A DNA stretch of 43,643 nucleotides from Microcystis aeruginosa Ma_MB_S_20031200_S102 (GTDB lineage Bacteria > Cyanobacteriota > Cyanobacteriia > Cyanobacteriales > Microcystaceae): assembly GCA_007095845.1 (NCBI GenBank), contig SFBI01000041.1, positions 1-43,643 of the forward strand. The letters run 5' to 3'. The notes beneath the pieces were generated by a model. It was not told the DNA's origin and did no database searches. It worked only from the letters and a program-made list of their open reading frames with translations. This document shows, in pieces, positions 1 to 43,643 of the stretch. The position numbers and the translations under genes were made by a program. The number at the start of each line of letters is the position of its first letter. The first letter of the stretch is position 1.

Positions 1-310
1 AAGGCTTCGGGTAACAAACTTTCCGGTAAATGGGGAGCTAACCCGGTCAATGCCGAAGCACGGGCGGATTCATCCCCAATCCCTCTGGCAATTTCTAAGG
101 CTTCGGGTAACAAACTTTCAGGTAAATAGGGAGCTAACCCCTCCAATACATTTACACGGTAGGATTCATACTCAATCCCTCTGGCAATTTCTAAAGCTTC
201 CGGTAACAAATTTTCCGGTAAATAGGGAGCTAACCCTGTCAATGCCCAAGCACGGGAGAATTCATCCCCAATCCCTCTGGCAACTTCTAAGGCTTCGGGT
301 AACAAAGTAG
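1..310. repeat. 96-bp tandem repeats coding the STAND sensor domain
   Basis: The unit starts at 1, 97, 193 and 289, an exact 96-bp period (32 codons), and continues beyond the window. Each unit encodes a two-helix motif with core EALEIARGI and LAPYLPE. Copies are close to identical at DNA level, with a few clustered substitutions, which points to recent expansion or gene conversion. Confidence 0.9.
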
Positions 311-2648
311 AAGTAAGATAGGGACTAATTAAACTTAATCCTGCGGCTTGCTTCTTATCATCTTGACTTTGCAGCACATAAGCCAAACCCTGAGCAGGTG
401 TCCAGATTTCCTGCTTAACCAGTGCCGCAATTAATTCTGGTGGAATATTAGCCGCCACACTATTCAGAGAAGTGGTGATTAAAGCATAACGAACCTGTAA
501 CCCCATAGACTCACTCTTGTTCTCAATAAAATGCTCCTCCGCCAGTTGCCAAGCCCGGGAAACATCCTTAATAAAAATTGCCGTTTTCCCTTCCCTTTCA
601 CATTGATTATACCAACCATTATGACCTTCTGCGGTTTCTTCCCTCAGTAATAGATGAATCTGGGCTATCTGTCCCGCTTTTTCCAAATGCCAGAGCAATT
701 GATTATAAATGTAGCCATCATCTGCTAAAGTATGCCAGTTTGATCCCCCTAAATCCCCCTTACTAAGGGGGACTTCCACCTCTTTTCCCCCCTTTTCAAG
801 GGGGGTTAGGGGGGATATCTTAATCTGTCTTTGATACCGTTGTAAAAGCTGTTGATGTGCCTCAGCCATTGATAACCCTAACCCAGGTAATTGATAATCC
901 GTTTCAGGATGAGGAGACGCTAGGATCAGATTTCGGGCTAAATCATGTAACAAATCATGGACGCGATAACTCGTTAATAGTTCACTAGAAACCCCCGTTA
1001 ATAATAAAGCCTTACCGCGTAAATATCTTAAAGTTTGCCTCGCTTCTCTAACCGGACAATCCCATAAAGTCGCCGCCATTTTTTCCGTAATGGTAACATC
1101 ATCGGGTAAAACTCCTAACCAACTAAATTGTCTCAATCTTTGCCCATTTAACCGCTTTAAACTGAGATTAAAGCAAGCAATTAAACTATAATGTTTTCGT
1201 TTTTCTTCATTGGCAGTATCTCCAGCTTCCAAGCGGTCTAAAATTTCTAAATGAGCGATTTCTGCCTGCAAATCTTCTAGTAACTCAGCCCAAGAAACCC
1301 CATCTTTAACTTGTGCCGCTCCCAACTCCAAAGCTAAGGGTAAATAACCGACAATTTTGGCTAATATTTTGGCTTGTTTCTGATCTGCTAAATTTAATTC
1401 ATGCTTTAAATAACCCGTTAATAAGGCTAAAGATTGAGATTCGGTCATTACATTCAAATCATAACGAATTGCCCCTTTAACGGGAACTTCCCTAGTGGTT
1501 ACTAATAATTTAGATTGATTTACTGCTACTCTAAAAGGTTCAATATCTTCTACATTCCAGAGATCATCTACCACTAATAAAGCCCTTTTATCTGCTAATA
1601 AAGTCCTCAAGTGTAAGGATGCCGCATCAATACCAGTCGGCTTAAAATTATAATCTCCTAAAGCTTGAATCCAGCCATGAAGAAAGGATAAAATATCTGG
1701 TTGTTGTCCTAAAGTTGCCCAGAAAATGCCATCAGGAAAATAAGCTTGAACTTCTTTTTCTTGTGCTAATGCCGCCGCTAAAGTGGATTTACCAATACCT
1801 CCTAAGCCATAAATCGCACTAATAACTAAAGTTCCAGTTTTTTCCGTTATTTCTGACAATAAAAGTTTCTTTAACTCAATACTAACCTCTGGACGTTCGA
1901 CAAAATAACTCGGTTTAGGAGGAGCTTGATTACGATAGGAAGAAGATTTTAAAGAAGCGGATATAACCGGTTTAGGTTCAGGATCAATATCATGGTTTTC
2001 TAATATCTCACACCATTCGGGATTGTCATAAACTCTTGCCAAAGATTCAGCTTCTAAAGATGCGGGACGATCTCTAATTGGCTGTTTAGATTGTACCCCA
2101 ATCACTAACCCATTACAAACAATTGCTGATCCCGATGTTCCCTGCCAAGGGGATTGATTTTCTGCTAATCTTTCTAATTGTTCATCGGTGGGTTGGATTT
2201 CTTTGCTATCTTTAATATTTAATAACAACCGGTTATGAGGCGCACGATTAGACACATCGATAGTTCCCTCAATATGTAACCCTGTGGCGTATTTTATCTC
2301 ATCTTCAACATACCGTAAAAATAGAGGAAAGCCCAAAAAGTCAAATTTAACTTTTTGGGTGCTACTCGCATCAGGTAACAACCCAAAACCTACAGGATCA
2401 CAAGTTTCGATAGTTTCTGGTAATTCAACTAAAGCTATATCGATATTATCGGGGGCTTTCCAAATTACTTTAGCGTCTATATCTTGCTTATCAGAATAGT
2501 TTGATGCTGATCTAAATCGTACTTTACAGTCGTTACTATTATCAAATAGATGCCGACAAGTCAAGAGTAAACGTCCCCCAATTCGATAGGCAGTGCCATA
2601 CTTAGGGGCAACAATTTCTAAAGCGCGATCGGGTTGGAATTGGGGCAT
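1..2648 (-). CDS. Trypsin-like protease / NB-ARC STAND ATPase with helical repeats (C-terminus outside window)
   Basis: My own minus-strand translation from ATG at 2648 stays open to the window edge (more than 880 codons). Residues 1-190 are a trypsin-like serine protease with an apparent complete triad: His33 in LLLTCRHL, Asp70 in DIALVEL and Ser172 in QGTSGSAIV. Residues about 245-560 are an NB-ARC STAND ATPase: Walker A GLGGIGKST (281-289), Walker B ALLVVDDLW (356-364), LLVTTRE, the GLPL-like LPLALEL, then a winged helix ending in VHDLLHDLAR, which resembles the MHD motif of plant NLRs. The C-terminus is 32-residue helical repeats. The architecture is that of a protease-armed sensor of the bacterial NLR/STAND type: the repeats would sense a ligand, the NB-ARC would oligomerise and the protease would act. 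The preceding gene on the same strand encodes its probable partner, a Trypco2 protein. No clear Shine-Dalgarno is seen. The ligand and protease target are unknown. Confidence 0.9.
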   Translation of the reverse strand, partial: MPQFQPDRALEIVAPKYGTAYRIGGRLLLTCRHLFDNSNDCKVRFRSASNYSDKQDIDAKVIWKAPDNIDIALVELPETIETCDPVGFGLLPDASSTQKVKFDFLGFPLFLRYVEDEIKYATGLHIEGTIDVSNRAPHNRLLLNIKDSKEIQPTDEQLERLAENQSPWQGTSGSAIVCNGLVIGVQSKQPIRDRPASLEAESLARVYDNPEWCEILENHDIDPEPKPVISASLKSSSYRNQAPPKPSYFVERPEVSIELKKLLLSEITEKTGTLVISAIYGLGGIGKSTLAAALAQEKEVQAYFPDGIFWATLGQQPDILSFLHGWIQALGDYNFKPTGIDAASLHLRTLLADKRALLVVDDLWNVEDIEPFRVAVNQSKLLVTTREVPVKGAIRYDLNVMTESQSLALLTGYLKHELNLADQKQAKILAKIVGYLPLALELGAAQVKDGVSWAELLEDLQAEIAHLEILDRLEAGDTANEEKRKHYSLIACFNLSLKRLNGQRLRQFSWLGVLPDDVTITEKMAATLWDCPVREARQTLRYLRGKALLLTGVSSELLTSYRVHDLLHDLARNLILASPHPETDYQLPGLGLSMAEAHQQLLQRYQRQIKISPLTPLEKGGKEVEVPLSKGDLGGSNWHTLADDGYIYNQLLWHLEKAGQIAQIHLLLREETAEGHNGWYNQCEREGKTAIFIKDVSRAWQLAEEHFIENKSESMGLQVRYALITTSLNSVAANIPPELIAALVKQEIWTPAQGLAYVLQSQDDKKQAAGLSLISPYLTSTLLPEALEVARGIGDEFSRAWALTGLAPYLPENLLPEALEIARGIEYESYRVNVLEGLAPYLPESLLPEALEIARGIGDESARASALTGLAPHLPESLLPEA
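748..816. repeat. Palindromic G/C-run element inserted in frame within the STAND gene
   Basis: Two nested hairpins of CCCCCT/AGGGGG type lie here. They belong to the dispersed GGGGGATTTAGGGGG-style family seen between genes in cyanobacteria; a relative is at 30808-30852. Read on the minus strand they add about 23 residues rich in P, L, K and G (core PLTPLEKGGKEVEVPL) between the NB-ARC/winged-helix part and the repeat domain, without breaking the frame. Confidence 0.8.
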
Positions 2649-2687
2649 AACTTATCGGATTGATGTAACGTATTATTCTGGGATGGC

Positions 2688-2713
2688 GATGGGTTACGCT
2701 TCGCTAACCCATC
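2688..2713. repeat. Short hairpin repeat between trypco2 and the protease-STAND gene
   Basis: GATGGGTTA and TAACCCATC form a 9-bp stem around the loop CGCTTCGC. This matches a common cyanobacterial intergenic hairpin family. It lies in the 118-nt gap between the two co-directional genes and could affect read-through or mRNA stability. That role is inference. Confidence 0.7.
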
Positions 2714-2766
2714 CTACAAATTAACTGCTTTGGGGGCAAGCATTACGTCCCTAGGGGTATAAAATT

Positions 2767-3069
2767 CTAATCGGGAATATCATCACTTCCTGTCAATACA
2801 GGTTTTCCATCTTTCCAAATGGGTTTAAGGGGAATTTTAATTCTATGGGTTATCGTATCCTTGTTGGTGACACCCCCACCCATTTCTACTACCCAAAATT
2901 TTAGCCCACCTTTGCCTTCTTTCGACTGCTCAACCACAAATTGAACCTCTAATTCAATTTCACCCACCTCAAAGCGAATCTGCTCACCCTCAGAGGCTAA
3001 AATAGATTTACTCAGTTCAACCCGCAATGCTTCTAAGGTTTCTCGAAGTCCAACATTATTGATGGCCAT
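2767..3069 (-). CDS. Trypco2 (trypsin-co-occurring domain 2) family protein
   Basis: This is a 100-residue protein with no signal peptide or membrane segment. The sequence LRVELSKSILASEGEQIRF followed by VGEIELEVQFVVE and GGLKFWVVEMGGG fits the Trypco2 domain, a small alpha/beta domain recognised by comparative genomics because it travels with trypsin-like proteases in STAND-ATPase conflict systems. The next gene on the same strand, 118 nt downstream, is exactly such a protease-STAND fusion, so the two probably form one unit. Trypco2 has been proposed to be an adaptor or regulator of the protease; no reaction is known. Family assignment is from memory of the pattern, strengthened by the neighbour. 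Confidence 0.8.
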   Translation of the reverse strand: MAINNVGLRETLEALRVELSKSILASEGEQIRFEVGEIELEVQFVVEQSKEGKGGLKFWVVEMGGGVTNKDTITHRIKIPLKPIWKDGKPVLTGSDDIPD

Positions 3070-3291
3070 ATTAATTCTCTAGTTATTTTTGAAAGATGCA
3101 AACCAAAACCCTTTCAACTCTATCGTTTTTCTGAAACATTAGGGCAGAGGGATTGCCTTTCCCAAATTGAGATAATAGCCCAACCCGATCGCTAAGGGAA
3201 GCGCAGGTTAGGAAAAGAAATCGTCATTCGGCTCCATTACCGACCTCAACAAGGAAATTACAGATTTTTTCAAGCTAGGATCAAAGATTTT
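3070..3291. other. Divergent intergenic region, trypco2 / glnA
   Basis: This is the part of the 314-bp divergent spacer upstream of the NtcA site. It should hold the trypco2 promoter, but I see no convincing -35/-10 pair and no small gene. Confidence 0.4.
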
Positions 3292-3333
3292 GTATCGAAA
3301 AATACAAAACCTGCGAAAGTGACTGTTTAGGAT
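3292..3333 (+). promoter_or_regulatory. NtcA-activated glnA promoter
   Basis: A perfect NtcA site GTA-N8-TAC occupies 3292-3305. It is followed after 22 nt by a -10 element of TAN3T form, TAGGAT (3328-3333). This is the canonical spacing for class II NtcA-activated promoters in cyanobacteria, so nitrogen limitation (2-oxoglutarate) should activate glnA. The remaining leader to the ATG is about 45 nt. Confidence 0.9.
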
Positions 3334-3383
3334 GGTTTTTTTGAGAAGCTTAAGAACCGATCCATACATCAAAGGAGTTTTCC

Positions 3384-4805
3384 ATGCCCGAAACGCCACA
3401 AGAAGTCTTGAAAATGATTCAGGACAACAATATTAAGATTATTGACCTGAAATTTATTGATATGCCCGGTATCTGGCAACATTGCTCGTTCTACTACGAC
3501 CAAATCGATGAAAGCTCTTTCAGCGATGGTGTTGCTTTCGATGGTTCCAGTATTCGCGGTTGGAAAGCAATTAACGAATCTGATATGGCCATGGTTCCCG
3601 ATCCTACCACCGCTTGGATCGATCCCTTCTACAAGGAACCGACCCTAAGCATGATCTGTAGCATTAAAGAACCGAGAACCGGTGAATGGTATAGCCGCGA
3701 TCCTCGCTCTATTGCCCAGAAAGCGATCGATTATCTCGGCACTACCGGTTTAGGTGATACCGTATATTTTGGACCGGAAGCAGAATTTTTCCTTTTTGAT
3801 AGCGCTCGTTTTGACCAAACCGCCAACGCCGGCTATTATTACATGGATAGTGTCGAAGGTCGTTGGAATAGCGGTAAAGACGAAAAAGACGGAAATCTTG
3901 CCTATAAACCCGCCTACAAACAGGGTTATTTCCCCGTTAGTCCCACCGATACCTCTCAAGATATTCGCACGGAAATGCTCTTAACCATGGCCGACTGCGG
4001 AGTTCCCATCGAAAAACATCACCACGAAGTCGCTACCGGTGGTCAAAATGAGTTAGGGATTAAATTCTCTACCCTAGTACGGGCCGCCGACTACTTGATG
4101 ACCTACAAATACTGCATCAAGAACGTGGCTAAGAAATACGGTAAAACCGTCACCTTTATGCCTAAACCCATCTTTGGTGATAATGGTTCTGGGATGCACG
4201 TTCACCAGTCTATCTGGAAAGATGGTCAACCCCTGTTCGCTGGCGATAAATACGCTGGACTCAGCCAAATGGCACTGTACTACATCGGTGGTTTGCTTAA
4301 ACACGCTCCTGCACTCTTAGCTTTAACTAACCCCACCACCAACTCTTACAAGCGTCTCGTCCCCGGTTTTGAGGCCCCAGTAAACCTGGCCTACTCCCAA
4401 GGTAATCGCTCCGCTTCGATTCGGATTCCTTTATCGGGAAGCAACCCGAAAGCTAAACGTTTAGAATTCCGTTGTCCTGACGCAACTTCTAACCCCTACC
4501 TCGCTTTTGCAGCTATGCTCTGTGCGGGTATCGATGGGATTAAAAATCAAATTGAACCGGGAGAACCTCTCGATGTGGATATCTACGAACTCAGTCCCGA
4601 AGAATTGTCAAAAATACCCTCTACCCCCGGTTCTCTGGAAGCAGCTCTAGAAAGTCTCGAAAAAGATCACGCTTTCTTGACCGATTCTGGTGTTTTTACC
4701 GAAGACTTTATCCAAAACTGGATCACCTACAAACTCGATAACGAAGTTAACCCGATGCGCTTACGTCCCCACCCCTACGAGTTCTCTCTCTACTACGATG
4801 TTTAA
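3384..4805 (+). CDS. glnA: Glutamine synthetase, type I
   Basis: This cytoplasmic dodecameric enzyme makes glutamine from glutamate, ammonia and ATP, the entry point of ammonium into cyanobacterial metabolism. The 473-residue length is that of GS type I. Typical motifs include FDGSSIRGW near the N-terminus, [10 protein letters not shown] for metal binding, [24 protein letters not shown] and NRSASIRIP in the active site, and a DIYELSPEE stretch at the place of the adenylylation-loop tyrosine. In cyanobacteria GS is usually controlled by the inactivating factors IF7/IF17 rather than adenylylation. The start is supported by AAGGAG at 3372-3377. An NtcA promoter lies upstream and a hairpin terminator downstream, so it is probably monocistronic. 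Confidence 0.98.
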
Positions 4806-4832
4806 GGTTTGATTGAATAATCATCAATCCTA

Positions 4833-4861
4833 GGGTAGGCTTTTTGCCTGCCCCTTTTTTT
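4833..4861 (+). terminator. Rho-independent terminator of glnA
   Basis: Stem GGGTAGGC/GCCTGCCC with one G-U pair and a TTTTT loop is followed by a run of seven T. It starts 27 nt after the glnA stop. Confidence 0.9.
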
Positions 4862-4875
4862 CGGAATCAGCAGGG

Positions 4876-5006
4876 GAATTATGAATTATGAATTATGAAT
4901 TATGAATTATGAATTATGAATTATGAATTATGAATTATAAATTATAAATTATAAATTATAAATTATGAATTATGAATTATGAATTATGAATTATGAATTA
5001 TGAATT
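4876..5006. repeat. Heptanucleotide tandem array (TGAATTA)n
   Basis: About 18 uninterrupted copies of the 7-bp unit TGAATTA, with a block of TAAATTA variants in the middle, end in a G-rich tail (GGGGAGCGGGGAGATGGG). The same array with a similar tail recurs at 35245, so this is a dispersed short tandem repeat family. No coding potential is seen. Confidence 0.95.
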
Positions 5007-5048
5007 GGGGAGCGGGGAGATGGGATAATAAATAAAAACTGAATACTG

Positions 5049-5164
5049 ATACTAAATCCGGTTATTAAAAACTGATTATTTATTCCCTTTTGCCTTTTGC
5101 ATGAGTAGAAAACGGGTTTCTCGGAGAAACCCGTTTTCTGTGCGTTACTCAACGGATTTAGTAT
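5049..5164. mobile_element. MITE-like element, 116 bp with 12-bp terminal inverted repeats
   Basis: ATACTAAATCCG (5049-5060) and its perfect inverse CGGATTTAGTAT (5153-5164) bound a segment containing a perfect 16-bp inverted repeat with a one-base centre (5107-5139, AGAAAACGGGTTTCTC arm). An inverted copy of the left 38 bp occurs at 43016-43055, and a relative of the inner hairpin at 38256-38299. There is no transposase, so mobilisation would need one elsewhere. I did not find a clear target duplication. Confidence 0.6.
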
Positions 5165-5232
5165 TACTGCCTAATCAAACAACAATCTTAAGCTTTATCT
5201 CCTCAGTCCTCAACAGTGATAGAATTGCCCTC

Positions 5233-6716
<1,484 letters not shown>

Positions 6717-6732
6717 ACGGGAGTTATGGGAA

Positions 6733-6760
6733 GGGCTGACTTGATTTCAGCCCTATTCCT
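6733..6760 (+). terminator. Hairpin after thiC
   Basis: GGGCTGA (6733-6739) pairs with TCAGCCC (6747-6753) and is followed by a short TATTCCT tail. It lies 17 nt after the thiC stop, between convergent genes, and may also serve the lyase gene on the other strand. Confidence 0.55.
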
Positions 6761-6803
6761 AGGATAAAATTCAAAATTATGGCAATAGCCGCCATTTTTT
6801 TGA

Positions 6804-7343
6804 CTAATTGACCCGTTTTTCTAGATATTGACCGATCATCAATTCTTGACCGGCGCGAGAGATAATAGTTTGTCGAGTGCGATATTGTTGACCGATAAGT
6901 TTAATTTCTTCTTCAAAGACAGAACCGGCGTATTCTGTTCTCAGACAGAGAGTAGAGGGGTTAGGAAAGGTATAAATGGCACTAACGGGTTTATCCGTCG
7001 CAAATCCCCGATCGCGATAGAGAATATTATCTAAAATACCGAATATAGTGGAACCGTTGGAGGGTTTTTTACTCTGGGGACGGAGATAATTACTTTGCCA
7101 AGTCACTTCCGTGCCACCTAATAAAGTTGTATCTTCCAGATTATGTAAACGGGCCAGTTGAATTAATGGTTCACTGCCCTGGGGTAAATATTTAATCTCG
7201 ATGGCGCTGATAACTTCTTGGGGTTCCGTTTCTTGGGTGAGGGTGTAATAACGTCTCTGGGATTGCCAGCGTCCTTCTGTCTGCTTAAAAAAGGCTAAAG
7301 CCAAAGTTTCTAGGGATAATTGGGCGGTTTGAATCAATGTCAT
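6804..7343 (-). CDS. Phycobiliprotein lyase, CpcS/CpeS family
   Basis: Lyases of this lipocalin-fold family attach phycocyanobilin to a cysteine of phycobiliprotein subunits during phycobilisome assembly. The N-terminal block ALAFFKQTEGRWQSQRRYYT is the family signature, followed by beta-strand-rich sequence ending ISRAGQELMIGQYLEKR. I chose ATG 7343 (179 aa), which has GGAAAGG just upstream; an ATG at 7397 would add 18 polar residues with no family match. Whether it is CpcS, CpcU or CpeS cannot be told from sequence alone. It is convergent with thiC and stands alone. Confidence 0.82.
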   Translation of the reverse strand: MTLIQTAQLSLETLALAFFKQTEGRWQSQRRYYTLTQETEPQEVISAIEIKYLPQGSEPLIQLARLHNLEDTTLLGGTEVTWQSNYLRPQSKKPSNGSTIFGILDNILYRDRGFATDKPVSAIYTFPNPSTLCLRTEYAGSVFEEEIKLIGQQYRTRQTIISRAGQELMIGQYLEKRVN

Positions 7344-7507
7344 AGAAATAAAACCTTTCCTGTTTTTTGGTAGAGCAGATTTGTTATCCTTTGTCAAGAG
7401 TTTGCCAGAGAACTGTTACACATCTTAATACAATTATAAGCTGTTAAGTATTTAAATTGCCGGTTGAGATGAGGCAGGAGATGGGGTGGTCACTGCGTGC
7501 GCGTTGC

Positions 7508-7541
7508 GGGGGGTTTTGGGGTTTTGGGGTTTTGGGGTTTT
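7508..7541. repeat. (GGGGTTTT)4 tract, G-quadruplex former
   Basis: Four G-runs (the first of six G) are separated by exact TTTT loops, the same pattern as the ciliate telomere repeat G4T4. On the plus strand it lies about 210 bp upstream of the nadK start. Confidence 0.9.
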
Positions 7542-7551
7542 AGTTGAAATT

Positions 7552-7657
7552 CCCCCACTTCCCCACTTCCCACTTCCCCACTTCCCCACTTCCCCACTTC
7601 CCCACTTCCCCACTTCCCCACTTCCCCACTTCCCCACTTCCCCATTTCCCCATCTCC
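7552..7657. repeat. Octamer array (CCCCACTT)n
   Basis: About 13 copies of CCCCACTT, one shortened by a base and the last changed to CCCCATTT. The minus strand reads (AAGTGGGG)n and so is also G-quadruplex prone. It abuts the G4T4 tract, with the G-rich strand switching between the two. The 7344-7747 spacer holds no gene that I can see. Confidence 0.92.
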
Positions 7658-7747
7658 CAACCCCTTTTTTACCTTTTACTTTTTACCCGATCTGTCCAGT
7701 CTTGCTATTGTTAAAAATATAGAACCTCCGAAAAAGGTCTCAACTCT

Positions 7748-8668
7748 GTGCAGTTAAAACAAGTCATCATTGCTCACAAGGCCAACCATCCCCAAAGTAA
7801 AGCATGGGCGGAAAAATGCGCTAAACAGTTAGAAGCCCGTCAGTGTAAAGTTTTAATGGGACCCAGTGGCTTTAAAGATAATCCCTATCCGGTATTTTTA
7901 GCCTCAGCATCGGAAAAAATCGACCTTGCCATCGTTTTGGGGGGAGATGGAACCATTTTAGCCGCCGCTCGCTATTTAGCTCACGAAGACATTCCAATTT
8001 TAGCGGTGAATGTTGGCGGCCATCTGGGATTTTTAACGGAACCTTTGGAGATTTTCCAAGATACAGAGACGGTCTGGGAGCGTTTACAATCCGATCGCTA
8101 TGCGGTACAACAACGGATGATGTTAATGGCCAGAATCTATGAAGGGGATAAAAGAAACCCGCAGCCAGTGAGCGAGGCATTTTATGCCCTAAACGAGATG
8201 TGTGTGAAACCCGCTAGTATCGATAGGATGCCCACCTCAATCCTCGAAATCGAAGTGGACGGGGAAGTAGTAGATCAGTACCAAGGCGACGGTTTATTAG
8301 TGGCTACTCCCACGGGATCCACCTGTTACACCGCTTCCGCTAATGGTCCGATTATACACCCCGGCATGGAAGCGATCGCCGTCACCCCGATTTGTCCCTT
8401 AAGTCTCTCCAGTCGGCCGATTGTCATTCCCCCAGCATCTCTGGTGAGTATTTGGCCTCTAGGAGACTACGAATTAAATACTAAACTCTGGATGGATGGT
8501 GCTTTAGCCACTTCCATTTGGCCCGGGCAATGGGTGGGAGTTACTAAAGCCGAAAAATTCGCCCAATTTATTATCCTGCGGGAAAGCTATTCTTTTTATC
8601 AGACTCTACAGGAAAAATTGCAATGGGCCGGGGCGAGAATTCATTATGATGGCAATCGTCATAATTAG
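7748..8668 (+). CDS. nadK: NAD kinase
   Basis: This enzyme phosphorylates NAD to NADP with ATP or polyphosphate and supplies NADP to photosynthesis and biosynthesis, in the cytosol. The 306-residue length fits. Motifs are LGGDGTILAAAR (GGDG, around residue 64), NVGGHLGFLTE, the conserved NE...D pair region ALNEMCVKPAS, and GDGLLVATPTGSTCYTASANG, which binds NAD. The start is GTG 7748; no upstream ATG is in frame and the N-terminus VIIAHKANHP is typical. Cyanobacteria often carry two nadK paralogues, and I cannot say which this is. Upstream is an unusual repeat-rich spacer. Confidence 0.95.
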   Translation: MQLKQVIIAHKANHPQSKAWAEKCAKQLEARQCKVLMGPSGFKDNPYPVFLASASEKIDLAIVLGGDGTILAAARYLAHEDIPILAVNVGGHLGFLTEPLEIFQDTETVWERLQSDRYAVQQRMMLMARIYEGDKRNPQPVSEAFYALNEMCVKPASIDRMPTSILEIEVDGEVVDQYQGDGLLVATPTGSTCYTASANGPIIHPGMEAIAVTPICPLSLSSRPIVIPPASLVSIWPLGDYELNTKLWMDGALATSIWPGQWVGVTKAEKFAQFIILRESYSFYQTLQEKLQWAGARIHYDGNRHN

Positions 8669-8685
8669 GACTGGCTAAAGATTTT

Positions 8686-8721
8686 CTGGGGAAAGTGCCT
8701 GATGAGCTTGGTTTTCCCCAG
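8686..8721. terminator. Hairpin between convergent nadK and ATPase genes
   Basis: CTGGGGAAA (8686-8694) and TTTCCCCAG (8713-8721) form a perfect 9-bp stem with an A/T-rich end. It sits in the 61-bp convergent gap, so it could terminate both genes. Confidence 0.5.
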
Positions 8722-8729
8722 GATAGGGA

Positions 8730-11234
8730 CTACGATCGAGTTTTTAAATTCTCCCAAGTGGATTGATAGGTGTTGCCTAAATCTGCCTTGCGACGATTAA
8801 AAATCGAATAGAGAGCTAATTTGACTCGATCGATAATCAATAACCAGACTAGGGCATAGAGCCAGCTTTTTGCCACTCCCTCAAAACCGATCGGGGCGAT
8901 CAGGATTCCGAACAGCGAAATCAGCGAAGAGATAATGACCGAGATGCCAGTAGCGATCGCTAGAGGTTTAGCGGGGGCCAAGGACCAAAACGCACCTTTT
9001 GCCCGTACCGAATAGAGGGTCATCATCCCTAAGAGAGCGATATTGAGGAAAATATAGGTTTGCACCTGGTCGGGAGTCATTTTCCATACGCGTTCAGCTA
9101 GATAGTACAGTAGGAAAGTGGCAATGACGTTGACCACTCCCAAAACCGAAGCAATGGTGAGAACTTTCGGCATATCCCAAGCTTGGGGTACTTTCGAGAT
9201 CTTGGCATTATCGTAGGCGATCGTCATGATTGCTCCATCGTTAAGAATTGCTAAGAAAACGATCATAATTGCCGTAATCGGGTAGGAATTAAAGAACAGA
9301 ATCGCCAAAGTGGTAAAAACGAGAATCTGAATTGTGGCGATGATCCGATAGAGAACATAACTGGTCATCCGTTCAAAAATCTGACGACTTAACTTAATCG
9401 CATCGACGATTACCGATAAACCGGGGGTAAGGAGAACGATATCGGCCGCTGCCCGGGCTGCATCGGTAGCCCCGGAAACCGCAATCCCCGCATCGGCTTT
9501 TTTCAGCGCCGGCGCATCATTGACCCCATCTCCAGTCATACCAACAATGTGATCGGTTTTCTGCAAGACATCGACGATATGATATTTGTCCTCTGGGAAG
9601 ACTTGACCGAAACCATCGGCACTGAGAATCTGTTCATCGAGGGTTCCTAACTGATTGGGGGGGACTTCCCGAAAAATTTTGGCATCGAGGATATTGTTGC
9701 CTAAACCCAATTGTCGGGCGGTTTCCTTAGCGATTAACACCTGATCCCCCGTGATCATCTTGACGGGAACCCCTAATTTTAGGGCGGTTTGTAGGGTTAA
9801 TTGGGAATCAACCCGTGGTGGATCAAATAGGGAGATAATGCCCAAGAATTGCCATTGACCTTGGGGGGTGGTTTTGGCCACTCCTAGGGCGCGATAGCCT
9901 TTTTTGGCGTAATCTTCGATGATTTGATTGACCGGCCCCTCGATTTCCTCTTTATTGTAGGCTAGATCGAGCATTACCTGCGGTGCGCCCTTACTGGTTT
10001 TAAAAGTCTCACCATCGGGGGAGGTAATATCGGCTTCGGTGCGTTTAGCGACGGGATCAAAGGGGGTAAAGTGGGTGACTTGATAGTGATCGAGTACCGT
10101 GGCATCTTTTAAACCGGCGAGAATAGTTTTATCGATCGGATCATCATCGCTAGTTTGGGAAGCGAGGGAAGCGGTGAGAATTAGATCGTCGGCACTGATC
10201 CCCGGCAGGGTGTAGGGATCGCCTAAACTCAGCTGATTAAGGGTGAGAGTGCCGGTTTTATCGGAACAGAGCATATTCATGCCCGCTAGTTCCTCGATCG
10301 CCGCCAAGCGTGTCACCACGGCGTTTTTATCCGCTAGTGCCTTCGCCCCCACCGACATACTGACGGAAAGAACTGTGGGCAAGGCGACGGGAACAGAAGC
10401 AATGGTGAGAACGAGACAGAATTTCAGCAAGCGGATCAATTCTAAGCCCTGTTTTTCGACAATACCGTTATAGAGACGGTAAACAACGATAATAGCGATT
10501 AAAATCAGGGCAATGACGATGAGAAAGTCACCGATTTTGAGAACTGATTTCTGGAAATGGCTGACGTTTTCGGTACTGGCTACCAGTTTAGCGGTACGAC
10601 CGAAAAAGGTATTACTGCCGGTCCCGTTAACTATGGCCTCAGCTTGACCTTTTTTCACCACTGAACCTGAGTACACTTGTTCGCCAGAACTGCGATCCAC
10701 GGGTAAGGATTCCCCCGTTAGGGCAGCCTGGTCGATTTTGACGGGATCCCCCGGCAGCAGTCGAGCATCGGCTGGCAGCACATCGCCGATCTTGATCCGG
10801 ATCACGTCTCCTGGTACTAATTCCCTAGCGGGGACGGAGACGAATTTGCCGTCTCTTTTGGCATCGGCATTGAGGGCGAGTTGCGCTTTCAGGGCAGCCA
10901 CCGCATCCCCGGCGGTTTTTTCCTCGAAGTAGCCGATCAAGCCGTTAGCCACCAATAGAATGGCGATAATCACGAAGTCCACCCAATCACCGACGATAGC
11001 GGAAAAAATTACCGCCGCTTCGATCATCCAGGAAAAGGGATTCCAAAAGTAGGAAAGAAATTTGAGCAGGGGGCTGACTTTTTTCTCGGCAATCTCGTTA
11101 TAACCGTCGCTATCGAGGCGATTTTTTGCTTCACTGGTGGTGAGACCGTCGGGAGATGTTTTCAGTTGGATCATTAAATCTCGCATGGAGATTTTTGAGA
11201 GATCGTTTGTCGGTTTATCGCTAGTAGTAGTCAT
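8730..11234 (-). CDS. P-type proton-translocating ATPase (P3A family)
   Basis: This 834-residue membrane pump probably exports H+ using ATP. In order: N-terminal cation ATPase domain (about 15-75), M1-M2, actuator domain with ALTGESLPV (171-179), the SVPVALP (280-286) motif in M4, phosphorylation site DKTGTLT with Asp325, hinge MTGDGVNDAPAL, and four to six C-terminal helices. Helix M6 contains LAILNDGAIMTIAYD, the NDG..MTIA pattern of plant and fungal plasma-membrane H+-ATPases. This separates it from Ca2+, K+ and heavy-metal pumps. The C-terminus is short, without the long plant autoinhibitory domain. Start ATG 11234. The gene stands alone, convergent with nadK. Confidence 0.93.
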   Translation of the reverse strand: MTTTSDKPTNDLSKISMRDLMIQLKTSPDGLTTSEAKNRLDSDGYNEIAEKKVSPLLKFLSYFWNPFSWMIEAAVIFSAIVGDWVDFVIIAILLVANGLIGYFEEKTAGDAVAALKAQLALNADAKRDGKFVSVPARELVPGDVIRIKIGDVLPADARLLPGDPVKIDQAALTGESLPVDRSSGEQVYSGSVVKKGQAEAIVNGTGSNTFFGRTAKLVASTENVSHFQKSVLKIGDFLIVIALILIAIIVVYRLYNGIVEKQGLELIRLLKFCLVLTIASVPVALPTVLSVSMSVGAKALADKNAVVTRLAAIEELAGMNMLCSDKTGTLTLNQLSLGDPYTLPGISADDLILTASLASQTSDDDPIDKTILAGLKDATVLDHYQVTHFTPFDPVAKRTEADITSPDGETFKTSKGAPQVMLDLAYNKEEIEGPVNQIIEDYAKKGYRALGVAKTTPQGQWQFLGIISLFDPPRVDSQLTLQTALKLGVPVKMITGDQVLIAKETARQLGLGNNILDAKIFREVPPNQLGTLDEQILSADGFGQVFPEDKYHIVDVLQKTDHIVGMTGDGVNDAPALKKADAGIAVSGATDAARAAADIVLLTPGLSVIVDAIKLSRQIFERMTSYVLYRIIATIQILVFTTLAILFFNSYPITAIMIVFLAILNDGAIMTIAYDNAKISKVPQAWDMPKVLTIASVLGVVNVIATFLLYYLAERVWKMTPDQVQTYIFLNIALLGMMTLYSVRAKGAFWSLAPAKPLAIATGISVIISSLISLFGILIAPIGFEGVAKSWLYALVWLLIIDRVKLALYSIFNRRKADLGNTYQSTWENLKTRS

Positions 11235-11600
11235 CTTTGGTTAATTTTTAAGCAATGTACGGCAGTTGCTCGGTTTTTTTAACGCTTTTATTCTAGGGCA
11301 ACTTGGGAAAATTAACGCTAATTTTATAATTTTCTCAGGTCAATTGGGGTTAAATGTGATTTCGATGACAATAATCAGACAGAGAATTTATTCCCTGACG
11401 TTTGCTGATGAGCGGTCAAGGCGGCATCTCAGTTTTGGAGAAATATCTATACTAAGTTTTGGGCGCACGCCATGCGCCCCTACCATTGGCACAATAATAA
11501 ATATTATTGTGGGGGCGAATTGCCTTCGCCCTCTTTTAATAACTGCTGCTGCTCACCCTAAGTGAAAGAAGGTCACAAATATGAGATTCACCCTCGCTAA
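11235..11600. other. Repeat-rich spacer upstream of the P-type ATPase
   Basis: This holds stacked palindromes: a GGGCGCACGCCATGCGCCC hairpin at 11461-11479, a perfect AT-rich inverted repeat with 10-bp arms at 11490-11511, and GGGCGAATTGCCTTCGCCC at 11513-11531. These match dispersed cyanobacterial intergenic repeats. The ATPase promoter should lie here but I cannot place it. I see no gene. Confidence 0.6.
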
Positions 11601-11630
11601 ATGGCGAGAAAGGGTGATTACCTAAGCAAA

Positions 11631-11664
11631 AAAAGGAAGAAATTAGCGCTAATTTCTTCCTTTT
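11631..11664. terminator. Perfect 34-bp palindrome, probable bidirectional terminator
   Basis: Arms of 17 bp (AAAAGGAAGAAATTAGC and its exact inverse) meet with no spacer and end in T-runs on both strands. It lies about 100 bp after the nrdB stop on the minus strand, so termination of the nrd operon is the simplest role. A second hairpin (CACCCTCGC... GCGAG..AGGGTG) precedes it at 11589-11616. Confidence 0.65.
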
Positions 11665-11760
11665 ATCTAAATGCTGCTAAGTTTTGTCAAAAGTTGTCAA
11701 AAACATTGACAAAGTTGCCACTTTATGATAGGAAACAGAGTCATTTTTGTCCCTTAAATT

Positions 11761-13146
11761 TTAAATTTCATCCCATCCACTTAAGCCAGAAGACATAACA
11801 TAACTGGTAACGGTTGCTTCAAAAAAGTTCGCTTTGGTGTGGCCTTCTTTTTTGGTATCGGAGAAGCGTTCCAGATGGTTATAGGGACTTTTGTTATACT
11901 TTTCTTCCCTGTATAAAGGCTCAAGTCCGATCGCTTTCAGTCGAATATTAGCAAGGTATTTAGTGTACTGTTCGGTACTGTATTCGGTAATACCTAAAAT
12001 ATTGTTGCCAACAATGTGATTTGTCCAGCGACATTCGTGTTTAACCGCATTATCGAACATCTCATAAATTTGTTCAACAGAATGGGGAAAAATTGCCATG
12101 GCTTCAGGAATAAGTTTCTGATACAAACGGACGTGACTTAATTCGTCCCGGTTGATCATTTTGAAAACGTCAGCGCTACCAGACATTAGCTGTCGAGAAG
12201 CGAGATTATAGAAAAAGATGACGCAACTACCCATCCTTTCAGAGTGGGGCTAGAACATACCATTATCTTCTTGAACCTTTTATAGCGTATTTACCAAGAA
12301 GATACTCACCCTCTGTTCGTTGAACCTTCCCCTTTAAAATAGAGGCTTGGCTGCTGATTACCCATTGTTTTTAATAGCTGCCTTACGGCTTTTATTAAAT
12401 CCCTTAACTTTTTTCTGCTCTCGCTCCTTTACGCTTATCTTTTCAGACTTCGCTTTGGCATAAGGGCTTTAGGGCTTCCCAGCAATTTGGCGAGTTTTAA
12501 CTAACACCTCACGATGCTAGTGGGCTACCTCATTATTTAACCCGTTATAAAAATACAAACTCTCTAGCAAATAGTCGGCAAGAAGGGCGATAAAATAGCT
12601 TTCAGTAGTTTGTTTGTCGATATACTGCTGGTAGAGACTAGCGATAAATTGACAGCGATCCTTGAGAACTTTATCGGTGCGCCAAAAGTCATAAACTTCA
12701 CCTCTGCGATCCGAGGGAATAATCGTTTCAATTAAGTATTGATAACTTTGATTGTGCATGGCTTCTTGAGAAATTTGTTCCGCCATACAAAGACTAATTT
12801 CTGGCGCAGTGACGCTACCTTTTAGGTGAGGAATATTACAGGTTTGTACGGAATCAAGAAAAGTTAGATAGGACAAAATACCATGATATGCATATCTTTC
12901 TTCGTCGGTAAGATGCCCGTATTCAGTCACGTCTTGAGTGATATCTAAGCGTTGCGGAATCCAGAAATTTTCCCGCATTTGTTGATATAAACCCACCGCC
13001 CAGGTGTAGCGGACATCGTTTAATTGCATCAGGTTGGTGGTGTTACCAAACCAGATCGAACGGTTTTCGATCGCATCATCTCCCGACGGATTGAAGATCG
13101 GGGAAATGGGCATCGAATGGCAAGAATTAACTAAATGTAAGGACAT
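11761..13146 (-). CDS. nrdB: Ribonucleotide reductase small subunit, split by a group I intron
   Basis: Exon 1 is 13146-12540 and exon 2 is 12221-11761; joined they give 355 residues. NrdB carries the di-iron centre and tyrosyl radical for class I ribonucleotide reductase. Ligands are all visible: Asp98 (FLDSVQ), Glu128 and His131 with radical Tyr135 (QEAMHNQSY), Glu195 (LLESLYFYNG), Glu229 and His232 (RDELSHVRLY). The intron falls in codon 203, eight codons after ligand Glu195, and splicing gives YNG-F-IFFYNLASRQ, the expected family sequence. Without splicing the protein ends at 12517 and loses two ligands. The 53-nt gap to the upstream DUF29 gene suggests a common transcript with nrdA. Confidence 0.93.
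12222..12539 (-). ncRNA. Group I self-splicing intron in nrdB (318 nt, no ORF)
   Basis: The core helices can be drawn by hand. P1: exon GGGU (12543-12540) with GCCC (12525-12522), U-G at the splice site. P2: CUAGCA/UGUUAG. P3: ACUCGCC (12495-12489) with GGUGAGU (12310-12304). P4: UGCUG/CAGCA. J4/5 GGAA. P5: GCCC/GGGU. P7: GAACA (12318-12314) with UGUUC (12257-12253). P8: a perfect 9-bp AUCUUCUUG stem. P10: AUGA (12533-12530) with exon UCAU. The intron ends in G at 12222, as required. There is no homing endonuclease, so mobility would need one in trans. Confidence 0.92.
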
Positions 13147-13199
13147 GATTCCTTGGATATTATGGCACTTCTAGGTTATAGTAGGTTTTTGGTAAAAAG

Positions 13200-13646
13200 T
13201 CAAATGTTTTGATTAGGGATAAATTCAAAATCTAGGGCTTCTGCCAAAGTAAATGGGCAATTCTTCGGGAATTTCTCTAGGTTTATCCCTGTTTCAATAG
13301 CAGCTTTTTTTCTGGCTTTATTATAGCATTTTTTTAAATTTTCTTCTGTTAAAAAACTCTTAAGACTAGGGCTATTTTCTAAATCTTCTTCGATTCTTTC
13401 GCGATGCTCAAAAAGGGTTAATGCCCAGCTTCTGGTTTGTTTTTCTGGCTCTTGTAAGTATTTTAGTAAATGCCATAAAATCACGATCAGATTGCTTTTT
13501 AATGCTTTCTGTTGATTGATAGACATAGATTTTATTTCGTCAATTAAATTCTCTAAATCTAAATCAGAAAACTGATGATTTTCTAGTAAAGATATGGTTT
13601 TCTCTAACCAGAGATAGTAATCTTTTTCGTATAAGTTCTTTTCCAT
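13200..13646 (-). CDS. DUF29 family protein, copy 1
   Basis: A 148-residue soluble protein opens with the DUF29 signature LYEKDYYLWLEKTISLLENH followed by FSDLDLENLIDEIKSM. No function is established for DUF29; the fold is predicted to be helical. It is the last of three tandem paralogues between nrdA and nrdB. ATG 13646 is preferred because it aligns with the paralogues and has GGGG upstream; ATG 13658 overlaps the stop of copy 2 by one base (TAATG), so translation is probably coupled. The C-terminal half differs strongly from the other two copies. Confidence 0.85.
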   Translation of the reverse strand: MEKNLYEKDYYLWLEKTISLLENHQFSDLDLENLIDEIKSMSINQQKALKSNLIVILWHLLKYLQEPEKQTRSWALTLFEHRERIEEDLENSPSLKSFLTEENLKKCYNKARKKAAIETGINLEKFPKNCPFTLAEALDFEFIPNQNI

Positions 13647-13657
13647 AATTATCCCCA

Positions 13658-14110
13658 TTATTTTGATATTTCAGGAAACCAATCCTCATTTAACGCCTGT
13701 TCTATAGTGCAAATTGGAGCTAAACTGACCAAATTTTCAGCCATTCCCGATAATTCGATAAAAGAAATACGAGCTTCTTGAAAAGAGTTGTTAAAAATTT
13801 CAATCAGATAAGGCTGTAAACTAGGACTATCGGCAATAATTCTTTTTATGGCACGACGGAAATTCCTAATTTCATTTTTCCATCCTCTTTGATTATATTC
13901 TAATTCCGACTGCCAGTAAACCAGTTTTAGCAAATGTTCTAATAAGCGAGTTAAATAACTTTCTAAACTTCGTTTCTCGCTTTTACCCATGCTGCTAATT
14001 TCTTCAATTAAATTCTCTAAATCTAAATCAGAAAATTGATGATTTTCTAGTAAAGATCTGGTTTTCTCTATCCAGAGATAGTAATCTTTTTCGTATAAAT
14101 CATTCTTCAT
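13658..14110 (-). CDS. DUF29 family protein, copy 2
   Basis: A 150-residue paralogue with the same LYEKDYYLWIEKTRSLLENH start, then LLEHLLKLVYWQSELEYNQRG, a common DUF29 segment, and a PSLQPYLIEIFNNSFQEAR helix. The C-terminus is EDWFPE, the usual end for this family. The gap to copy 3 is 3 nt, so the genes are co-transcribed. The function is unknown. Confidence 0.85.
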   Translation of the reverse strand: MKNDLYEKDYYLWIEKTRSLLENHQFSDLDLENLIEEISSMGKSEKRSLESYLTRLLEHLLKLVYWQSELEYNQRGWKNEIRNFRRAIKRIIADSPSLQPYLIEIFNNSFQEARISFIELSGMAENLVSLAPICTIEQALNEDWFPEISK

Positions 14111-14113
14111 TGC

Positions 14114-14590
14114 TTAATCCTCTCCGAGAAACTCAGGAAACAAATTTTCATCTAAAATTTGGTCAATTGATCCAATAGGTGTAGCACTTAAAAGTCTTTT
14201 ATCAATGCCAGAACCTTCGACAAATAGATGGCAAGCATCCTCATAACATTGATCGAGAATCTCGGTGAGGTAAGATACTAAGTTTGTATGATAAGTTCCA
14301 TCCTTTTTATTGCTAATAATTCTTTTTATTTGAATCCGAAAATTTAAAATCTCTCGTCGCCACTTGTTTTTATTGTAATCGCGCTTAGATTGCCAATAAG
14401 TTAATTTAAGTAAATGTTCCAAGAGTTTAGTTAGTAAACTCTCTAACTTCTGACGTTCTCTTCTGGACGTATCTTTTATTTCTTCAATTAAATTTTCTAA
14501 ATCCAACTCAGAAAACTGGCGATTTTCTAGTAAAGATATGGTTTTCTCTAACCAGAGATAGTAATCCTGTTTGTATAAAGTCTTATCCAT
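14114..14590 (-). CDS. DUF29 family protein, copy 3
   Basis: A 158-residue paralogue (LYKQDYYLWLEKTISLLEN start, ENLFPEF end). I chose ATG 14590. A longer reading from 14695 would overlap the nrdA 3' end by 68 nt and adds 35 residues absent from the other copies. It starts 37 nt after the nrdA stop. It shares LLEHLLKLTYWQSKRDYN with copy 2, so copies 2 and 3 are the closer pair in the middle region, although copy 1 is nearly identical to copy 2 in the first 30 codons. Confidence 0.85.
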   Translation of the reverse strand: MDKTLYKQDYYLWLEKTISLLENRQFSELDLENLIEEIKDTSRRERQKLESLLTKLLEHLLKLTYWQSKRDYNKNKWRREILNFRIQIKRIISNKKDGTYHTNLVSYLTEILDQCYEDACHLFVEGSGIDKRLLSATPIGSIDQILDENLFPEFLGED

Positions 14591-14627
14591 AGGTGTGATT
14601 AATTGATGAATAAGACTTATCTTAGCT

Positions 14628-16940
14628 TTAATTAGCGCAACTAGAACAACTATCGTCAGACTCTCGAAAATTGTCCTTTTGCACGGTACGGACATAATAA
14701 ATCGCTTTACACCCCAATTCCCACGCCATGATTAGAGTATCAAAGATATCTTTAGCAGTGAGACAACGGTTAGGTTCTGCGGGAAAGTAAACCCCTTCAT
14801 TGAGGTTGAATAATAATTCCATAGAAATTCCTGTATCAATCCATTCTTGCATAGTAGCGATCGCTTTTACCACTTGCTGCTGTTCGAGGTTTTTATTCTC
14901 TGGATAAAACCAGAAAGATTCTTCAATAAAAGGTGGTGCGATGGGAACAGTTCCCTTTGCCCATTTATCGTAGAAAAAGCGACTATAAACCGGCAAAACA
15001 CTAGCGGTACATCCCTGTACCAAACTGGAGGAAGTATTAGGAGCAATGGCAGTAATATGGGAATTACGGATGCCAAATCGTTGAATATCTTCGGCTAATT
15101 GTTGCCATCTTTGCGGTTGCACTGCGTTATTTAAAAACCATTCCACTGGTTTAGCACCGATTAATTTACCTTGACTCCATTCGCTACCCAAGAAAGCTTG
15201 ATAAGCGCCGCGTTCTTTGGCTAATTCCATCGAAGAATAGGTACACCAATAGCCAATTTCTTCAAATAAATCACTAATTTCTGACAGGTTATTGTAGGAT
15301 AATTTCCGTTTAGCTAACCAGTCAGCCAATCCCATCGCCCCTACCCCAATAGTGCGATATTTATCGTTGTGGTTTTTAGCATTATCAAAGGGAGGATTAG
15401 TAATATCAATAGTATTGTCGAGAATCCTGACAGCGATTTGACAATTAGACTCGATTTCTTCCCTGTCAATGTTGGCCAAATTAAGGCTAACTAAATTACA
15501 GCAATGGGCAGTTTTATCGGGGGTGACATTCGAGAAACTCTCGGTGCATAAATTTACACCGGGGATGTAGCCATCGTGTTTATTAGGGTTAGCGCGATTA
15601 ATGGTATCTTTGAAAGCAATATAGGGCATTCCTGTTTCCACTTGAGAACGCATGATACTTTTAAATAATTCCCGAGCATTAATTTTTTTATAGAGAAAAA
15701 TCTCTCTATCTAAATTAGCTTCTACTAAACGATATGCCTTTTCAAATTCTTCCCCCCATAGTTGCGCTAATTCTATACCTAACTTATTGCGAACTTCGTA
15801 GGGATCTACTAATGTCCATTCGGTTTTATCTATCACCCGACGCATAAATTCATCGGTGATAACTAATTGGGGAAAAACATCATAAGCTTTGCGTCTTTGA
15901 TCACCATTTTCTGTCTGCATTTCCAGAAACTCTGGCACATCTAAATGCCAGATATCAACACCGATAGTTACTGCTCCAGCGCGTCTTCCCCCCTGATTTA
16001 CTGCAATAGCTGTATCGTTGAGTAATTTAATCCAGGGAATAATTCCGCCGGAAGCATTAGCTTTCCCCATTACCCAGCTACCAGTAGAGCGAATTCTACT
16101 CACATTCACCCCGACACCGCCACCATTTTTGGAGATGCGGGCAGCATTAGTAATCTCGCTAAAAATGCTTTCTAAACTGTCGTCAATGGAAAGTATAAAA
16201 CAACTGGTTAGGGAACTTTTTGGTGTGCGTAAATTGGCTAAAATTGGGGTGGCAAGAGAAATTTTTCTTTGGGCAATCCCTTGATAAAATTTCTTAGCCC
16301 AGTGGAGTCTATTAGCTGGTTCTTCCACAGTGGCAAGCAGTAAGGAACAGGTTAATAATGCCTCTTGGGGTAACTCATTTTTGAGTAAATAACGGCTAGT
16401 AATTAATAATGCCCCGGCGTAATCGTAATCGATATCCCAATCGGGATTAATCCAAGAACCAGCTTCTTTTAATTCTGCTTCGGAATAGATGAGAATCCTT
16501 TCGTCGTACAGCCGATTTTTAACTTGAGTTTTGACAGTTTTCTCGTAATTTCCGTACTGATAACCCCGCGCTACTAAGGTATCTTTCCACAGACTCCAAA
16601 TGTGCAATCTTCCCGCCACATAGCGCCAATCCGGTTCCTCGGGACTACACATTTCTAGGGCGCAATTAATTAAATTATCCTGTATTTCCCTAGTGGTAAT
16701 CCCATCCCGCAGACGTGTGGTTAAACCCGCTTCTAAGGCGATCGAATTGACTTTTTTACCTTCACAAGCCCACTCTACCACGTCGCGAATTTTGCCGATA
16801 TTTAAGCTGGTGGTGGAACCATCGCGCCGAATCACTCTAATTCCATGGCTGCCCATATTAGCTAAAGGGGTAGAACGAAAGGGTATTACTTCGTTATTTT
16901 TGTGAATGGAGACGGCAGTAGTCAAGGGCTTCGATTGCAT
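14628..16940 (-). CDS. nrdA: Ribonucleotide reductase class I large subunit
   Basis: This enzyme reduces ribonucleoside diphosphates to deoxy forms for DNA synthesis, with NrdB as radical donor. It has 770 residues. An ATP-cone allosteric domain (HGIRVIRRDGSTTSLNIGKI, about 32-120) comes first. The catalytic barrel has Cys247 (TSCFIL), the NLCTE motif with Cys465, Asn463 and Glu467, and Cys481 in CNLVSLNL. PNTSSS near residue 640 is the substrate phosphate loop. The C-terminal tail ends CSSCAN, the redox cysteine pair that re-reduces the active site. ATG 16940 starts it. It is the first gene of an operon with three DUF29 genes and nrdB. Confidence 0.97.
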   Translation of the reverse strand: MQSKPLTTAVSIHKNNEVIPFRSTPLANMGSHGIRVIRRDGSTTSLNIGKIRDVVEWACEGKKVNSIALEAGLTTRLRDGITTREIQDNLINCALEMCSPEEPDWRYVAGRLHIWSLWKDTLVARGYQYGNYEKTVKTQVKNRLYDERILIYSEAELKEAGSWINPDWDIDYDYAGALLITSRYLLKNELPQEALLTCSLLLATVEEPANRLHWAKKFYQGIAQRKISLATPILANLRTPKSSLTSCFILSIDDSLESIFSEITNAARISKNGGGVGVNVSRIRSTGSWVMGKANASGGIIPWIKLLNDTAIAVNQGGRRAGAVTIGVDIWHLDVPEFLEMQTENGDQRRKAYDVFPQLVITDEFMRRVIDKTEWTLVDPYEVRNKLGIELAQLWGEEFEKAYRLVEANLDREIFLYKKINARELFKSIMRSQVETGMPYIAFKDTINRANPNKHDGYIPGVNLCTESFSNVTPDKTAHCCNLVSLNLANIDREEIESNCQIAVRILDNTIDITNPPFDNAKNHNDKYRTIGVGAMGLADWLAKRKLSYNNLSEISDLFEEIGYWCTYSSMELAKERGAYQAFLGSEWSQGKLIGAKPVEWFLNNAVQPQRWQQLAEDIQRFGIRNSHITAIAPNTSSSLVQGCTASVLPVYSRFFYDKWAKGTVPIAPPFIEESFWFYPENKNLEQQQVVKAIATMQEWIDTGISMELLFNLNEGVYFPAEPNRCLTAKDIFDTLIMAWELGCKAIYYVRTVQKDNFRESDDSCSSCAN

Positions 16941-16996
16941 AATTGGGAAATTGCGGCGTTAAAAAACTTGACAAATTAATCTATTTGTACTAGAGT

Positions 16997-17035
16997 ATTC
17001 TAGCAGATTTTCTGAAAAAACACAACATCTAGCGT
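16997..17035 (-). promoter_or_regulatory. Probable nrdA promoter with NrdR-like box
   Basis: On the minus strand TTGTGT (17025-17020), 17 nt, then TAGAAT (17002-16997) form a good -35/-10 pair about 57 nt before the nrdA ATG. Overlapping the -35, ACGCTAGATGTTGTGT (17035-17020) matches the NrdR box consensus as I recall it at 14 of 16 positions. I find only one box where two are usual, so NrdR control is tentative. Confidence 0.45.
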
Positions 17036-17163
17036 CTTAAATAATCTTATAACTCTATATGTGGTATGGAGAAGATTGTTTTCTTCCCGAAAACAGTGTT
17101 TTAGATAACATTTTCTGGAAAAAATTCTCGATTTATTTCCTCAAAAATAGTTTTTTTGTATGC

Positions 17164-17192
17164 TTGACAAAAAGCTAATTATTTGATATGTA
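17164..17192 (+). promoter_or_regulatory. Probable hsdM promoter
   Basis: TTGACA (17164-17169), a 17-nt spacer and TATGTA (17187-17192) sit about 90 nt before the hsdM ATG. The rest of the 16941-17280 divergent spacer shows no gene. Confidence 0.6.
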
Positions 17193-17280
17193 AAGTTCGA
17201 GGATGGGACAACTTGACCAATCTACGGTAGGGATAGGGGAGCGATCGAGGTAAGATTTGAGAGTATCTAATCTTTTTCCT

Positions 17281-18747
17281 ATGTTCGAGCAGACATTTAA
17301 GAATATCGATGATATTCTCCGAAAAGAGGCGGGGTGCGCGACGGAGTTGGATTACGCGGAACAGATTTCCTGGATTCTCTTTTTGAAATATCTCGACGAT
17401 TTGGAGGTCGATCGCCAGAATCGGGCGTTATTAACAGGAGAAGACTACGATCCGTTACTAGACGAACCCTATCGCTGGTCGAATTGGGCCTACCCCAAGG
17501 ACGCAAGGGGTGAACTGCTGAAAACCGCTAAGGTAGGGGACGATCTGATCGAGTTCGTCAATAGCGAGCTATTTCCCTACTTTCAGGGATTCAAGGAATA
17601 CGCAGAACCGGGGACATTCGGGGCTAAGATCGGGGAAATTTTTGCGGGGGTGCGGAATAAGTTTCAGAGCGGGTACAACCTGCGGGAAGTTCTCGAAAGT
17701 ATCGACCGGCTTCAGTTTCGCACGCAACAGCAGAAACACGAACTTTCGGATCTCTACGAAACCCGGATTAAAAATATGGGCAACGCAGGGCGAAACGGGG
17801 GCGAGTACTACACCCCGCGGCCCCTGATCCGAGCGATGATTCAAGTGATTAAACCGCAATTAGGGGAGACGATTTACGACGGGGCCTGCGGTTCGGCGGG
17901 GTTTCTCTGCGAGGCCTACGAGTATTTACGCCACAGTAAGGCCGATCTGAGTACGAAAGAGCTAGAAACCCTACAGACGAGGACTTTTTTCGGCAAGGAG
18001 AAAAAGGCTTTAGCCTATATTATCGGGGTGATGAATATGATCCTGCACGGGATCGAGGCCCCCAATATTATTCAGACCAACACCCTGGCCGAAGATATTC
18101 AAGCGATTCAAGAGAAGAATCGTTACCACATCGTTTTAGCTAATCCCCCCTTCGGAGGCAGCGAACGCAAGGAAATCCGCGGCAATTTCACGATCAATAC
18201 CGGGGAGACGGCCTTTCTTTTTCTCCAGCATTTCATCAAGAGTTTGAAAACTGGGGGACGGGGTGCGATCGTTATTAAAAATACCTTCCTGTCGAACGCG
18301 GACAACGGCTCTAGAGAGTTACGGAGGGAGTTAACCTCCTCCTGTAATCTCCATACGGTTTTGGATTGTCCCGCTAAGACGTTTTTAGGTGCGGGGGTAA
18401 AGACGGTGGTTTTATTTTTTACCAAGGGTTCGCCGACGCAGAAAATCTGGTTTTATCAACTCGATCCGGGGCGAAGTCTGGGAAAAACAAACGCACTCAA
18501 TGATGATGATTTGCAAGAGTTCATCGAGTTTCAATCGACTTTTAAGCTATCGGAGCGCTCTTGGTTTTTAGACTTAGAAGAAGTCGATCTGGGTTCCTTC
18601 GATCTGTCGGTGAAAAATCCCAACGCACCGGAGGGCGATCCTTTACGCGAGCCGGAAGAAATTTTAGCGGAGATTGCGGAATTGGACCGGGAAAGTGGGT
18701 CGATTTTAGAGGCGATTTCTGATCTATTGGGGTCTTCTCCTAGTTGA
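17281..18747 (+). CDS. hsdM: Type I restriction-modification methyltransferase subunit HsdM
   Basis: This subunit methylates adenine (N6) at the site chosen by HsdS, using S-adenosylmethionine. With ATG 17281 it has 488 residues: helical HsdM N-domain (FEQTFKNIDDILRKEAGCAT), EYYTPRPLIRAMI, SAM-binding DGACGSAGF (200-208), catalytic NPPF (288-291) and a C-terminal tail that contacts HsdS. TTG 17257 with GAGG upstream would add eight residues; homologues begin near MFEQTF, so I prefer the ATG. The frame is uninterrupted, unlike hsdS and hsdR downstream. An orphan methylase role would still need a specificity subunit. Confidence 0.95.
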   Translation: MFEQTFKNIDDILRKEAGCATELDYAEQISWILFLKYLDDLEVDRQNRALLTGEDYDPLLDEPYRWSNWAYPKDARGELLKTAKVGDDLIEFVNSELFPYFQGFKEYAEPGTFGAKIGEIFAGVRNKFQSGYNLREVLESIDRLQFRTQQQKHELSDLYETRIKNMGNAGRNGGEYYTPRPLIRAMIQVIKPQLGETIYDGACGSAGFLCEAYEYLRHSKADLSTKELETLQTRTFFGKEKKALAYIIGVMNMILHGIEAPNIIQTNTLAEDIQAIQEKNRYHIVLANPPFGGSERKEIRGNFTINTGETAFLFLQHFIKSLKTGGRGAIVIKNTFLSNADNGSRELRRELTSSCNLHTVLDCPAKTFLGAGVKTVVLFFTKGSPTQKIWFYQLDPGRSLGKTNALNDDDLQEFIEFQSTFKLSERSWFLDLEEVDLGSFDLSVKNPNAPEGDPLREPEEILAEIAELDRESGSILEAISDLLGSSPS

Positions 18748-18753
18748 TGGGAA

Positions 18754-19257
18754 GGGTGGTTTCGGCTTCGCTCAACCACCCGGAACCAAGGGCGCTCAAC
18801 CACCCGGAACCCTAGGGTTGATTCAAAGTCGGCTGAAAATTAGGAAGGGTAGGGAGTGTGTTGGCTGTGGGGAGAGGGGGAGGAGGCTTTTTTTTAATAA
18901 TAATGATTTTCTCTCTTGAAAAAACTCCCTCCTGCCTCCTGCCCTCTGCCTTCTGCCTCTCTGACTTCTTGTTTTAAGATGGAGAATGAAACAGCCCTAC
19001 CCGGAACCCCGGCTGAAAGAGGGCTGAGCGAACCCAAATAGAGGGCCCAGCGAAGCCGAAAGAGGGCTAAAAGAGGGCTGAGCGAAGCCGAAGCCCGATA
19101 TCCCCTCAACTACTTAGTTGTCTCATCGACAAAGTGCTTATTGAGTTCCGGGTGATTTCGGCTTCGCTCAACCACCCGGAACCCCGGCGGAAAGAGGGCC
19201 CAGCGAACCCAAATAGAGGGCTGAGCGAAGCCGAAGCCCGATATCCCCTCAACCAAA
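18754..19257. repeat. Cluster of GAGCGAAGCC hairpin repeats inside the RM locus
   Basis: GGGTGGTT (18754-18761) and AACCACCC (18774-18781) form a hairpin with TCGGCTTCGCTC in the loop. The loop phrase and its inverse recur about eight times to 19257. A 38-bp block (starting GAGGGCTGAGCGAAGCC, ending CCCCTCAAC) is exactly duplicated at 19073-19110 and 19216-19253. A pyrimidine-rich CTCCTGC/CTGCCTT array lies at 18927-18970. I see no gene in this 540-bp gap. Confidence 0.85.
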
Positions 19258-19288
19258 CAAATTGAGCCTTTCACCTCAGATAAAATCT

Positions 19289-19621
19289 ATGGCCTATATG
19301 TATATTCTTGAATGTTGTGATGGTTCTTTTTATGTGGGTAGTACGAAGAATTTGCCCCGTCGTTTATGGCAACATCAAAATGGTTTCGGTGCAAATCATA
19401 CTAGAAAGCGATTACCGGTCAAGTTGGTTTATGCTGAATACTATGATCATGTGGCAAATGCTTTTTATCGCGAGAAGCAGGTGCAAGGTTGGAGTCGGGC
19501 GAAAAAGATGGCTTTGATGCGTAGTGATTGGGATTCTCTTCATATTTTGGCTGAGTGTCAAAATGAGTCACATTATCGGAATTTCTCCGTAGATGGAGGA
19601 TTAACAAGGGATGAAAACTGA
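19289..19621 (+). CDS. GIY-YIG nuclease family protein
   Basis: A 110-residue single-domain protein. YMYILECCDGSFYVGSTKN is the GIY-YIG core (YIL and YVG in place of the literal GIY and YIG), followed by LPRRLWQHQNG with the catalytic arginine, then HTRKRLPVKLVYAEYYD and a REKQVQGWSRAKKMALM helix. This is the stand-alone UPF0213-like group, thought to be DNA nucleases, with roles mostly untested. I chose ATG 19289 over TTG 19262. It lies between hsdM and hsdS, flanked by hairpin repeats on both sides, so it may be a later insertion into the RM operon rather than part of it. Confidence 0.88.
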   Translation: MAYMYILECCDGSFYVGSTKNLPRRLWQHQNGFGANHTRKRLPVKLVYAEYYDHVANAFYREKQVQGWSRAKKMALMRSDWDSLHILAECQNESHYRNFSVDGGLTRDEN

Positions 19622-19628
19622 GGGGGAA

Positions 19629-19729
19629 GCTGGTTTCGACTTTCGCTCAACCAGCATCGACTTCGCTCAACCAGCATCGACTTTCGCTCAACCAGCATTC
19701 GGCTTTCACGCAACCAGCATCGAGTTTCG
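19629..19729. repeat. 20-22 bp tandem repeats with hairpin, upstream of hsdS
   Basis: GCTGGTT (19629-19635) pairs with AACCAGC (19649-19655). The phrase TCGACTTTCGCTCAACCAGC then repeats about four times with 20-, 21- and 22-bp spacing. It is related to the 18754 hairpin family. The array ends about 70 bp before the hsdS ATG. Confidence 0.85.
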
Positions 19730-19801
19730 ATTATGAAAATTGATAGAAAATAAAAAAATTAAAGTAAGTGCGGAGATTTTTACAAGTATTGGAGAGATTT
19801 T

Positions 19802-21084
19802 ATGAAAGAAAAAACAATTAATTTACCAGAACTATGGATGACTAAAAAGCTTGGCGATTTATGCGATATTGCCCGTGGTGGCTCACCTAGACCTATTCAG
19901 CAATACTTAACGAATAGCCCAGATGGTATCAATTGGATAAAAATCAGTGATGCTTCTGCCAGTTCAAAATATATTTATGAAACAAAAGAAAAAATAAAGC
20001 CCGAAGGAGTTACGAAATCTAGATTAGTTCAAAAAGATGATTTTTTATTGTCAAATTCTATGAGTTTTGGCCGTCCGTATATTATGAAAATATCTGGTTG
20101 CATTCATGACGGTTGGCTAGTTTTAAAAGATAAATCGGGACTTTTTGATCAAGATTATTTATATTATTTTTTAAATTCTCAAGCTGCCTATAAACAATTC
20201 GATAATCTTGCGGCAGGTTCAACAGTTAGAAATCTTAATACACAGCTTGTTAAAAATGTTATTATTCCTATTCCCCCGATCGAAGAACAAAAAAGAATAG
20301 TAGAGATACTAGACAAAGCTTTCGAGGGTATAGCTCAAGCTGAAGATAACACCCGAAGAAACTTAATTAATGCCCGGGAGCTTTTTAATAGTTATTTAAA
20401 TAATATTTTTAGGGAGAGAGGAGATGAATGGATAGATGAAAAGTTAGGCGATATTAGTGAGAATCTGGATAGCGAAAGAATTCCTATAACGAAATCAAAG
20501 AGAACTTGGTTCTTCCGAACTTACAATGTAGAAAATTCCCCAAGCTCCCTCTCTGTCCAGCAATGCTCTAAAGTTGATAAATATCAATCTAACAAAAACT
20601 CAAAGCTTTACTATACAAGCTTAAAGTTCCTTATTATGGAGCTTCTGGTATTGTTGATTATGTAGATGATTTTATATTTGATGAAGAGCTACTGTTAGTT
20701 TCTGAAGATGGGGCTAACCTTTTGGCAAGAACTTATCCAATTGCATTTTCTATAAGTGGAAAAGCATGGGTTAATAATCATGCTCATGTTTTAAAATTTA
20801 ACGATATTAGTTTACAGAGATTCATAGAATATTTTCTAAACTCGATCTCTTTAGAGCGTTATGTTAGTGGAATGGCTCAACCAAAGCTTAATCAAAAGGC
20901 ATTAAATTCTATTTTGATACCAATTGCGCCGAAAGAAATAAGAGAAAAAGTTGTTAATAATTTAGATAGTTTAAAAGGAAATGTTAACAGTCTTGAAACC
21001 ATTTACCAACGCAAACTAGAAGCGATCGCCGAACTTAAACAATCGATCCTAGAAAAAGCCTTCACCGGTCAACTTAGCCAATAG
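19802..21084 (+). pseudogene. hsdS: Type I RM specificity subunit HsdS, frameshifted in the second recognition domain
   Basis: HsdS selects the bipartite DNA target for HsdM and HsdR. The first part (19802-20665) has a complete N-terminal target recognition domain and the helical spacer (IPPIEEQKRIVEILDKAF). The second recognition domain begins (ITKSKR, to about 20502), then about 120 nt of unrelated sequence intervenes. The family motif VPYYGASGIVDYVDD resumes at 20626 in another frame and runs to 21084 (final helix IAELKQSILEKAFTGQL). The first frame ends at 20665. The ATG has GGAG upstream. A truncated single-domain HsdS can sometimes dimerise in other systems, so partial function is possible but unproven. 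Confidence 0.85.
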
Positions 21085-21122
21085 ATGGGTTAAAATAGAC
21101 AGAATAGGGGGAACGCTCATCG

Positions 21123-21257
21123 ATGCCGACCTATACCCTCGCAAACACTCGTAATCCACCCGGTGCGGGGCCAGCCGCCAGAACCAACGGGAAACCATCG
21201 GGAAAAAGCAGGGTCGAGGCCTTGACTGCGGACTTAAAAAAACTCGCCGATTTCTAG
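21123..21257 (+). CDS. Small ORF (44 aa) between hsdS and brnT, unknown
   Basis: ATG 21123 to TAG 21255-21257 encodes a basic, proline/glycine-rich N-half (NPPGAGPAARTNGKPSGKSR) and a short helix VEALTADLKKLADF. GGGGGA lies about 10 nt upstream. The brnT ATG follows 2 nt after the stop, as in a translationally coupled pair. I do not recognise it. It could be a small RM-associated or antitoxin-like protein, or a chance frame. Confidence 0.45.
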   Translation: MPTYTLANTRNPPGAGPAARTNGKPSGKSRVEALTADLKKLADF

Positions 21258-21259
21258 AA

Positions 21260-21532
21260 ATGCCTAGCTTCGAGTACGACGAAAACAAAAGTCAAACCAA
21301 CCAACAAAAACACGGCATAGACTTTATCGAAGCCCAAAAACTCTGGGAAGACGACAATCTACTGGAAATCACCGGCAAAAGCGAGACCGAGCCACGCTAT
21401 TTAATCATCGGTCAAGTTCAAGATAAGCATTGGACGGCCGTGATTACCTATCGTAGTGAAATGATCCGTATTATCTCTGTTCGCCGTTCCCGTACTAATG
21501 AGGTTACATGGTATGAAAGCCGAAGAATTTGA
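21260..21532 (+). CDS. brnT: BrnT family ribonuclease toxin
   Basis: BrnT is a RelE-fold toxin that cleaves mRNA and is neutralised by BrnA. The 90-residue protein has the signature FEYDENKSQTNQQKHGIDF and the later block ITYRSEMIRIISVRRSR, typical of the family. It overlaps the antitoxin gene by 20 nt. The pair lies between hsdS and hsdR, where toxin-antitoxin modules can act as addiction elements that hold an RM island in the chromosome. Confidence 0.92.
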   Translation: MPSFEYDENKSQTNQQKHGIDFIEAQKLWEDDNLLEITGKSETEPRYLIIGQVQDKHWTAVITYRSEMIRIISVRRSRTNEVTWYESRRI

Positions 21533-21737
21533 CGCGAAATTTGATGCGGGGGAAGACATGAGCGAATTTCTCGATTTCTCCACCGCCCGACGACCCAACC
21601 GGGAAAAGCAAAAAATCGAACTCGATTTACCCTTTTGGATCATTCGCAAACTAGAAGCCGAAGCCCAGAAAGAGGGCGTTTCCACTCAAACATTCCTAGA
21701 AAACTATCTAGCCCGACACATCGCCTCCGCCCCCTAG
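21513..21737 (+). CDS. brnA: BrnA-type antitoxin
   Basis: A 74-residue protein from ATG 21513 (MKAEEFDAKFDAGEDMSEFLD). ATG 21498 is in frame and would add five residues. The N-half matches the toxin-binding part of BrnA-like antitoxins. The C-half, KIELDLPFWIIRKLEAEAQ then TQTFLENYLARHI, is a ribbon-helix-helix DNA-binding domain that probably represses its own operon. It overlaps the brnT end and stops 3 nt before the hsdR ATG, so hsdR translation is probably coupled to it. Confidence 0.88.
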   Translation: MKAEEFDAKFDAGEDMSEFLDFSTARRPNREKQKIELDLPFWIIRKLEAEAQKEGVSTQTFLENYLARHIASAP

Positions 21738-21740
21738 TTT

Positions 21741-24053
21741 ATGAACGAAGCCGAAACCAAAGCAGAACTGATTGACCCCGCCCTCAAAGCGGCGGGATGG
21801 GGAGTCATTCCCGACAGTAAAATTCGTCGCGAGGTAATTGCCCCCGGTCGTCTGGTGGGTTACGGCCAGCGCAGTTCATCGAAAATCTGCGATTATGTCT
21901 TAGTTTATCGCGGTCACAAACTCGCCACCCTGGAAGCCAAAAAACGCGACGCGCACCCCACGAAGGGACTTGGGCAGGCTAAGGACTACGCCGAGCGCCT
22001 GCAAACCCCCTTCGCCCTCTGTAGCAACGGCCTCCGCATCTATCAAGTGGATACCCGCGCCGGAAAAGAAGGCTATATCGATCGCTACCCCACTCCGGAA
22101 GAACTCTGGGCCGCCACCTACCCCGATCCCAACCCCTGGCGCGACCGTTTCGCCACCGTCCCCCCCGATAATAAAAGCGGGATGCGGGAGGCCCGCTACT
22201 ACCAACACAATGCCATCCAAGCGGTTCTAGAAGCGATCGCAGCTGGTCAAAAACGGATGCTCCTGACCATGGCCACCGGCACTGGCAAAACAGCGATCGC
22301 CCTTCAAATCGCATGGAAACTCTTTCATAGTAGTTGGAACCTTACTGGTGAACCGACCCACCGGCCCTGTATTCTCTTCCTCACGGATCGCAATATTCTC
22401 GCTAATCAAGCCTTAACCGAGTTTACCGCCTTCCCCGAAGATGCCCTCGTTCGGATCGAACCGAAGGAAATCCAGAAAACAAAGAAAGTCCCTAAAAACG
22501 GCAGTGTCTTTTTTTCGATCTTTCAAACTTTTATGACCCAAAACGGCGAGGAACTAGCCCCTAACTTCCTCGAATACGCTCCCGACTTTTTCGACTTGGT
22601 GATCGTGGATGAATGTCATCGGGGCGGGGCCAACGACGAAAGCACTTGGCGAAAAATCCTCGAATACTTCGCCCCGGCCGTACAACTGGGATTAACTGCC
22701 ACCCCGAAACGGGATCTCAACGGCGACACCTACAAATACTTCGGCGAACCCCTCTACACCTATTCCCTGAAAGAAGGCATTAACGAGGGCTACCTAACCC
22801 CCTTTAAGGTGGTTGAATTCACCACCAGCCTCGACGAGTACCAATATGACCCCGACGATGAACTGATCGAGGGCGATATCGACGAAAACAAGGTTTATAC
22901 TGAATCCGACTTTAACCGGATTATCGAGATCGAGGAACGGGAACGCCAACGGGTAAAAATTTTTATGGAGGCGATCGACTAAAACGAGAAAACCCTGGTT
23001 TTCTGCGCCAATCAAGACCACGCTTTAGCCATTCGCGATCTGATCAATCAAATGGCCATCAGCAGCGATCCCAACTACTGCGCTCGCGTTACCGCTAACG
23101 ATGGCAGCTTGGGAGAAACCCACTTAAAAAAGTTTCAAGACAACGAGAAAAAGCTCCCCACCATCCTTACCACCTCTCGCAAACTCTCCACCGGGGTGGA
23201 TGCTAGAAATCTGAGAAATATCGTTCTACTGCGTCCAGTCAAATCGATGATCGAGTTCAAACAGATTATCGGACGGGGGACGCGCCTTTTCGATAATAAG
23301 GACTATTTTACTATCTACGATTTTGTTAAAGCCCACGAAAACTTTAACGATCCCGAATGGGACGGGGAACCCCAAGAACCCGTCCTCATCGATCCGAGAC
23401 CGCGCCCCGAATCACCTGATGCGATCGAATATCCGCTCGACGAGCCGGATTCTCTGCCGATAGGCCAGAAAATTAAAATCAAACTGGCCGACGGCAAGGA
23501 ACGAGAACTGGAACACACCCAGAAAACAAGCTTCTGGAACGCTGACGGAAAACCGATCTCGGCCGAGGAGTTTATCCAGCAGCTTTTCGGGGATATTCCC
23601 GATCTTTTTCAAGATGAAGCGGAATTACGCCTTCTCTGGAGCCGACCCGACACCCGCAAATCGCTGCTAACTGGACTCGCGGAAAAAGGCTACGGTGACG
23701 AACAGCTACAGGCGATCGCCCGTATCACCAACACGGAAAATAGTGATATTTACGATGTGCTGACCTATATCGCCTACGCAGCCAGACCCCTGACGCGAGA
23801 AGAACGGGTAATCAAGCACAAAGATTTAATTTTCTCGAAATACACGCGAAAACAAGGGGAGTTTCTCGACTTTATCCTCGACCAGTATATTCGCTCTGGC
23901 GTTGGCGAGCTTGACCGGGAGAAATTGCCAAAACTGATCGAGATTAAGTATCACACCATTAACGAGGCGATCTCCCAATTGGGAGACATTCAAGAAATTA
24001 GCGGGGTATTTATGAGTTTTCAGGCTTATCTCTACCGGTCAGACGTGGCCTAA
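21741..24053 (+). pseudogene. hsdR: Type I restriction endonuclease subunit HsdR, interrupted by one in-frame stop
   Basis: HsdR is the ATP-driven DNA translocase and nuclease of type I systems. The frame is continuous over 771 codons except for TAA at 22980-22982 (codon 414), which reads AID-stop-NEKTLVFC where a Gln codon (CAA) would restore a family-like sequence. N-terminal nuclease residues are visible (Asp51 in DYVLVY, Glu65 and Lys67 in LEAKK), as are Walker A GTGKT (180-184), DECH (290-293) and, after the stop, the helicase motif IIGRGTRLF. As written the product ends before helicase motif VI, so restriction should be lost unless the stop is suppressed. Confidence 0.9.
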
Positions 24054-24127
24054 TCCCCTATAGGAGATACAGCACGGGTTATGGTCTTTTGTCAACGGAA
24101 AAGTCTAAATATGGTGGCTAGGGCGAT

Positions 24128-24243
24128 AAGTACCTAAGCAAAATTAATTACACATATCTAACCCCGCTCTTGCCTCTTGCCTCTTGCCTATCTTCACTAG
24201 GAAATTAATTTTGCACGACTACTTAATTGGTTTAGTATTACAC
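24128..24243. repeat. Imperfect inverted-repeat element after hsdR
   Basis: AAGTACCTAAGCAAAATTAATT near 24130 and the inverse AATTAATTTTGCACGACTACTT near 24205 bound about 100 bp containing a (CTTGCCT)n array at 24171-24190. A TTTAGTATTA end like that of the 5049 element follows at 24234. It looks like a decayed MITE in the 259-bp gap; no gene is seen. Confidence 0.5.
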
Positions 24244-24312
24244 TTCATGTTGATGATCAAGGCTGTGGTAAAGTAAAAACCAAGAAGGAAAGCTAGTATT
24301 TATTCTTGAAAA

Positions 24313-25479
24313 TCATTGAGTAAAATAACGCAATCCCTTGACTAATCTTTCTACTGCCGCTAAAGCCGTTTCTGGAGATAAAGTAGCGTAGGCAAGACGC
24401 AAATAACAGCCCTCTGTTATACCAAAAGTTGAACCGGGTAACACCGCCACCCGCTGCTGCTCAATTAAACTTTTAACTAACTGAAAATCATTCTTGTCCG
24501 TGGTAATTTTCAGGAAGAAGTAAAAAGCTCCTTCCGCAGTGGCAACATCACAGATATCCCTAACCGATTCTAGAGCATTCAGGCAAATTTCTCTAACTTG
24601 ACTGATGGTTTTTAACTGTTCTAAAGGATAGCTTTTACCCACCTGCAACGCTCCTAGGGCCGCGTATTGCGAAACCACCGGCGGACAGATTAAAATAGTA
24701 TCCTGAATCTTATTAATCGCCTCAGATAAATGTTCTGGTACTACCATATAACCAATGCGCCAACTGGCAAAACCGTAGGCTTTTGAGAGACTAAATAAGG
24801 AAATAGTCCGGGATTCACTATCAACAATTGCCGCCGGGGAAAAGTGGCAAGCATGGTTATAGGTAAAATACTCATAAGCCTCATCATGAATATGATAGAT
24901 GCCCTTTTTTTGACAAATTCGATTGACTTCCCTTAGGGTATTTTCTGGATAAACTACTCCCGTAGGATTATTAGGAGAAATCGTCACCACTGCCTTAGTT
25001 TTTTCTGTGATTGCCTCTTCAATGGCAGCCGGACGCAATTGATAATTTTTGTCTGTGGCGACCAAAATAACTTGACAATCAGCCATTTTTATGGCCATTT
25101 CATGATTGAAATAAAAGGGAGTGTTGAGAATAATTTCATCTCCCGGGGAAGTAATGGCTAAAATAGCATTCATAAAAGCCATATTACTGCCCGCAGTCAC
25201 AAAAATTGCCTGTTTATCACTGATTTCTATCCGATTATCTTCGGCTAGTTTTTGTCGAATTACTGTTAATAAGGGGGGAATTCCCGCCACAGATTGATAT
25301 TGATGATTTTTGGGATTGGCTAAAAATAAAGATAGAGATTCGATCGCTTCCCGGGGTGGATCATAGGAAACAACCCCTTGACCTAGGGAAATAGTGCCGG
25401 GGTTCGCTTTAATTAATTGACCGACCACGGGAATGATCGGTGTTTGTACCCCGTCCATGCGGGAGAGAAGGTTTTTCAT
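24313..25479 (-). CDS. Pyridoxal-phosphate aminotransferase, class I/II
   Basis: A 388-residue fold-type I PLP enzyme, cytosolic. The PLP lysine is Lys233 in SLSKAYGFASWRIGY; SPNNPTGVVYP, NTPFYFNHE and the C-terminal arginine in CYLRLAYATL are the usual substrate and cofactor residues. It resembles aspartate/aromatic-type aminotransferases, and the exact substrate cannot be told from sequence. I chose ATG 25479; a TTG at 25491 would start directly against the tmRNA 3' end. The tmRNA gene on the same strand ends 12 nt upstream. Confidence 0.9.
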   Translation of the reverse strand: MKNLLSRMDGVQTPIIPVVGQLIKANPGTISLGQGVVSYDPPREAIESLSLFLANPKNHQYQSVAGIPPLLTVIRQKLAEDNRIEISDKQAIFVTAGSNMAFMNAILAITSPGDEIILNTPFYFNHEMAIKMADCQVILVATDKNYQLRPAAIEEAITEKTKAVVTISPNNPTGVVYPENTLREVNRICQKKGIYHIHDEAYEYFTYNHACHFSPAAIVDSESRTISLFSLSKAYGFASWRIGYMVVPEHLSEAINKIQDTILICPPVVSQYAALGALQVGKSYPLEQLKTISQVREICLNALESVRDICDVATAEGAFYFFLKITTDKNDFQLVKSLIEQQRVAVLPGSTFGITEGCYLRLAYATLSPETALAAVERLVKGLRYFTQ

Positions 25480-25491
25480 TAAACTAATCAA

Positions 25492-25879
25492 TGGAGCCGA
25501 GCAGAGTCGAACTGCTGTCCAAATTAGGTATTGACTGTCCGTTCATTCACAGGTTTAGTTTCGATTACCCTCGAAACGGGGACTGTCACTTATCCCGGAC
25601 AGTGGGATGCTCTAGTTAAAGCTTAGACGGTTAACTAACTAGAGAAAGTTAAACGTGGCATCCGTTGGGGGTTTATCCATAGTCCTTAACGGAGTCAAAC
25701 TATGAATGCTCGAGTCGATTAGAGACTATTAGGCAGCTACAGGAGCGGCTTTACGAGCGAAAGGAACGATGTTGTTCGCATTTACTTTTTGTTTGAGCCT
25801 TTGATTTACGAGAGGAGACTCACTCTCGACCTGTATCACGGGGGAGCTTTCGCTAACCTGTCGAAACCGTTACGGCCCC
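25492..25879 (-). ncRNA. ssrA: Transfer-messenger RNA (tmRNA)
   Basis: tmRNA rescues stalled ribosomes and tags the nascent protein for degradation. The 5' end GGGGCCGTAACGGTTTCGAC pairs with the 3' end (CGGCTCC, discriminator A at 25492; CCA is not encoded). The T-arm is GTTCGACTC. The tag frame reads ANNIVPFARKAAPVAA and then TAA, the typical cyanobacterial tag. Length is 388 nt in one piece. Confidence 0.98.
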
Positions 25880-25895
25880 TTGTGCTTACATTCTG

Positions 25896-25901
25896 ATTAT
25901 A
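25896..25901 (-). promoter_or_regulatory. -10 element of the tmRNA promoter
   Basis: A perfect TATAAT on the minus strand ends 16 nt before the mature tmRNA 5' end. No clear -35 hexamer is seen; a short leader is probably removed by processing. Confidence 0.6.
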
Positions 25902-26045
25902 GCATATTTTTTGATTAAGCTAATTTCCGATTTTCCCAAGGGTTAGAGCCGGGCTAGATCGGTAAAAAAGGGTTTTTATCGCTGATTTTTGGGAAAGTTA
26001 TCCTATATTTGCGATCTAGCTGCCATGGTTGATGCCGAAGTTGCC

Positions 26046-26486
26046 TCAACTCTGAACATTTTCTGAAGATGCCCTGGCGTGGACGAGAGTGTAATTAATC
26101 CGTAAAGCTTCTACACGGGCGAAATGTTGAATATTACCCGTAACCAGTTCTAGATTAGATTGAATCGCCGTGGATGCGATCTGTAAATCGGCATGGGCGA
26201 GAATATTTCCCTGTTGTTCTAGTTGCGCTTGAATTTCTCCGTAAATTTTCGCTGTCAAGCGATCGAATGGCAGGATCGTGAATTCGGGGATAATTCTCGT
26301 TTCGATTTTTTCCAGAAAATGATTGCGCTTCGGGGAACGGAACGCACCTTTATATAGTTCGGCGATCGTGATACTGCTAGTATATTGATTTTCTCGATCG
26401 AGCGATCGTAACCATTGCAGATAGTCCAGTAGCGGGCGCTTGCGTAACATCTCTGAAATAGCATCGGTATCAAAGAGATAAGCCAT
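26046..26486 (-). CDS. vapC: PIN-domain ribonuclease toxin, VapC family
   Basis: A 146-residue PIN domain. The acidic residues of the metal site are Asp6 (LFDTDAISE), Glu43 (TIAELYKG) and Asp100 (AHADLQIA), and the final TGNIQHF motif is present. VapC toxins cut tRNA or rRNA when free of antitoxin. The ATG overlaps the antitoxin stop by one base (TGATG), the normal coupled arrangement. Confidence 0.93.
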   Translation of the reverse strand: MAYLFDTDAISEMLRKRPLLDYLQWLRSLDRENQYTSSITIAELYKGAFRSPKRNHFLEKIETRIIPEFTILPFDRLTAKIYGEIQAQLEQQGNILAHADLQIASTAIQSNLELVTGNIQHFARVEALRINYTLVHARASSENVQS

Positions 26487-26743
26487 CAGGTTCTCTCGTC
26501 CAAGATATTATCCAGTTCTTCGGCTAATTCTTCTGAATCTTCCCAATTTTCGCTTAAATTCGCTAACCCTCCCCTCTGACGAGCGCTTCTCAGTCGTTGC
26601 AATTGTCGGATATCTTCGTAACTCACTAGGGCAGCCACGGGTTTGCCGTAGCGGGTGATGACAACGTAGCCCTCTTGGAGAGCAAGATCGATCGATTCGG
26701 AAAGACGCGCTTTCACTTCGGCTGTCGAGAGGATTTTTGTCAT
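26486..26743 (-). CDS. Phd/YefM-type antitoxin of the VapC module
   Basis: An 85-residue protein from ATG 26743: ILSTAEVKARLSESIDLAL and YVVITRYGKPVAALVSYED are the Phd/YefM DNA-binding fold. The acidic C-terminus (SENWEDSEELAEELDNILD) should wrap the toxin. A longer frame from 26800 adds 19 residues without family match. The module probably autorepresses from the upstream spacer. Confidence 0.92.
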   Translation of the reverse strand: MTKILSTAEVKARLSESIDLALQEGYVVITRYGKPVAALVSYEDIRQLQRLRSARQRGGLANLSENWEDSEELAEELDNILDERT

Positions 26744-26800
26744 TGATCTTAAGTTGGACATCTTGACCATAATAATTCTAGTATATCGATTCCTACTCAT

Positions 26801-27515
26801 ACCAGAGTCGATTCAAGGTTGATGCGCGATCGGCGGCGTTGTCAAGTTTGAAGATGATCTCGTATCGGAGCAGCATTGAAAACGCTTTGAAAGCAGGGCT
26901 TTCCTTGTGTCGCCATTCATTCTTCATATTCTGTCTGATCTTCTCACTTCCCCTCCCGACCACCGACTCCTAACCCCACCAACAAACTTATTCAGCAAGT
27001 CCTAATTATTGATTGCCTCGGTTTGAATGGCCACCTATCAACAATCTATCTCCATACCACAATTTAGCCATTTTGTCAAAAAAAGTTTGACTTTGCAACA
27101 AAACTACACAAAAATTAGATCAACGTTGTTCGGGAAAAAAGGGATAATTGGCGAAAGTGTTTGGTTTTGCTCAAGGGAAAAATCTAGATTTAGCAAGGGT
27201 TTTAAGACAACTCAGACCATTAAAACCCTAAAAATTACAATAAAAGCCATCATAGCATAATGCAAAATTATACCAGAATGGCTGGAAGTATTGCAACCTC
27301 GTAAATAAATAAAAATTATTCTCAATAAATTCTTAAGTAAAAATAAATATTACCGATTGTAAATTTAAATATTTTTAAGTATTGAGAGTATTTATATATA
27401 AAATACTTATCATTTTGCCCTGATTGCCTCTGACTTTTCCCTCCCCACAGTAACCACAGGAAAGACTATTACAGCATAATTATTCGATTCAATAGCCAAA
27501 AGTAAAAACAGAAAT
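26801..27515. other. AT-rich spacer upstream of the toxin-antitoxin module
   Basis: This holds a 34-bp dispersed repeat at 26965-26998 (GACTCCTAACCCCACCAACA start), which recurs at 35355-35388 with one mismatch. The rest is AT-rich. A 77-codon frame at 27027 has no family resemblance and I do not count it as a gene. Confidence 0.5.
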
Positions 27516-27543
27516 ATAGAGAGCTTAGTAACAAGCTCTCTAT
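27516..27543 (-). terminator. Terminator of the HtrA gene
   Basis: ATAGAGAGCTT and its perfect inverse make an 11-bp stem with a 6-nt loop. It lies 33 nt after the stop and is followed on the minus strand by ATTTCTGTTTTTACTTTT. Confidence 0.75.
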
Positions 27544-27576
27544 AAAGTTTAGGTCTTTTACCACTTATCTTCCAGA

Positions 27577-28857
27577 CTAGGATCTGTTAGCAGTATTCAA
27601 GCTACCCACTTGAATATTCAGATTAATTTTTTGTCCTCCCCGGCTAATTTCTACGGGTAAATTATCGCCGATTTGAGTGTTAGCAACAATTTCCCGAACC
27701 GCATCGGGATCGGTGACATTCTTACCACCTACAGACTTTAACACATCACCCGATCGCAATCCCGCTGCTGCGGCAGGAGAATCTCTCATCACCCGCACTA
27801 ACAAGACACCAGAATCATCGGGGACAGTCCAATTATCAGCCATGGGACTATCGGCTAATTGTTCTTTTACCTCTGGAGTTAACTGCACCATTTGAACACC
27901 GAGATAGGGATGTTCCACCTTACCCGTGGCGATTAATTGTTCAGCGATTTTTTGGGCAGTTTTAATCGGAATAGCAAAACCTAAACCCTGGGCATTTTGA
28001 ATGATAGCAGTGTTAACTCCGATAACTTCTCCCCGAGCATTTAACAAAGGTCCGCCGGAATTTCCGGGGTTAATTGCCGCATCAGTTTGCAGGAAATCCA
28101 CCAATTTATCACTAGCACCAATTTGGGAGCCATTGCGTTCCTTGGCGCTAATAATCCCCGTGGTGACAGTGTTATCTAATCCCAAAGGATTACCAATAGC
28201 GATCGCCCATTCTCCCACCTGTAAACTATCAGAATTACCTAATTTAACCGTGGGTAAATTGCTCGTTTCTACCTGTACCACTGCCACATCAGTTAAAGGA
28301 TCACTACCTAAAACTTTACCATCAATAGTGCGACCATCTTTGAGGGTGACTGTCACCTTATCTGCTCCCTCGACAACGTGAGCATTGGTGATAATTTTAC
28401 CATCATTACTGATAATAAATCCGGAACCTGTACCCCTTTGAACTTGTTTTTCTCCTCCCTCTGGTATTTGAGAACCGAAGAAGCGACGGAAAACAGGATC
28501 GTTAGCAAATTCGCCTAAATCATCGCCTCCATTGACTTCCCTAGAAGCATTAATTCTTACCACCGCCGGCCCCACTTCTTGCACCACAGAAGCGACAAAA
28601 TTGGTAGGAATAACCAGAGACGAGGGAGCGGCTGCCGCTGGTGCGGAGGGGCGAGGATTATTGGCAGCGGTGGCAATATTTTGGGCTAATTCTAGAGGAT
28701 TTTGACTGTAGGCGTAGGTAGCACCGATACCTAATCCAGCACCCAAAACCAGTAAGGAGGAATAGGCAAAAAGTTTTTTCATTGCAGAAGATTTGGAGCG
28801 TTTAGGATTGCCTTCGTTGCGCGGGGAAATATTATCGTTAAAAATATTGTGAGTCAT
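27577..28857 (-). CDS. HtrA/Deg-family serine protease with PDZ domain
   Basis: A periplasmic or thylakoid-lumen protease and chaperone for damaged proteins, of the HhoA/HhoB/HtrA group. Of 426 residues, 26-50 form a signal anchor (KKLFAYSSLLVLGAGLGIGA), then a proline/alanine linker and the protease with His160 (TNAHVV), Asp190 (LTDVAVV) and Ser267 (GNSGGP). One PDZ domain (about 315-415) ends the protein, as usual for cyanobacterial Deg proteases. The start could be ATG 28857 or the internal ATG at residue 26. Three ATGAACTT boxes lie about 120-165 nt upstream. Confidence 0.95.
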   Translation of the reverse strand: MTHNIFNDNISPRNEGNPKRSKSSAMKKLFAYSSLLVLGAGLGIGATYAYSQNPLELAQNIATAANNPRPSAPAAAAPSSLVIPTNFVASVVQEVGPAVVRINASREVNGGDDLGEFANDPVFRRFFGSQIPEGGEKQVQRGTGSGFIISNDGKIITNAHVVEGADKVTVTLKDGRTIDGKVLGSDPLTDVAVVQVETSNLPTVKLGNSDSLQVGEWAIAIGNPLGLDNTVTTGIISAKERNGSQIGASDKLVDFLQTDAAINPGNSGGPLLNARGEVIGVNTAIIQNAQGLGFAIPIKTAQKIAEQLIATGKVEHPYLGVQMVQLTPEVKEQLADSPMADNWTVPDDSGVLLVRVMRDSPAAAAGLRSGDVLKSVGGKNVTDPDAVREIVANTQIGDNLPVEISRGGQKINLNIQVGSLNTANRS

Positions 28858-28977
28858 AGTTTTTACTGTTTAACCATTTTGAGAAGGGAATAAAAGTCAG
28901 TCCTAATAATCGTGGGTGTGAGAGGAGTGTTTCGGAAAACGGCTTGGGACTGACTATCTCTAATTTAGGCGGGGGAT

Positions 28978-29023
28978 ATGAACTTACTGTGACGCAGACA
29001 TGAACTTTTGATTACAAGTTCAT
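28978..29023. promoter_or_regulatory. Three ATGAACTT boxes upstream of the HtrA gene
   Basis: ATGAACTT occurs at 28978-28985 and 29000-29007 in direct orientation (22-bp step, two helical turns) and inverted at 29016-29023. The latter two form a palindrome with an 8-bp centre. The arrangement suggests a regulator binding site, unidentified. The rest of 28858-29199 shows no gene. Confidence 0.4.
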
Positions 29024-29199
29024 TGTTTTATAGTTTTTGACAGCTATAAGCATTAATACGCATGGCACAAGTGAGATGCTCCTCAGCAGAATAGACTCAC
29101 TACTAGGGAGCAATTTAGTTTTTGGGTTGCATTAATTAACCTAATCTAGGGAAGATAACAATAGAAAAAACGGAATTGTGAGGATAGTTTTATGTTTTG

Positions 29200-30564
29200 T
29201 TAGCCTTTGGGATGCAGGAGAAAAGCCAATAACCAACCGCTTGCTAAACCGCTTAGATTTGTGCCAGAAATAATTAAAAAAGAATAGAAGCCACCAAAAT
29301 ATTTTTCTAACTTGTTAGTATATGGATAATTATCTTCATAAACAGTAAAAGCAACCCCAAGCGAAATTATGAACATAATTAAAAACACAGGTATAACCAC
29401 AATCATAGCAAAAACTCTAATCCAAATAAAAGAAAAAGAACCCTTAGACATAATCGAAACCACTAGCACAAGTAAGGCCCAACTCATAACGATAGTCAAA
29501 ACGAAACAAAATAGCACAGCCCATGCGAAATTGACAGCAAAAGCAATAGCTGAAAAAACTGTCCCAAGCACGAGTAACCAAGGAGTTGAAAATATCCATA
29601 CACTGTAACCAATTACACCATACATAAGAAACACACCGATTAACAAACCCCAGGGAAAGTCTTTTCCTTTTGGTTCGTTCCTTGGCTGTGGGGGATTAAC
29701 TATTTCTTGACGATATTTTTCTTCTACAGGAGGCGGTGGTAATTCCAATTGTTGAAGCCAATCGGACATAGACTGAGGGCGGTTTTCTTTTTCCAAAGCC
29801 ATCCCCAGAGTAATGGCTGTGTTAAGATGATCACTTAAATTAGGATTAATTTCTTTCGGTAATGTTAAGGGACGATTATCTAAACGGCGTTCCATTGAAG
29901 GAGTCGGTTTTTGTCCGGTGACAGCATAATAAAAACTGGCGGCTAGGGCGTAAATATCCACGCTCGGCTGACGATTGGCCTTGCTACCTTTATAAACTTG
30001 TTCATAGGGGGCAAAATCGGGATTCGCGGCATAATCCGTCGAACTACTACCAGCCGGAATAATCTCTTTAGCAATGCCAAAATCAATCAAGATAGCATTC
30101 CCATTGGGTTGAATCATAATATTGCCGGGGTGAGCATCTCGGTGTACCATTCCTGCTTGATGAACTGCCTCTAATGCGCTGCCAATTTGCCGAATATATT
30201 TTAAACATTCCGCTTCCGATAATTTTCCTTGAGTTTTCACCCTTTCCATCAAAGTTTGACCCTGAATAAAATCCATCACCAAACAGGGAACTTGACCTTC
30301 AGTAAAAAAATCGGAAATACGGACGATATGGGCATGGGGAGTCCGGGAAAATATGGCTAACTTGAGTGCTTCCGCCTCAAATTGTCTAACATAATACTCG
30401 TATTCCGTATCTCTTTTTTGCGAAATATCAGGAGTTTTGATCACCACTTCCAGGGTGAGTTGGCGATGACGTGCTTTATAGGTCAGGCCAAAACCTCCCC
30501 GTCCCAAGACCTCAAGGATCTCGTACTTGCCATTGTGGAGGAGTTGTCCCGCTTGCCAAACCAT
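29200..30564 (-). CDS. Membrane Ser/Thr protein kinase
   Basis: A 454-residue protein from ATG 30564 (MVWQAGQLL, matching the start of the next kinase); a TTG at 30576 would add four residues. The kinase domain (about 14-270) has GRGGFG, Lys43 (VVIK), HRD at 141-143 with Asn148, and DFG at 161-163. The loop after the catalytic Asp is AHPGN, where a Lys is usual; cyanobacterial kinases often vary here. A proline-rich linker leads to about five hydrophobic helices (about 305-450), so the kinase faces the cytoplasm from a membrane. Target and signal are unknown. The neighbouring kinase is a likely paralogue. Confidence 0.92.
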   Translation of the reverse strand: MVWQAGQLLHNGKYEILEVLGRGGFGLTYKARHRQLTLEVVIKTPDISQKRDTEYEYYVRQFEAEALKLAIFSRTPHAHIVRISDFFTEGQVPCLVMDFIQGQTLMERVKTQGKLSEAECLKYIRQIGSALEAVHQAGMVHRDAHPGNIMIQPNGNAILIDFGIAKEIIPAGSSSTDYAANPDFAPYEQVYKGSKANRQPSVDIYALAASFYYAVTGQKPTPSMERRLDNRPLTLPKEINPNLSDHLNTAITLGMALEKENRPQSMSDWLQQLELPPPPVEEKYRQEIVNPPQPRNEPKGKDFPWGLLIGVFLMYGVIGYSVWIFSTPWLLVLGTVFSAIAFAVNFAWAVLFCFVLTIVMSWALLVLVVSIMSKGSFSFIWIRVFAMIVVIPVFLIMFIISLGVAFTVYEDNYPYTNKLEKYFGGFYSFLIISGTNLSGLASGWLLAFLLHPKG

Positions 30565-30650
30565 AGAATTTTGCAATAGTTGTTTTTATTATACCAAAAA
30601 ATCTGCTTTTGTCTCAAAATTGGCTTATGTTTTGGTATTTGAGTTTGCAG

Positions 30651-30715
30651 GGGCGAAGCATTCGGATAAGAAATTTACGGTTTCAGCGATAGGTTATTGC
30701 CCGAATGCTTCGCCC
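30651..30715. repeat. Inverted repeat, 15-bp arms
   Basis: GGGCGAAGCATTCGG (30651-30665) and its perfect inverse (30701-30715) enclose 35 bp. This is a common cyanobacterial dispersed repeat, here between the two kinase genes. Confidence 0.85.
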
Positions 30716-30807
30716 TTACGGGAGTTTGGTGGTGCTTAAGTTTACAACAATGGCACGTCTTGCATCCCATTGTGGTTAGTGAGTTTATCGAACTGCAATC
30801 GTCTTTG

Positions 30808-30852
30808 ATCCCCCCTTAATCCCCCCTTGATCCCCCCTTGATAAGGGGGGCA
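30808..30852. repeat. C/G-run tandem and hairpin repeat
   Basis: GATCCCCCCTT-type units repeat three times and end in AAGGGGGG, forming a hairpin. The same family is inserted inside the STAND gene at 748-816. Here it follows the kinase at 30875 on the minus strand and may act in termination. The rest of the spacer holds no gene. Confidence 0.8.
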
Positions 30853-30874
30853 TTTGATAATTTTTAACGCCTAC

Positions 30875-31870
30875 CTACTTAGGAGAAGATGGGGGAGAAA
30901 CTGTCGGAGTTGGTTGAGGAAATAAAATTTGCTTAATTTTATCTGTCACCCCAATAGATGTTAAAAAAGTCAAGGAAAGAGCCAGTAAACCTGTTGTTGC
31001 TGTCACTGCTGTCCAATTAATAACAATGGGTCGAGATATTTTAGATTGTTCTTTTTTGGGAATAGACAAACCTAAATCCTTAAACCATGCTTGCACTGAC
31101 TGAGGACGTTTATCTATGTCTAATTCCAATGCCCAAAGAATGGCTTTGTTGATATTAGGGCTGATTTTTGAATTGTAGGTTTTCGGCTCAATTAAAGGCT
31201 GATGATCAATTTTTCGAGTCATCGCATTCACTGGAATTTTACCCGTTAAAAGCTCGTATAACACGGCTCCTAAACTATAAATATCGGTAAAAGCTCCGCG
31301 TTTAGCATCACGAGAATAACACTCAATAGGCGCAAAACCTGAGGCTAATTCTTGGGTACGAGTTTTGGTTAATTCTTCATCAAAATCTAAGGCTAAACCA
31401 AAATCAATTAAGACCGCTTCTGGTTTACCAGTCCGAATCATAATGTTACCCGGTCGAATATCTCGATGCAGAAAACCGCGACTATGTACCACCATTAAAG
31501 CCTGTCCAATCTGCTCAATGTAGCGTAAGGCTTCTTTTTCTGGTAAAATTTTTGTTGATCGCCGATCTAAGGTCGTCCCATCAATATATTCCATAACCAT
31601 GCAGTTAGCTTTACCCTCTGAAAATAACTCTTTAACTCGCACGATATGAGGATGATCACAACCTTTTAATTTACTCGCTTCCTGCCAAAAAAGTTTCTGT
31701 AAACGCTCAGACTCCCACAATTTAAAACCCACATCCCTAGGCGTTTTGATCACTACTGAATCACCATTGCGATCGCTGGCTTGATAGGTAATGCCAAATC
31801 TTCCTTCACCCAATACTTCCTGAATCGTGTACTGGCCATCTTTAATTTTCTTGCCCAGATCCCAAACCAT
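30875..31870 (-). CDS. Ser/Thr protein kinase with C-terminal membrane anchor
   Basis: A 331-residue protein. The kinase domain (about 14-265) has GEGRFG, Lys42 (VVIK), HRD 135-137 with Asn142 (HRDIRPGN), DFG 156-158 and an activation segment leading to ASGFAPIECY. One hydrophobic segment at about 285-310 and a short proline-rich tail follow, with no sensor domain. The start MVWDLGKKI resembles that of the downstream kinase, which suggests a duplicated pair. Both are on the same strand, separated by 310 bp of repeats, so independent transcription is likely. Confidence 0.92.
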   Translation of the reverse strand: MVWDLGKKIKDGQYTIQEVLGEGRFGITYQASDRNGDSVVIKTPRDVGFKLWESERLQKLFWQEASKLKGCDHPHIVRVKELFSEGKANCMVMEYIDGTTLDRRSTKILPEKEALRYIEQIGQALMVVHSRGFLHRDIRPGNIMIRTGKPEAVLIDFGLALDFDEELTKTRTQELASGFAPIECYSRDAKRGAFTDIYSLGAVLYELLTGKIPVNAMTRKIDHQPLIEPKTYNSKISPNINKAILWALELDIDKRPQSVQAWFKDLGLSIPKKEQSKISRPIVINWTAVTATTGLLALSLTFLTSIGVTDKIKQILFPQPTPTVSPPSSPK

Positions 31871-32094
31871 TAACTCCTAGCTCCTCTGCTCACAAACATT
31901 AATTAAACTTATTTTAATAGCGATGTCATTTTCCTAGAAGTATAACCTAAGGTGGTGTTAACGACCGACGACCGGCGACCCAATTAGATAAATTTGACCC
32001 AATCTTAGGTTTTATGGCTAGGATTGTCTCTTGTCTTTTTTCTCCTTCTGTCTCCTCATCTAAGGGAAGATTTTTGATTTTTACAGGATTTCTA

Positions 32095-32862
32095 TTAATC
32101 TTTCAGCAATTCTAGGCGATAACGATACAAAGCCACCGGACGATTCGGCGCTTGGAAATAATCAGGGGATTGGGGGGAAAGATAAATGGCTGTCACCTGA
32201 TCGCCTAGAATTTTATTAGGAGATAATAACTGATAGGATGTGGTGGTTTCCACCTCATTGAGATAAGTGTTGGTTTCTCCCCGGAAAATTTGTTGACTGA
32301 TTTCTGTGGCAATAAATTGATTTTGGCTAGGAGTTTCGCTATTTCTGGCAATTACCGTGGAAATTAGTTGATGAGCGCCCCGTAAAAAGGTAATCTGACG
32401 ATTGGGATTATTAGGGTCAGTTTTTACCGATAATACCGATTGACTACCCAAATAGGCGCGACTAATTGCTAAACCATTAAAGGATCGATCGGCCACAATT
32501 GATGGTTTACTGATAATAGTGGATAAAAAGGCCGCATTTATCGGTCTGGAAATAGCTTTCTCGATGAATCTCACTGGAAACTCGATCGATTTTTCTAGGT
32601 AACGACGATTACTTTCAAAACCTGGTGTGATAATCTGGGGAGAAAGAGGAGCGGTTAAATCGATTAGGGTACTGGTGACAGTCCAACTGCCTACCATCCA
32701 ATCGGGATAAACTAAATCTCCACTGGCAAAACTAACCACTGGTTTAGTCATCCAGCGAGGATAATTAGTTAAGCGATCGCTTAAATTTCCTGCTATAGAT
32801 AATTCTAAATGGTTACTACAGCCTAGAATCAATACTAACAAGAACAAAATTATCCTTTGCAT
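32095..32862 (-). CDS. DUF6816 family putative lipoprotein
   Basis: A 255-residue protein. An N-terminal lipobox signal peptide, ILFLLVLILGCS, predicts lipidation at Cys15. The conserved core (PDWMVGSWTVTSTLIDL, then IITPGFESNRRYL) fits the DUF6816 family, found in cyanobacteria and, as a lumenal protein, in plant chloroplasts. No activity is known. The family name is from memory and moderately sure. It is divergent from era with only 35 bp between start codons, so the promoters overlap. Confidence 0.75.
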   Translation of the reverse strand: MQRIILFLLVLILGCSNHLELSIAGNLSDRLTNYPRWMTKPVVSFASGDLVYPDWMVGSWTVTSTLIDLTAPLSPQIITPGFESNRRYLEKSIEFPVRFIEKAISRPINAAFLSTIISKPSIVADRSFNGLAISRAYLGSQSVLSVKTDPNNPNRQITFLRGAHQLISTVIARNSETPSQNQFIATEISQQIFRGETNTYLNEVETTTSYQLLSPNKILGDQVTAIYLSPQSPDYFQAPNRPVALYRYRLELLKD

Positions 32863-32897
32863 GGGTAAAAATATTTTTTAAGTAATATTCTTTAATT

Positions 32898-33854
32898 ATG
32901 AACGATTTGATCAACTCCCAAGCCTTTAATCTCGATTCGGCAGTAATTCCCATCGCACCCACTGGTTTTAAATCTGGTTTTATTGGCATTATTGGTCGTC
33001 CTAATGTAGGTAAATCTACCCTGATGAATCAATTAGTGGGACAAAAAATCGCCATTACTTCCCCCATCGCTCAAACTACCCGCAACCGTTTACGCGGCAT
33101 TGTCACCGACGAGCGCTCCCAGATGATTTTTGTCGATACCCCCGGCATTCACAAACCCCATCACGAATTAGGCAAAGTTTTAGTTAAAAATGCCGAAAAC
33201 GCCATAAATTCTGTAGATTTGGTTTTATTTGTTGTCGATAGTAGTAATTTTTTGGGTGGTGGCGATCGCTATATTGCCGATTTACTGACTAAAAACCAAA
33301 CTCCCACGATTTTAGGGCTAAATAAAGCCGATCAGCAACCGGAAGATCCGGAGCCTATCGACGATAGTTATCGCACCTTAGCGGCGGAAAATAACTGGTC
33401 TCTGCTCAAGTTTTCGGCACTGGAGGGGACGGGAATGGAAGAACTGCAAAATCTGTTAATTGATTCCCTCGAAGTCGGTCCCTATTACTACCCCCCCGAT
33501 TTAGTCACCGATCAGCCGGAAAGGTTTATTATGGGCGAATTAATCCGCGAACAGATTTTACTGCAAACCCGTCAGGAAATTCCCCATTCTGTGGCGGTGG
33601 TGATTGAACGCGTCGAGGAAACTCCCGCTTTAACCAAGGTTTTTGCCGCCATTAACGTGGAACGAGCTTCCCAAAAAGGGATCGTCATCGGTAAAAATGG
33701 CAGTATGTTAAAAGAGATCGGCTCTTCCGCTCGATCGGCTATTCAAAAGTTAATCGCCGGGGAGGTATATTTAAAGTTATTTGTGAAGGTAGAACCGAAA
33801 TGGCGACAATCTCGCTCACTTTTAGCAGAATTTGGCTATCGCACCGAGGAGTGA
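32898..33854 (+). CDS. era: GTPase Era
   Basis: This essential GTPase binds the 3' end of 16S rRNA and helps mature the 30S subunit. Of 318 residues, G1 is GRPNVGKS (33-40), G3 is DTPGIHKP and G4 is NKAD. The C-terminal KH domain includes GKNGSMLKEIGSSAR. An N-terminal extension of about 25 residues precedes the GTPase domain, as in other cyanobacterial Era proteins. The downstream genes are co-directional, including rsmD, another 30S maturation factor. Confidence 0.97.
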   Translation: MNDLINSQAFNLDSAVIPIAPTGFKSGFIGIIGRPNVGKSTLMNQLVGQKIAITSPIAQTTRNRLRGIVTDERSQMIFVDTPGIHKPHHELGKVLVKNAENAINSVDLVLFVVDSSNFLGGGDRYIADLLTKNQTPTILGLNKADQQPEDPEPIDDSYRTLAAENNWSLLKFSALEGTGMEELQNLLIDSLEVGPYYYPPDLVTDQPERFIMGELIREQILLQTRQEIPHSVAVVIERVEETPALTKVFAAINVERASQKGIVIGKNGSMLKEIGSSARSAIQKLIAGEVYLKLFVKVEPKWRQSRSLLAEFGYRTEE

Positions 33855-33937
33855 ATTGGGGTGTAGGGTGTAGGGTGTGGGGAGAAGCTTTTTTCAGTGT
33901 TGCCAAAGGCACGGCGTAGCCGTCCAGTAAACAGTGA

Positions 33938-34027
33938 ACTGAAAACTCACATCTGATAACTGAAAACTCACATCTGATAACTGAAAACTCACATCTGATA
34001 ACTGATAACTGATAACTGATAACTGAA
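33938..34027. repeat. 21-bp and 7-bp tandem array ending at a start codon
   Basis: Three 21-bp units (AACTGAAAACTCACATCTGAT) pass into four 7-bp AACTGAT units, then AACTGAA and directly the ATG at 34028. Since 21 is three times 7, the long unit is a diverged triple of the short one. The array replaces any Shine-Dalgarno. Confidence 0.95.
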
Positions 34028-34705
34028 ATGACCGATATTAAAACCCTAATTAAACAGGTACACCAAGAGGCAAAAAAAGAGGATTTTCCCATCGATACCC
34101 TAATTTACCAAGAGGCAAAAAAAGACCCCTTTGAACCAGTTTTGTATGCTGGTAATCTTGCTAGTCAGTTATGCTTTTTTGGCCGGGATTTAGGACGAGA
34201 TGAAGTGTATGCAGGACAACCTTTGATCGGGGCTGCCGGTAGAATGGTAAGAGAGGGATTTTTTCAAGCTTGGCAGGGGAGAAAATCCCATGATCGTCAA
34301 GAGCTATTATCGGTATGCGATCGAATTTTCCTAACTAATACAGTTCCCTACAAACCTCCTGGTAATAAAGCTTATTCTGGGGAAGTGAAAGATCGTTTCC
34401 GTCCATTTATAGAAAAACTGCTCGTTTTTTATTGGCAAGGTGATCATATCATTCCCCTTGGCACGGAAGCTTTTAAATGGTTTGAACCCTACGGTAAACC
34501 CAAAGAAGTAGATAAATTCTATCTTGATAAAGAACGCTTTACCAAAAAACTCCTAGTTACCCTCACCGCTACCGATGAAGATGGATTAAAACAGCAAAAA
34601 AAAGTGACTTTATTGCCTCTCCCCCATCCCTCTCCTCTCAATCAAAGATACTATGCTCTTTTTCCTGATTTATTACAAAAAAGATTAACTGAATTTGCCT
34701 TTTAA
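34028..34705 (+). CDS. Uracil-DNA glycosylase superfamily protein
   Basis: A 225-residue protein. GQPLIGAAGRMVREG, NTVPYKPPGNKAY and LPHPSPLNQRYY correspond to the three active-site regions of family 4/5-like uracil-DNA glycosylases. The cysteines that hold the Fe-S cluster in family 4 are not evident, so enzymatic class and activity are uncertain. It should act in base-excision repair if active. It ends 3 nt before rsmD, so the two are co-transcribed. Its 5' leader is a heptamer array with no ribosome binding site. Confidence 0.8.
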   Translation: MTDIKTLIKQVHQEAKKEDFPIDTLIYQEAKKDPFEPVLYAGNLASQLCFFGRDLGRDEVYAGQPLIGAAGRMVREGFFQAWQGRKSHDRQELLSVCDRIFLTNTVPYKPPGNKAYSGEVKDRFRPFIEKLLVFYWQGDHIIPLGTEAFKWFEPYGKPKEVDKFYLDKERFTKKLLVTLTATDEDGLKQQKKVTLLPLPHPSPLNQRYYALFPDLLQKRLTEFAF

Positions 34706-34708
34706 CTA

Positions 34709-35254
34709 ATGAGAATTTACGGCAATCGTCCCATAAAAACCCTAGCAGGACAATTAACCCGTCCGACGACAGCAAGGGTGCGAGAAGCTTTATTTAATAT
34801 CTGGCAACAGAAATTATCCGGCTGTCGTTGGTTGGATCTTTGTGCGGGTAATGGTTCCATGGGTGCGGAAGCTTTATGTCGAGGTGCCAGTCTAGTAATC
34901 GGAATTGAACAATCAGGACGCGCTGGCGAAATTATCAAGGAAAATTGGCGCAATTTAGCAACTTCTCACCAGCAATTCCAGGTAATTCGGGGAGATGTGA
35001 TAACAAAGTTAGTCACTTTAGCGGGGAAAAGTTTTGATTTAATTTATTTTGATCCTCCCTACGAAAGCGGGTTATATTTACCGGTACTAACTGCCATCTC
35101 TCAATCTAATTTATTAGATTCTCTGGGGGAAATTGCCGTGGAACACAATCCCAAATCTTGGCAAGCAATTAATCTAGAAGGTTTAACCATTTGTCGTCAA
35201 AAACGCTACGGCAATACTACCTTAACTTTTTATCAAAAAACAGATGAATTATGA
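34709..35254 (+). CDS. rsmD: 16S rRNA (guanine-N2)-methyltransferase RsmD
   Basis: This enzyme methylates G966 of 16S rRNA, using SAM. Of 181 residues, RPTTARVREALFNIW is the N-terminal family block, WLDLCAGNGSMGAEAL binds SAM and FDPPY is the catalytic motif of amino-methyltransferases. The last residues, DEL, and the stop codon lie inside a TGAATTA heptamer array, so the natural C-terminus may have been changed slightly. Confidence 0.94.
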   Translation: MRIYGNRPIKTLAGQLTRPTTARVREALFNIWQQKLSGCRWLDLCAGNGSMGAEALCRGASLVIGIEQSGRAGEIIKENWRNLATSHQQFQVIRGDVITKLVTLAGKSFDLIYFDPPYESGLYLPVLTAISQSNLLDSLGEIAVEHNPKSWQAINLEGLTICRQKRYGNTTLTFYQKTDEL

Positions 35255-35284
35255 ATTATAAATTATGAATTATGAATTATGAAG
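35245..35284. repeat. Heptamer array (TGAATTA)n overlapping the rsmD end
   Basis: Five units (one TAAATTA variant) start inside the last rsmD codons and are followed by GAAGTGGGGAGATGGGGAG, as at the 4876 array. GACCACTTCGCGCACGTTGCGGGG after it resembles the 7488-7513 stretch upstream of nadK, so these modules travel together. Confidence 0.92.
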
Positions 35285-35354
35285 TGGGGAGATGGGGAGA
35301 CCACTTCGCGCACGTTGCGGGGGGAGAATAAATAAAAGCAATCTCCTGACTCCT

Positions 35355-35388
35355 GACTCCTAACCCCACCAACAAACTTTTTCAGCAA
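35355..35388. repeat. 34-bp dispersed repeat, second copy
   Basis: Same as 26965-26998 with one mismatch, preceded by two CTCCTGA heptamers. Confidence 0.85.
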
Positions 35389-35498
35389 ACTATACCTATC
35401 AATCGTTTCCCCTTTTTTTAAGTTTCTTCTCTTTTTGTTAAGAAGGATCTGACTAATGGATAACAAAGACAAAATCTATTGGCTAAAAAACCGGTACA

Positions 35499-35529
35499 CT
35501 GATAACTGATAATTGATAACTGATCACTG
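35499..35529. repeat. AACTGAT heptamers upstream of the 2TM gene
   Basis: Four imperfect units (one AATTGAT, one CACTG) end 3 nt before ATG 35533. This is the same family and the same position relative to a start codon as 33938-34027. Confidence 0.85.
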
Positions 35530-35532
35530 CTT

Positions 35533-35787
35533 ATGCCTCCTCGTTGGCCACGTCAACCCGATCGCAAAAACGATCCTGCTTTCCGACGTTTAGATGATCG
35601 CATGAATTTCGCCGTTCATGTGGCGGGTTTTTTAGCGATTAATTCAGGGTTGTGGTTTTTTCATATCATTAAATTTTCCGATTGGACTTGGTTAAATCTG
35701 TTCACGGGAATTTGGGCTATTCTATTGGTGGGACATTTGATTTATATAACGGCGATCGCTAACTACTCGGTAACACCCCATGGCTAA
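35533..35787 (+). CDS. 2TM domain-containing small membrane protein
   Basis: An 84-residue protein: a basic N-terminus, RRLDDRMNFAVHVAGFLAIN as the first helix with flanking charged residues, a short WTWLN loop and a second helix IWAILLVGHLIYIT. This fits the 2TM family, of unknown function. It overlaps the next gene by 8 nt (ATGGCTAA), so translation is coupled. No Shine-Dalgarno is visible; heptamers fill the leader. Confidence 0.8.
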   Translation: MPPRWPRQPDRKNDPAFRRLDDRMNFAVHVAGFLAINSGLWFFHIIKFSDWTWLNLFTGIWAILLVGHLIYITAIANYSVTPHG

Positions 35788-36082
35788 CACAACTCAGGAC
35801 ATCGAAAATCTGGCAGCCCAAATCGGCGACAATATCTACATTGACGTGGCTAAATGGCATCTGTATCTCCGGGAGGCCCATTTACACAGTGTCGTTGCCG
35901 AAAAAGTCTTTCCTTTGCTCGAAAACGACAGTTTAAGCGAGAATGCAGTCATGTCTATCCTGCGGGAGATAAAAGTCACCCTTGGAGGTGGTCATCTGCA
36001 AGTTTCCCTAGCGGATTTATTACCCAGCAAATGTCAGATAGATTTAATCGATTTGCTCGAAGAATACCAAAAAAGTCTCTAA
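35780..36082 (+). CDS. DUF3181 family protein
   Basis: A 100-residue soluble protein with AAQIGDNIYIDVAKWHLYL and DLLPSKCQIDLIDLLEEYQ at its ends, the pattern of DUF3181, a family that I know only from cyanobacteria. Its function is unknown. It is coupled to the 2TM gene by overlap and is followed 83 nt later by alanine dehydrogenase. Confidence 0.82.
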   Translation: MANTTQDIENLAAQIGDNIYIDVAKWHLYLREAHLHSVVAEKVFPLLENDSLSENAVMSILREIKVTLGGGHLQVSLADLLPSKCQIDLIDLLEEYQKSL

Positions 36083-36165
36083 AATTCGCAAATAGTATGC
36101 CTGATAACTCGCAGACTAGGACTAACAGGCTAAAGTAGTTAGAAATAGTCCCCCAGAAGCAAACC

Positions 36166-37251
36166 ATGGAAATAGGTGTTCCCAAAGAGATTAAAGATCA
36201 AGAGTTTCGCGTCGGTTTAAGTCCCAGTAGTGTGCGTGTACTCAATGATCGCGGTCATAGGGTATTTGTGGAAACGGCCGCCGGATTAGGTGCCGGATTC
36301 AGCGATGAGAATTACCAAAAAGCTGGGGCCAAAATTGTGGAAAAAGCGGCGGAAGTTTGGGATAAACCGCTAGTTGTCAAGGTAAAAGAGCCGCTTAAGG
36401 CAGAATACGGCTTTTTAAACAAGGAAGCTCTTCTATTCACCTATTTACACCTAGCGGCCGAGCGCTATTTAACGGAAGCATTAATTGAGTCGGGAACAAC
36501 TGCGATCGCTTATGAAACGGTCGAGCTTGCTGATGGTCGCTTGCCTCTCTTAACTCCCATGAGTGTTATTGCCGGTCGTCTTTCGGTACAATTTGGGGCC
36601 CGCTATCTGGAAAAACAACAGGGAGGTAGGGGAGTTTTACTGGGGGGTTTCCCCGGGGTGAGTCCTGGACAAGTGGTTATCCTTGGTGGGGGTGTGGTGG
36701 GTACGGAAGCGGCCAGAATTGCCATCGGGATGGGAGCAAAAGTAACTATTTTAGATATTAACGTCGAGCGCTTGGCCTATTTAGAAACTTTATTCGGTTC
36801 CAGGGTAGAATTGCTTTATAGTAGCCTGGCACAATTAGAAAATGTAGTTCCTAAGGCCGATTTATTGATTGGGGCAGTGCTAGTCTTAGGAAAACGAGCG
36901 CCGACTCTAGTTTCTCGCTCTTTAGTCGCCAAAATGAACCCTGGTTCTGTAATTGTCGATGTGGCAGTGGACCAAGGGGGCTGCGTGGAAACCCTGCGGG
37001 CCACTTCCCACAGTCAACCGACTTATCTGGAGTCGGGAGTAGTACATTATGGAGTGCCTAATATGCCTGGAGCAGTACCCTGGACGGCAACCCAAGCTTT
37101 AAATAATAGTACCCTACCCTACGTTATTAAATTGGCCGACCATGGGATAAAAGCCTTGGATCAAGATGTTTCCCTCGCTAAGGGGTTAAATGTCGCCAAT
37201 CATCGGTTAATTCATCCAGCAGTACGCGAATTTTTTCCCGATTTGATTTGA
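36166..37251 (+). CDS. ald: Alanine dehydrogenase
   Basis: This enzyme interconverts alanine with pyruvate and ammonia, NAD-linked, in the cytosol. Of 361 residues, the N-terminal MEIGVPKEIKDQEFRVGLSP is the AlaDH/PNT signature, followed by FTYLHLAAE (catalytic His region), the Rossmann motif VVILGGGVVGTEAARIA and GSVIVDVAVDQGGC. No strong Shine-Dalgarno is seen. It is on the same strand as DUF3181 upstream and the HNH gene 40 nt downstream, but a shared transcript is not proven. Confidence 0.96.
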   Translation: MEIGVPKEIKDQEFRVGLSPSSVRVLNDRGHRVFVETAAGLGAGFSDENYQKAGAKIVEKAAEVWDKPLVVKVKEPLKAEYGFLNKEALLFTYLHLAAERYLTEALIESGTTAIAYETVELADGRLPLLTPMSVIAGRLSVQFGARYLEKQQGGRGVLLGGFPGVSPGQVVILGGGVVGTEAARIAIGMGAKVTILDINVERLAYLETLFGSRVELLYSSLAQLENVVPKADLLIGAVLVLGKRAPTLVSRSLVAKMNPGSVIVDVAVDQGGCVETLRATSHSQPTYLESGVVHYGVPNMPGAVPWTATQALNNSTLPYVIKLADHGIKALDQDVSLAKGLNVANHRLIHPAVREFFPDLI

Positions 37252-37291
37252 GCAGTAATTTCAGGGCTGATCGTGGTATTTTCTAGAGGTT

Positions 37292-38071
37292 ATGACTAAG
37301 AATTTATGGACAAGGGATGAGCTGCTGATCGCTCTCAATTTATACTATAAATTTCCCTATGGACAATTCCACACCAATAATCCTGTTATTATCGAAGTCG
37401 CTGAAAAGTTACAGCGAACACCATCGGCCTTGGTGATGAAATTATGTAATTTTGGTTCTCTCGATCCCAGGCATCAATTGCGAGGAGTACAGGGGTTAAA
37501 AGGTATCAGTAAAGCTGATCGGGAAATCTGGCGGGAGTTCGAGGATAACTGGACAGAATTAGCCCTAGAAAGTGAGGAAAAATTACAAGTTCTTTTAGGA
37601 GTTATCAACGAGCAGCAAGAGGATTTTACTAGACTTGATTTTTCAGAAAAGATCAAAACAGAAACCGAGGCAATCAGAAAAGTTAGAATCGGACAAAACT
37701 TTTTTAGAAAGACAATTTTAGCCCTATATAACTATCGTTGCTGTATTACAGGAAATCCGATTCCTCTTTTACTAACAGCTAGTCATATATTACCCTGGAG
37801 TCAATTTCCCGAACAACGTTTAAACCCTCATAATGGCCTGTGCCTAGCTCGTACTCATGATACTGCTTTTGATCGAGGTTTAATTAGTTTCGATGAGGAT
37901 TTAAGATTAATTATTGGTCACGAGATCGAAAAAAAGGCTCAGGATCAAGGTAGCGAGACGTTAGAACTAAATTTTATCAAATATCGCGGCAAGACTTTAA
38001 ATGTTCCCGATCGCTTTTCACCGGATTTAGATTTTTTAAACTATCATCGCTATCATATATTTCAGGGTTAA
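37292..38071 (+). CDS. HNH endonuclease family protein
   Basis: A 259-residue protein. The C-terminal HNH domain (about 145-205) includes YRCCITG, ASHILPW (His165), RLNPHNGLCL (Asn181) and THDTAFDRG (His189). It matches the HNH_2-type nucleases found beside or within restriction systems. The N-half (about 1-130) is predicted helical and charged, possibly for DNA recognition. No methyltransferase lies next to it; the decayed C5 methyltransferase is 3.7 kb away. Whether it restricts modified or unmodified DNA cannot be told. Confidence 0.85.
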   Translation: MTKNLWTRDELLIALNLYYKFPYGQFHTNNPVIIEVAEKLQRTPSALVMKLCNFGSLDPRHQLRGVQGLKGISKADREIWREFEDNWTELALESEEKLQVLLGVINEQQEDFTRLDFSEKIKTETEAIRKVRIGQNFFRKTILALYNYRCCITGNPIPLLLTASHILPWSQFPEQRLNPHNGLCLARTHDTAFDRGLISFDEDLRLIIGHEIEKKAQDQGSETLELNFIKYRGKTLNVPDRFSPDLDFLNYHRYHIFQG

Positions 38072-38753
38072 AAATAGGATAACTAATAAAAAATCTGCTG
38101 TTCGAGGATTGGAAAATACATCGATCATAACAGCAGGAAAAATCGGCAACAGGGGAGAAGTCATGACATTAACTGCAAAGGATGACTTCAGCTATTTCAT
38201 GCAAACAATCCCCAATCTTTCAAGGTTTCCATAACAAAAATTAATATTTATTACAAGAAAACGGGTTTCTAAATAGTTTCTCAAAGAAACCCATTTTCTA
38301 AATAAACGCATAAATTGCGATGGCGTTTGCATAATTATTCCTGTTTGTTCTAACATTTATTGGTAAAACTATATAATGCCGTCAGATAGCCAGGGTTAAG
38401 TATAACTACTCACTTGCATAAATGAGATGCTCCCCAATCCACATCCACACGGATTGAGTGCCATCGAGGGTCGATTGTGATAATTGATTATTGTCTATGG
38501 TTTATTATGGTTTCACTGGGCATTTATGGGGTCTATTATAGACAAATTAATCAATATTATTGATTAATTTTTCTTAACTTTTTTTGTATCAGATTTACTT
38601 GAACGGGAGCATTAAATGCTTATAATTGAGTTTGTCTAAAGCACTTTTGCAATTATGAAATTTTGGAATTGACGAGTTCTAGCCAAGAATTTAACTTAGG
38701 CTTATTCTTTTGGACATAAACTTGATTCTAGAAAAACTATTGGTAATCAGAAA
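38072..38753. other. Spacer upstream of chrA with palindromes
   Basis: This holds an inverted repeat at 38256-38299 (15-bp AGAAAACGGGTTTCT arms, one mismatch), the relative of the 5107 hairpin, and a perfect AT-rich palindrome with 13-bp arms at 38544-38570 followed by a T-rich run. I see no gene in these 682 bp. Confidence 0.6.
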
Positions 38754-39911
38754 ATGCTGACTTCATCGCCTCCCAATCTCTCGCAACTTGCCCTTTTATT
38801 TCTCAAAATCGGCATTATCGGTTTTGGTGGTCCGGCTGCCCATATCGCTTTAATGGAGGAAGAAGTGGTTAAGCGTCGCGGTTGGATGACTAAGGAGCGA
38901 TTTCTCGATTTGGTGGGGGCCACTAATCTGATTCCTGGTCCTAATTCCACGGAAATGGCTATTCATATCGGTTATATTTTTGGTGGTTTAGCGGGTTTAA
39001 TCATCACTGGGGTTTGTTTTATCACTCCTGCGGTGTTAATTACGGGTTTTGTAGCTTGGATTTATACTACCTACGGGACTTTACCCGATGTGGCTCCGAT
39101 TTTTGCGGGGATTAAACCAGTAGTAATTGCCGTGATTTTTCAGGCACTCTGGCGCTTAGGTAAAAAGGCACTAAAAACCCGTCAATTACTGTTCATCGGA
39201 TTGGGAGTTATCGGATTATTAATCTTAGGTTTAAATGAAATTATCGCTTTACTGTTAGGGGGAATTATCGGGATGTTTATCCTCAAAAAATTCGCTACTT
39301 TTCCCCTGATTGTGGCAGGAATAGGCAGTGCGACGGCTGTTGCTACTCCTAGCAATATCCCACCGACATTAACAGGATTAGGGCTATTTTTTCTCAAGGT
39401 AGGTAGTGTTTTATTTGGTAGTGGTTATGTATTAGTTGCCTTTTTAGAAGCGGATTTAGTGCAAGGGAAAGGATGGTTAACTCGACAACAATTATTAGAT
39501 GCTATTGCTATCGGTCAATTTACCCCCGGTCCGGTGTTATCCACAGCCACTTTTATCGGTTATCAAATATTAGGAGTATCGGGGGCAATTGTGGCAACTC
39601 TAGCGATTTTCTTTCCTTCTTTTATCTTTGTTTTATTACTTAATCCTCTTATTCCTAAACTGAGACAATCCGCTTGGGCGGGGGCTTTTTTAGACGCAAT
39701 TAATGCTAGTGCAGTGGCTTTAATGGTAGCAGTAATTTTTAATTTAGCTCTAGCTACTTGGTTACAACCCTACGGGAATTTACCTTTTAACTTATTGGCT
39801 ATCATTTTATCTCTTGTTTCTGGTATTCTTTTACTACGTTTTCAGGTTAATTCTACCTGGTTAATTCTGGCTGGTGCGCTCATTGGTTTACTATTGAAAC
39901 AATTAAGTTAG
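38754..39911 (+). CDS. chrA: Chromate transporter family protein, long form
   Basis: A 385-residue integral membrane protein with about ten helices in two homologous halves, each with the CHR signature: FLKIGIIGFGGPAAHIALME and FLKVGSVLFGSGYVLVAFLE. The paired NLIPGPNSTEMAIHIGY and FTPGPVLSTATFIGY motifs are also conserved. ChrA proteins export chromate; in cyanobacteria the natural anion may be another, such as sulfate. No chrB-type regulator is next to it. Confidence 0.93.
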   Translation: MLTSSPPNLSQLALLFLKIGIIGFGGPAAHIALMEEEVVKRRGWMTKERFLDLVGATNLIPGPNSTEMAIHIGYIFGGLAGLIITGVCFITPAVLITGFVAWIYTTYGTLPDVAPIFAGIKPVVIAVIFQALWRLGKKALKTRQLLFIGLGVIGLLILGLNEIIALLLGGIIGMFILKKFATFPLIVAGIGSATAVATPSNIPPTLTGLGLFFLKVGSVLFGSGYVLVAFLEADLVQGKGWLTRQQLLDAIAIGQFTPGPVLSTATFIGYQILGVSGAIVATLAIFFPSFIFVLLLNPLIPKLRQSAWAGAFLDAINASAVALMVAVIFNLALATWLQPYGNLPFNLLAIILSLVSGILLLRFQVNSTWLILAGALIGLLLKQLS

Positions 39912-40474
39912 GTGGAAATACTGCCCCAAACTAACCTATCTTTTCGTTAAACTTTTGCTATTAATGTAGTTGCTTCTCTGAGCTTTTCTACCCAGTTATA
40001 AATCTGATCGCAATTTGGTCGATAGCTGAGGGGATGGGCGATTCATCGAGTGCTACTAGCAAATAATTCGTCACCTGTGTCATAATCTGCTACTTTTTTG
40101 CTGTCTGAGCAATTAATCTTTTATAGCAAAGTTATAATTGAGCTACTACAATAGACGGTATCATACAAATTCACTCTTTAGACCTGCTTGAGCATAAATT
40201 TTGGAATTATGGATGCTTAATATCCTCTTGTCAGGAGCTGTTGAAAAGTCAAATGATCAAATTATAGAGAACCGCTTTGATATTTGTTTGATTCTTGGCC
40301 AATTCTACCAATGTCATTCCCTTTGTACGTTGTTCAATTTCACTGCATCAGCTTTATCCCTTGCCACTGAATCAAATAAAAACAAAGACTTTACCTCCAG
40401 TTTTGGCAACTATTCTCGGTGTGAGAGGAGGAGGCAGATTTTGCTGCCGTTTCCTCCTAATATCTAAGACAGGA
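39912..40474. other. Spacer with degraded coding remnants
   Basis: On the minus strand, about 40035-39953 reads PLSYRPNCDQIYNWVEKLRE and then TTLIAKV-stop, preceded by a stop codon. About 40325-40245 reads EQRTKGMTLVELAKNQTNIK and then AVLYNLII-stop. Both look like ends of once-coding frames, not recognised. Frames on the plus strand at 40201-40591 look like noise. Confidence 0.35.
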
Positions 40475-41527
40475 TTAGTTTTTGCGGTAAAAAATCTTAC
40501 TACCTTGGTCACTGACAAAATGACAATTGCGGTAGGACCGCCAGAGAGATTTGAAAATCGGTTCTTTCGAGACGCGATAATAGTCTCCTAGGACGGGACG
40601 GATAGCCTCGGTTGCTTCTTGGAGATGATAGTGGGGAATGGTGATAAAAATATGATGGGCGACGTGCGTACCAATTTGGTGATGGATGGGATTAAAGATG
40701 CCATAATTGCGATCGATGGTAGAAAGCGCCCCTTTGAGAAAGTACCAGTCTTGACCGCGATACCAGGGAATATCATCTTCGGTATGGTGTAGGAATGTCA
40801 CCAGGTCCAACCAAACCACAAAGACGATGTAGGGCATGATGTAGTAGTTAAACAGAAACCAAAAGCCTTGGCTAATACCCACCCCGATTAATAGACCTAA
40901 CATAAAGGTACAGCAAACGGTGCTAGTCAGTACCTGCCACCGTTCTGAGGGGCGAAAGAGGGGGCTTTCTGGCATAAAATGGGATCCCTGTTTGTTAGGG
41001 GAACGACGGAAAAGATAAAGGGGATAAACAAATAAAATTAGCTGAAAACGAGCTAATTTCTCGTACCAGGCCATATTGTTATACTGGGTTTCCGTGACGG
41101 GATACCAACTTTCATCGGTGTCGATATTGCCAGTATTAGCATGATGGGTGCGATGACTGATACGCCAACCGTGGAAAGGTACGAGAATGGGAGTATGACT
41201 GAGATGACCGATTAAGTTATTTAACCAACGATAACGGGAAAAGGAACCGTGACCGCAATCGTGACCGACGACAAATAGGGCCCAAAACATGGTTCCCTGC
41301 ATAAACCAAAAAAGGGGGAAGAACCAAGCTTGATTAATCTGGTAAGTTATCCAGTAAAGTAGGGTAATAATGCCAAGATCAAAAAAAAAGTAAGCTAAAG
41401 AGCGAAAAACGCTTGATTGGAAGCAAGGGTCTGGGATAGCTAGACGGACATCCTGTAGGGTAAATGGTAAAAATTCTCTTTCTAGGGTGGGTTTAGATAG
41501 GGTTTGGGACACTAGGTTGTAACTCAA
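40475..41527 (-). CDS. desB: Acyl-lipid omega-3 (delta-15) desaturase
   Basis: This desaturase introduces the omega-3 double bond into membrane-lipid acyl chains with ferredoxin as electron donor, and is usually induced by cold. Of 350 residues, the three histidine boxes are HDCGH (89-93), HRTHH (125-129) and HVAHH (288-292), with WISHRTHHANTGNIDTDESW-like context typical of DesB. About four membrane helices are visible. The listed start is TTG; GTG 41512 is an alternative and no in-frame ATG precedes the conserved part. It stands alone on the minus strand. Confidence 0.94.
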   Translation of the reverse strand: MSYNLVSQTLSKPTLEREFLPFTLQDVRLAIPDPCFQSSVFRSLAYFFFDLGIITLLYWITYQINQAWFFPLFWFMQGTMFWALFVVGHDCGHGSFSRYRWLNNLIGHLSHTPILVPFHGWRISHRTHHANTGNIDTDESWYPVTETQYNNMAWYEKLARFQLILFVYPLYLFRRSPNKQGSHFMPESPLFRPSERWQVLTSTVCCTFMLGLLIGVGISQGFWFLFNYYIMPYIVFVVWLDLVTFLHHTEDDIPWYRGQDWYFLKGALSTIDRNYGIFNPIHHQIGTHVAHHIFITIPHYHLQEATEAIRPVLGDYYRVSKEPIFKSLWRSYRNCHFVSDQGSKIFYRKN

Positions 41528-41811
41528 GATGAATAACAGGGCAGCATTGACGAAAGCTTGAGTAGCTCAAGTTTTCTGTTTCTCGATACGCTATCTTTTC
41601 TCTATCTCAGCTAGGAGCAGATAAGACTGGGCGATCGAGCGAATTTCGTCTAACTCACTAGAATTTTATTGTAGGGCTTAATGTAACTTAACAAAAGCCC
41701 CTAGGGAAAGTTAGTCAGATTCTCCCCCTGTCTGTCCGTCTGTCCCCTTGGGCATCTAGTACAATAATATCTGAGAAAATAGATAAGACTCTCGGTTATT
41801 CAATCAACATT

Positions 41812-42978
41812 ATGAACCAGTTACCTATTCGTCCAGCTAACAAAAATTTTACCCATAGTTGCTTGACTTTTGCCGATTTTTATGCGAGGATTGGTGGCTT
41901 TCGTCTTGGTCTTGAACAAATCGGTTGGCAATGTGTTTTTAGCAACGAAAATAACCCAGATTGTGTGAAAACCTACAATCACAATTTTCATGAATCGATA
42001 AAACCGCAAGATGTTGAAGCTTTAATTCCTAGCTTACTTCCCGATTTTGAGGTTTTTTGTGGGGGATTTCCCTGTCAGCCATTTTCCAGAGCAGGACAAC
42101 AAAAAGGTTGGCAAGACAGTCGCGGACTAGCGATTCAGGAAATTCTGAGAATTTGCCATGAAAAAAAGCCTAAAGTTATCTTTCTTAAAAATGTTAGTAA
42201 TATCCTGCGCTTAAATCAAGGGCAGATATTAAAAGATATATTAACCCAGTTAAAAGAAATAAATTATCTGGCTTTTTATGCAGTTATCGATAGTAAATAT
42301 TTCCAAATTTCTCAATCAAGACCTCGCTTTTTTTTATTGGCTTTCCGCAAGGATTTAGGAATTAAAAACTTTCAATTTCCCCAACCTTGCCATGCAGAAG
42401 TGGGTATTGAAAAAATTATTGTTCCAGGGGATTATTCAATTCCCATATCAGAAAAATGGCAGCAGTATATTGATTATTATGCTGGTAGAATTAAGTCCGA
42501 ACAATTATCTTTTCAACTGCCAAAAACAAGAATAAGTATTGAAAGGGCAAGTGTTAATGTAGATTATGATAATTGTATTTATCACATGAGATCTAGTGGC
42601 ATCCGAGCAATTTCTATCCAAAAACCCGGCTCTTCGGTTTGTCTTATGCAATGGACGGGGGTTATAAGGGATGGAACCCTTATATAGAAAGGCATTTGGC
42701 GATTTTTGTCAATTGTTTTTCATCTAGAGCGAACTCATCAATTAAGAAAACCCTTTCCTACTTTTGCAGTTAGTGTTAGCGGTGGTGGTGCCATGATTCC
42801 AGTGTATAGCAAGGAAAGAAGACATTTAAGTCTCTTAGAAATAAAAAGATTAATGGGATTTCCCGATGATTATTATTTTCCTGTTTCTCGCACCGCTGCT
42901 ATTAAACAACTTTCTAACGCTGTCTGTCCCCCAGTCATTAAACATATTGGTATAAATATTACTAAATCACTTAATTAG
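41812..42978 (+). pseudogene. Cytosine-C5 DNA methyltransferase, inactivated
   Basis: The frame is continuous for 389 codons but has TAG at 42685-42687 (codon 292). Catalytic GGFPCQPFS (Cys88), QSRPR and the C-terminal RLMGFPDDYYFP and QLSNAVCPPVI motifs are intact. Two core residues are changed: motif I AGIGG reads ARIGG (Arg26), and the ENV motif, whose Glu protonates the cytosine, reads KNV (Lys126). Both are explained by single G-to-A changes. The enzyme is thus very probably dead. It may be a solitary methylase or the relic of a type II system; no cognate nuclease is adjacent. Confidence 0.88.
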
Positions 42979-43015
42979 CTCGATTTAGCCGGTCTTCAAT
43001 ATTTTCTTGAAAGGG

Positions 43016-43055
43016 GGAATAAATAATCAGTTTTTAATAACTAGATTTAGTATTA
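43016..43055. mobile_element. Fragment of the 5049-type MITE, inverted
   Basis: GGGAATAAATAATCAGTTTT and the following AATAACTAGATTTAGTA are the reverse complement of 5050-5088 with few changes. Only this end is present; the other end is not found nearby. Confidence 0.65.
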
Positions 43056-43057
43056 GA

Positions 43058-43157
43058 ACTCTACTCTAATCTGGGTTCCAATGTCCATGAAGGTCTGCTG
43101 CGACGGCGCAAGGCTAAGGGTGAATTGTGGCAAGGTAAGGGGAAATTTGCTAAGTAA
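43058..43157 (+). pseudogene. C-terminal coding remnant at the MITE fragment
   Basis: Directly after the MITE end, one frame reads ELYSNLGSNVHEGLLRRRK and then AKGELWQGKGKFAK-stop with no start codon. It has protein-like composition, but I do not recognise the family. It may be the tail of a gene cut by the element. Confidence 0.35.
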
Positions 43158-43163
43158 GTAGTT

Positions 43164-43198
43164 GTGTCTCTGGGGTGCAAATGTCACCCCAGAGACAC
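43164..43198. repeat. Perfect hairpin with 14-bp arms
   Basis: GTGTCTCTGGGGTG and its inverse surround a 7-nt loop. No T-run follows, so it is more likely a dispersed repeat than a terminator. From 43199 to 43643 I see only AT-rich sequence; a 60-codon minus-strand frame at 43295-43477 is Phe-rich and probably not a gene. Confidence 0.7.
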
Positions 43199-43643
43199 GG
43201 AGAACACAGAGAGATATTTATTGGCTACTGGAATTAAAGTATGGGATTATTTTTTGTTAGGTTTAAGCCAAATTTCTTGATGAGAACTCTGTTTTTATTG
43301 TTTAGGGACTTCCAGAGAATAAAATACCCAACAAAAAAAATAGAAAAGTGTTTTTTTGAAAAAGTAATTATTTTTGTCTAGGAAAACAAAGAATCTCCCA
43401 TTACAACCTATTTTTCCGAAAAAATAGGCAGCACAAACTCTTATACTTCCGAGCTTTTTCGAGTATAACAAGGACAAGTTAAAGAATCAAAGACAGTTTT
43501 TAGCTAACCATCTTAGTTAACTATAAAGGCTCTACCGAACCTGTCATGTAAAACTATTAACAACTTATGCTTGTAAAGCTTGTATAGTAAAGCTTTGAGT
43601 TTTTGTTAGATTGATATTTATCAACTTTAGAGCATTGCTGGAC

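Follow-up and report, generated by a model that had tools for sequence, protein, structure and literature searches.

The nrdB gene of Microcystis aeruginosa Ma_MB_S_20031200_S102 is very probably interrupted by a splicing-competent group I intron that lacks an open reading frame and that represents the short form of an intron lineage specific for codon 203, most likely after loss of its ORF. The window analysed here, that is the whole stretch of 43,643 nucleotides from contig SFBI01000041.1, carries nrdB on the minus strand as two ORFs (13146-12517 and 12234-11761), each with a separate portion of PF00268.

Interruption of nrdB by a group I intron

An Rfam search of the window returned RF00028 at 12559-12230 (minus strand) over the whole model (1-253) with 67.9 bits, compared to a gathering score of 50, and an E-value of 3e-15. 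This search bears out the initial annotation, which had read the interruption of nrdB as a group I intron. The match is the sole one for RF00028 in the genome, and no other Rfam family reached its gathering score in the intron region. Once joined, the two exons (Table 1) encode an NrdB of 355 aa whose junction reads YNGFIFFYNLASRQ, the restored family sequence that had been predicted, and the same residues are encoded by uninterrupted Microcystis alleles. The joined protein aligns with a solved class I beta subunit from residue 11 to 348 and is 99% and 97% identical to NrdB of two named Microcystis records. The intron is inserted in phase 1 in the codon for Phe203. Inspection of the joined protein located E195 upstream and E229 and H232 downstream of the insertion, just as had been proposed; we take these three residues to be metal ligands of NrdB. 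The intron itself was also correctly described as ORF-less, since none of its three sense frames contains an open stretch of 60 codons.

The genome, for which an assembly completeness of 99.68% is given, contains one PF02867 gene and one PF00268 gene, so that the class I enzyme should need splicing. Three DUF29 ORFs are situated in a row at 13200-14695 (minus strand) between nrdA and nrdB. Elsewhere the window features a TPP riboswitch (5229-5325, plus strand; RF00059, 67.4 bits) just 5' of an ORF at 5334-6716, a tmRNA gene (25489-25879, minus strand) with the tag ANNIVPFARKAAPVAA and an HsdM-like N-6 DNA methylase gene (17257-18747, plus strand).

Table 1 Features of the interrupted nrdB locus and predicted helices of the intron (window coordinates).
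Feature	Position	Strand	Evidence
nrdA, partner subunit, in one piece	14628..16940	-	PF02867, PF00317, PF03477
nrdB exon 1, codons 1-202 and first base of codon 203	12540..13146	-	PF00268; intact frame upon joining
Group I intron, 318 nt	12222..12539	-	RF00028, 67.9 bits; insertion relative to empty alleles; reading frames
nrdB exon 2	11761..12221	-	PF00268; intact frame upon joining
P1, exon GGGU 12543-12540 with GCCC 12525-12522, U.G at 5' splice site	12522..12543	-	GGGU/GCCC kept in 19/19 rows
P2 hairpin	12501..12520	-	paired cells 130/133; compensated pairs 1
P3 5' strand, partner 12310-12304	12489..12495	-	paired cells 133/133; compensated pairs 2
P4 5' strand, partner 12357-12352	12479..12484	-	paired cells 114/114; invariant
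P5, 12474-12472 with 12363-12361, enclosing a multi-hairpin peripheral extension	12361..12474	-	P5 invariant; compensated pairs in extension 8
P6	12324..12351	-	paired cells 132/133; compensated pairs 4
P7 5' strand GAACA, partner UGUUC 12257-12253	12314..12318	-	paired cells 95/95; invariant
P8, 12303-12294 with 12274-12265	12265..12303	-	paired cells 175/190 (15 unpaired); compensated pairs 5
P9 region	12227..12252	-	RF00028 match; comparative fold
Terminal G of intron	12222..12222	-	G in 20/20 rows

Splice sites and predicted fold

Judged from the sequence alone, the intron boundary is free to slide one base rightwards. We place it at 12539/12222, the ends initially assigned, because here the exon U pairs with G and the intron ends in G. 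Among the aligned introns from the same site (see below) the exon U is paired with G at the 5' site in all 19 rows having the upstream exon, and the terminal G is present at the 3' site in 20 of 20; these counts were taken from sites placed by protein match, and the motif-based excision of the introns itself required GGGT and a final G.

A fold of the window copy as a P1-P9 group I ribozyme is supported by comparison of the related introns. The RNAalifold structure together with P7 comprises 87 pairs, with 1624 of 1646 cells being standard, 21 pairs compensated and 52 invariant; the 19 distinct rows include seven near-identical Microcystis ones and omit L156, whose stretch lacks the upstream exon. 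When the partners were slid by 1-3 columns as a control, 556-776 standard cells and 3-9 compensated pairs were obtained. Included in the 87 pairs are the outer four of a P9-adjacent helix without compensated pairs, which have columns in common with the 3' strand of P7 and are maybe spurious. Since these same rows, which are related to each other, also served to derive the structure, we regard the pairing counts as support for the fold and not as an independent test of it. Compensatory changes are found in P2, P3, P6, P8, the P5 extension and the tip of P9, while P4, P5, P7 (presumably the guanosine-binding helix) and five of the six P1 pairs never vary. The core helices P3-P8 with the P3/P7 pseudoknot are kept in the relatives, and the P8 loop (L8) of the window intron is the place where relatives hold an endonuclease ORF. 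Of the helices drawn in the initial annotation, P1 to P8 are thus backed by comparison, as is P9, whereas P10 stands in part: 18 of 19 rows have a pairing of 3-4 nt, for which the exon side of one row has to be moved by one base, and L162 has none.

The minimum free energy of the window intron is ordinary for its composition (z = -0.71; 23 of 100 shuffles as good), and folding energy was dropped as evidence for the fold. Introns of subgroup IA, which is typical of phages, have extra P7.1/P7.2 helices between the 5' strand of P7 and the 3' strand of P3. The window intron has only 3 nt (12313-12311) at this place, and assignment to subgroup IA was thus rejected.

Three allele states in Microcystis

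The nrdB gene is present in all of 12 Microcystis genomes, and codon 203 was found in three states. It is empty in five genomes (G002, G003, G005, G009, G010), which provides the intron-less strains that had been called for; it carries the 318-nt ORF-less form in four, the window's included (G000, G001, G006, G011; in G001 a contig end cuts exon 1), and a form of 1014 nt in three (G004, G007, G008). The seven intron-bearing alleles differ from the five empty ones by the intron and by substitutions, the intron being the sole length change there. These data bear on the alternative that the intron has degenerated and lost splicing, leaving a broken gene of which two fragments are made apart. Both halves are indeed open frames, each with its own ATG. 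However, the window exons are 95-98% identical to the five uninterrupted alleles, the gene is the sole PF00268 gene of a nearly complete assembly, and the core helices are, by eye, intact in the four Microcystis mini-introns except for one P8 mismatch in G001. We consider a broken gene extremely unlikely and assume that the intron is spliced.

The ribozyme parts of the 1014-nt and 318-nt forms are 96-98% identical up to position 244 or 260 and 98-100% identical over the last 60 positions. In L8 the long form contains a 225-aa ORF for a GIY-YIG endonuclease (PF01541, 36.3 bits with a cut-off of 22.6, E = 6.9e-9; one copy run). The two ORF-bearing Microcystis introns that were run scored 42.4 and 42.2 bits, which is under the gathering score of RF00028. 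Genomes carrying the mini form, the window's among them, gave no relative of the GIY-YIG ORF at E <= 0.001. The loop-L5 variants TATG and TAAA are each found with both L8 states, which suggests either recombination among introns or more than one loss of the ORF.

Among 61 exon SNPs with the minor allele in at least two genomes (G001 contributes no sequence beyond -172 upstream, nor G009 beyond -416), perfect tracking of intron presence is confined to positions -2 and +2 of the junction; the remaining SNPs within 50 nt show an r2 of at most 0.47. Both changes are synonymous. GGC to GGG at -2 completes P1, and TTT to TTC at +2 fits a possible P10 partner in Microcystis. All 19 intron-bearing alleles have GGG as codon 202, compared to 20 of 85 empty alleles, a count in which two assemblies appear twice and the rows are related. 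Presence and absence of the intron within the genus, together with the loss of linkage so close to the site, are patterns that may bear on homing, although ordinary recombination in the genus could also be the source of the SNP pattern.

Introns at the same site across the order

A DNA search in a sample of 388 genomes of the order gave matches at E <= 0.001 in 24, and in 20 of the 388 a related intron is located at codon 203 of nrdB. The other four (G071, G103, G136, G357) show weaker, partial intron matches, in G136 with an endonuclease match beside it. A pattern search in a sample of 386 genomes of the phylum yielded seven matches, all already among those of the order. In each of the 20 loci fetched (7 Microcystis, 13 other genera) exon 2 starts at codon 204 beside the intron; both splice sites are visible in 19, the stretch of L156 containing the downstream exon only. 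The introns fall into lengths of 291-318 nt (eight), 380 and 408 nt (two) and 1001-1120 nt (nine). All nine long ones, out of 19, contain in L8 an ORF homologous to the Microcystis endonuclease (43-100% identity), which in G265 matches only in residues 3-203 of 225.

This distribution bears on how the short form arose. Conceivably, the mini-intron is ancestral and L8 acquired the endonuclease ORF in one or several later events. ORF-less forms of 291-318 nt are spread over three genera of the sample (g1, g6, g66) and occur on a phage contig (see below), as would be expected in this case, and the window copy has no clear ORF remnant of its own. On the other hand, the L8 ORFs are homologous across genera, and the two introns of intermediate length resemble long forms in decay: as judged by eye, that of G152 (380 nt) still encodes a C-terminal piece of the endonuclease and that of G289 (408 nt) retains the stretch leading into the G265 ORF, which fits loss. 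We therefore regard an ancestral mini-intron as rather unlikely and favour loss of the ORF from a long form.

Genus g66 is close to Planktothrix, as shown by identities of 82-98% between the four loci compared and Planktothrix sp. UBA8402; in nrdB of the latter, codon 203 is empty and an intron is located at codon 63. All of the best 80 named nrdB loci are uninterrupted at codon 203, in a ranking that puts unbroken genes first.

Other breaks in nrdB were observed as well. In the Microcystis genome G009 (L137), a different insertion of ~797 nt at codon 63/64 gives a weak RF00028 match (31.8 bits) and has a 177-aa ORF with no Pfam match over the cut-off, which may be HNH-like by our own reading. 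The gene is broken at codon 63 also in L103, L104, L105, L107 and L109-L111, with RF00028 matches in L104 and L109-L111, and in L097 (Crocosphaera watsonii WH 8501) ~2.4 kb break it at codon 42/43. A second break at codon 227 is present in six of the 20 loci (L153, L155, L157, L161, L163, L164); in L164 the piece after it falls outside the fetched stretch.

A related intron on a phage contig

Of 68 IMG/VR loci encoding a close NrdB, some of which may belong to hosts, 66 continue across the site without a break. One further locus is a fragment ending ahead of the site, and the last, L256, is broken exactly at 203/204. Its contig of 43,790 bases matches RF00028 at the nrdB break with 66.5 bits. 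The intron is ORF-less, 289 nt long and flanked by exon GGGT and a terminal G as in the cyanobacterial copies, and it shares 76.5% identity with the window intron and 75.5-80.3% with the remaining 18 introns of this site. PHROGs searches were run with 14 ORFs of the contig, ten of them from the 20 ORFs of at least 150 aa in its rest, and gave matches to tail sheath, major head and portal (three), reductase subunits (two) and anti-repressors (one). The structural matches mark it, by gene content, as a phage of the contractile-tail kind; a search of the phage record with PF03237 (terminase) gave no match. The contig also encodes a reductase large subunit of 875 aa (L258:13845-16472), the middle of which matches the endonuclease family phrog_4645 and is perhaps an intein, and has a single open frame of 3686 aa (L258:72-11132).

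Two IMG/VR search patterns close to the cyanobacterial copies had no match, and two looser ones led to one contig, that of L256. Relatives of the endonuclease in IMG/VR numbered three (24-38% identity), and 10 records of named phages matched it, all under 60% identity. Intron DNA matched 113 records of named phages, none covering 80% of the query and, in the 20 of these 113 listed, with partial core similarity only. Nine Microcystis-phage records (seven phages, two present twice), found among the best 25 of 2909 records, have an nrdB with 45% identity that was matched uninterrupted. Phage carriage of the codon-203 intron family is shown by the contig of L256. A phage origin, which the initial annotation held plausible, gains from a phage contig with the same family at the same codon and loses from the uninterrupted nrdB of the Microcystis phages; the tree is unrooted, and transfer may have run in either direction.

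Relation to known introns

Ribonucleotide reductase genes of cyanobacteria and phages are already known as hosts of group I introns; the initial annotation had pointed to phage and a few bacterial nrd genes. According to excerpts of PMC12702839, PMC1995217 and PMC3984707, Meng et al. (2007) described one for Nostoc punctiforme PCC 73102, where it interrupts the ribonucleotide reductase (RIR) gene; like the window's it is a group I intron in a cyanobacterial reductase gene, but by the title of that paper it carries an insertion sequence. Excerpts of PMC3653736 and PMC2988022 report group I introns in the reductase genes of T4 (nrdB) and many other phages. The T4 nrdB intron with I-TevIII, as excerpted from PMC2988022, parallels the present case as an nrdB group I intron with a crippled endonuclease beside intact forms elsewhere, although its endonuclease is of the HNH type whereas the window's relatives have GIY-YIG. 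It is located near the same Glu, about two codons further downstream if the T4 junction is placed correctly, and matches RF00028 with only 35.7 bits. In Alicyclobacillus phage KKP_3916 (L171), nrdB has a group I-like insertion (RF00028, 32.0 bits, E = 0.00024, below gathering) at codon 227 instead of 203, the codon of the second break in the cyanobacterial loci. A tRNA-gene intron present in most cyanobacterial genomes (excerpt of PMC4476775) is likewise group I but has a different host gene. Cyanobacterial nrdE introns from two papers are cited in an excerpt of PMC3984707, group I introns in protein-coding regions of Arthrospira NIES-39 in one of PMC11395459, and the excerpted part of a Microcystis paper (PMC11448079) mentions group I intron endonucleases in general terms. 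A literature search that was thin on subscription journals found no nrdB intron of Microcystis or Planktothrix.

Proposed life cycle of the intron

We propose that the intron RNA folds to the P1-P9 ribozyme, upon which an external guanosine would attack behind the exon U of P1, releasing the exon for an attack behind the terminal G that would yield an intact NrdB mRNA. The intron belongs to a site-specific lineage found at this nrdB codon in several genera of cyanobacteria and on a phage contig; its full form has an ORF for a GIY-YIG homing endonuclease in L8, and the window copy is a short form, most likely after ORF loss. Without an endonuclease of its own the window copy would now spread only by recombination or by an endonuclease from elsewhere. 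The initial annotation assumed that splicing would gate dNTP supply. That PF02867 and PF00268 are each represented by a single gene in the genome would fit such a regulated switch, but the site is empty in five of the 12 Microcystis genomes and the region contains no other Rfam family at its gathering score, and we judge a switch highly unlikely.

The presence of an intron accounts for the annotation of a seemingly broken gene that is presumably essential. With some but limited confidence we envisage that one site-specific lineage is shuttled between cyanobacteria and their phages via matching nrdB genes and cycles through empty, endonuclease and mini states within a genus, the mini form persisting because it is neutral or because it by now serves to control the sole class I ribonucleotide reductase. 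The parts worth following are the allele series and the phage-borne counterpart: empty, mini and endonuclease-bearing alleles at one codon, together with that phage copy, represent a natural system in which the life cycle of a bacterial mobile intron can readily be studied.
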